In this document: positions 1 through 64,000 of the stretch, in pieces
How the letters are laid out: every line of letters begins with the position of its first letter
Position numbering within the stretch: position 1 is the stretch's first letter
Assembly: GCA_902806565.1 (NCBI GenBank)
Contig: CADCXA010000029.1
Coordinates: 868,001-932,000 of the forward strand
Origin: Hypoxylon rubiginosum
Lineage: Eukaryota > Ascomycota > Sordariomycetes > Xylariales > Hypoxylaceae
Length of the DNA stretch: 64,000 nt
Reading direction: 5' to 3'
The notes under the pieces: generated by a model
Seen by the model: only the letters and a program-made list of their open reading frames with translations
The model's database searches: none
What the model was told of the DNA's origin: nothing
Made by a program: the position numbers and the translations under genes

Positions 1-840
1 TTTGATACAGAAACGTTTACTATATGTTCTCCATTAACTAATGCTGTATGCTCTTGCTTCAGGAGTACCAAGACGGCCAAAGTTTTGAGGACCACAAGCA
101 CCGCAGCAATTATGAGCACATCAATCGACGACAATTGTTTGCACACCTACCCCGGCCTCAACTGCTGCCTCTCTCGTGGTATTGAGATCGTAGAATATAG
201 GTATCACAGCGCTTTAATGTATGAATCTCTTATATGCGCCAGGATATCTCAGGTCTCGTACATCTATGCCTCCAATAAAACAGGCAGCGGATTGGTGACG
301 GTCATAGTCATCGATGAAGCGGTTGGGTCTTATCAGGTGAAGGCGACATCGAGCGGCTTGGTAATATGTCTACAGTGTGAGGTCGTAGCTCTGTAATAGA
401 ACTCCGTGACATTATCTCGAAAGAAGACCTTGAATCTCTTGTGTGGGATCTATCATTAAGACAGCCGATATTAAGAGACGTACGCGTCCTCGACGTGTCT
501 TGAGGTACCTAAAGTGAAGTGCAACGTGGTTTTCATCTTTAGAGCTGCATAATATGCAAATGCAAGAGATGTGGGTCTGCACGATGCGCATAAGCGGGAG
601 GCACCTTAGGTAATACCCGGTACCTAACCCGTGCTGCCTGGCTGCCCAGGCTGCCTTAGTCAAAGGCTCTTTTGACTAAGGCTTTTCTCCTTTACTCCAC
701 TTGTTCCAGACAAGACTTAGCGCAGCGCCAGAAAAGTCGCCTCAATTTATTCTACCCAACACCTTTTCAACATCAACCTTTTCTCCTTTCAACGAATCCT
801 CATAGTTCCACGTCCTCCCGCAGCGCGCGAACTTGTCAAC
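1..840. other. Intergenic and 5' leader, no supported gene
   Basis: I see no convincing coding sequence here. Short open frames on both strands lack recognisable motifs. Positions of about 660-840 are pyrimidine-rich and probably carry the promoter and 5' UTR of the splicing-factor gene that starts at 841. Partial GGTACCTA palindromes occur near 505 and 620. Confidence 0.5.
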
Positions 841-3009
841 ATGTCTTGGAGAAGTCAAGGTATCACGGGGTCTAATAATATCCCTCTCGGCAAAAGTCGA
901 CGATTCGGAGGCGAACCTGAAGATGCGCCCATCACCCGCGACAATGGCAGTGATGGATTTAGTGCATCCAACGGTGATCGTGATCGCGATCGCGACCTGA
1001 AGCGCGGTCGCAGCCCTGAGCCCCGTAAGTTGTCATCTTTCGAGCTTATCTCTCCTGAAGAAAATACTGATTGCAATGATCCCAGGTACCGATGCCGACG
1101 GAACCCGACGCCGAAAGAAGAGAAACCGATGGGGCGAAGCCTCTGAGAATAAAGCTGCTGGACTTATGGGCCTTCCGACTGCTATTCTCGCCAACATGAC
1201 AAGTGAACAGCTAGAAGCCTACACTCTACATTTGAGAATCGAGGAGATTAGCCAGAAGCTTCGCATCAATGATGTCGTTCCCGCCGATGGTGACAGGTAA
1301 GCATTTCGCCATTCAGCTCATCGCGATTTTGATCAATCAGACTAACATATTTGGCGCAGATCTCCTTCGCCTCCACCGCAGTATGACAACCATGGTCGCC
1401 GTGTTAACACTAGAGAATACCGATACCGCAAGCGCCTCGAGGACGAGAGACACAAGTTGGTGGAGAAGGCTATGAAGACGATCCCTAACTATCACCCTCC
1501 CCAGGATTATCGCCGGCCCACCAAGACCCAGGAGAAGGTCTACGTGCCGGTCAATGACTATCCAGAGATTAACTTCAGTGAGATTACTAACCCTCTGACC
1601 TTTCTAACCACGTTTCTTGCCCCTTCTTGTTCGAGATGTTACCAGGAATGCCGTCGTATCTCGATGGATGATTTGCCAAATCCTGGCCTCATCCAAACTC
1701 ACCCATGCTTCTAACCTTAACCTTCCTTGTTACATGTACTAACACTTAGGGTCTCTTACTAAAGTTGGTCTACTCATCGGCCCTCGTGGCAATACATTGA
1801 AGAAGATGGAAACAGAGTCAGGTGCCAAGATAGCTATTCGCGGAAAAGGATCCGTGAAAGAAGGCAAGGGCCGGTCCGATGCTGCCCACGCCAGTAACCA
1901 GGAGGAAGATCTCCACTGTTTGATCATGGCAGACACCGAGGAGAAGGTCAATAAGGCCAAGAAACTCATTCACAATGTCATTGAGACCGTAAGTGTTTCC
2001 CTACCCTTTCATATTACGATTATCAGAATGACTGCTGACAACGGTACGTCTAGGCCGCCTCAATTCCCGAAGGTCAGAACGAACTCAAGCGTAATCAGCT
2101 TCGAGAGCTTGCTACGTTGAACGGTACCCTGCGTGACGACGAGAACCAGGCTTGCCAGAATTGTGGTCAAATTGGTCACCGCAAATATGACTGTCCTGAG
2201 AAGCAGAATTTTACTGCTAACATCATTTGTCGTGTCTGCGGCAACGCCGGCCACATGGCTCGAGATTGTCCCGACAGGCAGAAGGGTGCTAGTTGGCGTA
2301 ATGATGGTCCTCCCCGCGCTGCTGGTCGTATTGGCAGTGGGGATGCCGTCGATCGCGAATACGAGGTAAGTTTTCCTTTTCCCCTGTATAAAACACTTGA
2401 AACAAGAATCTCGTCTAACTCGTTTCTCAGCAATTCATGCAAGAACTCGGAGGTGGCTCCAGCGGACCCCCTGCTCGTATCGAAGCTGGTCCTGGCTCTT
2501 TCAATAACGGTGGCGGCAGCGATGCGAAGCCTTGGCAACGAGGCCCTACAGGTGCTGCAGCCCCGTGGCGCTCACGCAACAACGAACAGAACAGCGAAGG
2601 CGGCTCTGCTGCTCCTTGGCGCGACCGTCATCGTGGCAATGACAACAGCCAGGGCGGTGATTACTACGGAGGTCAAGGTCAAGGCCAAGGCCAAAGCCAA
2701 AACTACAATGGTGGTTCTTCGGCGCCCGGCTCGGCACCTTGGCATCAAGCTTCTGCCGGACAGCCGCAGTACCCCAGCTATCCCGGCTATTCAGGCTACG
2801 GCGCAGCTCCCGGCATGGGACCACCTCCCGGTCTTGCACCGCCTGGAGGTTCTCTAGGTGCTCCGCCTGGACTGCCCCCTGGAAATATTAACGCTCTGAT
2901 CCAGCAGTATGCAAATGGTTCTGCTCCTCCGCCGCCGCCTCCCCCTTCCGGTGAGGCGCCCCCACCGCCTCCTGGCGATCAACCTCCGCCGCCTCCTCCT
3001 GGTGCCTGA
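841..3009 (+). CDS. BBP: Branchpoint-bridging protein (SF1/BBP), splicing factor
   Basis: This is the nuclear splicing factor that recognises the UACUAAC branch point and bridges to U2AF in the early spliceosome. I read six exons: 841-1024, 1086-1296, 1360-1577, 1765-1988, 2054-2365 and 2431-3009, giving 575 aa. The N-terminus is RD/RS-rich, followed by a basic block with a tryptophan ([10 protein letters not shown]77), the U2AF-ligand motif of SF1. A helix-hairpin region precedes the KH/QUA2 domain, whose GPRG loop is at residues 210-213. Two CCHC zinc knuckles follow: C313-C316-H321-C326 and C338-C341-H346-C351. The C-terminus is Gly/Gln-rich and then polyproline (PPPPPP runs). All splice phases agree. 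Intron 3 uses an AAG acceptor at 1764, because the nearer TAG at 1749 would give an in-frame stop. Family identity is very secure. Confidence 0.97.
1578..1764 (+). other. BBP intron 3 with perfect TACTAAC and two competing acceptors
   Basis: The intron has a GTGAGA donor and a perfect TACTAAC at 1737-1743. The first AG (TAG, 1749) lies only 7 nt after the branch adenosine and would lead to a stop within four codons. The AAG ending at 1764 joins AAC TTC A to TTGGT and restores the conserved [11 protein letters not shown] junction of the KH domain. Confidence 0.75.
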
Positions 3010-3948
3010 GTATGAAGAGCATGCGGACCGGCCACACCCCGCTGATACTAACCCGACTACCCTAACTGCCCCGTACTGGATTCAGGTTGTTTCTCGTTAC
3101 TGACGTTATTGCCGTTGCTTGTTGTCTCTAACTCTAGCACTAATCGTTTCTGCGGGCTTTATTTCTAACTCGTGCTTATCTACGACATGAGTGTGAGCTC
3201 GGGGAATAGGTACCTGTGAAAACAGGAAAATCACCAGTAGGGTGATTATAAATGTGTATGATAGGACTAATTTTAGACAGCAACAAGGATTTTCTTGATG
3301 AATATTGATTGCATCTGCGTGATTGTCTGACTACTTTTAATTCTTATAGGTCTATGTAGGTACTACCTAGTACAATGACGATGTGATGCACGAATGATGC
3401 CGTACTGTTTTAAGGGGGAATACAATGTATTCGCTATCTCCCTATGTAATATAACAGTGTTTTATGCATGCCACTAAATGAAATGGGAGCTTGGGCCACC
3501 CCCGCACTAATAAATGCGACCGTCTTCATGTTTCTGATGTCGTAATCTAGAACTTGGACCTCCCTAATTTCACAGCTAGGCTTCTCTTTACCACTTCTCG
3601 CGTCTGCAACATTTTCGAGGCAATCGCTTGCTAGAGATGGCTGGAAAGACGCTTGCGACGCTTCTCACCTACCCGAGCTTCCCACGATAATGATCATCAA
3701 TATACCTTCAAGTACATCGACCCAATATCTTTTGTCCTCCGTGCTGTAACCTAGCATATGTCCTACCATCCCTGTGCTCACGTCTTTTGGGATGTTTATC
3801 GTCCCCACCTAGAACAGCTTCCACTCGTCACTGGTCCTCGTGTATTCTATTCCTGCAGCCCTACAGTCCTACATTCCTGGTCCCGGCCGTATCCAACCTC
3901 CACAGCCTATAGGTAAACTGGCACCAAGTCAGCAAGCGGCAGCCAATC
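3010..3948. other. Intergenic region between BBP and the protease gene
   Basis: About 0.94 kb with no supported gene. It holds the 3' UTR of BBP (AT-rich after about 3230) and the pyrimidine-rich upstream region of the protease gene (about 3730-3948). I see no repeat or RNA gene. Confidence 0.6.
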
Positions 3949-6900
3949 ATGGCTGTGTCGAACCCCGTCGCCTTTAGACCGCTCGCGGTAGGTTTCTGGA
4001 CCACAATCGCTTACATCGCTCTCGTCATTCCATTGCTCGTCATCCATGAAACAGTCCCGCCTCCTCCAACCAATCCGACCTTGTACTCCGGCCTAAACCT
4101 TACCAAGTCATGGCTCGATCTAACCGTGCTGTCGCGCGACTACCACCCCTTCAATAGTCGTAGGAACGATGAGATTCATGACTGGTTGTTGTTGGAACTG
4201 GACGGTATCAAGAAGCGCAATGGGGCCAATGACTCGAGCTTGGTCGTGTTCGCAGATAACGTTTCCAACATTACGACTGCCGACTCCATATTCGGATCGA
4301 CCACTCCCGTCGGCACGTATTTCGAAGGCACAAACGTTATAGTATATATTCGAGGGAAAGACGACCCGCAGGGCCGTTGGTGGGAAGATGGCACCGTGTA
4401 TTCGGACAAGATCGTAGGAAAAGGGGGCGTCTTGATGAACGCGCACTACGACTCCGTTGCGTCTGGATATGGAGCCACAGATGATGGCATGGGCTGCGTA
4501 ACCGTGATCGCGTTGGTCGACTACTTTTCCCGCCCCGAAAACCAACCTCAAAGAGGCATCGTAGCGCTGTTCAATAACAACGAGGAAGATGGGTTGTGGG
4601 GCGCTCAAGCTTTTGCAAATAACCCTCTTCTACCTTTTTGTCACACCTTTTTGAATCTCGAAGGCGCGGGCGCTGGTGGTCGAGCAAATCTGTTCCGTAC
4701 CACTGATGTCGAAGTTACGAAGGCATACAAGGGTACTGAAAATCCGTTTGGGACTGTCATCTCGTCCGATGCTTTCAGTCTTGGAGCTATAAGGAGCAAC
4801 ACCGACTACATAGTTTTTAATGGAGTCTTCGGGTTAAGAGGGCTAGACATGGCATTTTACCGACCTCGTGCTCGATATCATACGAACCAGGACGATGCAG
4901 GCCACGCATCAAGGGCCAGTCTTTGGCACATGTTGAGCAGCTCCCTGCACACTATGCAATATCTATCTGGAGATACAGGCCAGACCTTCATCGGAGAACG
5001 TGCAGATGGTGATCGGAACAAAGTGTGGAATGGTAGAGGCAACGACGGTGTCTGGTTCGACATGTTTGGAAAGGCCTTTGCTCTTTTTGATCTGCGGACC
5101 ATGTTCGCGTGGTCTCTGACCTTGCTAGTTGCCACACCTCTAATGCTCATGGCTCTTACGTATACTCTAATACGTTGCGACAAATACTACTTCTTCTCGG
5201 CGAGGCGGTCCGCTTATGAAGGATCCGACCTAGATGCGATTATGTTAGGTGGTCGAAAGGGCTTGTTCAGGTTTCCCTTTGCTTTGATAGTCTCAGGGGC
5301 GCTAGTCGTCGGCTCTGCATACTTGTTAACCAAGATCAACCCGTTAGTCATATACAGCAACGAATATACCGTGTAAGTCCTGAATCTGTACCCCCCCCTT
5401 CTCATGATACTAACATCAAGTCGCAGGTGGGCGATGATGATATCCCTTTTCTACTTCGTATTCTGGACCATTATGGCCGGGGCCAACTTCGCACGACCTA
5501 GCGCTCTCCACAGAGGCTACTCCATCTTCTGGCTATTCACCATTGCATGGGGCGTTTTGGTTGCGAATACCGTTTTCGAAGATCGCTTTAGAATTGCAGC
5601 AGGATACATATTCGTCTTTTTCCACTCGGCCACGTTCCTTGCCTCTTTCATTACCCTTTGCGAACTATTTGCTCTTCCGACGAAGTTGTCGTATGCGCAG
5701 CGAGCACACGACGAGCACGACATCAGGGATCATTTCAACGCTGTTCCACATGCTGACGATTTAGTTTCGCCGAGCCGTGATGAGCTTGATGCAGTCGATG
5801 ATGACGATGATGCCGATGAGGAGGAATCTCAATCTCCACCAACTGAGACAACGCCTCTTGTTGGCGGTGGCTCCGGGGATAATCATCGGACTACCTTCGC
5901 TACCACATATCGGCGTTCTATATCGGCACTCATAAGCAAGACGACATTAAGCGATAGTGACAAAGGCCAACCGTATGAATACGAACAGTTGTGGTCGGGG
6001 AACCTCCCTGGCTGGGTTTGGATTCTTCAGTTTCTCATCCTTGGACCGTTCTTGATCACTTTGATAGCTCAGAACGGTCTGACTTTGGTTGTTTCTGTTT
6101 CACAGACCGGTGCGGATGGATCGAGCCTACTACTCCCTTATCTCATGACAGCATTCTTTAGCATCTTCCTGCTGCTACCCATCACCCCGTTCATTCATCG
6201 AGTCACCCATCATGTCCCGATGTTTCTGCTCCTAGTATTCATTGCCACGTTGATCTACAATCTAGTTGCCTTCCCCTTCTCCGAGGATAGTAGATATAAA
6301 ATCTATTTTCAGCAGACTGTTGACCTCGATACCGGTTTCTCAAAGGTCAATTACGCCGGTCTACAAGAATTTGTCGAACAAACTATTGCTGAGCTGCCGT
6401 CTGCTATGGGCAAGGACCTTGAGTGCACCTCGAAAGGAAGCCTACGCGGTGGTCTGACCACCTGCTCCTACGATGGTTCGGATGTCCCACCTAACGTGGT
6501 TAGGACACATCCCGACGGAGTCCCGCCGCAAAAGGGGTTTGGCAGCTGGTTGGATTTCAACATCACCCGAATTGGGAGTGAGACAAAAGCTACATTCAAT
6601 ATCGACGCGAAAGACAGCAGATCATGCGCAGTTACATTCAAGAAGCCCATTTATTCTTTCGTAGTCAACGACAACCCACCCGACGAGCTGTTTGGTACTG
6701 TGCCGGAAGACGGCCTATCTAGAATCAAGCTCTATCGTCGCGACTGGACTACACCTTGGAAAGTCGATGTTGAGTGGAAAGCGGATTCTGATGCAAGTAC
6801 CGGCATTGATGGCCGTATACTTTGCAGCTGGGACGATGTCAATCGACCTGGAACGATTCCTGCCTATGATGAAGGGCTCAAATATGCTCCAACCTGGGTA

Positions 6901-6957
6901 GCACTTACGAAGCTAACATCGGGCCTATGCGAAGGGAGCAAGGCGTTCAAGGCGTGA
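3949..6957 (+). CDS. PFF1: Vacuolar membrane M28 metalloprotease (Pff1-like)
   Basis: This is a zinc aminopeptidase-type protein of the vacuolar membrane protease family (M28). Two exons, 3949-5372 and 5427-6957, give 984 aa, the usual length for Pff1 proteins. The intron has a GTAAGT donor and a TACTAAC branch point near 5408. A transmembrane segment lies at about residues 13-35. The lumenal peptidase domain shows the metal and catalytic residues: H166 and D168 in NAHYDSV, D178/D179 in the TDDG motif, the E212/E213 pair in NNNEEDGLWG, E238 in NLEGAG and H311 in RYHTNQDD. Several membrane spans follow (around 385-410, 445-465 and after the intron). An acidic cytosolic loop runs near 595-625 (DDDDDADEEESQ), then more membrane segments and a lumenal C-terminal domain. 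The gene appears intact; its substrate is unknown. Confidence 0.95.
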
Positions 6958-7320
6958 CGGGCAGCAGATTAGGTATGCATCTGCACATCATTATGGCTCG
7001 GCATGCACGCCACGCCACTGCGTAATGTTCCCCACCGGCGGCAAAGCGCATACAACGTGTGCCTAGACCAATTTACCTAATACTCGGTTATCATCGAACG
7101 TTGGAGTGACACGGGTCACGGAATCAACCACGAGATACGACGGATGAGTTCGCATTGTTGGAGTATGGATACCTCGCATGGGCGGCGTTAATTCATATCC
7201 CTCTGGCATTATCGCTATTAATAAGTTGCAGCTAAGTAATGTCACATAACCATTTTATCTACGATGATAAGAACCCAAAGGAACAGTTGATTCCTTCGAT
7301 TTTCCACTATCTCTATGAAC
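6958..7320. other. 3' flank of the protease gene, no gene seen
   Basis: This is non-coding sequence by inspection: no start-to-stop frame with recognisable content and no repeats. Confidence 0.5.
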
Positions 7321-7324
7321 TGAT

Positions 7325-8280
7325 ATGACCCTGATGGTAGTATTCAATGTCTCGCCTCTATTCTCGAACAGTCAAGGCCTTTGGAGAATGTGCCGGCATA
7401 TACCAGGTTCGAGGGTCTCGAGAGTCGTTGGCTCGGTTAAGCTGCGATGTACACCCTCAGATTTATCTTCGTCGCCTTCTGGATCGATCGACTTTTATAA
7501 TGCCTCTTTATCATGATGAATTCTGGACCGCTCCGTTTTGGTGCCGTCCGAATTTAAGCTTGCCCGCATATGTTTCCCAGCACCGTGGCCGCAATCCAAT
7601 AACGATCCGGTATTTGGTTAATCATGGTCGCGGCGTAGTATTTTCCCACGAAACAAACCGACGGGGATCTCCAGATCGACAGGGAATTACTATCCATTCT
7701 TCCCCAATCAGATACGGGAGTTCGCCCAACAATTTTTATCCTATATTGCCCGGGTTGCATTTTGCCTATTCATGGGGCAAAGTTGACGTACGGTGACCCC
7801 TACACCACTCGCATTCTAGGGTCCTAAGTGCGTCCGAATTACCGTTCGGAGGGTGCAAACAATTTTATCTATTCGTGGAGCTGGCTGATTCTAGGGCGGG
7901 CCTTGCCGTCATGGCCTGACCTCCTTGATGAATTCGCGATCGACAGAAACTTCAACGAAGAATTTTACGGCCCTCCCTCCCCAATCGACAATTACACCGA
8001 TAGAGAAGGTGTCACGGAATTTTTACGTACAACGTAAGTGATAATGTAAGTGAAGCAGGGGGCTAAGTCTGCAACTTTCCTCATTAGCTCCAACCCGCTG
8101 CCTGTACCTTACATTGATTATTGTGCTGCGGGTGCCGCGGACGTTAACAAGCCATTTTCTCGCTTCCAAGTGGCGGGCACGAACATGCAGCGCAGATCTT
8201 TCTCGACCCCTGTCTCTCTCTGGTCGACTTTTGACATCAGTCTGTCACTTCTTGTCATACCATTCCGGTACCCGATTTAG
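7325..8280 (+). pseudogene. Possible degraded or unrecognised gene
   Basis: Several plus-strand open segments follow one another in different frames: 7347-7796, a short block around 7680-7790 and 7828-8033. The last has a canonical-looking junction (GTAAGT at 8034, CATTAG ending 8087) leading into an open frame to about 8277. The pieces are rich in aromatic residues and prolines and look coding-like, but I cannot join them into one clean model or assign a family. This could be a decayed gene, a multi-exon gene I do not recognise, or chance. Confidence 0.25.
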
Positions 8281-8515
8281 AAGCACGCCAAAACGCTCAT
8301 CTAAGCTCCCTTGGGATATCTAACACTGATGACCCCCGGCCTCAATCTATCCGTCCCCCTTCCAATATCAAGCCAGGCTCCAGACATAACTCGCATACGT
8401 GCTACTGCTGCTGCTACGACCTTAAAAAGGGACATCTACTCTCTACTTGGAAGCTGAAAACCCAATAATCCTTCCTCTCAGACCAAGATATATCCCAAGA
8501 TTTCTACTAGACACG

Positions 8516-9141
8516 ATGGGAATCACACTTCGAACTCTCTTGACGGTAGCCGTCTCGGCTACGCTGGGACTCGCGTACCCGGCCGAGCCCCCGGCCCCGA
8601 CCCCGGCGGCCGTCCCTTGCACCACGGGCTCTCCCGTCGTCACCGCCGGCTACACCATCAACTACGCCCCGGCCGTTCCGACCATCGCGTTCCAGCAGGG
8701 TTACCAGCCCGAGCCGGCGTGGTCGGAAGGTCACGTCGTCGGGACCTACGTAAGTTTTCTTTTCCTTTTTTTTTTTCTTCCCCCCCATCTTCCCGACGGG
8801 CGAGTGCAGTTTGGCTGACATGAATGCGAACGGACAGACCTTCGGCGTCCCGCAGCCCCTGGAATCGGGCTTCGCGTACGCCCAGTTCAAGTGCCAGTAC
8901 TACTGCAACAACATGCCGAGCGCCGGCAGCTTCTTCGTCAACTACGCGCCCGCGCAGAGCGGACTGGGGTCGCTGTGCAGCTGCTTTGACGAGCTGTAAG
9001 TCTTGCTGCCGCATTTTGTTTTTCCTCGTCAATCATAAGCAAAGACAGGGCTAACATGTCGCGTATAGATTGGAACCTGAGGGTTTCATCTCGATGAACC
9101 AGACCCTTGTCGGCGCTTGGAATCACATCTGCGCCGCTTAG
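8516..9141 (+). CDS. Small secreted cysteine-containing protein
   Basis: Three exons (8516-8749, 8838-8995, 9069-9141) encode 154 aa. The N-terminus is a clear signal peptide: a hydrophobic stretch LLTVAVSATLGLA with likely cleavage after A20. A Pro/Ala-rich linker (PAEPPAPTPAA) follows. The mature part has six cysteines (C35, C97, C101, C125, C127, C152) arranged as KCQYYC and LCSC plus one near the C-terminus, which could form three disulfides. I chose the start at 8516 because it places the signal peptide at the N-terminus; an upstream in-frame ATG at 8447 would bury it. The exons are markedly GC-rich compared with the flanks, and intron 1 carries a long poly-T tract. It does not match a family I can name. 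Apoplastic or effector-like roles are possible but unproven. Confidence 0.8.
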
Positions 9142-9915
9142 GTAAAGGGTTATATTTCTTGGGCTAGGGTTATAAAAAAAGGTCATCTTTTCTACTAGGT
9201 TAAACGTGGATTACGATCAGGCAAGGACTGCGGTACGGTTATTTGGGCGGGATGCACAACTTAAACTAATGGAATCGCGCTGAGGACATGAAGGCACGGA
9301 TAGTTTCCATGGAAAAGGGTGTTTTGAGTCTACACTGTATATAGTTACTGGCTATTATTTGCTTGTATTAACTCTTCTCAATGCACTAAGGTCAAGCATA
9401 TAGGTACTGTTCGCGATAAATGATCTAACTTATGAGCTTGCGACAATCTTATTCGCGGCAGTGGCTGAAATAGGTCGTTTCAGGTTGACTTACTTAGGGA
9501 GGTCATCTCCGGGCTCAATCTATCTGGAGTAACTAAGGGAGACTCAGGGGCGAACGGTAAGACGAGGCAAATATTTCAGAATTCCAGTAAACGAAGCACT
9601 TATGGCGTTCCTTGCAATCTATCATTTAGAATACAGTGTCTAGGTAATGCGCCCCTTCTCTTCAACTCCAACTCCCAAGGCGGATGTCTTCCTGCGCTGT
9701 TCCAACGCCATCATCCGGTAACGCCTCTATTGTGGTTATTCTATCACCAAACTTTCTTCTTTACCTAATTGAAATCACCACCTGTAGTGACCCTCTGAAG
9801 CATGGGCGAGATATCCACCGCTAGTAGTTTACCTCGCAAAATCAAATCGCTATCATGAAAACATAATAAATATTCACTCCCCCAAATCCCTCCCCTAACC
9901 TCTGCCATCCACCGT
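9142..9915. other. Intergenic region, no gene seen
   Basis: A convergent interval between the secreted-protein gene (plus) and the disordered-protein gene (minus). I see no coding frame, tRNA or repeat. Confidence 0.55.
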
Positions 9916-10653
9916 CTAATCCTCCTTCTCCTTCTCCTTCTCCGTGTCCTTATGCTTCTTCCCCAACTCCCCCGCCGAGCTCCTCGCCGACCGCGGCGTC
10001 CGCCCCAGGGGCGGCGGCTCCTCGCCCTCCCCGAGCGGCGCCGGGGGCTTGAACAGGGCGCTCGCGCGCCGGCGCGTCGAGCCGTCCGGCGACTTACCGC
10101 CGCTGCCCCTCGTCCCCTTGCCGCGCCCGTCCGACACGCGGCTGCGGCGCGGGCGCCGGCGGTCCGGCATGTGGCCCGCGGGCGTCAGGGCGTTGGGCGG
10201 CGTCGCCAGGAGGGCGCCGATGTCGTCGCTGCTACCGCCGTCGAGGCCGCTCCGGGGACCGCTACCGGCGGGTTTAGTTTCGGGTCTACCTGGTTCGGAT
10301 TCGGGACCTCGAGGGGTCCGCGGTCTCGTCGTCACGGGCGAAGAAGCCCCTCCCGCGAACGACGTCGTCGGATGGTAAGGATTACTCGTCATGCCTTTCC
10401 AACAAGGCAATGGCGCTTGGCCCGATGGGACAGGCCGCAGGCGGGCGGGCGTGTTCGTCCCCTTGTCGCTGGCCCCGCGCGAAGACGGCAGAGCGGATGG
10501 GTCGCGGGGAAATTGGTCCTCGTAGAAAGGCAATCCTGGCTGGGGCTTGAATGCGCGGGGCGGATGTTGGATTGGCCCTGGTGTGCCGTCTTTGTCTCCC
10601 CTGATGGTGGAGTTGGTGGACGAGACGGAAGGACGGCTTGGTGAGTCTGACAT
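9916..10653 (-). CDS. Hypothetical disordered basic Ser/Pro-rich protein
   Basis: A single-exon frame of 245 aa, strongly GC-rich. It is dominated by Ser, Pro, Gly, Arg and Thr and is almost certainly intrinsically disordered. It has an NLS-like basic cluster (RRRPRRSR near residue 165) and several SP/TP motifs (TPR, TPP, LTP) that could be proline-directed kinase sites. The C-terminal tail is charged (KHKDTEKEKEKED). There is no fold, catalytic motif or membrane segment. I prefer this strand over the overlapping plus-strand open frame because the residue mix is typical of fungal regulatory or scaffold proteins, while the other strand gives an arginine-heavy translation typical of antisense GC-rich frames. 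Function unknown. Confidence 0.6.
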   Translation of the reverse strand: MSDSPSRPSVSSTNSTIRGDKDGTPGPIQHPPRAFKPQPGLPFYEDQFPRDPSALPSSRGASDKGTNTPARLRPVPSGQAPLPCWKGMTSNPYHPTTSFAGGASSPVTTRPRTPRGPESEPGRPETKPAGSGPRSGLDGGSSDDIGALLATPPNALTPAGHMPDRRRPRRSRVSDGRGKGTRGSGGKSPDGSTRRRASALFKPPAPLGEGEEPPPLGRTPRSARSSAGELGKKHKDTEKEKEKED

Positions 10654-11764
10654 TGTTGCTGGCCGATGGCTCTCTCCGGTCTCGTGATGCTTTGCGAGAT
10701 AACCAAGCTGCGAGATGTGGGTGGCAGCCAGGTAGGTTTCCTGTGATCCTCCTAGTACTGTTTGCTGGGAAACGGATGCCGGGATGGAATGAGTCTTACA
10801 CCAGGATGGAGGAATGCAGTATATGTACCTACCTAGGTAGCTATCTACCTAGTTTAATTGTTTCCCCTGTCGGATGGAATCAGTGCTTCTACCAGGTTCT
10901 CCAAGCGTCATTGTTTGCCTGTTGAACTTGCTGGTGCGATTTTCTCAAGCAGTTGATTTCATTATGAGTTTGCAAGCCAGGTGCATGATAGACTGGTCAT
11001 AGCACCCCATTTTGATGGCCATGATAGCAAGGCATCTACTTTGTCGTCTATGCAGAGAAGCTTCTAGCCATATTCTACATATCGTGAGCAATCACAATAA
11101 CACATGCTCTTACAAGCATTCTGCGCGCTCCTCAGCTTCTGTAGGTAAACGTTATACGGAAATTGGAAGGTCCTACATTAGAAATGATGAGTTCTCGTGC
11201 CTACATATGAAACGCGGTCTAGGTTAAAGGCCAATTGTAATGGCCGATACATATTAGAAGTTTCCCTGAGCAAGAGCAACCAAGGACTGTATGCCAAGAG
11301 CACTGTGCGAGCAGAGGTGGGTCAGCTAGAGCTAAGAACCTAGAAGTAAGAAGAGGAATCTCGCAGGCCGTGCGATTTGAACTGTTCCGCTGCCCCCCTT
11401 TTTAGGGGGGAAAGCCGTGGCACCAACACAATAAATAGGGGTAAATAGGGCATCTACATATAACTCATACGTGAATCAAAATACTGTTGTTATTCGGTAT
11501 TAGAACTAGACAACACAAATACCTAGTTTATTGAGAAATAAGAAAAACATGTGATAGATAGTCAGTGTTTCAGCGTCTGCGATTTGGATGAAGATTATGC
11601 TCAATTGAATCGGGTGCAAGGGAAAAGGAGAGTCAGTTCTCGGTGTACTACCCTCGACGGCTGAGGCGACGCCAAGAAAATTCCCTTCCGTAGAATTGCA
11701 AAGTTCAATTGCTCCCATCAGTGATCCTTCATCGTTAAGTAGTGGTGGTGGCCTCCCCTTCTGA
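10654..11764. other. Intergenic region with TACCTAGGTA-type palindromes
   Basis: About 1.1 kb without a supported gene. Overlapping ACCTACCTAGGTAG and CTACCTAG tracts sit at about 10827-10852. A C6-TTTTTA-G6 hairpin lies at 11393-11410. The right end holds the 3' flank of the broken NLR gene. Confidence 0.55.
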
Positions 11765-13638
11765 CTACGCAAAATTGGCCGTCGCCCATCTGCTAGCGAT
11801 ATCATCGTCGCCACAGAAGTCTCCGAAGAGTTGGGAGAGCTGGATGCCGCCCTGTCCACTGCCCATTCTCGCGAAGACTTGCATGATTTTGTGTTTCTGG
11901 AGGAACTCCTTCAACGCGGCCTGGTCGTCATTGTGTATCCGGAGCAGCAGAAGCACCAGTGATGCAATTCCAGCGGCTAATGCAGGGGCCACAGACGACA
12001 TAGACTCACTTACATACCTTTTCATGTAGAGTGGGGCGCCAGCCTCAATATCCTCACCGGGGACCAGGATGTCGACGCCATTTTATGAGGTCGGTCTCAG
12101 GTGCCCGCACATGTTATTTGCGGCGACCCTAATAGTGTTTTCATAGCCGGCGGGGAACATCATGCCCTCCTCCATGCCTTCGTCCGCAGCGGGGCAGAAT
12201 ACCAGGATCGGAGAAGTCTGCGAGTTTGCAGCCGCATTCACGGCCTTCCTGATGGCTTCGCGCAGCCGATTGTCATCGGTATTTGTGTTCCGGCTGATCG
12301 AGATAATATCAACTTTCTGGTTGATCGCCCAGTCAACGGCCTGTCCAATAATGCCCGAATTAGTAATGAAAGTGACATCGTAACCTGCTATTGATGAAAG
12401 AAACAAGCAACCAAGTTTAACTATCCATACCTTTGCCACATTCTCTGGGAGAATATCTTCACGTCCTTCTCCCACCTTGGCAATGTAGAGACGACAGAAA
12501 GGATTCACCTTTTGGATTAGGGATACCGCATGGGTCTCATATGGGTCTGACCTGACATACTAAGGCTAAATTCTCCTATCGGCTCAAGCGTACGAAATCT
12601 CGCTCACGTAGTTATTCGTTTTCACAGTCGATGAGGTCGTATCTACGCCATTGCCGATAATGGCGATCTTGGTTTGACTGTCTTTGAATCTATTAAGTTC
12701 TTGACTCCGCGGTGCTTTCTTGCTAGTTTCGCTGAGATCCGACAGAAAGTTGTGACATGCTTCCAAATCCAATAGGATTCTGCTCTCAGTATAGTGGAAC
12801 AGCCAATTAGCAGTAGCGTAAGAGATAAATGGATACTGCTGATCGTCGATAGAGTTGTCCTGGACTGCTGTAGCAATATCCGACAGCGACAAATAGTTGA
12901 GACAGGATAGTGACAGCGTGCCGTGTGACTGGCGCATGTTGAAACGGCCTTTCCACTTATACTGTGGGTCAGGCTCTGCTGTGAGAAACTCCCGAGCTGT
13001 CTGATGAAGTAAAAACAGCTTCGAGTCGTAGACGTTGATGAGAAGGCCGCATAGGTTCTTCACCACGGTTTGGAAGGATTTTGGGTGCCATTTCTTCTTC
13101 GCAAATTCCACAAACGAAATGTGCCATTGTCTCTCTAGCGCCGATGTCAGGGCAACGTTAGCTTCGTCGAGAGTCAGAGGCTCTGCTGCAGCAAGCACGA
13201 TTTGAAGAAGCATGTCCGCCTGCAACGAATCTTTGCTTCGGCTCAAGATCTTTTCATACGCTTCTGATACTTGGGATGGCAGATCAGACAAAAGTGTTTC
13301 CATGTCTGACCGCCTGCTGTATTCGCTGGGACTTTGCTCAATGATGTCAAACGTTAGGTGCAACCAGAGATATGTGCGATTCTCCATGCATTTTAGACGT
13401 TCAGAAATTGTGCGGCGGTCTTCATCGGCTAAATCACCCCCAATGTCATGCGTTCTGGCGTCGATGACGAGGTTGATCTCTCGGCCGATTTGGTCAGACC
13501 TGTCGTCGCCGTCAAAGCGCATACATGTAGTTGTACCTGAAAACTTCCTGAAAGATGCCTCCAGATCGTCGTACGGGCGACTGGTGATGAGAAACTTGAG
13601 TTTGGAAGGATGGCTCCGCGATTGGTCCTGCTTGGTGT
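11765..13638 (-). pseudogene. 3' part of broken NACHT / subtilisin-like (NLR-type) gene
   Basis: This is the downstream half of a minus-strand gene whose 5' half lies at 50261-51811. From 13638 it continues the NACHT module: YTKQDQ, then KFLITSRPYDDLE, a YLWLHLTFDII helix, and the winged-helix-type block LFLLHQTAREFL. A subtilisin (S8) domain follows and is visibly dead. The Asp motif reads KIAIIGNGVD, with Gly where the catalytic Asp belongs. In-frame TGA, TAG and TAG codons fall between about 12543 and 12585. The His motif reads DPYETHA where HGT is expected. Another in-frame TAA (12083-12085) precedes GVDILVPGEDI. The Ser motif survives as SSVAPALAAG. The stops and the His-to-Tyr change fit C-to-T / G-to-A mutation. 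The family is fungal STAND/NLR-like; the S8 domain would have been the effector or partner domain. Confidence 0.88.
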
Positions 13639-13643
13639 AAAAC
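13639..13643 (+). repeat. Left target-site duplication AAAAC of outer LTR element
   Basis: The five bases AAAAC directly precede the left LTR (which starts TGTGAC) and are repeated exactly at 50256-50260 directly after the right LTR. Confidence 0.85.
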
Positions 13644-13966
13644 TGTGACAAGGGTCTGTATCAAAGACTTGGAATAGCTTTAATTTAATATAATAATTTT
13701 TATAGGTTTTAAGGTCCTTGATTCCTTTTAATTTAGATAGGAATTTAAGGCCTTATTTATATCTTAAGGTTATTATTTGATTTTTATTTTATTACCGCTT
13801 TAAGCGTTTAATTAATATATATTAATTTTATTATTTTAATTTAAGTTATTTTTATTTATTTAATTTTAATTAACTTATATATTAATATATAAAATATATA
13901 TTTATTAAAATTTATAATTATAAGTTTTTTTAATTAAATAAATTATTTAAATTAAACTATATAATA
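13644..13966 (+). repeat. Left LTR of outer element E1
   Basis: 323 bp that align without gaps to 49933-50255 at a constant offset of 36289. The differences I checked are almost all C/T or G/A transitions. This copy keeps more G+C (for example GGTCCTTGATTCC near 13712) than the right copy, so RIP hit the two copies unequally. Confidence 0.88.
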
Positions 13967-16900
13967 CTAGTTTTTTTTTTTTTTAAGTTTTATTTTAAAA
14001 TATTATTTTATAAATATAAAGGTTTATAAGTTTTTTTAATTATTATTAATAAAAGTTTTTAATAAAATATTTAATTTTTTTATTAAAAAAATAATTATAA
14101 AGTTTTTAAGTTTAATATTTTTTAATAAATTATTTTTTTTATTTAATTAAATATTTTACTTTTTTTAAATTTTTTATAAAGTTTTTTATTTTTTCCATTT
14201 AATAATTTTTTATTTTAATTAAAACTACTTTTTATAAAATTTAATTAAAGTTAAATAATATTTAATTATTAATATAATAAAGTTTAATAAAAAAGATATA
14301 AAATAAGTTATAAATTTTTTAGTTTTTAAAAAATATAAACTTTATAACGATTAAAGAAATTATTTTTTAAATTTTAAAAAATTTTAATATTTTTTAATTT
14401 AACTTTTTTATAGGTTTTTTTATTTTTATATTTTTAACGTTTAATATAACTAGTTATTTTTTAATATATTTAAGATTTTTAACGCGTTTTTTATTTATTT
14501 AAGTTTTTATTTAATATTAATTTTATTTAAGGTGTTTTTAAATATTTTTTTAAATTTAAGTTATTTAATAAAAGTAAAATTAACTTTCTAGGTTTTTAAA
14601 TATTTTAAATAAAAAATTATATATTATAAAATAATAATTATAATTAATATAAAAAAATATTATATAAAAAAAAAAAAAATTATATTATTATAAGTAAATT
14701 TAATTATAAAAAGTAAGTTTTTTTAGTTATTTATTTTATAGTTAATAAATAATTATAAATAAATTTTAAAAGTTTAATTAAATTATTTAATTTAATTATT
14801 AATTTAAAAATAAAAAACTATATTTATATAAAATTTAATATTTATTAGTTTAAAAAAGTTTTTTTATAAATATATAATAAACTTAAAATTTTTATTAAAA
14901 ATAATATTTAATAATATATTATATAATTTTTAATATTTTTTAATAAAAATTTTAATAAAGTTATTAATTTTTTTTCTTTTATTTTAAAAAAAAAAAAAAA
15001 ATTATTTTTATAAAAAAATTTATTATTATTTATATCAAATTATATTTATTTAATAATAATAAGTTTATAATAAAATTTATTATAATAATATATTAAGGTT
15101 TATAATAAAGTTTTATAAGTTAAAAAAAATTATAAAATATATATTTTAAAATTTTATTTTTTTAATATTTTAAATATTTTTTAATATATTTTTTAACTAT
15201 ATTTTTTAAGTTAAATTATTAAAAATTACAAGTAATTAATTTTATAGTTTTATTTATTTTTATATAATTAATAATATATATATTATATTTAAATTTTATA
15301 ATTTTTTATTATAAAGTTATTAATATTTATAAGTGGTTTTTATAATAAAATAAATTATTTTATATTTTTCTGTTTTTTTTTAGTTAATTCTTTTATTTTA
15401 AATAAACGGGATTTTTTAATATAGTTTTTTTAAGATTTTTTATAAATTTTAATAATTATTATAATATTTTAAAATTATAAAGTTATTTTAATATAAATAA
15501 AATAATAGTTAAAATAATAAATATAGTTTTTTATAAATATAAAAAATGTTTTTTTTATAAAATTAAAATAATTAATTAGTTTTTAACTTTTTTTTTTTTT
15601 AAAGCGATATTATAATAATTTAAATAAAATATCGGTTTTTTTATTTAAACGTTTTAATTAATAATTAATAATAAATTAATATAAAATAAATTATTAAACT
15701 TATTAAGTTTATTTTTAGTTTAATATTTTAATAATAATAAAATAAAAATAAATTTAATAATTAAAATAAATTTTAATTTAATAATATATTTTTTTAAAGT
15801 ATTATTTTTATTTTTTAAAAAAGTTAATAATATTTAATAATTTTTTATTATAAATTTTATAGTTTATTTTAATTAAATTTAACTTTTAAAAATAAAATAT
15901 TATAAAATGAAATTTCCTTATTTTATTTTTTTAAAATAAAATTAATTTTATTATAAAGTTTAAAATGTTTATTTTAATATAAATAATTAGGTTTAAATTA
16001 AAATAAATAAAAACTAAAGCGGTTATAAATTAATTTTTTAATATTTTAAAAACAATTAATATTAATTTTATTTATTTTTAATTTTTCTTATTTTTTTTAT
16101 TAATGTTTATTAAAAGTTTAATTATTATTAAAAAATTATAAATAAAATGTTAATAAAAATTTATAAATTTTATAAATTATTAATATTTTTTAAGGCTAGT
16201 TAAGTTTTTTTATTTTTAAATGTTTTTAATTTTATTTAAGTTTATTAATATATTATTAATTTTAATAATATATTTTAAAAATTTAATTTTTTAAACCTTT
16301 TAAAAATATTTTTTTAATAATATAGTTAAATGGTATTTTATTAGCCGTTTAAAGATTTTTTTTATTAAAATATTATATTTTTTTTTAAGTATTTTTATAA
16401 ATAAAGATATTATTAAAATAAATAAATATATTAATATTAATTAAGTTTTAAAAAATATTATTTATTATAATTTAAAAGGTTATTAAAATGTTAATAAATT
16501 TAAAAAATATTATTAGATATTTATATAAATTATATTTATATTTAAAAACTATTTTTTATTTGTTTTTTTTTTTAATTTATATAAAATTAAATCTAAATTT
16601 AAAGTTAATTTTAATAAAAAATTTAACGGTTTTAAATTATATTTAAAATTCTATAATTAAAAGAATTAAATAATAAATTAATATAATAATAATATTAAGT
16701 TTTTAATAGTTAATAATAAATTATAATAAATTTTTTAAATTTGTTTTTTTAATAAATATTATTAAAATAATATATAATAAAATAAATTTTTTAATTTTTT
16801 TTATATTAATTATTTTTTTTAATTAAAACTTTAAAATAAATAATTCCTTTTTATTTATAATATAAAAAAATCCTTAAAAAGGTGTTTTTTTTTATAAAAA

Positions 16901-17117
16901 TTTATAGTATAATTTTAAAATTAATAATTAAAAAATTATTATTTTATTTTTTAAATTATAATTAAATAAAATTTTTAAAATTTTTTAAAAACGTTTTTAA
17001 ATATTTTTTAAATATTTATTTAAATTATTATTAAAATAAAAAAAAACGTTAATAAGTTTATTAAGATTTTATTAATATAATTCTTTTTATAGTAATTAAA
17101 GGTAAATTAAATTTTTT
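13967..17117. mobile_element. Internal part of E1, first segment (decayed)
   Basis: Very AT-rich sequence between the left LTR of E1 and the insertion site of E2. No recognisable protein motif survives. It starts with a long T tract compatible with a minus-strand polypurine tract. Confidence 0.6.
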
Positions 17118-17122
17118 AAATC

Positions 17123-17304
17123 TGTTAAATAACATGTGTATTTAATTAAAAGGTTAATTATATATATTAAATATATATTTTTTAATTATATATGTTTTTA
17201 TAATTCCTTAAAATAACCTTGTAATAAGGTTATTATAGCTTTAATTATTAACTTATATATAAAATTTAAATAAATCTTTTAAAATAATTTTTTATTATTT
17301 AATA
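17123..17304 (+). repeat. Left LTR of E2
   Basis: Starts TGTTAAATAACATGTG and ends TTATTTAATA. It matches 22750-22931 at a constant offset of 5627 with transition differences only in the parts compared. Confidence 0.87.
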
Positions 17305-19363
17305 TATTTTTTTAAGCTTGTTTATTTTTAATAAAGAAACTTAAATAATTAAGACTTATTCTTTAATATCTCTTAATTATTAATTATATACGTATTATTT
17401 TTTTTGTTAAGTAAGGAGTTTTTTATTTTATTAAAATTTTTTTTTATAAGCTTGTGAATTTATTTAGATTTAATTCTTTTTTATATATTTATTAAGTTTA
17501 ATTATTAAGTGAATATAATAAATTCTTTTGTAATAAATACCTTAATAAGATTATTTATTATTATATTTTTTATAAAAATATAAGTGATTTTAATTTAATT
17601 TATAAGTGTTTTTTATTATAATTAGTGGTTGTAAATATTTATATGTTATAGTTTAGTTTAAAATAATATAATGTTTATATATATTAGTTTAATTATTTAT
17701 TTATTGTTATATTATATTATAATTTTTAAGTTATTTAGATTTATATTAAGTTTTATAATTAAACGTGATATAAATATAACTTTTTTTATAATTTATATAA
17801 AAAATAATAACTTCGTTTTTATTATAAAAATAATTATTATATTTTATTTATTTGTATATTATTTAATTATTTTTTTAAATAGTTTTATTATATATACTTA
17901 TAAACTTTTTTAATTAAAAATGTTATTGGTAAATAAAACGTCACTAACTATTTTAAATATATCGGTATATTTATATTATAAAAATAAGTATTAAATGGTA
18001 AAAAAGTATTAAATTAATTAATTAATTTTAAAATAATACTTATTACTAGGATTTATATTAAATCTAACCAGTTAAAAAACTATAAAAATAATATTAAAAT
18101 ATATAATTATTATTATATATAATATTAATCTAATTTTTTATTAATATCGTTAAATAGATTATAAAAAAGTTAATTTTAATAAAAGTAATAGTTTTTTATT
18201 TTTTATAAAAATTGAAAAAATAATTCTTAATTTCTTATTTATTAATAATTTATTTAATTTATTTATATATAAAAATTAAAAAAATTAAATTAGTTTTTTA
18301 TTTTAATTTTTAATTATTTTAATTCCAAGAAATTATTATAAGTTGTTTCTATTTATAAATTAATATTTTTTTTATAGTTTTAATATTATTATATTTATTA
18401 TTTATTATTTATAACTTTAATATATAAAAATAATATTATTAATATAAAAAAAAATTAACACTTTATTTTTAAAAAAGTAGTAAGGTTTATAAAGAACAGT
18501 TAAAAAACTTAATTTTGTGAGTGTTTTAATTAGTTTTTTTTATTAAAATATAAAAGATTTTTTTAATTTATATAACGTTTTTAATAAATATAAAATAATT
18601 TAATGTTTTTAATACTTTAAAAATATCTTTATATAGATTTCTTTATTTAAATTTATATTTATAAATACGTTAACTATATTATATTAAATTAACTTAAGGT
18701 TAAATTTTATTATAATTATAATAAAAGTTTAAAATAATTTTTTAATTAATATTAAAATGTAAATATTTAAATATTTGTTTTTAGTTTACTAGTTTTTTTA
18801 AACCATTAACCTTATTTTATATTTTATAAATTATTTATATTTATTAAATTTATATATATATATTTATATATAGTTTAAAATTTATTTATTATTAATAGTT
18901 TATTATTTATATTTAACCTAAAAGTTTATTTTTTTATAGTTATTTAAATGTAATTTCTTAGATTTTTTAAATCCTTACTTTAAAACATAATTTTATAACT
19001 TTTTATAAGTTTTTAAAAGAGGTGGTAGATTTTTTTTATAAATTTTTTATTTTTTTTATAGAAGTTTTTATAGTTTTTTAGGTTTATATAATCCTGGGTA
19101 TGATATTAAATTTAAATTTACTTGGTTTATAAGATAATGTTATAAATAATATATTATTTATATTATTTATATCTTATTTATTAGTTTTTTATATATTAAT
19201 TTTATTGTTAAAATTAAGTGTTTTATATTAAATATAGTCTCTTAATTTATTACGTGGTTTGTAGCTTTAAAATAAAAAATAAGTAAATTTTTTTTAGTTT
19301 ATTTTAAAAGTGTGTTAAAAGCTATAATTTAATTTATTAAAATAATATTTCTTATATTTTTAT

Positions 19364-19545
19364 TTTAAAAAATGTAATTTATAACACTTAATTTTATTTT
19401 TTTTATTTTATTATAAAAAGTGTAATTTACAACGTTTAATTTTAGTTTTTTAATTATATTTAAAAAGGTATAATTCACAACGTTTAATTTTTTTTTTATG
19501 TTAATATTTAAAAAGGTGTAATTTATAACGTTTAATTTTTTTTTT
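19364..19545 (+). repeat. 48-bp tandem repeat, four copies
   Basis: The block AAAAAGGTGTAATTTA-AACGTTTAATTTT recurs with its TGTAATTT core (or its transition variants) at 19373, 19421, 19469 and 19517, an exact 48-bp period. It lies inside E2. Confidence 0.8.
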
Positions 19546-22500
19546 ATTATTATAATAAATAATAAAACAGCTAGTAAAAAAGTAGTATTAAAAATAAAAT
19601 ATAATATAAATATAGTTTTAATATAAAAATGATTAAACCTTTTAACTTTTTTATTATTATATTTTTTGTTATTATTATTTATTTTACGGTTTTATTTATT
19701 TTTATTTTCTGCTGGTATTTTTATTTTTATCTTGTTTTTTTTAAAAATTAATAACTTTAAGTTAGTTTTTTTTTTTATGTTTTATAAAGTAGTAACTTAA
19801 TTAACTAGGTTTTAAATATTCTTTTTTATTATATGTAATAAATTATTTTTTAAGAATAAGATATTTTTATTAAATATAATATTTTTATTAAATATAATAT
19901 TTTATGTTTTAATAACTTATTTTAATATAAGAATTTAAATATTATAAATATTTATAAAACTATAACTTATTAAATAACTTATTTATACTTTTAAATTAAA
20001 ATGTTAACGTCGGTTTTATTTTTATTTTACTTTTATAATAAATATAAATATTTTATATTTATATATTTTTAAATAAACTTAATATAGTTTTTTATTAATA
20101 ATTACATTATTTTTAAATGTTAAATAAATATAAAAGCGTTTATATAAAAATTACCAGTTAAAATTATATTTAAAAATATGATTATAAAAATAAATAGTAG
20201 TTTTAAAAATCTTTATTTATAGGAAATTTAAAAGCTTTAATTTTATTTTTATTATTTAAGTTTTTTATTTAATTATATCCTTTAAATGTTTAGTGTTTTT
20301 ATTTTAATTTTATATATTAAATATTAAAAGTTTAAGTTTAATATAATGTGTTTATTAAATATAATTTCGTATAATGTGTTTTTTTATTATTAACTTATTA
20401 TTATATTTAATAATTTTAATATTAAATTAATACTGTTTTTAAATAATTTTAAATATCTAGTTTAAGATTTTAATAATTAAGTTTAAAATATAATTTTTAA
20501 GATAGAAATTTTAAGTTTATTTTATATATTTATTAATAATTAATATTATATATTAATATCTTTAAAAATCTATTTTTAAGTTATGGAAATTAATAATTAA
20601 ATGTTTATTTAATTTGTTTAATTGTTTATAATGTTTATAATAATTAAGTTTTTTAGTTTTTTTATAGTTATATATATTATATTTTATTATAATAATTTAA
20701 TTGGTTTTTTTTAATTAAATTAAACTTTTTAATTTTTACTTTCTAAAAGTAATTAATTATATAATTAAAAGCTTTTAATTTTAAGTGGTTAAATTATAAA
20801 TATTATAATTTATTAGTTACTATATTTAAAAGTTATTTTATTTAATTGTTAAACTTAATATTTTTTATATAAAATAAGTAATTAATAAAGTTTTTAAAAA
20901 AATCTTTTAAAATATATTGGTTTTATTTATTAATAATAATATATAAAATAAAATCATTTTTTTTTTATAAGTAGTTATTTATATTTTTATGGTTTTATTA
21001 ATATCTTATTTTTTTTAAAAGTTTTAATAATATTATATTATATATAAATTTTTTATAATATATTATTTTTTATAATTATAAGAGTTTTACTTTTTTTAGA
21101 TTTTTTAAATATATATTTATTTTTTTATATTTTTGTATAAATATAACTAAGTTTTTTATAAAAATTATGTTTTTAATGTATATTATTTAATATAATAAGA
21201 ATTAACTAAGTTAATTAAAAATGTAAATAGTGGTTTTTAAGTTTAAAATTACTAAGTTTTTTAAAAGATAAGTATTAATTTTAAATATAATTTATAAAGT
21301 TAAAAATATTTTTTTTATTTTTTTAATTACTTAAACTAGTTAATTTTTATTTTATATAAATAACCTTTTTTTTATTTTTTTAATTAGTTTAATAAATATA
21401 TTATTTTTAGTTATTTTATATTTAATTATTTTTTTTATAATAAAGTTTAAAATTTAATCTTTTAAAATTTTGTTTTTAATAATATACTAGTAGTTAAAAA
21501 TCTTATAGTAACTGTAATAAACTAAATATAAAATATTAGTTTTTTATAAGTGATTGGTAAATATATCGGCTTATTTTCTTTTAGTTAATTTAACTTATTT
21601 ATTTAAATTATTTTAACTTTATAATTTATTATAATTTTTATTATTTTTACTTTGTTTTAATTAATTAAAAAATCTAAAAGTGGCGTCTTTTTTTTATCCT
21701 AGCTTAATATCTAAGTTTTTATTATAATTAGATTTTATGTTATTAAATTAAATAATAAATATTCCTTTTTATAAAATAAGGCCGTGTAAAAGTTAATTAT
21801 AAGAATATATATTCGTATAAAATAACTATTATATTTAAATAATTAAGTATGTTATTTTTAATTTTATTAATATTTAATAGTTTATAATTAGTTACTTAGT
21901 TATTTAAAATATTGTTAAATGTAATTTTAAAATTTTTTATTAATAATTAATTGTTAATAATATTTATAAAACCTTTTATTTTTATATTTATGATAGTTAA
22001 TTTTTATTTAGTTATTTATACTTTAAAATTCTTAAGTATTTTTATTAATTATTATATTATTTTCTTATATTATTTTTAAGTTTATAACTTTAATTAATTA
22101 TTATATATTTTACTAATAATAAATAATTTTTTATATTATTTATATAAAATGTTTATTAAATTAAAATATATATCTTAGTAATTTAAAAATATAAAATTAG
22201 TAACTTAATTTCTTAATTTTTTAACTATTTATTAATAAGTTTAATAGATTTTATAATTATAATTATAAAAAGTTTAATTTTTTTTATAAATAGTTTTACC
22301 TTTTTTTATTATTTTTATTAAACTTATAAATCTTTTATTTATTTTAATTTATTTTTTTTAACTTTTATTTATCGCAGTTTAAAAATTATTATTTAATAAA
22401 TTTTATATTATTTGTTAAACTTTTTTTAGATAGTTACTAATATTTAACTAAAATAACTTCTTTAATTATTTTAACATTTTTATAAAATTAATATATTTTT

Positions 22501-22749
22501 AAAGTTTTAAATTAATAACTTTTATTTAAAACTTTTTATTTTATTGTTTTTAATTAATTAAATTATTATAAAAAACCTTTTTTTTTATTATTTTTAATAT
22601 ATTATTTTTTTTACTATTAATTAGATTTAAATTATAAAAAATTTAATTAATATAACTGTTTTATAATTTTATAGTTTTTAATTAATTAAAAGTCACGTAT
22701 TATTATTTATATATAGCTTTTTAATTTTTTAATAAATAAAACTTTTAAT

Positions 22750-22931
22750 TGTTAAATAATATATGTATTTAATTAAAAGGTTAATTATATGTATTAAATA
22801 TATGTTTTTTAATTGTATATATTCTTATAATTCTTTAAAATAACCTTATAATAAAATTATTACGGCTTTAATTGTTAATTTATACGTAGAATTTAAATAA
22901 GTCTTTTAAAATAACCTTTTATTATTTAATA
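22750..22931 (+). repeat. Right LTR of E2
   Basis: The second copy of the 182-bp terminal repeat, followed directly by the AAATC target duplication at 22932-22936. Confidence 0.87.
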
Positions 22932-24423
22932 AAATCTAAGAAAAAAAATAAGTTAATTAATATTATTTTAATTATTATTAAAATAAAATAATATTATATT
23001 TTTTATTTAAATTAATAAATTTAAAATTAAAATAAATAAAATAGTTTTTTTAATATTAAAATATAAAAACTTTTAAATAAAATTTACTTTTTTATTTAAA
23101 TATTAAAATATTAAAATCTACTATAAATTAAGGATATTATTATTTATAAATAAAAATCTTTTATTAATATACCTTAAAAAAATATAATTAATATATTATT
23201 TTTTATATTTATAAGTATTTTTATTTAATATTTTTTATTATTATAAATAAATGTTATTTTATAAATAAATTAGTTTTTAAAATATAGTTTAAAAGTTAAT
23301 TTATTAAAAGTTAAGAACTTTTTATAATTTATAATTTAATATATTAAAAAAAAGTATAAACGTTTATTAATATTTTTTATAATTTTATATATTTTTTTTA
23401 ATTTTAATTATCTAGTAAATAAAATTTATTATAATTCTTATATTTTAATTAAAATAAATTTATTATTAAGTTATTAATTTTTTATTAATATAATAAAATA
23501 GTTATTTAAAAATTTAAATTAAAGTTTTCTTTTTTAATAATTTTTTAAAAAAAAGGTTTTATTAAAATTAAATTAATTTTTATTTTTTTTATAAATATAA
23601 GGGTTAGTATTATATTATTATTAGATTTTTATTTTATAAAAGTAACTTTTTTTAAGGTTATAAATAACTTTTTTTTATTAATATTCTTTTTTATAAAATA
23701 AAATAAAATATTATAGTTATTTTTTTTATAATATTAATATAAGTATTTATTTTTTTTATATTAATTAATATTTATTTAATTGATTTTTTATAAAATTTTT
23801 TTATTAAAAACTTAATATTTATTTTTAAAACTAAGTTAGTTATTACTTATTTATTAATTTTATTTTTTTAAAGATTAATTTTAATTAAATTTAAAATAAT
23901 TATTTTTATTATAAAATTAATAATTTAACTTTAATTATTTTATTATTAAATTAGGTTTATTTTTTTTTAATATATTAAAATTTATAAACATGTTTTTATA
24001 AATTTACTTAGCTTTTTAAATAATATTAATAAATTTTTTATTACTATTTAAAAGATTTTTTTAATAAAAATATATTAATTTAATAATTTTATTTAATAAG
24101 GTTTTAATAATATAATTTTAAAAAATAGTTTTAAATTATTAAATTAATTTATTAAAATTTAATATCTTAATAAAATACTAAGTTATATTTTTATAATATT
24201 TAAATTTAAATATTTTTTTTTAAGTTGCGGTGTTTTTTTAAAAGGTATTTAAAATGTTTTTTTAAAATAAGTTTATAATTTATTTAAAGGTTTATAAGTT
24301 TTATTTATTTTATTATTTATAATTTTTATTAATATTATATTTAAATTTTATTAATTAATAAAAACCTTATTTAATTAATATAATAATAGTTTTTTAAAAA
24401 GTTTTTTATATATATTTTTATAT

Positions 24424-24702
24424 TATAATAAAATATAGCGATTAATATTTTATAAAAAGTTATATAATTATTTTATAACTAGATTTTTTTTAATTTTTTC
24501 TTTTAAAAAACTTATAAAACCTTTTATATAATTAAATAACTATATATTATAAAAATATATACTTTTTTATAAAATATTTTAAATATATTAATCGGGATGT
24601 TTTTTAAGTTATTTTTTAAGTTAAATATAATTTAAAATAAATAATAATATAGTTATTATTTAAGCTAAAAATCACTAGTATAAAAATAAAACTTTATTAT
24701 AA
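24424..24702 (+). repeat. Left LTR of E3
   Basis: It shares with 47956-48234 long blocks such as ATTAAATAACTATATATTAT and CTAGTATAAAAATAAAACTT, with C/T and G/A differences. Confidence 0.82.
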
Positions 24703-25160
24703 TTAATAATTACTATAAAATTTAAACCTGTAACTTTAATTTTAAAAAAACTATATTAATTTTAACTTAATTAATAAAAAATTCTAAGAATTTTATTTTA
24801 TATTTTATTAAAAAACTGTTATTAACCTTAAAAAATTTTATTATAAATTAAAACTTATATATTTAATAAAGCTTAATATTTTAAAAAAAGCCCTAGGCTT
24901 AAAATTTTAATATAAATTAAATTATTTTATATTAATTATTATAAATTTATATTAGTTAAATTATTAAATTAATAAATAAATTATTTTTAATGTTATAAAA
25001 TAACTAAAATTTATAAAACTTATTAAATATAAGAAATTTAATTAAACATTATTTTAAATAAAATTATAATTAAAAACTTTAAGTTAAAGTATTTATTTTA
25101 ATTACTAAAATATTATAATTAAAAATTTAAAAATTAAAAACCTAAAAATTAAAATTATAA

Positions 25161-25347
25161 AACCTAGTAATAAAACTTAATAATAAAACCTAATAATAAA
25201 ATTTAATAATAAAACCTAATAATAAAACCTAATAATAAAACTAAACATTAAAATTTAATAATAAAATTTAATAATAAAATTTAATAATAAAATCTAATAA
25301 TAAAATTTAATAATAAAACCTAGTAATAAAACCTAATAATAAAATTT
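25161..25347 (+). repeat. 13-bp tandem repeat array
   Basis: About 14 tandem copies of TAATAATAAAACC and its transition variants (ending TTT, TCT), with one interruption near 25240. It lies just inside the left LTR of E3. The units differ mainly by C/T, as expected from RIP on an array. Confidence 0.8.
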
Positions 25348-28300
25348 AAAATTTAAAAACCTGGTAAATTAAAATTTAAATATCTAGTAATAAAACTAAG
25401 ATATTAAAATCCTTAAAAACCTAAACTTATATTTAAAATAACCATTTAAATAATTATATATTATAAAATATAAAATTAAAAAACTTTAATTAATATTATA
25501 AACACCGATATAAAAATATATATTAATATATTTTAAAAAAAAAAACTTATTTAAAATATTAAAAATTTTAACTTTATAAATTAAATTATTTTTAATTTAA
25601 TTAAATATTAAATGAAATTAGTAAAAAAATCTTATATTTTAAAAAAATAAATTCTTTAAAAATATTTATAAAGTTTATTTTATTAATTTAATTTATTATT
25701 TTAATAATAAAACTTTTATTTAAACTAATAATAACATTTTTATAAAAAATATAATTATTTATTAATAACTTAATTAATAATTTAATTAATATTTTAAAAA
25801 ATATAAACTTTAAAAACAATATATTACATTTTTAAAAAAACTTATTAAAAAATATAAAAACAAAATTAAAAAAAGTTATTTAAAAAACTTTATATATATT
25901 TTTAAAATAAAATTTTTCATTTAATAACTTTTTTTTATAATTAATAAATCACTTACTATTTATTGTTTCACTTGCTTTTTTTAAAAAAAGTTTTTTTAAA
26001 TATTTATTAAATATTTTAAAACTAAATATAAGTTTTATTAACCTTATTACTATTAATATAAAAAATTAAAGCTTTAAAAACATTTTTAAAAAACTAATTA
26101 AAGTTAATTATAATATTAATTTTATTTAAAAATAACTTTTATTTAATATTTTTTTTTTTATTATACCTTAAAATAATTTTATTTTAATAATTATATTAAC
26201 TTTTAATTTTACCACTTTAAATAATATAAATTTAACTATAATTATTAATATAGTTATTAATAACTTAAAAACTATAAATTAAAAAAAAAATTATATAAAA
26301 ATATATTTATACTTATTTTTTTTTATTATAAATTTAAAATAATAAAAAAACATTTAATTTAATAAATCTTATATATTTTAATAACTATTTAATTTTAATT
26401 AATATTTTATTTAATTTAAATATATTAATTAACTTAGGATTTTTAAAACTTTTAAATTTATATTTTCTTTAAAAATTAAACGTAAAATTAAAACCTTAAT
26501 TTTTAAATATATTATTTAAAAAAAAGTAAAAAACAAACTTAAAAAAGCTTTTAATATTATTAATTTAAAATAACACCTAATAATTTAAAATTAGATTAAT
26601 ATTTTAAAAAAAAAAAAAAAAAATATAAACTTCTTTAAAATAATTAACAATTTAATTTTTAATTATAAAATTATTATATTTAAAGTTAAATTATAAAATA
26701 AACTAATTAATAATAACATTTATTTTTATATATTATAAAAGCTTTTATTTTTAATTATTAAAAAGTAGTTAATTATTTATATTAAAAAAAGCCTTAATAA
26801 CTTAAAAATTATAAATTTTAAGAACTTTTAAAAAATAGTAATTAAATAAATAAACTTTTATTTATAGATTTTTAATATAAATAAAAATAAAATTATTATT
26901 AATTATATTAAATATAATTTAAATAATAAGAATAATAATAATATTATTAATTAAAAAATTTAAAAAGTTAAAATTAATATTTAAATCTTATTAAAGTTTA
27001 TTATAAAAAAAAGCTTATTTTCACCACTTTTAATTAATAAAATTAATAAGTTTATTAAGTAATTTTTTAAAATAAAAATCTAAAATATTAATTTAAAAAA
27101 AAAGATTAAAAGTATAAAAAATAAGTTTTATAATTTTAATTTTTATTTTAATAATTAAAATTTATACTAGGTTAAAACCATTATATTAATTAATATATTA
27201 AATATAAAAGATTTTTTTTTTAACTTATAAATTAATTAAATTAAACTATTAATTAGTTAAGTTTTATTAAATTATTAATAAACGTTTAATTTAAAATATA
27301 TAAACTTAAAATTAAATTATAACTTTTAAAATTATTATTTTTATAAAAATACCTTTTATTTTATAGTAAGTTATAAAATAGTTAAATATTTAAATAATAA
27401 TAATATTTTATATTATAATTATATAAATAAAAAATATATTTTAAAAAAAATAATAAAAAATATAAAACTTATAAATATTTTAATTTTTAAATATATTATT
27501 ATTAAAATATACTGTTAAAAAGTTTTTATTAAAAGAAATATTTTTAATTATATTAAAAAATATAACCTAGGTAATAACTTAATTACTTATTATATAAAAT
27601 ATTACTAAATATAAATTAAAATCTTTTATAAAATATAAATAAGTAAAAAAAAAAAAAAGCTATAAAAGTTTTATTTATAAAAAAGATTAAATTAAGTTAA
27701 TATTTTTTATTTAAATATTAATCTTATTTTAAATTTAAATAATAACTTAACTTTTAATAATTTAAATATATATATTTATTATTACGAAAAATAAATATAA
27801 AAAGATTTTAATTAAATTAAAATACATATAATTTTTTAAATAAAAAATCTTAGTTAGATTTTTAATATTAAATAAAAAATAAGTTCTAAAAAAAACCTTA
27901 TTAATATTAATACTAAAAATAAAAATAATAATATTAAAAAAATCTTATAAAAACCTTTAAAAACTATTAATTTTATTAAAAGGTTAAGATTTATTAAAGC
28001 CGGCGTTTTTTTTAATTATAAAATTTAAAAATTCTAATTTAAAAAAATTATAACTAATTTAAATAAGTAATTCTTAATTACTTAAAAAAAAATAACTTAA
28101 ATAATACCGGGATTTATAAGCTTATTTAAAAATATATTAAATAAATTATAAGTTTATTTTATTTTTATATATATTATTAAATTTACCACTAAAAAATATA
28201 AGAAAAACTTTATTAATATAAATAAAATAAACTTAAAACTTAAAACTTAAAAAAACTTTATTTAAATTAATTTAATTAATAAAAAGAAGTTTTTATTATT

Positions 28301-29711
28301 ATTTTTTTATATAAGTTTTTTTTATATATAAAAAAATCTTATTTATTATAACTTAGTTATATATATTTAATTTTTATTTTAATTTTTAATTAAAATAAAA
28401 CTATATAAAAATAAAAATAAAATAATTATAATAATTAATATAAAAATATAATTTAATTTAATTATTAAGTTTTATATAATAAAATTTAAGCTTTTAATAT
28501 TTAAAACTTACTTAATATAGTTAAAATTTAAATTTTATATTTTTATAAAAACTATAAAAATTATAAAAAGTTTTATTTAAATTAAAAACTAGTTTTTATA
28601 ATATTTAATTTATATTATAAAAAATATTTTTATGTTATTTAAACTACTATTAAAATTAAATTTTATTTTTTTTATAAAAATAAACTTTTATTATAAAAAC
28701 TTTAAAATAATAAATAATTTAACTTTTAAAAAAATATTAATAAAAATACTATTAACATTTAATTAATTAAATAAAAAATAAATAAAAAAACTAATATAAT
28801 TAAAACTTGTTTTAAAAAACTATTAACTATTAATAGTTAAAGTTATATGAATAATTATAAAAAACTTATAATAAAAAAAATAAATAATAATAAAAAAAAA
28901 GGCGTTTTATTTTATAAAATAAATTTATAAATATTATTAATATTAATTAATAAAGTGAATTTTTTTAACTTTTTTAATAATTTTTATAATAATATATAAA
29001 TTAATCTAGTAAATACCTTTAAATATAACTTTAATAAAAATAAAATAATTTTTTATATATTAATAAATAATAATTTCTTTAAAATTATAAAAATTATTAT
29101 TTAAAAAGTTATTAAAAAAGTAAAAAAAAAAAAAAACTAAAATTAATATAAAATAAAAACTAATTTTAATTTAATTTTTATTAATATTATATATAAACTT
29201 AAAACCTTAAAAATTAACCTTATTAATAATGTTTTTATTAATAAATCTATATTATTAAAATTATTTAATTAAAAAAAAAAGTTTTTTTAATTAATATAAA
29301 ATTAAATTAAAAGTTTTTTAATATTTTATAAAAAAAACCTTTATAAAAATATCCACCTTAAATTTATAACCTAGTTTTATAATAAATATTTAAAACTTAA
29401 TAAACTTAAAATAATTAAAAAAAAATTAAAAACTTTTAAAATAATTAATATTAAAAAAAATATTTTTATTAAAATACTTTATAAAAGAAAAATAGTTTTA
29501 ACCTAGGATTTTAATAAAATTAATTATATAAAAAAAAGATATAATATTTAATTATATAATTAAAATTATTTTATATTTTATATAATAAACTAAAAGTATT
29601 TTAATCTTTGTTTTTTTTAAAAATAAAATTATTTAAGTTTTAAAAAAGTGTTTAAAAAATGGTATTTTATAAAAAAACTATAACTTATATTAAAATATTT
29701 AGTTTATTATT

Positions 29712-29850
29712 AAGAAAAAAAATAAATCTTTTAAATTAATTAATTTTTATATTAAACTTAATAAGAAAATAATCTAAGACGTTTTTTTATTAAAAAATTA
29801 TAAAAAGTTTTTTATAAAATTTATAATATATTAAGTTTTATTTATAATAA
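29712..29850 (+). pseudogene. Decayed reverse-transcriptase-like block (candidate)
   Basis: The plus-strand translation gives KKKNKSFKLINFYIKLNKK followed by II-stop-DVFLLKNY. Allowing for RIP changes (D to N, G to K, R to K or Y, V to I, Q to stop) this resembles the Ty3-type RT block KKKDGSFRLxxDYRxLN...D.PLP. One position does not fit a simple transition, so this is a candidate only. The surrounding frame is full of stops. Confidence 0.35.
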
Positions 29851-30647
29851 ATTAGTTTTTAAAATATAATTAAATAAAATTAAACCTTTTTAATAAATAA
29901 CTAATAGCTTTTATTATATTAATTAAATTAATAAAAATAATAATATTATTATAAAAAATAATAAATTTAGTTACTTATTTTTTAAAAGTAATTATTTAAG
30001 TATTTTATAATTTTATATTAAATAAATACAAGTTTTTTTTTAATAACGTAAAAATTAAAAAACCAACTATTTAATATAAAAATTAAGAAGTTTATTTTAA
30101 AATATAACGTTTTATTTTTAAATATATAAAAAATATTAACATTATTTTATTAAATTTTAAACTTACTAATATAATAACAAATAAAAAAAAGTTAAAATTT
30201 TATTATTTAATAATAAAAATTATAAAATATATTTATAATATTTATAAAAAAAAACCAATTTTATTAAAAACCTTTAAAATATAAAAATAAAGTCCTTATA
30301 AAAATATAAAAGATATTAAGTTTTTTATTAATATTATTATTTATTTTAAGTTTTAAGTTAAATTATATATTTTAATTACTATATTTTTAATAAAGTTACT
30401 TTAAAAAAACGCTTTATAAAAATAAATAAAAAACTAAAAGTAAGTTATATAAATATTAAAAAATACACTAAATAACACCCTGTATTTTATTAATTTTAAT
30501 TATATTTATAAAAAGCTAATTATTTTATAAATAAATATCTTAAAAAATGGTTAAAATTACATATTAAAATAATTTAATAATTAAAACATTTTTTATTTTT
30601 TAAAATATAAGTTAAATATATAACGTAAAATAAAAAAAAATTATAAT

Positions 30648-30952
30648 ATTAAACCAATGTTATAGATATTAGTTATTTTATAAAAATAGTATATAATATT
30701 TTATAAATACTTTATATTTAAAGGAAAATCTTTATAGGATTTTTTTTAAGATATTATTCACTTTTTTTTTAATATAGTTAATATATAATTATAATATTAA
30801 AAATATAGTTTTATTAAACGTTTTCTTTTTATAAGATATTTTAAAAGTTTTTATAATCGTTTAATAAAAAGTAATTAAAACTAAATAAACTACGTTTGTT
30901 TATTTTTTATATTTATTTTATATTTAAACATTTTTTTAATGTTTAGTTTAAT
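30648..30952 (+). repeat. 305-bp dispersed repeat, copy A
   Basis: 305 bp starting ATTAAACCAATG and ending TTAGTTTAAT, the same length and orientation as copies at 31678 and 42654. The ends are short imperfect inverted repeats. It could be a solo LTR or a MITE-like unit. Confidence 0.75.
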
Positions 30953-31677
30953 ATTTTAAAACTTAAAGTTTTAGTTATTATAAAATCTTTTTACTAACTT
31001 TAAATCCATTTTTATAATATTTATTTTTTATTATAAATAAATATAAAAACATTAATTATTTAGTTAAATAATAAATTTATAAATCTATTAAAAATAAAAT
31101 TAATTTAATAGATTATTTATATTAAATTATTTAATTTTAAAATTAAATATATACTTAGTAAATTTAATATAATAACCGACTTTTTATTTTATAAAAAAAA
31201 AAACCTTTTAAATAAAAAAGATAATTAATAAAAGGGTAATATTAATAAATATATTAATAGTTAAATTTATTTTATTTAAATTACTTTAAGTTTTTTAGTT
31301 TTTTTTAATATTAAATATTTTTTATTATAATTATTAAAAGATTAAAGTAATGAATTTTAAAAAATTATAAGGTATTTAAGTATTTTTATTTATTTTTTTT
31401 ATTTAAGAAATAAAAAGATAATAAAAAATTAATATATTAAAACGAGATTTTAAAATAAAATATTTTAATATATAATAATTAAGAATATTTTATAAAAAAA
31501 ACTTAAAAAAAAGTTTTATTAATAATAAATTATTAATTTATTTTTATAAAAAAAATTAATTATTTAAAAAAATTATATTAAATGTGGTTATAAAATATAT
31601 AACTTTATAATTAATAAAATAAAAAATATATATTATTAAAAAAAAAAAAATTTAAATATAATTTAAATTATTTTTAT

Positions 31678-31982
31678 ATTAAATTAATGTTATAAATATT
31701 AGTTACCTTATAAAAATAACACGTGATACCTTATAAATACCTTATACTTAAAGGAAAATTTTTACAGGATTTTTTTTAAGATATTATTTATTATTTTTTT
31801 AGTATAGTTAATATATAATTATAATATTAAAAATATAGTTTTATTAAACGTTTTTTTTTTATAAGATATTTTAAAAGTTTTTATAATTATTTAATAAAAA
31901 ATAGTTAAAATTAAATAAGTTACGTTTATTTATTTTTTATATTTATTTTATATTTAGATATTTTTTTAGTGTTTAATTTAAT
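31678..31982 (+). repeat. 305-bp dispersed repeat, copy B (possible 5' LTR)
   Basis: The same 305-bp unit as copies A and C. The sequence running out of its end reads TGGTGATTATTA, which could be a tRNA primer-binding site, so copy B may be the 5' LTR of an element ending at copy C (about 11.3 kb). I could not find a matching target duplication. Confidence 0.75.
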
Positions 31983-33689
31983 GGTGATTATTATAAAATT
32001 TAAATTTATAATCTTAGTTTTAAAAGGATTATTATTTTATTAATATAATTAAAAAAATAATCTTTTTTATTAATATAAATAAGAACTAGTAATTTTAAAA
32101 AGTGTTAATTTTTTAAAATAAATAATAATAAAAACTTTAATTATTTTAAACTATTTTTTAAATAATATTATAATTAATAGTAAAATATTTAAACTTAATT
32201 TATTTATATAAAGTAAATTTAATATATAATTTAACTTATATTAATATTAATTATATTAAAAAAAGAATAATTTAAATAAAACTTTAAATATAATTATAAT
32301 AATTATTAAAATTTAAAAAAAATTAATAAAGTAAAAATTAAAAGTATATTAAATAAAAGTTTAATAAAAAAAAAGTTTATTAAAATATAAAACTAATAAT
32401 TAAATTTATAATAATTAAAGAATATTAAAAATATAATAACGTATAAAATTAATATAAATAAAAAACGTTTATTAAATTTTATAAATATTAGTTTTATTTT
32501 TTTTATAAAATTAAAAAAAAAGCTTAAATATAAGGAGTTAATTATTTTTATAATAATTATTTTAATAAAAAAATTAAAATAGATTTTAATAATAAAAATA
32601 ATTATTAATTTTTTTTTAATTATATTATAAGTTTTATAATTAGTTTAAGTTAAATTAAAATTAATAATTAAAAAACCTGAAAAATTAATTTAAATTAAAT
32701 TAGTTATTTTTTAAGGTTTTTTTTTAAAAAAAATATAAAATTTTAATAAAACTTATAAATTAAAAAAATTAAAATTTAAGGATATTTATATTAAATTAAT
32801 TATAAATTTATATTTTAAAATAAAACTTATTATATTATTTAAATAACTTTTATTAATTTTAAAATTAATAAAAAAAACTTTTAAATTTTTACTTATATTT
32901 AATTATAGATTTTAAAAACTATTAAAAATAATATTTTAAGTATTTATTATATTTATTTTTATAGTATTTAAAAATAAAAGCTTAAAAATTATAACTAATA
33001 ATAATTATAAAAACGGTATTAATATAACCATTAATTTTAATATTAAGTTAATTTTAAATGTTTATTAAAGTTACGTGTTTTTAATAAATAACTTAAGCAG
33101 CGATTTTAAAAAGAATTATTAGTTTTTTATTATATTTTATATGTTTAAAAAATATATATTTATAAAATATTAAAGTTTAATTTAAACCGTGTTATTTATA
33201 TTAGTTTTTTTTAAGCTTATTAATTACTTATAATATTTATTTACCGGGAAGTATATTTTTTATTAGTTTAATAATATTAGTTACTTTTTTAATTAATAAA
33301 GGGTTAATAATTTATTTAAAATTAAAATATTTTTTTAATAAATAATAAACTAATTTTTAAAAAAAAAGGTTAAAAATATTATTAAAAAAACTTATATTTA
33401 GAAAAAAGTTATAAAAATAATTAAATATAAGTTTAAAATAAACGATTTTTATTAATATATTAATTATTAAATAAAATTTCTTAATTTTAATATTAAATTT
33501 ATTTTAAGTGATTTTAAAAAAATTACTAAAATATTTTAAAAATATAACTTGTTAATTATAAAATTTACCGTGTTTATAAAAAGTAATATTATAAAAAAAG
33601 TGTATATATAATTTGTTTTTAAATAACTAAAAAAGTTTATAATTAAAAATATTATTAATAATATCATTTATTTTATAAAGAATTTAAAA

Positions 33690-34220
33690 ACCCTTTTTTT
33701 TTCTAAGTTAAAAAAAGTAATCTAGGAATAAGTGATTTTAAAAATGTTATTAAAAGTGATAAAAAGCCGTAAAATCACTGATTAAGCTGAGATTAATAAA
33801 AATAATAATTAGTTAAAGCTTAGTATAAAAAAAGTGTTTTTTAATATATAGCTTAAAGTTCTTACCGCGATTTTAACTAAGAGTTTTACGAGGATAAATA
33901 AAAGGATCGCGGAGTTAATTAAAATGGTTGCAAACCTCCGTATTAATATATAGAAGAACATGGACTTGTAAAAGGCTGAGTTTAAAGCGATTAGAAGCAC
34001 CTGATCCGGTTTATTTTACGCGGAAAAGGAACGTAGGGACCTTGGGATCAACGCCGTTTAACGAGGACAAGCCGACCGACAGCTTTACGATTATAACAAC
34101 GGTATATATGCCAATGTATAAAGACCGCAAAGTGGCAGGTAATATAACAACAATTGTTTTTTTTATAAAAGGAATAATCATCGTGTGAACCGCTGCTTAC
34201 TGTTTGCTAAAATGTTTTAA
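33690..34220. other. GC-retaining island inside the AT-rich block
   Basis: About 0.5 kb that clearly keeps C, G and CpG (for example GGAACGTAGGGACC and ACGAGGACAAGCCGACCG near 34020-34080) while both sides are nearly pure A/T. Open frames of 63 aa (minus, 33809-34000) and 86 aa (plus, 33928-34188) cross it, but neither is recognisable. It could be a single-copy captured fragment or a low-copy segment that RIP did not target. Confidence 0.7.
33731..33779. repeat. Short inverted repeat AGTGATTTTA / TAAAATCACT
   Basis: Exact 10-bp arms (33731-33740 and 33770-33779) enclose a 29-nt loop at the left edge of the GC-retaining island. A related CGTGATTTTAC / GTAAAATCACG pair occurs at 47255-47292. 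Confidence 0.6.
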
Positions 34221-36577
34221 AATAAGTTTATTTTTTATAACTACTGAAAATAAACGTATAATATTAATAAGTAGAACCTAATAAATAACCTAGATATAAT
34301 ATTTAATATCTTGATTTTATAAGGAGTTGTTAATACTATTAAGTTAAAAGAAAAAGCGATTAGTTTTAAGGTTTATTATTTTATATTTAATTAAAATTTA
34401 AGCGGCGATTAAACGAAAAAATAAGCGGAGTATTATTTTTATAAAATATAATTAAATAATAATTTAATTTATTAGTTACTAGTTTAATAATTAATATTAC
34501 CAATAGTTAAATAACTTTAAGTAAAAAAAATATTAAACTTATTTATATTTAAAATTAATATTATTATAAAATATAAAATAAAATTATTTAATAATAATTT
34601 TAATTATAATTAGTTTATAAATATTATAAGTTTAAATAACTTATATTATATTAAAAAGGTAATTAAAAAAAAGGTTTTAAAATAATGTTTTAATTAAGTT
34701 ATTAAAATAAATATTATAAAATATAAATAAGGTTTAAATAAAAAAATATATAACGTTAATAATTACGATGTTATTTTTATATTAAAAACTAAGAATATAA
34801 AAAAAATTATATTTATAAATTAATATCTTTTAAACGCCACGAAGTTTTAAACCGAGAAAATCACAGCTAATATTTAAAAAAATTTTAATGTTACGTAAAA
34901 TAAAATATTTTAATATATATTAAAGTTTTTAAATATAATTTAAAAGTTTTTTATTAATTTTACGTTAAAAATAAAAATTTTTAATTATATTATTAAACTA
35001 AGTTTTAAAAAAATAACTAAGTAAGTTATAAAAAATATAAAAACTAACAATTATTTTAAAAATATATTTTAAATATTTAATATCTAAATATTTAATATAA
35101 TAATAATAAGTTTAATATAAAATTATAATATTTTTATATTTTTATTTAAAATAATTAAATTAAATAATTTTAAAGTTTATTATTAATTTTATTTATATTT
35201 AATTATATATATTAAATATATAAATAATAAAAACTTAATTATTATAATAATAAATTTAAATATTAAATTATTAATTATTATTTATTTTTATATAATAAAA
35301 TATAAGATTTTTATATATTATATTATAATAATTTAATTTAGTTTTAATTTTATTATTAAAATATTTTATATAAATATAATAAATAAATTTATATAATTAA
35401 TAAAATAACGTTTATTATTTTTATTATTTATTATTAATAATTACGTTTTTAATATTAAGTTATTATTAAAATTAAATTTTATTTTTTAAAGTAAATTAAA
35501 AATAAAATTCTAAGGATTAAATAATTTAATTAAAATTATAATATTTAAGTTTATAAAAATTAAAATGTTTTTAATTTATAGTAATATTTTAATTTATATT
35601 ATAAAAAATTTTATTAAGTTTTATATTAATTTAAGAAATTAAATATTATTAATAATATAAATTAAATTAATAATATAAATAAGTTTTTTTTATTAAGTTA
35701 TTTTAAAAGTTATAATTATTATAAAACGCTAGTTAAATATAATTTAAATTACATGTTTAATATAAAGAAAACGTTAAAATTTATTATTTTATATAAAATA
35801 ATTTTTAATATAGTTATAATAAATATTAATATTATAAAAATATAAAAAAACAATTATTATAAAAAAAATAAAAACTTTAAAAAAAATAATTTTTTTAATT
35901 TAAAAAACAGTAATAAGGTTTTTATATTTTTAACTAATAATTAATTTATAAATATTTTTTTTAAAGTTTTTAAGGTTGTTTTTTATAAGATATATAAAAA
36001 AAAAAACCGTTAAAACCAAGTTATAATTATAATTATTATAATTTTAATAAATATAATATATAAACTTAAAATTAAAAAGGTTTATTTTATTAATATTATT
36101 TTATTAAATAAAAATGTTTTATTTAAATTAGTTTACTGGAAAAACGTAACGTTAAAAAAAATATAAAAAATTTAAAAAAATTTTAATAAGTTAAAAATAA
36201 ACGGCTTTTTTTAGAATATTTTTCCATGATTTTCTTAAAAATTTAAAAGTATAAAACTTACTTTAAAACGTTTTATTAAAATAAAAAAGAAGTTTAATTT
36301 AATAAAACTTTTTAATGTTAAAAAAAATATTTTAATTAAGATTTTTTTTCGGTAAGAAATAGCTTTTATATAAAACTTTAATAAGTTAAAAAAAATTAAA
36401 AACGAATTTTTTTTTAACTATATAATTAAAATGGTTTTTTATAAAACTTAGTAAATAAAAAGGATTTTTATTTTAGTTTTATTTAAAAATAAAATAATAA
36501 AAATCTTTTAAGATTATTTTAAAAACGGTATTTTAAAAAAAAGGTATAGGTTTTATAAAAACTTATAGTTTATTATT

Positions 36578-36680
36578 AAAAAAAAAAATAAGGGATTATA
36601 ATTAATTAACTTTTATATAAAATTAAATATAAATATTATTAAAAACGTTTTTTTTTTTTAAAACTGTGATAGTTTTTTTT
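36578..36680 (+). pseudogene. Second decayed pol-like block (candidate)
   Basis: The plus-strand translation reads KKNKGL-stop-LINFYIKLN and then INIIKNVFFF. It shares LINFYIKLN with the block at 29712 and resembles RT (KKDGGLRL...DYRxLN..TIKNRYPLP) after RIP-type changes. Two such blocks 6.9 kb apart suggest two elements of a related family. This is a candidate only. Confidence 0.33.
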
Positions 36681-39600
36681 AAAAGTTTATTATATATAAA
36701 ATCTTATTTTATATTAATTTGTTTTTAAGGTATAATTAAATTATTTTTTTTATATTTAATAAAAATTTTACGATTTTTATAATTTTAATTAGTTTAATTT
36801 ATATAATAATAATACTGTAAAACGTTATTAACTTCGTGGTTTATTTTTTATATATAATAAGTTATTTTTTTTATAATTTTACGTTTTAAATATATAAATT
36901 TTTTTTTAATAATATAGGTGTTAAAGAACTTTATATTTAATATAATAATAAAAAAGCTTATTTTAAAGTTTAATATTTTATTTTTAAGTATATAAAAAAT
37001 ATTATAATAATTTTATTAAACTTTAAATTAAAAGAAGTAATAATTAACGTTAAAAAATTAAAGTTTTATAAGTTAATTATAAAAATTATTAAATTTTTAT
37101 ATAAAATTAATAATTGTAAATTAAACTAAATAAAAATCTTTAAAATTATTAAATAAATAAAATATAAAAATATTTTTAAGATACGATTATTTTTAAAACT
37201 TATAATATATTTTAAGATATAAATTAAAAAATATATAATAATAACCCTTACTTTAATTACGTTATTTTAAAAAAAAGAAAAATTTTATTAAAATAAGTTA
37301 CAGTAAATTATTATAACTAATTTATAATATATATTAATTATAGTTTTTTATTTAATTAATTTTAATTATAAATTTAGTTTTTAAATAATAATTAAAACTA
37401 ACGTTTTAAAATTAAATTAAAAAGTTATATTTAATTAACTTAATAATTAAAGAATTTTTAAACCTGTTAAATATAAGTTAAAAACTTAGAAAAATACTAA
37501 GTTAAATTATAATATTATAAAATTTAAATACCTTATAATTATAAAAACCTTTTAAAGATTTTATAATTATATATATAAAACACGCTTTTTATTAAAAATA
37601 AATATAAAAGTATTAATTTTATAACTTAATAACAATTTTATAAATTTACTTAAAATTATTTTATTATAATAAATAATTTTTATTAAGTTATTTAACTTTA
37701 AAATTAAACATTTATTTAGGAAAAAAAACATTATTATTAACGTTTTTTTTAAAAAACTAAATAAATTATTTAATTAAAAAAACAACTATTAGAAAAATAA
37801 CTTAAATAAATTTATTAATATATAACTTAATATTATAATAATAAAGCTTATTTTAATAATAATTTTATAAAAATAAAATCTTAATTATATTTTTATTTTT
37901 TTAAAGAAATAAAATAATAAATCCTATAAAATTATAAATTTTTTAACAGTATTTAAAACCTTTAAAAAATTTAAAAATATTAATAACTTTTTAATTAAAA
38001 CCGTTTTTAATTGTTTTAAAATTAAAGTTTTAAAGTATTTAATCTTTTAAAAAGTACTTTTTTATAACCTTAAAAAAAGCTATGTAACTCGTAAAATAAT
38101 TAATATAATTAATTAAAAAAACTAAATTATTTAAGAAATATATATTTTATATAACTATTAAAAATTTAAATTAATATATAATTAAATTATTGTTTTTTAT
38201 TACTAAAAAAAAATATATAAATATATAATAAAAATATTTAACTTATATTTTTAATATTAAAAAACAAATAATAAAAAGCTATTTAATTTTATAAAATACA
38301 TGTTTTTTATAATTATATTTATTTATTAGATATTAAACGTTTAATATATATTTAATTATAATAATATAATTAAAATTATAAAAGCCTGGAAATAACTAAT
38401 AAACTTTATTAAAATTATTAAATTAAAAAATATAAACTTAAAAAACGTTAAAAGGTTTATAATAAAAAATATTATTTATTAATATAATAATTTAATTATA
38501 ATTAAGTTTAATAATAAATTTAAAAATAAAAAACTAATTAATATTATTTATAAAAAGTTTAATATTACTTAATAAACTAACCTTATTTATTTTTTTTAAA
38601 TATAAAAACAAGTTAAGGTAAAATATAAGTTAATTATATTTATATTTAAAAAATATATTAATAGTGGTAAAAAACCTTAGGGATTATTACTAGATTTAAT
38701 GTTATAAGTTAATTGTATTTTAATTAAAAAAAAAAAACTTAATTTATATAAAATAATATACGGATAAAAAACCTTTTTTTTAATTAAAATAACGCTTTTT
38801 ATTTAAAAGATATTAAATTAACGCGGCGTAAAAAACCTGAAAAACTTTTTTTTTATTCGTATTTAGATATTTTTTCGATTTAATAAAGATATATATAAAA
38901 TATTAAAAATTATTATTAATTATAAGCTTAAAATAACAAATAAAAACAATAAAAAAAACATTTTTAAACTCCGTAAAATTAAAATAATAATTAATAACTT
39001 TATATTATTTTATAATATTTTTAAATATATTAATATATCGCGATTATATAAACTGTAATATAATTAAACTAATTTATTTTTAATTATAAATATCCTTATA
39101 AAAAACCGATATATTTTAAAAAACCTAAAAAAATCACCACTTTAAGGTGTTTATATAAAGAAAAAACTAAAGCTTTTTATTTAAAATAAAAAAAGGTACT
39201 GGAAGTTAAATAACTTTGTAAAAAATATATAAATATTTAAATTAAAAAGGCTTAATATTAATTTTAATAATAATGGAAAAATTAATAAATTTTAATTTAA
39301 AGGAAACGATAAAAAGATAAAAAAAGCTATTAAAAAAAATTACGAAAAAATTAAAAAATAAACACTTAAAATCCTTATATTTAATAAGTTATAATAAAGT
39401 TTTAAAATTATTAATAAAAAAAATATTAATAAATATAAATTATAAGAAAAATTATAACGTTATAAGTTATATAACTAGTAACCCACTTATAATAAATATA
39501 ATAAAATTTTTTTTTTATTTATTATATTTTTTATATTATTATTTATTATTAACTATTTTTATAATTTATATAAAATATATTTTTATATATAATTTTTTTA

Positions 39601-42600
39601 TATATTATATTTCTTTTTTTTTTTATAACTATTTTATAAAACTAATTAATATTATATTAAACCTTTAGTAAAATCTATAAATCTTATTTTTTTATATATT
39701 ATAATAAAAAAAAAGTTATTAACAGTTAAATCTTTTTTAAAAAAAGAATTATAATTATTTTTTACTTATAACTAGTTATATATAATATTTTTAAAAAAGT
39801 AATTATAACTTTTAATATAATAAAAATAATTATTATATACCTTATTAAAAAAACCGGGGAATAATTAATATTTAAAAAAAAAATATATTTTTATATATTT
39901 TAAGAAATCTTTTTTAATAATTAACTTCTTATAATTTTAATAAAATATTTTATTAAAAAGTTTATATAATTATATAAATAAACCTTTTATTTAACGCTTA
40001 TTTTTAACTATTTTATTTAGATACTTTTTTATAAAACCACCTTATTATATTTTTATAAAAAAAAACTACATTATAACTAAAAAAATATTAACTATATAAA
40101 TAATATATAGATTTTATAACTATAAATACCATTAAATATCCTAATTAACTAACTTTTAATAAATATATTTATTTTAAGTTTTACCTTTAAATATTAATAT
40201 TTTTATTAAAATAAAAACTTAATAAAAACAATTAATAAAATATAATTATAATAAAACTAAAAAAAAAAACACACCTCAGCGTATTTATTAATAAAAACCC
40301 TTTTTATAAAATAATTCTTTTTTTATATTATTATAATTTTTTAGTTTAAAATACTATAAATTAACTTTATTATAAATTAAAAAAAATACAGCTTAAATAT
40401 AAAAACTAAAAATAAGTTAAATTAAATTATATTTATTATAAAATTAACTAATTAAAACTTTATTATTATAATTAATAAGCTATTTTTTTAAGGTATTTTT
40501 TTAAGTTAAAAAAAAAACATACCACTTTTAAGTAAAATAATTTTAAAATTATAAAAAAGCGATAATTAAAAACAACTATAAAAAAACGGCTCACAGTGAC
40601 ACTTAAATTAAAAGGAATAATATAAACGTTTATATTTTTTATAATTATAATTAGAAACTAAAGCTAGTTTTAATAATAATATATTTTAATTTTTTTTATT
40701 AAACATTTTATTATTATAATCTTTAAAAAAAAAATTATAAAAAAAATTAAAGTAAATAAGGAAGAATTATTTTTATAAAGTTTTATAAAAAAATATATAA
40801 AACTTTAACTTATATATATATAATAATATAAACATTAAAACCTTTAATAAATTAATTTATTTAACGTTAATATTTTATTAATTAAATATTATAAAAGTTA
40901 ATTAGTTTAAATTATAATTATTTATAATTTTATTAACCTTTTTATTATTAAATTAATTAAATTTACTTTTATACACTTTTATATTATTTTTTTTTAACTT
41001 TTTATTTTACCTTATTTATAATTAGTTTTTAATAATTAAAATAAAATATAATTATTAAAATATCTAATAATTAAAAGTTCACCTTAATAAAATTACTATA
41101 ATAAATTAATAGAAAATTTTTTAAAAATCATAAAATTTATAATAATAACAATACCATTTTAATATTATTTTTTAATATTAATTTTAATCTCCTTATTAAA
41201 TTTAATAAAACCAACGTTTTTTTAACTAATTATAACATTTTTTTAAAATAAAATGATAATCTATAAAAAATAACTATTAAACTGTAGCAAATTATTATAT
41301 TATAAAAATACTATAAGTTTAAATATTTTAAATTTAAATATATTTAAACATTATAAAAAATCGGATTTAATAATATTTAATATAATTAAATAATATATAA
41401 AATTAAAAGCTTTTAAATATTTATTTATACTATAAAAAAAAAAAGTTTAATTATATAACAAAAGCTTTTTTAAATTATTACAAGTTAATAAACTTAATTT
41501 TAATTCATTATATAAATCTTAATAATTTTTAACATAAAAAAAATAGTAACTATATTACTTTTTATTTTATATTAATAATTTATAATTTTATAATTAAAAT
41601 TATTTATATTTTTAACATTTTAATTAATTTAAAAAAAAAATAAAAAGCTTAAATTACTAAAAAACTAAAATTTATAATTAATAAATATAAAAAATATACC
41701 TTTAATTTTATAATAAATAAATTATTTTAATAATTTAACTTTTTTAAATAAAAAAATAAATAAAATTATAACTATTAAATTATAATAATAATAATTATAA
41801 TTTTAAAACTTTTTATTAAACTTTTAAATATTACTTTAAAAATTTTATATAATAAAAAATAAAAAAATCTTTTATTTAAGTTTTTTATTATAATTATTTT
41901 TATTTATATAAACGTTATAATTATTTATTAACTCCTTTTCTTATAACTTTAAATTAAACATTAAAAAAACAATTTTAAAATAAATATAAATAAAAACTTT
42001 AAATTAAATAAAATTAAAATTATAATATTAAACAATGTAAATAATAACAATTAAATATTAAAAATACTTAGTAATTTTATATTAAAAATATCTAATAATA
42101 ATTTTATAACCAGCTTTAAAACTATAAATAATTATAAATAAAACTTTTTTTTTTTATTAAATATTATTTTTATTAATTTTATAAATATTATTATAAAAAA
42201 GATACTACTTATTAAAAAGATTAAAAACATTTTAAAAATTTTATCTACTAAAAAAAAGGAAGCTATTTAAATTACTAACATATTTAACTTATTATATTAT
42301 AATAAATAAAAATATAATTATATAATTAAAATAACTACACCTTATTAATAATTAAAAAATATTATTAAAAATTTTATATAACGCTTTATCTTTTTTTATT
42401 TTATATAATAAAAAGATTAAGTTAATTTTAATCGCTAAATTATAAACTTTTAAATATAATATAACACTAGTTTTATTATTTAGAAAAAAAATAAAAAAGC
42501 CAGATATATATAATAATCACAGATAAAAAAACAATAAATTTAAATTTAAATAATAAATAATAATAATAACTTTAACTTTTTATATAAAAATTAAAACACT

Positions 42601-42653
42601 AATAATTTATTTAATATAAATAATTAAGGATAGTTACATTATATTTAAAAAAA

Positions 42654-42958
42654 ATTAAACTAATATTATAAATATTAATTATTTTATAAAAATAATATAT
42701 AATACCTTATAAATACCTTATATTTAAAGGAAAATTTTTATAAAATTTTCTTTAAAATATTATTTATTATTTTTTTAATATAACTAATATATAATTATAA
42801 TATTAAAAATATAATTTTATTAAACATTTTCTTTTTATAAAATACTTTAAAAATCTTTATAATTATTTAATAAAAAATAATTAAAATTAAACGAGTTATA
42901 TTTATTTATTTTTTATATTTATTTTATATTTAAACACCTTTTTAATGTTTAATTTAAT
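42654..42958 (+). repeat. 305-bp dispersed repeat, copy C (possible 3' LTR)
   Basis: The third copy of the 305-bp unit, in the same orientation. An A8 run immediately upstream (about 42646-42654) could be a polypurine tract, fitting a 3' LTR paired with copy B. Confidence 0.75.
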
Positions 42959-45900
42959 ATATTTTAACTATTAAAAGTTTTAAATTATTAAATTTTATAA
43001 GCCGGGCTTATATAATAAACTAAATAATTTTTTTATTATATAAATTATTAATATATAATATATATTTTATAATTAAAAAAAAAAACTATTATAAAAATAA
43101 AAAAAAAATTTAATAACTAGCTTAAAATAAAAATTATTTTTAATATTAAAATAAAAGTTATAATTAACTTTATTTAAAGAAAATTTATTTTTAATTATAG
43201 GATTTTTTTATTAATAAAATATAATAAAAGCCCGGAGTTTAAAAAAACCTTTAAAAACGCTTATTTAAAAATAAAAAAAAATAAAAAAATAAGCTTTTTT
43301 TATTATCTTAAAATATAAAGTTAAATAAAAGTTAATTATAAAAAAATTATTAAAAGATTTTCTTAAATTTTAAATAAAAATAATAAAAATTAAATATTAT
43401 ATTTATTTAAAATTATTTAAGTTAATTAAATATTAATTAAATTTAATAAAGTTTTTTTATATAAAACTATATATAAATAAAAAATTATAAAATTTATTAA
43501 AATTATAATTTTTATATAATAAATATTTAAATAAAATAAAATAAAAAATTATAAAAAGTTTTTAATAATTTAAATAAAACTTTTATAAAAAAAAGAAAAA
43601 AACTTTTAAAAACTAATTGTTATTTTTAAAAAAAAAAAAAAAAAAATAATTAAATAAAAAAATAAAAAATACACGAGATAAACTAAAAATATAATATTAT
43701 AAAAAAACGATTTTATATTTTTATTTAACATTTTTTATTATATTAATATTTTAAATAAAAATAAGTTTTATTATAATTAATTAAAACTTTATTTAATTAA
43801 TTAAATTTATAAAAAAAATAAATATAATATTTATAAATTAAATAATATTATCTTAAGAATTATATTTTTTAAAAACTGGTTTAAGCTTTTTATAAAAAAT
43901 AAATAAAAATATTAAAAATTTAATAATTTTTTTAATAATTTTTAAACTATAAAATTAAATAATAAATAATTTAATTAAAATAAAAATAACATTTTTTATA
44001 ATAAAAAAAAAAACATTAAAACATTTAATTATTTTATAAATTAAAAAGTAATAAGTTTAACTATTAGAAATAATAATATAAAAATTTATTAAAATAATTT
44101 ATATTAAAATAAACATATTTTAATTAACGGTAAAATAAAATAATAAATTATTAAAATTATTTTAAAAAATAAAATTATTCTTAAAAATAAAACCTTTTAA
44201 TTATAATAAATTAAGATCTATTTTTTTAAAGAAATAAAAAAAAATATATTATTATATTAAACTTTAAAACACCTATTAACTTTAAATTATATTAATTAAT
44301 ATAAAAATAAAATAATTATTAACTTAAAAAAACAAAAAAAAACAACTATATTTATATTTAATATTATAACTAGGAATTTATAAATATATAATATATAATT
44401 AATATATAATTAAAAAACCTTACTTAAAACATCTTATTTATTTTTTTTTTTATAAATTTTAAATTTTTATTATTTAAAGTTAATTTATTTATTTAACTTT
44501 TACTTTATTTTTTATTTACTTTAAAATTAAGTTAATTTTATTAATAAAATAAAAAAACATAATATTTAATATAAAAACTTTATTTTTTATTTTATTTAAC
44601 TTAAAATCTTAATATTAAACCATTAAAATTAAATTAATAAATTTTTTAATATAAAATCCTTAACTAAAAAAGGATTTTAATATTTTTAAATTTAAAGATT
44701 TTTAAATTAGTAATCTTAAAATTCACATTTTTTACTAAATATTAAAATAATATAAATACTGTAAAACCTTTTTATAACGTTAAAAATAAATTTATAATTA
44801 AAAAAAAACCATATTTTAATATAATTAATAAAATTAAACGCTTTTATATAATATTAATAATATTAATAAACTATTTTATTTAAAAAACTATATATTTAAA
44901 TAAAAAAATTAAAAACATAGTAACTATTTTATATAAACTTATTAAAATAATTATTTAAAAAACTTATATATTTAATATTAATAAATAAAAATAACAATTA
45001 TTTTAAAAATAATTATTTAAAAAAAAGGTAGTAATTTTATAAAAGGCCAGCTATTTATTAAAAACTTTTATTAAATATTTTTTAAAAAATATATTAGTTA
45101 ATAATAAAACCATTAAATATATAAAAATTTATATTATAAATTATTTAATAAATTATATTAATTAAGCTTTTTTATAAAATTATTAAGTTTTATTAACTTA
45201 TAAATACTTATTATTAATATAAAACCTAGAAGTTAAAAATAAGGATTTTAATTAAAAATCTATTAGGTTATTTATTAAAAATAATAAAAATAATAAAATT
45301 AAAAGTTTTATTATTATATAAAACCTTAAAAAGCTATAAGAATTAATAACTTAAAAAAATATAAACCGTGATAGTTTTTTTAGCCCGGAATTTATTTTAA
45401 CTAATAAAAGTTATAATATAAATTTAAAATTAACCTTTATATTTAAAATAATTTAATTAAAAATAACAAGTTATTTATTTATTTATAATTATTTATATAT
45501 AAAAAATAATAACTAATTAAAAATAAATATAATATTAAAAGTTTAGTTTATTTATTAAATATTAATTTAAATATTAAAATCTTAAGAAAACTAATTATAA
45601 TATATCTTATTTATAATAAAATATAATCCCTTAAATAACCTTAATAAAAGTTTTATATTAAACTGGTTTTAAAAAAATAAATTAAAGTTATAATTATAAA
45701 AAATAAATAATATATTTATAAAAATGTTTTAATCTTAAAAATAAGCTTTAGTATTTATATTAAACTTTTTTTAAAATATATACTTAAATATAAAAATAAT
45801 ATTATTAAAATTAAAAAATAATAATAAAAATAATATATTAAAACCAAGGTTTTTATAACGTTTTTAAATATATTATATAACGGTAAGTTTTATAATATTA

Positions 45901-47254
45901 TTATTATTATTAAACATTTTAAATTTTTTCGAATAAATAAAAATAAATATAATTATTATAATTTAAATATTTTTTACTATTTTAAAAAATAATTTAAAAT
46001 ATTTTAAAAAAATTAAAAAATTTAAAAAAAAAGGAAATATAAAAAATAAAAACTATTATTAAATTCTTAACTTTTTATTACTTTAAAAAAAGTGGGTATT
46101 GTTAATTAAAAGCTAATTTATATATTATATTAACATTTTATTAATTTATAATTAAAATTAATAAAAATTTATTTATATAATAAACCATTTAATAAAATAT
46201 TTATATAAAACTATATAAATATAAAAAATATTTAATATTTTTTTTTTATTTTAATTAATATAATTTACTTTATATCCTTTGTTTTTTCCTTTTAAAAAAT
46301 TAAAAATTATAATATTTTATAATTATAATAATAATATATAAAAAAATAAAAATAATATTAACTAATATTATAAACTTTTTAAAAAATATTTATTATATTA
46401 ATAATATTACCAATTAATAAAAATATTAATTAAAGCTTTTAAAATTTATAATAATAATATCTTTTTTTTTTATTTAATTAAAGTTAAATTTATATATTAT
46501 AATTATATTATAAAGTATTTTACTTTTATTAAAAGTAAATTTTAAATTTTAATATAAGGAATTTATATTTATAATTATAAGTTTTTTAGTTTTATATAAA
46601 AATAAAAGATATAATAAATTATTAAAAATTAAAAGATTTTAATTACTTATTATAAAAAATATACCATTTATTAAATTAATTTATAAAATTAAAATATTAT
46701 AAGTTTTAAAAAACTATAAAATAAATAATTTTAATAACATTATATTTACTTTAATTAAATAATATAACTTGTAATTTATTTTTTTAGTAATTTATTATAA
46801 TTTTATAATATTAAATAAAAACTTTAATAATTATATAACTTTTTATTTTTACGTAGTATTAATTAATATAATAAAAAAATAAATATATATTTTTAACATT
46901 TTTATAAATAAAATAAGCTTTTTTTTTATTAAAATATAAATATTATTTATAAATTTAAATAAAATATATAATAATAATAAATAAGAAATAATAATTAAAA
47001 GCTTTAAAAACTTATATTAAATTTAAATTATCTTTTAAAATAATAACTAAATATATAGTTATTAAATAATATATATTCCTTATTTATTATTTAAAAAACC
47101 AGTTATTTTATTTTAATTATTAAGAGATAAAAACTTTAATTAAATTTTAATTTTAAATACTTTTATAAAAATAACATTTAAATACGTTACAATTAAAATA
47201 ATTACTAAGAAATCTTTATTTATTAAATAGCTTATAATATTAATTAAACTAATA

Positions 47255-47292
47255 CGTGATTTTACACTTAAAACAAGCCTGGTAAAATCACG
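47255..47292. repeat. Short inverted repeat CGTGATTTTAC / GTAAAATCACG
   Basis: Exact 11-bp arms at 47255-47265 and 47282-47292 with a 16-nt loop, inside E3. It shares its core with the pair at 33731-33779, so both may be remnants of the same transposon ends. Confidence 0.6.
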
Positions 47293-47955
47293 GTTTATAA
47301 TAATTAATATAGTTAAAAATGTTAAAAATAACTTTTTAAATAACGGCTTATTTGATTTTTTAGATAGTTTTTTAAACTTTAAGCTTGTAAAAAAAAAAAA
47401 AAATAAAGTTAAAAATAACTTAAAAAAAAACGTTATTATTATAACTACTTTTAATAAAATTATATAAAAAATTAAAACCTAATACTTTCTTAAAAATGAA
47501 ATTAATTTTAAGAAATAATATAAATATTTATTAAATTTTAATTATAATTTAATTCTTTAAATAAACCCAGTTTAAAAAATTAAATATAAATAAAAATTAT
47601 TTATATTAATTAATAAATAAATAACTAATATATAAAAAACTATAATAAATAAATTATAACCTATTAAGTTTTATAATTAAATAAATTAAAACTAATATAT
47701 TACTTTAATTAATATAATCGATAAATCACTTAAAATTAAAAAACTATTTATAAAAAAAATATATTTTACGTTAATTAAAAAACAAAAAAAAACTAGTAAT
47801 TTTATAAAGTTAAATAATAAAAACAAGCTTATAATATAATTTATAAAAAAAATTTTAAAATAAACTAATTAATTTAATATAAAAAAAAATAAATAAAAAG
47901 TTTTTTTTTATAAATTTAAATTAAAATAAAACCTTATTTAAATTTAAAAAAAATT

Positions 47956-48234
47956 TATAATAAAATATAATAATTAATACTTTATAAAAAATCATATAAT
48001 TATTTTATAGTTAAATTCTTTTTAAATTTCTTTTTTAAAAAACTTATAAAGCTTTTTATATAATTAAATAACTATATATTATAAGAATATATACTTTTTT
48101 ATAAAATATTTTAAATATATTAATTAAAATATTTTTTAAGTTATTTTTTAAATTAAATGTAATTTAAAGTAAATAATAATATAACTGTTATTTAAATTAA
48201 AAATTACTAGTATAAAAATAAAACTTTATTATAA
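47956..48234 (+). repeat. Right LTR of E3
   Basis: The second copy of the 279-bp terminal repeat; see the left copy at 24424. Followed by TATAT (48235-48239). Confidence 0.82.
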
Positions 48235-48239
48235 TATAT

Positions 48240-49932
48240 AATTTTATTTTTAAATATTAAAATTAAAATTTAAAAAAGTTTTTATTATTATAAATAATAA
48301 GTTTATTAAAATATATAAAATTAATAATAATAAAAATAAAATAAATTAATTATTTAAATATTTAAATTAATTTATTTTTTAATATAATTAAAAAGGTTAA
48401 TTTAATATATAAAATATAAAAAAGTAACAGCTTTTATAAAAATTTTAATAATAAAAATTTTTTTTTTTATTAAAATTATTTAAGTTATTATTAAAATTAT
48501 TAAGAAAAAATAATAAATTACTTTTTTTATTTTTTTAAAATATAAAAAGTTTAATTTAAATAAAATTAAATTAAATTTAAATAATAATAATAATTTTTTT
48601 AATTTAATTAATTTATAAAGTTTAAATAAATAATTAATTTTTTATTTTTATTTTTAAGTTAAAATATATAAATAAAAAATAAGTGCTAGGGATAATATTA
48701 ATTTAAATTAATTATTAAAAGTTTAATTTAAATATAACTTATTTTTTTATATTTTTAAATATTAATTATATATTAATTAATTAATTAATAATTAATTATT
48801 TAATAAATTTAATAAAAACAGTTTTAATATATATTTAAAAATCTAATAATTATTTTTAAAAAGTTTAATTTAACTAAGTTAAATTAATATATTTTTAAAT
48901 AAATAATTTATTAATTTAAAGGTTTTTAATAATAACTTATTTAATAATTTTATTTTAAATCTTTTTATAAATATTAAAATTAATATATAATAATTTTAAA
49001 GTTAAATATTATTTTTAAGTAATTTAAACTAGCTTATTAATTATAATTTATTATATAATATTATTATTTATAAATTTAATAATAATTTTTTAAACTTATT
49101 ATAAAAATACTTAATTAAATTATTTAATTTAATATTTAAAATTAATAATTTAAATAATTAATATTTTAATTTTTATATTATATATTTAAATAATAATATT
49201 ATAAATTATATAAAAGGTATTATAATTTTTATAAACTTTTTAATTTTTTTAATAAATAATATTTATTTAAATAATTAAAGTTTAAATAATATTATAAAAG
49301 TTTTATATTTAAATATAAAATTATAAAATTTATTTTAAAAAATTAATAATAATAACATTAAAAATAATAAAATTAAAAGCGTTTTTTATAATTAATTTAT
49401 AATCTTAAAATTAATAAAATATAAAAATTAAACTTTTAAATTAAAATATTATTTTTATTTTAATAAATTCTTAAATAATAAAAAAAATATTAAATTTAAT
49501 AAGAAACTTTTTAAATTTTTAACAAGGAAAAAATAAAGGAGATTTTTATTAATATTATTTATATAAAAAGTTAATTAGTTAAAAGGTTTTTTTAATTAAG
49601 GGGATTTTAAATTTAAATTTTTTAAAAAATAAAATAAGTTTTTTTTATTTTAATAATTTTAAAATAAAATATAATAAAGTTATTAATAAAAATAATAATA
49701 ATATTAAATTATAAAAAAATTACATTAAAATAATAATATAAATTATTTTAAAAAAAATATTTTTTAATAATAATAAAAAAGTATTATTTATTAAAAAAAA
49801 AAGTTTTAAATTATTAAAAAAAGTTATAAAATAATTAATTTAAAGTAAAAAAGTCTTAAAATATTTAATATTTTAAAAATTCTTATTAATTATTTAAATT
49901 TAATATAATTCTTAAAAAAAATAAAAATTATT
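48240..49932. mobile_element. Internal part of E1, last segment (decayed)
   Basis: AT-rich remnant between E3 and the right LTR of E1. No protein motif is recognisable. Confidence 0.6.
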
Positions 49933-50255
49933 TATAATAAAAATTTATATTAAAAATTTAAAATAATTTTAATTTAATATAATAATTTTTATAAGTTTTA
50001 AAATCTTTAATTTTTTTTAATTTAAATAAAAATTTAAAACCTTATTTATATTTTAAAATTATTATTTAATTTTTATTTTATTATTATTTTAAACGTTTAA
50101 TTAATATATATTAATTTTATTATTTTAATTTAAGTTATTTTTATTTATTTAACTTTAATTAACTTATATATTAATATATAAAATATATATTTATTAAAAT
50201 TTATAATTATAAGTTTTTTTAATTAAATAAGTTATTTAGATTAAACCGTGTAATA
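49933..50255 (+). repeat. Right LTR of outer element E1
   Basis: 323 bp matching 13644-13966. The start TGTGACAAGGGTC of the left copy reads TATAATAAAAATT here, which is exactly the RIP-converted form. Confidence 0.88.
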
Positions 50256-50260
50256 AAAAC
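50256..50260 (+). repeat. Right target-site duplication AAAAC of E1
   Basis: An exact copy of 13639-13643, directly after the right LTR. Joining the gene at this duplication gives the in-frame reading KR*LIN*LKEFYTKQDQ on the minus strand. Confidence 0.85.
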
Positions 50261-51811
50261 TCTTTAAGTTAGTTAATTAATTACCGTTTATTATTCTTAT
50301 TATATTCGTTTAAAGTATTAAAAATATAAACTATATCCTTTATATTTAAGGATTTGGCGCAATTTTCAAGGATTCGCTATAACTCGAAGAAATTTATCGT
50401 CAGCTTTTTAGAATTATTCTTATAACTGGGCAGCGCGTGTTCCATTAGGCTACCGGTAGAGTCTTGAGTGAAAAGCTGGTGGAGTATCGCACACAAGGCA
50501 TCGGTACTGTCCATACGGCGTTCATCTCCGTCCTTGAAAAAAAATTGACAGACGGTTGACGTTGTAACATTTGTAGAGAGTCGTTTCTCATCGATCAGAG
50601 CCCGCGATAAGACTGACTTTCCGCAACCAGGGCCCGCGGAGACCCAGAGAAGACTAGAAATTCTACTGTCTCTCCATCTGCGGAATCTGTCGTCGTCGAA
50701 GAACCACTCGCATGTGCCTGCCACCCTCTGTGGGTTGAAGTTTTTGTAGCCTTCATAGTCAGACGCGAGATCTCGAAGGAGACTTCTTTCCCACTGGTCC
50801 TCATAGATTCTCTGGGTCTGCTTTCTACCTTCTTCGAGGATATGCCGAATTTCATCGAGGATAGTCCGTGACTCCTGCATCTCTTGCAGTTGACTATCCC
50901 TATTTCGCCGTAATTCCTGCTCTCGAAGAGGAGGAATACAGTCGCTGCACCCCTTGCTCAAGTCAGTAACCTCACCCGCCAAGCCAACCCAGTCATTCCA
51001 ACCGGTCACGTCTTGCCATGCGCGGGAGAGTTGAGCGCTAGACAGGTGGCATATGACCCTGGCCTGGTATTCGATCACGTAGGAATAAAGCTTGGCTAAA
51101 GGCTCAACGAGATCTTGGTAATCTTGTTTATGCAAAGATTGGAGATAGGTCTCCTCACTGATATGCCAATACACTTGAACATCACCGATTGAATTAAAGC
51201 CTTTCAACATAGCCAGGTTTTGCGTGCTGCCGCTCGTAAGAAGCTGCCCTGGTAAGCACCCGCACAGGAGCCGGAGGAGTCATATACGTACTGGGAGAAG
51301 TAATGAAACACCAGACCATGCCAGCGCTGCATATGGCTGAGCGCTGACAGCGCTCTTGACTATTGGGTCGGACCAGAGGAGAAACTTTGCCAACCTCTCG
51401 GTTTGTTCCCGAATCTTTGTATCCTTTCCTAGAAGTGATACTCGCCATTGCTTCTTCTCCCGATCTTCCAACAGCTGCTTGACGATTGATTCGACGGACA
51501 GCGGGGTTGAGAGGTCTGCGCTGGCTGCAGTGTCTGTTCGCAGAGAGGCCAAGTGCTTCCTTCTTGTAGTCTACTGTCAGCCCGGGTTCTCGGTTCTTCA
51601 ATATTTCGTAAGCCCGGGTCCATGGATCGATGCCGTGGCTGGGGGGAGAAGAGGCCACGTCGGATGCTGTCGGCTGGGCAGGGAGTGCGGGGTTCGCTCT
51701 CGTAGACGGAGTCTCCTCACCGTTGCCAGCCTTGGGACCGCCGGCAGGCTTTTTCTTAGACTTTCCTGGCAGGCTGCCCTTCAGCTTCGAAAATAGTCTC
51801 ATATTGTTCAA
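50261..51811 (-). pseudogene. 5' part of broken NACHT / subtilisin-like (NLR-type) gene
   Basis: The upstream half of the NLR gene. It starts near 51811 (or at the next Met, MRLFSKLKG). A basic, low-complexity leader is followed by a NACHT_N-like region (DPWTRAYEILKN...). A one-base frameshift near 51556 separates YKKE from HLASLRTD. A 48-nt intron at 51244-51291 (GTACGT...GGCAG) joins LLLP to LLTSGSTQN. The NACHT P-loop SAGPGCGKS (about 50612-50640) is intact. An in-frame TAG at 50377 replaces an expected Trp codon. Beyond it the sequence is strongly RIP-altered: RILENCAKS is still readable, but the Walker B-like LDALDE block reads FNTLNE (about 50303-50325), and two TAA codons sit where CAA is likely. 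The gene then meets the AAAAC duplication and the transposon. It is non-functional. Confidence 0.88.
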
Positions 51812-51991
51812 GAAGCCGGTTCGGAATAGTAATGTTAATAGCTTTCTATATAAAAATCTTTATTAAACGAGGATAACGTTCACGATATTTTTAACGGTAA
51901 TAATATAGTTAAATTATCACGTAAATAAATAACAATTCACTAATTAATAAGAATAATAAATATGTTTTATATTTAATATTATCTCAGCGAG

Positions 51992-52078
51992 CTTAAACTA
52001 GAATTTTAAGAATGTGGCGGGCTGCGGCCAGGGGTGTGGCGTGGGCTAAATGTGGCGTTCTTAAAATTCTAGTTTAAG
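51992..52078. repeat. Perfect 21-bp inverted repeat with GC-rich loop
   Basis: Arms 51992-52012 and 52058-52078 are exact reverse complements (core AAACTAGAATTTTAAG). The 45-nt loop is GC-rich and contains TGTGGCG three times. AT-rich arms around a GC-rich loop suggest a foldback mini-element or fused transposon ends. Confidence 0.8.
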
Positions 52079-52106
52079 AAAGTTGGACAATCTACAAATG
52101 TTATCT

Positions 52107-52289
52107 ACACTGGCCCAAAATCACGACATACACTCCCTCATAATTTCGTTAATTCTCATACGATAAGGAAACAAGATTGGCTAAGAAATAGTGCTCACTT
52201 GAGAAACTTTCCACATGTACGTGCATCCCTTATCGGACAAGAATTAACAAAATTATAAGGGAGTGTACGTCGCGATTTTGGGCCGGTGC
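52107..52289. mobile_element. MITE with 61-bp terminal inverted repeats
   Basis: A 183-bp non-coding element. Arms 52108-52168 and 52228-52288 pair with few mismatches. The outer ends read CACTGGCCCAAAATCACGAC and, reverse-complemented, CACCGGCCCAAAATCGCGAC; most differences are transitions. The inner core is about 59 bp. No clear target duplication is visible. The TIR start resembles Tc1/mariner-type ends, but that is inference. Confidence 0.82.
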
Positions 52290-52402
52290 GTATAACTCTT
52301 ATCGCTGTCTATTTTGCTCAGTCCACAAGTTGAAATACTTTTACGTAAGCTTGTGGTTTAAGTCTCTAACAGGCTATTAATTCGGTCAACCAACTACTGA
52401 TC

Positions 52403-53597
52403 TTATCTCTTCCCTATACACCTTGGAGCGAGATCTCGCAGCCTGATTTCAAGGTCAAGGTAGCAATCCCTTTCTGCTTTGCTCGGTGCTGATTGTGAAC
52501 TATTTGCCAAATACGGGTCTGGGCCTACGCCGGCGAGAGCCCTCAGCCTTCCGACGACTTCAATAGACTGTTGTATTTCTTTCCGTATCGTCTGTGTTCT
52601 GAAGGCCGACTGCTCCTCTGCGTCAATAGAGAAGCCTCCAAACCCAAGGCCAGATAAGTCCCCAGTTAAACTTCGACTCCTCTGCCGCTCCTCCTCATCA
52701 GCGACGATTGACATACAAACCTCTAGGAGCTCCAGGACTTGGTACATAAGAGTAACGAATAGCATTAAGCATCGAAAGTTCCTGGAGCTTTGCTGAAGGC
52801 CTATTAAATACGTCAATTTTTCCAGTGCCTTCCTAACAATTCCCAAGATAATCTTGAAAGCTCTTAAGTCGGCCATAATGTAATTCTCAAGGTCGTTGAT
52901 GATTTGACAAGCTTCTAAGCAGCACTGGCTATCGGCTTCACTCCTCGGCCGTAACCCTAGTGATATGAGCACTTGTGGCATGGCGGGCGAGTCCTCCGCG
53001 TGTTGCATCCGAGGGGAAATCGGTTGCTGATGCATTAGGAGATCGTCTAGATTCACATCCATGGTCATGGAAAAATCGGCGTTGTCATCGAGAGCTGTTG
53101 CGGAGTCGGAGGAGATAGAAGTTCCTTCTATACTAGTGTTCCGTGCAACTTGTATGTTGGAGGAGTCGTCTGCAAAGTTCGCACCGTCAAGATGCCAATC
53201 AGTGGTCCATTCAATCCCCACGTCAGAATCGCTGGGCTGGAAGCCCAGTTCCGATGGTGCAAGATTGGAAGTGGACGATCGATCACCCGAGGAGGTCGCT
53301 CTCATAGGTGGCCGCGGTGTTTCACGGCCTGCAAGCTGTTTCCTCCTAGCTCTGATACCAGGAACCTTGCCAACTCTCGATTCCATATAAACGCAATTCG
53401 ACCCGGTGGTTCGGCACCGTTCGCACCCTGTTATTTCTCCAGAACATTTAACCTGCGATTCTCTAAGTCCAAAGACATTGTGCCATGCGTAGGGCGAGTG
53501 GGCAAACCAGGAAACTTACCTTCGCAGTACAGCACTGATTACACGCACTTCGCAACCTGATTCGACTGCCTGGCGGGCTTTGCGGACTGCTTGGCAT
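52403..53597 (-). CDS. Zn2Cys6 transcription factor, AflR-like
   Basis: A likely pathway-specific regulator of the adjacent cluster. Two exons on the minus strand (53597-53520 and 53452-52403, intron 67 nt with GTAAGT donor and CAG acceptor) give 375 aa. The intron splits the DNA-binding domain, as is common in this family. The binuclear zinc cluster is complete: C19-C22-C29-C36-C39-C46 (CX2CX6CX6CX2CX6C) with an extra C23, and basic residues follow (KVPGIRARRK). A long Ser/Asp-rich linker leads to a helical C-terminal region (about residue 200 to the end: CCLEACQIINDLE, ILGIVRKALEKLTYLIG, FGGFSIDAEEQ). This resembles the AflR-type C-terminal domain of secondary-metabolite regulators. The start at 53597 is the only Met giving the full zinc cluster. 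Zn cluster identity is sure; the AflR-like assignment is probable. Confidence 0.88.
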
Positions 53598-56500
53598 TTT
53601 AGTAACTGAGTAAATTAACCATCTGCGATACACAACTTCAACTAACGGACCTTAGGGGAGAAGGCAGCATGGTAGGCAATGCCGATGTCTTCAGTACGAA
53701 TGTTTTCAGGAGATTGTAAAAGGGGTATAACAGGTGATCAACCACGAAGCCTAGCTTGCGCAGACGTGACAAACCTAAGATACCTTTACTGGTGCCTCTC
53801 AAGTAGCCTACGAAGTGCAAATAAGCCGTCGTATTATCCTAGGGGTTATGTGGCGGGAAATATTCGCATAAGCGAATGCAAGTAAGGATCCTTGCTGTGC
53901 CGTGTTATCGGATTAGAAGCGACGCTGGAGGCTGCGCCTCAATATTGCTTCAGGCTTCGGGAACGGCTCGCAATCTGTAGCCATAGCTGAGGATACAGCT
54001 ATAGTCGTTGGTTCAGGATCTACGGTGCGGGATCCAATCGAGATTTCACTTAGCTGCTTTCAAGACCCGACGATAGCTCTGGGGCACGCCCGTCTAGGTA
54101 TAACTCGCGAAATGAAGCGGTTTTCGACCTTAGTAGAAGGAATCGTAATGCATGGCGGCTTATTATTAACTTTTCAAAAACTTGTATTACATTGAATAAT
54201 ATATATGCAGGCTCTCATGCTGTACTACCTTTACAAGTGTAGGTAGGTGATGTAGGCTGGTGATTGGCATATATTGCCGACATAGCCAGCCTGCATGTTG
54301 TGTTCGCCATCGCGCCCCCGGATGCTTTAACGCGTCCGGATCTCTTCCATCATGTCCCAAATCTGGGCAAGTTTGCATACGATGTAGTCTGCAACTTGGG
54401 ATTTCTTATGATACCTAATAAGTTGGGCTTCGTATTATTGGGAAAAGGGGAAACACCTGTCGCTTGTAAGGCTTTGAAAGTGAGACCGGCCACAAGTCAT
54501 CGGCTGTACGGATGACATGTCGCATTCATGCAATGCTACGCCTGGAACCACTCACGCAGTCACGCCTATCTACAAACGACCTGAGTTCTCGTACCTAGGG
54601 GTAAAGGCAGGCTAGGTAGGGTAGGTGTCACAGCGCTTTCAATTGCAGGGTGATGCATGTAAAATGATGATAAGGACCGACCTCCAAAGCTCTCCAACAT
54701 CTTCCACACTGCTTACTCCACGAACGCGTTTGTTGCCGCGATTTTTGGCGCCTACGAGTGTGGCAAAATTATAGTAGTATGCATTACTCTGCGCCCTTGC
54801 CTTACTTTCCTCTTTGAGACCAACATATGTACAGCCACCCATTATACTAACGGGTGTTGGTGTATGGTTCTGGGCCCGATACCACGCTATCGCTTCCGCT
54901 CTTTGCCAGCTCTAGATTCGGGGCCGTTACTACACCAACAACTCTCATTTCTCACACTGGATCTCCGTGCTAGGCTGCATGATCCAGATTCCCTGGTCTC
55001 TGTCCCACGTCGTCCTGGAGGCGAGACTGAGCTGATAGTTCTCAACCAGGTGAGTGAGCGAGCAGAATGCGAATGATGAGATCAGCGTCGTATTTCCCAA
55101 GACACTGCCTGGGCGTGAAACCAAACCGTCAATATTGATACCTCATTTCCGAGCGCATAAATCTCAACGGTCTATATTCCGCACCATCCTTTCCCTAGGA
55201 AGGGCTCCGTGTATCAAGCGTGTACATAGATATCTACGACGAAATTGGTCCCTGTTGTGATCAAAAACCTACCAACCACGCGATGCGTAGGAGCGGCCTG
55301 GGGGATGGAGAATGCAGCTAGTGGCTTCAGTCGGGCAAATTCGAGCATCAACGCCAACAACAACGTCTCCAACCTCATTAGATACCTCTCCCAATTGTTT
55401 CCGCGTCACTATCTGACCTTGCTTGTCTGACTTTATCTCGAAGCTGGGTCTGCACATCTCAGTTGGGGGCAAGAAATAAGAGGTTCCACCAAATCTCGCC
55501 AATCGCAACATCTAAATTGCTATAAATTGCTAAAGAGCATTTCATCCAACCTGTGTAATACGTGGTCCTTGGTAACGCCCTCCGCTTGCAAGGATTTGTA
55601 CATTTGGATGATGGGTACGTTTCGTTGCGTTGACTTGCAAAGGTGAAATGCTGAGTTATTAGACGTAGCCTATTTCAACTTGAACTTGTACAGGTCCCAA
55701 CTTGTATAGGTCGCTATTGGTTCTTGTCGCTAAGTATCAGCTTCAAGCAAATCGTGATAAGTCACCTCGGATGACGTGTTCAAACAAAGACGGCCTTACT
55801 GGTATTAGGGCTCATAACTGAGTTTGCAAACCCGGAGTCAAATCACCATTAAGATACCTAGTCTGTCATAATACTGAATGGTAAAAGCTTTATATCCTTG
55901 GCTGGACTGATAATTCCCTGGTCCAGCCTACCTTTCGAGTTCAAATCCGCCAGATGCGCTCTGGTGAGCTCTGTGATTCTGAAAGTGCTCGTCGCAACAC
56001 TTCCGTGAGTAAACGCGACATTGGCCGACGAACCAACTTGTCCCCATTCGACTCTGGAGATCAGGCTAAGCCAAGGCATTTCCCCAAAAGTTAGCCCATA
56101 AGCCATCCATCATCGTTATCTAGTGCTTTGATATGCGTATCGGAGTTATTGGACGCGGTTTTGACGTCCTCTGGGGGTGGATAGGACTCTACAGTTAAAT
56201 TAGCATTGTGGCGGTAGACAGATATGTCATGAACGTACGGAGATAGAAACTTGTCCTTTCATGAAATACTACTAGTACTTGCCTGTAGCACGAAATTCAC
56301 GGCCTGCGGCCCTTATGAATCCCATCAATTTGAAAGACTAGGTATTGTAAACATCTGGTACTTCAAAAAAGTAGAACTTCTAAACTATATAGTAAAATTA
56401 AAACTTTTCTGCTATAATTAGTGGTAAGCAAATATTACCTGGTAGCTTGGCTCGTAGCTGGCCGTGACTTTGTGGCTCCTAACTAGAACCCCCTAACGAT
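53598..56500. other. Gene-poor interval between regulator and first methyltransferase
   Basis: About 2.9 kb with only short, unconvincing open frames on both strands. An 82-codon minus frame at 55858-56106 could be a relic, but I recognise nothing in it. A GGCTGGAC/GTCCAGCC stem lies near 55900-55928. No backbone enzyme fragment is visible. Confidence 0.5.
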
Positions 56501-56522
56501 ACGGACACCGATCGGCATCCGT
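56501..56522. promoter_or_regulatory. Paired CGGN3CCG sites upstream of methyltransferase 1
   Basis: CGGACACCG (56502-56510) and CGGCATCCG (56513-56521) are adjacent, forming a near-palindrome about 270 bp before the first ATG at 56790. It is the same core as in the other cluster promoters, a candidate binding site for the local Zn2Cys6 factor. Confidence 0.5.
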
Positions 56523-56599
56523 AGTAAATAAAAGTTCTAACTGGTCGGAATGGTACATTATACCGAGTAAATGGAACCTACCTGAATAATATTAATTTC

Positions 56600-56789
56600 A
56601 TATTACCTGTCACCATTTGGTACCTAGGTACATACCTACCTAACTATGTACTAGGTACATAAGGTAGGTAGGTACCTAAGTAGATGTCAGATTGTTAGGC
56701 ATTGCATAAAGATATACAATCTGCGAGGCCTTAAATATCTACCTAGTGGTGGTATCATCGCTTGCATATATTAGGTAGGTACCTTAGAA
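56600..56789. promoter_or_regulatory. TACCTAGGTA-rich upstream region
   Basis: Dense overlapping palindromes of the types GGTACCTAGGTAC, ACCTACCTA and GGTAGGTAGGTACC fill about 56620-56690 and recur at 56770, upstream of the methyltransferase. This motif also appears near 10830, 54600, 57850 and 63245, so it is a genome habit rather than gene-specific. Confidence 0.4.
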
Positions 56790-57740
56790 ATGCTTCGTGT
56801 CTATACGAGAGCCGTTTTTCCCAGTCAAAGGAATAAATACACTCTCCGCCGAAGCTCATTCTCTATTTTTGTACCCCGTCCCCGCAAACACGCCAATTCT
56901 AGCAACATGTCAGCTCCCTTTTTACCGAAACAGGCTGTCAAATTTGACGGGGCTCTAGCTCAAGAACTTCAAGGAGATGTGAGCGAGGCGATCGCCCGTC
57001 AGGTAATCAAGATCGTGCAGCCGATCAAGCCAGGCTTCATCATTCATGACAATGGTTGTGGATATGGATCCGTTACGGGCGAGATCATGACATCCGACGT
57101 CCCCTCTGACATCAAGATTCATTCGACCGACAAAAGCCCCAATTACTTGTCCCAATTGCGCGCCAGGCTGGCCCAAAATCCGTCTTGGCCAGTCGAAGTC
57201 GATGTTATGGACTCGAACAAATCAACCTTCCCTGACAACTATTTCGACCTTTCCATTACTGACTTCGTTCTTCTCGGCCTCGACGATGAGCTCGGTGCTG
57301 CTAAGCATATCCTCCGCACCCTCAAGCCCGGCGGAACGGCCGCTATTGCGATATGGAAGGAGAAGCCTTGGCAGGCTGCTCTGAAGGAAGCACATCGCCG
57401 AACTCGGGGTTCAGACGCGCCCCTTCCCCCTTTCCTTGCCGTCGTCGATTACGACACTGAGCAGTTTAAGAAGCTATTGGTTGAAGCTGGTTTCAAGGAC
57501 ACTCGATACTACGAGAGGGAAGCATGGGTCCATATGCCAGACCTCAAGCGCTGGGCTACCATTGCTTGGACCTTCCTTTCCACCCCCGTGGGCGGTTGGA
57601 AGCAATCTGACGAGGATGAGTGGGACGAAGCAATAAACATCTGTGTCGAGGAACTGCAGAAGGGCAATTCGCACACCATCAAGGATGGCGTTCACAAGAT
57701 ACGCATGATTGCTACCATCGGTGTCACGGAAAAGAAGTAA
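56790..57740 (+). CDS. SAM-dependent class I methyltransferase
   Basis: A single-exon protein of 316 aa, or 277 aa from the second in-frame ATG at 56907. It has the SAM-binding motif I IIHDNGCGYGSVTGE (D87, G89, G91, G93), an acidic loop (STDKSPNYL), a motif near VMDSNKSTFPDNYFDLS and the LKPGGTAAIAIWKEKPW block typical of UbiE/Methyltransf_11-type enzymes. The extra 39 N-terminal residues of the longer form are rich in Arg and Ser and free of acidic residues, like a mitochondrial presequence; the shorter form would be cytosolic. The position next to other cluster-type methyltransferases and a paired CGGN3CCG site suggest a secondary-metabolite role. The methyl acceptor (O, N or C) cannot be told. 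Confidence 0.88.
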   Translation: MLRVYTRAVFPSQRNKYTLRRSSFSIFVPRPRKHANSSNMSAPFLPKQAVKFDGALAQELQGDVSEAIARQVIKIVQPIKPGFIIHDNGCGYGSVTGEIMTSDVPSDIKIHSTDKSPNYLSQLRARLAQNPSWPVEVDVMDSNKSTFPDNYFDLSITDFVLLGLDDELGAAKHILRTLKPGGTAAIAIWKEKPWQAALKEAHRRTRGSDAPLPPFLAVVDYDTEQFKKLLVEAGFKDTRYYEREAWVHMPDLKRWATIAWTFLSTPVGGWKQSDEDEWDEAINICVEELQKGNSHTIKDGVHKIRMIATIGVTEKK

Positions 57741-58173
57741 GCAGTATTTTGGACATCTATAATGAAGTACGGTAACCTCAAGAATGAATTGAGCGAAAGT
57801 AATGTTGAATACAGCTGGCTTGTAGAGCCCTTAGGTTAGTTCCTACGTAGGAGGTAGGCAACTATGTATTACCTATACAAATTGGCTAGGTCTCAAGCTT
57901 GACACCCTTCTCGTGACACCCTTCTCGTGACACTTACTTCACGTCGTTCTTTGATAACTAGACCTCGTGATCGTAGTGCGCAACTCTCGTTCAGAGTTAG
58001 AGCCTCTAGAAGAGCATATGGAATTACCTATCAGATTACTGGCCTATAAGGTCCGTCAAAGATTGGGATATGGATTTAGATCGTCCATACAATTAAGCAG
58101 ATCTTCGGTGAAGTTTTCGATGGCTGATTGCCACCCGGGAGGCAGGTTTATTCCGAAGTTGGACCCCTAGGAG
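57741..58173. other. Intergenic spacer with 14-bp duplication
   Basis: No gene is supported. GACACCCTTCTCGT occurs twice in tandem around 57901-57928. Confidence 0.5.
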
Positions 58174-58184
58174 TCGGGGCCCGC
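58174..58184. promoter_or_regulatory. TCGGN3CCG site upstream of the O-methyltransferase
   Basis: TCGGGGCCCGC, 184 bp before the ATG at 58369. The CGG-GGC-CCG core matches the other cluster promoters, but the last base departs from the AflR consensus. Confidence 0.45.
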
Positions 58185-58368
58185 TGGTAAGCGCACCAAA
58201 ACATCGGCCGCCCTAGATAGGGCGGTCCAATAGGGAAGGAAGCAGGTCCGAGTGACTGCTGCGAAGCGATAGAGAGTGTACCGACTACAAAAATATAACA
58301 GTCGCGTCATGATTTCATTCTCAGCATTGCCTTCAGGTTTCGTCCTCATAAGATGAGATTGTGATACT

Positions 58369-59814
58369 ATGAACAATATGGTGTTTTCAACCCCCACCCG
58401 CATTTCTGAGCTTTCAAGCATAATCCAGCTGAATGTCGGGATTATTGATACATATTTCGATTCCGAGGGACTTGCTTCTCCCTCCTTTGATCTGGATTAC
58501 CCCCTTGACCTCCCAGACACCATCAGCCAAGCCCGGACCTCCGTGTTAGAGGCAACAGATGAGCTATCCGACTTGATGCTAGGTCCCCGGCAAATTGCTG
58601 AATGTCATCCGCCTCAGGTATATTTCAACTTAGAAATCTTCTGTCCAATTCTAACGATTCAATTAGCATACCTCATTGATTGGAATCCAAGCCGTCATTC
58701 GGTGGAATATCGCCGATCATCTGGGAGAGGACGAAGAGACGACATTTGAAGAGCTTGCAGAGAGATGCGGTGTGCCCAAGGATGACTTTACTCGGATTCT
58801 GAGGCAGGCGATGTCCAAGCATATCTTCAAGGAGCCGCGAAGAGGGATAGTTGCACACAGCGCTGCATCGACACTCTATAGAGGCGAGACTGGGTTGAAA
58901 GACTTTATATCCATCGCCTTGGATGACATATGGCCCTCTGCAACTCGTATGCTCGATGCAATGGAGAAGTGGAACTACTCACAAGATGCAAACAAAGCTG
59001 TATGTGTGTAACTTCACGAAGATGTCATAAAGCTGATTTGATAGGGGTTCAACTGTTCTCAGAACACCGATGAAACCTACATGCAGAGCATGAGGTCAAA
59101 CGATGGACGAAGGAAGGCATTCTCAAAAGTTATGAGCTACATGCAATCGAGGCCAGGCTTCGGATTTGCCTCCTCCCACCTCCTGGCTGCCTTCGACTGG
59201 AATTCGGTAGGTAAGGTCGTGGATATCGGAGGAGGCCTCGGCGACACGGGTAGGGATATCGTCCGGAACACCAAAGCTACCGAATGTATAGTCCAGGACC
59301 TCCCGGACGTAATTGCTGAGGCGGAACAGGAAGTGGAATTTGATGGCAGACTAAGATTCATGGGCCACAACTTCTTCGAGGAGCAACCTCTCAAAGATGC
59401 CGACGTGTACTTCTTCCGTTGGGTTTTACACGACTGGTCCGATATGCACGTCACAAATATTCTACGGAGTCTAGTCCCTGCGCTCAAGCCTGGGTCTAGT
59501 GTTATTATTCAGGAATTTATCATACCCCCGAGCGGGTCGGTCCCATTCTATCACGAGAAGACCATCAGGTGCGTCATGGATTACTGCACATTCATCTTTT
59601 GTTTATATTTTCACATGGTTCACGAGGCTCATTAGTTTGCCATCACAGGTGCATGGATTTGGCGATGAAGGCGGCCTTTAATTCAAAGGAGAGGGATATT
59701 GACTCCTGGATTCAGCTGTTCAGTTCGGCCGACTCACGGTTCAAGTTCGTCAATGCAAACGTTGGTGGCGCTGGCAATTTAGCAGTACTTCGATTTACTT
59801 GGGAAGGGAATTGA
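58369..59814 (+). CDS. O-methyltransferase, COMT type
   Basis: A SAM-dependent O-methyltransferase of the plant caffeate-OMT/sterigmatocystin-OMT superfamily (Methyltransf_2). Four exons (58369-58617, 58667-58999, 59045-59568, 59649-59814) give 423 aa with consistent phases. The N-terminal half is the dimerisation winged-helix region (IGIQAVIRWNIADHL, TFEELAERCGVPKDDFTRILR). SAM motif I is VVDIGGGLGDTG from V252. The acidic loop VQDLPDVI follows. The catalytic-type His lies in RWVLHDWSD (H323). The LKPGSSVIIQEFIIPP block follows. It probably methylates a hydroxyl of an aromatic or polyketide product in the local pathway. A TCGGN3CCG site precedes it. The gene looks intact. Confidence 0.93.
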
Positions 59815-59946
59815 CGACAGTCAGATGAAGTGCTGAGCTTGGTCAGAGACCGAATGGTGTCAGCAACCTTAGTACTCCCTTATAATTTCTTGAACTATGC
59901 CGTTGGCTCTTCCACATTTCCCTGGTAGAAATGAAAAGGACAAGGC

Positions 59947-59957
59947 TCGGTACCCGG
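59947..59957. promoter_or_regulatory. TCGGN3CCG site upstream of the P450 (full AflR-consensus match)
   Basis: TCGGTACCCGG fits TCGSWNNSCGR at every position and lies 170 bp before the proposed ATG at 60128. Confidence 0.5.
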
Positions 59958-59975
59958 TGTCAGCACAGGGATATT

Positions 59976-59993
59976 GCCGACGGTAACGTCGGC
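59976..59993. promoter_or_regulatory. Dyad GCCGACG-GTAA-CGTCGGC
   Basis: Exact 7-bp inverted arms around a 4-nt spacer, 135 bp upstream of the P450 start. The arms form CCG...CGG half-sites spaced by 10 bases, a geometry typical of Zn2Cys6 dimers. Confidence 0.45.
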
Positions 59994-60127
59994 GGAAATG
60001 TCTAGCTTGATTTCATAGCATCGTACCATTGCAACGCCTCATACTACCTACCTGTTAAATTCTCATGCGTATCTCTTCAAAGGCCCTCGTTCGCCGTATT
60101 GGCTCAGGCAGTTATAGTACCATCATT

Positions 60128-61963
60128 ATGGACGCCTATCCTGGAGTTATGAGAGGGGTTTTCCTCGCCGTCAGTGCTTGCTAAGTTACAGAAGGCGATT
60201 CCGTGCCTTGTAACGAGACCTATCTAATGATTGATTTAGTACCTCCTTTGGCTTCTTGGATATGTATTTTACAATCTATACATCCACGCACTTTCAGGAT
60301 ATCCCGGTCCATTTCTTAGGAAAGTCTTCAGTTTTCCGAGCGTGTGGGAAGTATTCACAGGTACTTCGGTCCGTAACATAGACGCTTTACATAAGAAATA
60401 TGGGAGTGTAGTTCGGGTTGCACCCGACGCTTTATCATTCTCCAGCGCACAGGCATGGAAAGGTTAATTCTTACTCTGGTTCTGACATGGTTTAGGAATA
60501 CATACTTATTACCTCGATAGATATCTATGGGTTCAAACAGAGAAGACGGCAGATCCCTAAGGATTACAAGCGCTTTCCGCCCATCGATGATGTCCTCCCT
60601 ATATTGTGTAGGTTGCCCGTATCTGTAGAAAGATGCTCACTCCTAACATAAATTCAAGTTTCCAGCGACACCGATCACGCGCGAATGCGCAAGCTTATCT
60701 CCCACGCCTTCTCAGAATCGGCCTTGAAGGAACAGATACCGCTTGTGGTCTCACATATGCGGGAATTCATACATCAGCTACGAACTCGGGTCAACGAAAG
60801 CAAGGATTTGACGATCGATATAAACGAATGGTGCAACTACCTGGCTTTCGACATCGTCACGGACTTGTCATTTGGTGAACCGCTCGGAGCCTTGAGTCGT
60901 GGAGCTCCAGATCCATATATTGATGGGTTCTTGAAGTCTTGTCGACTGTTCCCTATAATCCCACTTCTGTATGAATATTCTTTCGTTAGGCTACTATTCA
61001 ACCTGTCGATGAAGATTCAAGCTGTAAAGGGGAGCCAGGAAATGGGTTACCTTGCGACCAAAGAGAAGGTGGAAAGGAGAATGAGCCAAGATCGAACCGA
61101 GAAAAAGGACTTTATGACATACGTAAGTACTCGGACATTAATATCAACTTACTAAGCTAAATGTGTAAGTAGATTCTTCATTACAATGATGAGAAAGGCA
61201 TGAGCATTCCGGAGATCATTGGATCCACTACTGTGTTTGTGAATGCCGGGGGTGAAGCTACGGCCGCTTGTATATGCGCAACAATCTACCTCTTACTCAA
61301 GAATCCCCGGGCCTATGCAAGAGTCAAGACAGAAGTCTGTTCTTCGTTTCAATCAGAACGGAGCATCGAGACGAGTTCATTGAAGCACTTGGACTACCTT
61401 AATGCCGTTATAGAAGAGTCACTCCGCATCTACCCACCAACGCCAGGCAACTTTTCTCGCCGGACCGATGTCAGCACCGAGATCGATGGACATGTCGTGC
61501 CTCCTGGTGTAAGTCATTCAACTTCATTTGTCTATGAAACGATGAAACGGTGTTTGTAACAACATGGGCTAGACATCTGTTGGAGTACATCAATATTCGG
61601 CAAGCCATTCGCCACAGAACTTTCTATGGCCGGAGCAGTTCGCACCAGAGCGGTGGCTGAAGCATGCGCCGAAAGAATATGAAAATGATATAAGAGAAGC
61701 GGCCCAGCCTTGGGGGGTCGGTCCGCGCAACTGTGTAGGGAAAAGGTTCGTATCGGTCGTATTCGCCACCGTCCTTAGCATATGTTAACTTTCCCAGCGT
61801 GGCGGCGCTAGAGATCCGGATGGCACTGGCTCTACTATTGTGGAGCTTTGATATGGAGCTTCCCGAGGGAAGCAAGGGGTGGGCCGAAAGTCAGACTTAC
61901 AATATTGTTTGGAATCGAACGCCACTGTATATTCGATTAATCCCGACGGCCCGTTACTCGTAG
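60128..61963 (+). CDS. Cytochrome P450 monooxygenase
   Basis: A haem-thiolate oxygenase, probably ER-anchored, acting in the local biosynthetic cluster. I read seven exons: 60128-60169, 60240-60462, 60521-60607, 60659-61122, 61173-61508, 61573-61745 and 61798-61963, giving 496 aa. The N-terminal anchor is VFLAYLLWLLGYVFYN, followed by the proline hinge GYPGPFL. Helix I reads NAGGEATA (A297-A303), with Ala-Thr in place of the usual Thr-Thr after the acidic residue. ExxR is EESLR (E354-R357 region), followed by a PERW motif. The haem loop is PWGVGPRNCVGK, with Cys438 as the iron ligand and Trp replacing the usual Phe. The first intron (weak GTCAGT donor) and the AAG acceptor at 60658 are the least certain parts. 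Substrate and CYP family are not determined. Confidence 0.92.
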
Positions 61964-62026
61964 TACTGAATCACCGTAGTAGCGAGTTCTGTACTTAGAT
62001 TCGTAGCGGACCGAACTACCATCGTG

Positions 62027-62037
62027 TCGGGTTCCGA
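62027..62037. promoter_or_regulatory. TCGGN3CCGA palindrome upstream of methyltransferase 2
   Basis: TCGGGTTCCGA lies 145 bp before the ATG at 62183. It matches TCGN5CGA but has G at the W position of the AflR consensus. Confidence 0.5.
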
Positions 62038-62182
62038 CTAGGAGGCATGCAATCCGACCAACAGATTTACGATGGAGTACATAATATACATCTGGGTCAC
62101 ATTTTAAGCTATGGCGGGAGGTGGCATTCTTACCTACGAACATAGTAGTTATTCAATTCTGTCTTAGTCTTAGTCTTACACG

Positions 62183-63170
62183 ATGGCTACCTACGAGCAC
62201 GCATATCCTTTGGATAACGAGAAAGAGATAAGCAGGCTGCGAAACCAGCACGATGTGATCAAGGTTGCCATGGGAGGACTCGTCCTTGCCCCTGTTGACC
62301 TCTCCAAGTCCCCACTTAGAATTCTAGATTCGGGGACAGCCGACGGTAGGTGATGTGATCATCCGCGGCGCTATGATAGCTCTAAGCTCCCCTCGATTCT
62401 TAACATGCAGGCATTAATAGATCCCTATACAGGCACCTGGATTCGGGACCTTGCAGCCACGTGCGCCCCGGTACGGCACGAATTCTACGGGACTGACATC
62501 AACCCCGCAGATTTCCCAACCGACCCGCCGGCCGGTACGATCTATAAAGCCCACGATGTCAACAAGCCGTGGCCAGAGGATTGGAATAGCCGGTTTGACC
62601 TGGTACACCAACGCTTTGTCTTAGTTGCCGGGGGTCCTAAGCAAAAAGAAGTGCTTGAATCCCTCGGCGAATTAGTCAAGCCGGGCGGATGGATCCAGCT
62701 CATTGAAGCTACTAATGTGATTCCGGAAACCTGCGGGCCGGTTATGCATAGCTTTGTCAAGGTGATGAATGGGGTGTTCAAAGTTATGGGCGCCGACTTG
62801 AAGCTGACCGAAAGGATTCCGGAATGGCTCGAAGGCGCGGGTTTCATCGATGTTGAGGATCGCATTGTTCCGCTCAAGCTAGGCGCCAAGAACCCGGATG
62901 CAACCCTCGCTAGGAGGGGGGTATTCTCCACGACCTCAGCCGCCACAGGCCTTGCCGGCTTTGCTAAGAGTACGTTCAATTTGCCTTTGGCCGTAGCCTG
63001 CCCAATACTTCTATGCACGGATGCTGATCCAATCTTTAGCTCTACCTCAAGGTGCAGTCGATGTCGCCGTGGAGGAGCTCGAGACGCTTGGCTCTGACCT
63101 GGAAGAGGAGCTCATGAAGGTGGGAGGGATATATCCAGTCCGTGTGGTGTGGGGGCGTAAGGCCACTTAG
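62183..63170 (+). CDS. SAM-dependent methyltransferase, LaeA/TdiE-like
   Basis: Three exons (62183-62345, 62433-62969, 63040-63170) give 276 aa with matching phases. The N-terminus has the E-x-x-R-L-x-x-Q-H block (NEKEISRLRNQHDVIK) common to fungal secondary-metabolite methyltransferases. SAM motif I is ILDSGTADGTWIRDLA, spanning the first intron. YGTDINPADFP is the acidic ribose-binding loop, FDLVHQRFVL is motif IV-like, and VKPGGWIQLIE is a typical post-motif. The C-terminus ends VRVVWGRKAT. I chose the 3' splice site at 62432 over 62410 because only it keeps the DGTW motif in frame. It probably methylates a cluster product, as TdiE or gliotoxin-type enzymes do; a regulatory LaeA-like role is less likely given the cluster setting. 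Confidence 0.9.
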
Positions 63171-63599
63171 GTACTCACTCACTCAGCTCTTACATAGGCA
63201 TAAGATAGATACATCTAGGTCAGATATTTTCGTCAACCAAATACTAGGTTAGGTACCCAGGTACACATGGCTTAAGTGAGAAGTGTGCATCTGACCTGCA
63301 TTTCAGGCGTCTCGTTCATTTGCTTCAGCTTGTCCTTCCAACGAGTACTTCTCGGATACCGAAGCGTTCGGAACTGCAGCTTTCTATTAATATAATACAA
63401 GTAGTGTGGCACATACGGCTAGCGGTTGGCCATTGTGAGTGTAATATGCATCCAACTTGGAGACACCTAGGTCTTCACCTTACCCGCTCTTTTGCTCATC
63501 AGGAAAGGTGCTCCAAAGTATTTCTTTTCCTTTTTTTCGATCTTACCTCCACCTGCCGTTGTTTCTGGATTTCCCCAAATCTGCACTCTTATCGCTACT
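63171..63599. other. Intergenic upstream region of the membrane-protein gene
   Basis: No gene is seen. It contains GGTTAGGTACCCAGGTAC-type palindromic tracts near 63247 and a TCGGN3CCGA site at 63352-63362. Confidence 0.5.
63352..63362. promoter_or_regulatory. TCGGN3CCGA palindrome upstream of the rhodopsin-domain gene (full AflR-consensus match)
   Basis: TCGGATACCGA fits TCGSWNNSCGR exactly and lies 237 bp before the ATG at 63600. Confidence 0.5.
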
Positions 63600-64000
63600 A
63601 TGGATGCTTCTCTGTTATCTAGTTTGACACCTGAGCAGTTAGCTCAGCTGCCAGCTGGGCAGCCTCCGCCTGGTGTTGTGTCCAACTTTGACAATCCAGA
63701 CTCGATAGCCGGCAGTGCCATCGCCCCTATCTCGTTTTTCCTCGCCGTGATGATTATAGTGATGGCAATGCGGATGTATTGTCGGGTTTTCATTCTCAAA
63801 AGTGTTGGATTGGATGATTGGACGGCACTCCTGGCATCTGTAAGTTCCTACCATGCCCCAACCTCCAAGATTATGTCTAAAGGGATCTAGATGTTTGCTA
63901 CTGGACTTGCTGGTACAGCCCTATACCAGCTGTCCATGAATTGGTTCGGTCCTCATTCTTGGGACGTCCGCCTCACTGTCTACCTGTCGCCCACTTTCAA
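63600..64000 (+). CDS. Fungal rhodopsin-domain (SAT4/PTH11-type) integral membrane protein, 5' part
   Basis: Truncated by the window end. Exon 1 is 63600-63839 (80 codons) and exon 2 starts at 63891; the intron has GTAAGT and CTAG ends. After a Pro/Gln-rich N-terminus comes a transmembrane segment (IAPISFFLAVMIIVMAMRMYCRVF), then LKSVGLDDWTALLAS, the hallmark loop of the fungal rhodopsin-like domain. The next helix follows (MFATGLAGTALYQL) and then NWFGPHSWDVRLT. The family is usually a seven-helix protein of the fungal plasma membrane, often found beside secondary-metabolite genes; its function is poorly known. I chose the Met at 63600, which starts the family-like N-terminus. Confidence 0.85.

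What the first reader, a model, noticed from the sequence alone, without database searches (positions are those of the whole stretch)
56501..63362. A TCGGNNNCCG motif upstream of all five genes beside an AflR-like regulator
CGGN3CCG cores occur at 56502 and 56513, 58175, 59948, 62028 and 63353, each 145-270 bp before the ATG of methyltransferase 1, the O-methyltransferase, the P450, methyltransferase 2 and the rhodopsin-domain gene. TCGGTACCCGG and TCGGATACCGA match the AflR consensus TCGSWNNSCGR fully; the others match in part. A six-base core is expected only about once per 4 kb. Together with the Zn2Cys6/AflR-like gene at 52.4-53.6 kb this defines a probable regulon and extends the cluster through the rhodopsin-domain gene.
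Basis: partly seen in the sequence, partly recalled or inferred. Interest (0 to 1): 0.85.

Follow-up and report, generated by a model that had tools for sequence, protein, structure and literature searches.

The report
Shared promoter switch across fungal cluster
A short palindromic DNA site sits just upstream of nearly every gene in a fungal small-molecule gene cluster that lies between two sister regulator genes, which suggests that one switch controls the set; this is a strong example of a known kind of control, with an unidentified product.

Summary
All six CGGN3CCG sites exist, 147-280 bp before an ATG. The cluster runs on past the window to a second regulator, a paralogue of the first (57% identity). 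Between the two regulators 11 of 12 cores are noncoding and all 11 carry a TCGG half-site; noncoding DNA of the same contig predicts 1.4 and 0.65. Of 38,448 dyads scanned without prejudice, the two best describe this site. It is nearer to the predicted GliZ/SirZ site TCGGN3CCGA than to AflR's TCGN5CGA (2 of 11), and neither regulator has the AflR domain PF08493, which five other genes of this genome do. None of four backbone-synthase families was found in the cluster. The nearest NRPS, starting about 72 kb away, has a matching site 191 bp before its ATG, which is suggestive only. Binding and co-expression are untested.

The parts
52403..53597 (-). TF1, Zn2Cys6 regulator (about 375 aa, two exons; zinc cluster ACNQCCTAKVKCSGEITGCERCRTTGSNCVY split by an intron)
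   Evidence: Frames; Pfam Zn_clus 2.6e-05; own-genome hits at window 52406-53458 and 53511-53597; 78 homologues
56501..56511 (.). Site 1, ACGGACACCGA (TCGGTGTCCGT on minus), MT1 promoter
56512..56522 (.). Site 2, TCGGCATCCGT, MT1 promoter
56790..57740 (+). MT1, UbiE/Methyltransf_11-type methyltransferase (start at 56790 or 56907)
   Evidence: Pfam PF08241 2.4e-11; single open frame
58174..58184 (.). Site 3, TCGGGGCCCGC, OMT promoter
58369..59814 (+). OMT, Methyltransf_2 family; nearest solved structures HpiI (7bqo) and 7bqj
   Evidence: Pfam PF00891 7.7e-29; PDB 7bqo 6.3e-41, 7bqj 2.7e-39
59947..59957 (.). Site 4, TCGGTACCCGG, P450a promoter
60128..61963 (+). P450a (gene model approximate, incomplete at its end in the script)
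   Evidence: Pfam PF00067 6.9e-47
62027..62037 (.). Site 5, TCGGGTTCCGA (full palindrome), MT2 promoter
62183..63170 (+). MT2, probable methyltransferase; no Pfam match of its own at 0.001, 42% identical to MT3, which matches Methyltransf_23 just below that family's cut-off
63352..63362 (.). Site 6, TCGGATACCGA (full palindrome), RHO promoter
63600..64000 (+). RHO, fungal rhodopsin-domain gene; runs on to 64955 in window numbering
   Evidence: Pfam PF20684 3.2e-34

Best explanation
The sites are binding sites (TCGG-N3-CCG, an inverted pair of CGG half-sites, at least one with a 5' T) for the cluster's own Zn2Cys6 regulators. TF1, TF2 or a mixed dimer binds one or more sites about 120-280 bp before each start codon and switches on a tailoring and transport gene set of about 26 kb. 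Shown by computation: the sites, their confinement to promoters, the N3 spacing, the TCGG flank, the extension beyond the window, the two paralogous regulators. Inferred: that TF1/TF2 are the binders, that they activate, and that the genes make one product.
For: Between TF1 and TF2: 10,127 bp noncoding with 11 cores, all 11 with TCGG, against expected 1.40 and 0.65; 16,030 bp genic with 1 core and none with TCGG. Twelve other spacers (N0-N12 without N3) give 0-5 cores and 0-2 TCGG sites in the same noncoding DNA. Of 38,448 dyads the two best are CGGN4CGA (8e-13; 13 of its 18 occurrences come from the same sites, two counted on both strands) and CGGN3CCG (4e-10). 8 of 9 promoter regions have the site; 0 of 20,000 draws reach this. 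Held-out regions beyond the window: 3 of 4, reached by 0 of 20,000 for TCGG sites and 13 of 20,000 for cores. TF1 and TF2 have intact-looking zinc clusters. No core lies from TF1 to 56.5 kb or from 76.1 kb to TF2; a paper states the same lack for gliZ (passages of PMC4006717).
Against: No binding, expression or orthologous promoter DNA could be examined. TRX2 has no site in about 1 kb upstream. Many Zn2Cys6 factors share CGG half-sites, so another factor could be the binder. Background came from one contig: 16 of 20 fetched 10-kb stretches (4 dropped as under 35% GC) plus the left arm, with coding DNA called by a crude codon score; in the simulations stretches shorter than a promoter were used whole, which slightly favours my reading. 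In at least 12 named organisms TF1-type and TRX-type homologues are listed on different contigs. None of four backbone families was found in the cluster.
Confidence: 0.78

Rival explanations
1. The sites are real and functional, but the binder is a different Zn2Cys6 factor (for example an RglT-like protective regulator encoded elsewhere), and TF1/TF2 act otherwise.
For: RglT of A. fumigatus binds gliZ, gliT and gliF promoters and its peaks are enriched for TCGG and CGGNCGG (passages of PMC7384679). The genome has at least 142 Zn_clus matches (150 of 228 candidates scored). A GliT-like gene outside the cluster also has such sites upstream.
Against: Eleven promoter sites in one cluster bounded by two regulators point to a cluster-specific factor. 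RglT's motifs as printed are not the N3 palindrome.
Confidence: 0.14
2. Chance: a six-base core that is common in the genome, picked post hoc from a GC-moderate stretch.
For: The motif is not enriched genome-wide and the left arm has a similar raw density.
Against: Held-out promoters, spacer specificity, TCGG flank in 11 of 11 (theoretical chance 1e-4), two best of 38,448 dyads, 0 of 20,000 simulations. Left-arm sites are mostly in predicted coding DNA.
Confidence: 0.03
3. True AflR-type regulon: the regulator is an AflR orthologue and the cluster makes an aflatoxin-like polyketide.
For: Four of 11 sites match TCGSWNNSCGR. Three listed homologues are labelled 'Aflatoxin regulatory protein domain' by a source (P0035, P0038, P0051).
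Against: PF08493 not matched by TF1, TF2, any of 33 family members or those three labelled homologues at E up to 10, while it finds five other genes in this genome. TCGN5CGA in 2 of 11. The nearest ketosynthase match on C29 is at 1.41 Mb.
Confidence: 0.05

Closest known systems
GliZ/SirZ regulon of gliotoxin and sirodesmin clusters (predicted site TCGGN3CCGA)
   Same: Zn2Cys6 gene in the cluster; N3 CGG palindrome with T flanks in nearly every cluster promoter but not the regulator's; MFS pump, P450s, methyltransferases and GliT-fold proteins in the set
   Different: Only 2 of 11 sites are full TCGGN3CCGA; two regulators; no NRPS found in the cluster; the two GliT-like proteins lack the CxxC pair (NxxA, CxxT); no M19 dipeptidase match on the contig
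AflR regulon (TCGN5CGA)
   Same: Same half-site geometry; a zinc-cluster gene embedded in the cluster
   Different: CGG/CCG core is invariant here and the outer CGA is not; PF08493 not found
Promoter-motif-defined fungal clusters (for example Fusarium graminearum clusters with palindromic motifs, PMC4198257)
   Same: Over-represented palindrome in cluster promoters used to predict co-regulation (passages)
   Different: Different motif, organism and gene content

Membership tests
Zn2Cys6 cluster-specific regulon of GliZ/SirZ type | TCGG-N3-CCG(A) in the promoters of cluster genes | tested here: met
   8 of 9 promoter regions, 11 sites; full TCGGN3CCGA in 2 of 11 only
Zn2Cys6 cluster-specific regulon of GliZ/SirZ type | Regulator is a GliZ/SirZ orthologue | not tested
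   No GliZ or SirZ sequence was compared; none is named among the 78 TF1 hits
Zn2Cys6 cluster-specific regulon of GliZ/SirZ type | Regulator binds the site and drives the genes | not testable with these tools
   Needs gel shift, DAP-seq or deletion
AflR | AflR domain PF08493 beside the zinc cluster | tested here: not met
   TF1, TF2, E up to 0.1; 0 of 33 members, E up to 0.01; TF1 and 6 homologues, E up to 10; positive control: five other places in this genome match
AflR | Canonical TCGN5CGA sites | tested here: not met
   2 of 11 promoter sites
ETP biosynthetic cluster | Two-module NRPS (P) in the cluster | tested here: not met
   No condensation-domain match between 853.4 and 1,620 kb of C29; nearest NRPS starts at 848.8 kb, outside
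ETP biosynthetic cluster | Thioredoxin reductase (T) with CxxC | tested here: not met
   TRX1 NxxA, TRX2 CxxT; a CxxC copy lies at C29:809.8 kb, about 111 kb away
ETP biosynthetic cluster | Dipeptidase (J) linked | tested here: not met
   PF01244 matches only on C50, C31, C37
ETP biosynthetic cluster | Glutathione S-transferase (G) and ACCS-type gene (I) linked | not tested
   None recognised among the models; no dedicated search was run
Fungal biosynthetic gene cluster in general | Contiguous tailoring enzymes, transporter and regulator | tested here: met
Fungal biosynthetic gene cluster in general | Backbone synthase inside | tested here: not met
   no match to PF00668, PF00109, PF11991 or PF19086 between 853.4 kb and 1.41 Mb of C29; other backbone families were not searched

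The most novel reading that the evidence does not exclude
A scattered regulon. Two sister zinc-cluster regulators control, through one TCGGN3CCG site, both a tailoring cluster without a known backbone gene, with GliT-like enzymes that have lost the redox cysteine pair, and, about 72-111 kb away on the same contig across housekeeping genes and AT-rich blocks, an NRPS (site 191 bp before its ATG) and a CxxC-bearing GliT-like gene (two sites). The motif would thus find the missing backbone that gene proximity misses.
Probability: 0.22. Interest if true: 0.62.

Novelty: new member of a known kind. Interest (0 to 1): 0.45.

Why it matters
If true, the motif sets the cluster's borders without expression data (TF1 to TF2, about 28.6 kb), gives eleven ready sites for a binding test, and offers a way to look for the missing backbone gene. 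The paired regulators raise the testable question of whether they bind as a mixed dimer. TRX1 belongs to a well-supported clade of GliT-like proteins most of which keep Asn and Ala where the two catalytic cysteines should be; members share a contig or a gene model with methyltransferase genes in some other fungi, and their chemistry is unknown to me.

Tried and rejected
Chance from base composition: rejected with same-contig noncoding DNA of equal GC, spacer controls, held-out promoters and a dyad scan. Whole-window shuffles (16 against 2.68) were not used as the main test, because the AT-rich block distorts them. AflR membership: rejected on PF08493, with a positive control, and on TCGN5CGA. 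ETP cluster membership: rejected on P, T and J. Backbone inside the cluster: four families searched, none found there. Other Zn_clus genes near the NRPS: none listed on C29 between 724.9 and 981.7 kb, but that list also misses TF1 and TF2, whose zinc clusters are split by an intron, so this is weak.

The distant sites were weighed with their controls. Upstream DNA of one NRPS and three further GliT-like genes was read: NRPS 1 TCGG site at -191 (464 bp seen); GliT-like at C29:809.8 kb 2 sites, about 300 and 507 bp upstream, the farther one inside an open frame of unknown status; GliT-like on C69 1 site about 880 bp upstream in GC-rich DNA; GliT-like on C6 one core without TCGG. TRX2 has none. 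At the background rate the NRPS site has about a 3% chance (my arithmetic), so it is only suggestive.

Literature: string searches for TCGGN3CCGA (2 papers) and CGGN3CCG (the same 2 among the 10 listed of 602) and topic searches (not all rows were listed) showed no paper that I recognised as describing this cluster. Passages were seen of PMC4006717, PMC7022936, PMC7384679, PMC12881047, PMC3202775, PMC2045112 and PMC4198257; the other papers were seen as listings. Term searches inside PMC8395729 (motifs) and PMC8403587, a survey of Hypoxylaceae clusters (thioredoxin, AflR, gliotoxin, binding motif, Zn2Cys6), found no occurrence. SirZ's own paper was not held.
Full report
What was checked. The six CGGN3CCG cores are present at the stated places and lie 147-280 bp before the ATGs of five genes, with MT1's start taken at 56790. 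The core occurs once per 4.25 kb in this 48.3-Mb genome, and neither it nor TCGGN3CCGA is enriched genome-wide over the reversed pattern to any useful degree (11,350 against 14,945; 826 against 748). The emptiness from 10.8 to 56.5 kb is mostly composition: 14-50 kb is 5-18% GC.

The cluster is longer than the window. Thirty kb of downstream DNA (L005-L007) continues it. In window numbering: RHO to 64955, P450b (-, 65.5-67.25 kb), TRX1 (+, 67.61-68.63), MFS (-, 69.0-70.7), MBOAT-like (+, 71.3-72.6), TRX2 (+, 73.84-74.87), MT3 (-, 75.1-75.9), P450c (+, 76.3-78.2) and a second regulator TF2 (+, about 79.75-80.99). Beyond that come a weakly alpha/beta-hydrolase-like gene, a protein that looks secreted by eye and a 1163-aa ORF. 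Families; MT3 scores just below its family's cut-off and MT2 has no match of its own. Gene models are from a simple codon and splice-score script and are approximate. Four pairs are paralogous: TF1/TF2 57%, MT2/MT3 42%, TRX1/TRX2 36%, P450b/P450c 33%. In a tree TF1 groups with Hypoxylon and Annulohypoxylon proteins and TF2 with a Monosporascus and an unnamed protein, so the regulator pair looks older than the species (supports 0.995 and 0.976). TF2's start is uncertain: TF1's start codon is not kept there, and a four-residue first exon is my guess.

Is it more than chance? Between the two regulators there are 10,127 bp of noncoding and 16,030 bp of genic DNA. Noncoding holds 11 cores, all 11 with at least one TCGG half; genic holds one core, without TCGG. 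Background noncoding DNA of C29 (93,991 bp, from 16 of 20 fetched stretches, 4 dropped as AT-rich, plus the left arm) gives 0.138 cores and 0.064 TCGG sites per kb, that is 1.40 and 0.65 expected. Twelve other spacers give at most 2 TCGG sites. Over nine promoter regions, 8 have the site; none of 20,000 draws from background noncoding DNA reaches that (best 4). The five in the window are 5 of 5 (0 of 20,000). Background stretches shorter than a promoter were used whole, a small bias in favour of my reading. Because the motif was picked after looking, I also ranked all dyads: of 38,448, CGGN4CGA and CGGN3CCG are first and second; 13 of the 18 occurrences of the first are the TCGG-flanked form of the second, and the other five (60087, 67284, 67347, 67367, 67520) are near-matches in two of the same promoters. 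Divergent promoters share sites: 67380 (P450b/TRX1), 70942 with 71096 and 71107 (MFS/MBOAT), 76086 (MT3/P450c). TRX2, TF1 and TF2 have none.

Results against. The left arm has 10 cores in 13 kb, a similar raw density; 7 are in predicted coding DNA and 1 of the 3 noncoding ones has a TCGG half. TRX2 lacks a site. There is no binding or expression evidence, and no orthologous promoter DNA was within reach.

What kind of regulon. [quoted passage not shown] also PMC7022936). The canonical AflR site is TCGN5CGA (passage of PMC3202775); TCGGN3CCGA is a special case of it, so the two share geometry. Here the CGG/CCG core is invariant, and 9 of 11 sites keep the outer T or A on one side only: 2 of 11 are TCGN5CGA and 4 of 11 match TCGSWNNSCGR. 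TF1, TF2 and 31 relatives match no Pfam family but Zn_clus at E up to 0.01 (31 of 33 match that one). Three homologues that a source labels 'Aflatoxin regulatory protein domain' do not match PF08493 either, while five other places in this genome do. I therefore call it a GliZ/AflR-like regulon, not an AflR one.

What the cluster may make. No NRPS, PKS, DMATS or terpene-synthase match (four families) lies between C29:853.4 kb and 1.41 Mb (window is 868-932 kb). TRX1 and TRX2 are GliT-like (best solved structure GliT, E 9e-65 and 7e-57) but lack the cysteine pair: NxxA and CxxT. NxxA is shown by 11 of 111 aligned proteins, TRX1 included; they form a supported clade of 13, whose other two members do not show it, one being a fused gene model. 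A second TrxR with CxxH or CxxQ is reported to be needed for disulphide migration and spiro formation in aspirochlorine (passage of PMC12881047), so altered motifs can mean new chemistry. OMT's best solved structures are HpiI (7bqo) and 7bqj; that these are pericyclase-type relatives is recalled, not from a call. Parts of the gene set are kept elsewhere: TF1-type and TRX-type homologues share organism and contig length in seven cases, TF1-type and OMT in one, TRX-type and OMT in six, two of these six on contigs without a named organism (for the latter two searches only the best 120 of 1393 and of 375 hits were listed). Tags are adjacent in Xylaria grammica (EKO27_g8723/g8724), and MT1-type domains are fused in gene models to TRX1-type (Pestalotiopsis fici) and OMT-type (Paraconiothyrium) proteins. 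Against this, in at least 12 named organisms TF1-type and TRX-type hits are listed on different contigs.

A possible wider regulon. The nearest NRPS starts at C29:848,765 (PP-binding, condensation, AMP-binding, then a second condensation domain) and has TCGGCACCCGG 191 bp before its ATG. A third GliT-like gene, with CxxC, at C29:809.8 kb has two TCGG sites about 300 and 507 bp upstream. Both are on the window's contig but separated from the cluster by housekeeping genes and AT-rich DNA. Of four such upstream regions read, three had a TCGG site. Suggestive only.

Verdict. A well-supported in-silico regulon of a known kind, larger than described, with the regulator's label corrected and the product unknown.

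Noticed in passing
window 12083-13660 and 50377-51802, either side of 14-50 kb: Pieces of NACHT-type genes on the same strand flank the 36-kb AT-rich block: NACHT_N and the first part of NPHP3_N on the right; on the left weak matches (below the families' cut-offs) to DUF7069 and winged-helix domains, and a subtilase piece. One NLR-like gene may have been split by the block. The pieces were searched apart and not joined.
   Followed up: partly
window 14001-50000; also L017, L025, L030, L032, and L036 7000-10000: Extremely AT-rich DNA (down to 1-10% GC) recurs along contig C29: 4 of 20 sampled 10-kb stretches were under 35% GC. It looks like scattered mutated repeat islands rather than one centromere.
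   Followed up: no
L005 3610-4626 (TRX1): A clade of GliT-like proteins, most of which have Asn and Ala where the two redox cysteines should be (HNLFAQ), in Xylaria, Monosporascus, Diaporthe, Lojkania, Paramyrothecium and others.
   Followed up: partly
L039/L040 (C29:848301-851800): An NRPS that begins with a carrier domain followed by condensation and adenylation domains; it starts about 19 kb left of the window, near a P450 at 837.9 kb.
   Followed up: partly
window 53599-55906: A 2.3-kb stretch upstream of TF1 without a recognised gene and without CGGN3CCG; one CGGN4CGA at 54118.
   Followed up: no
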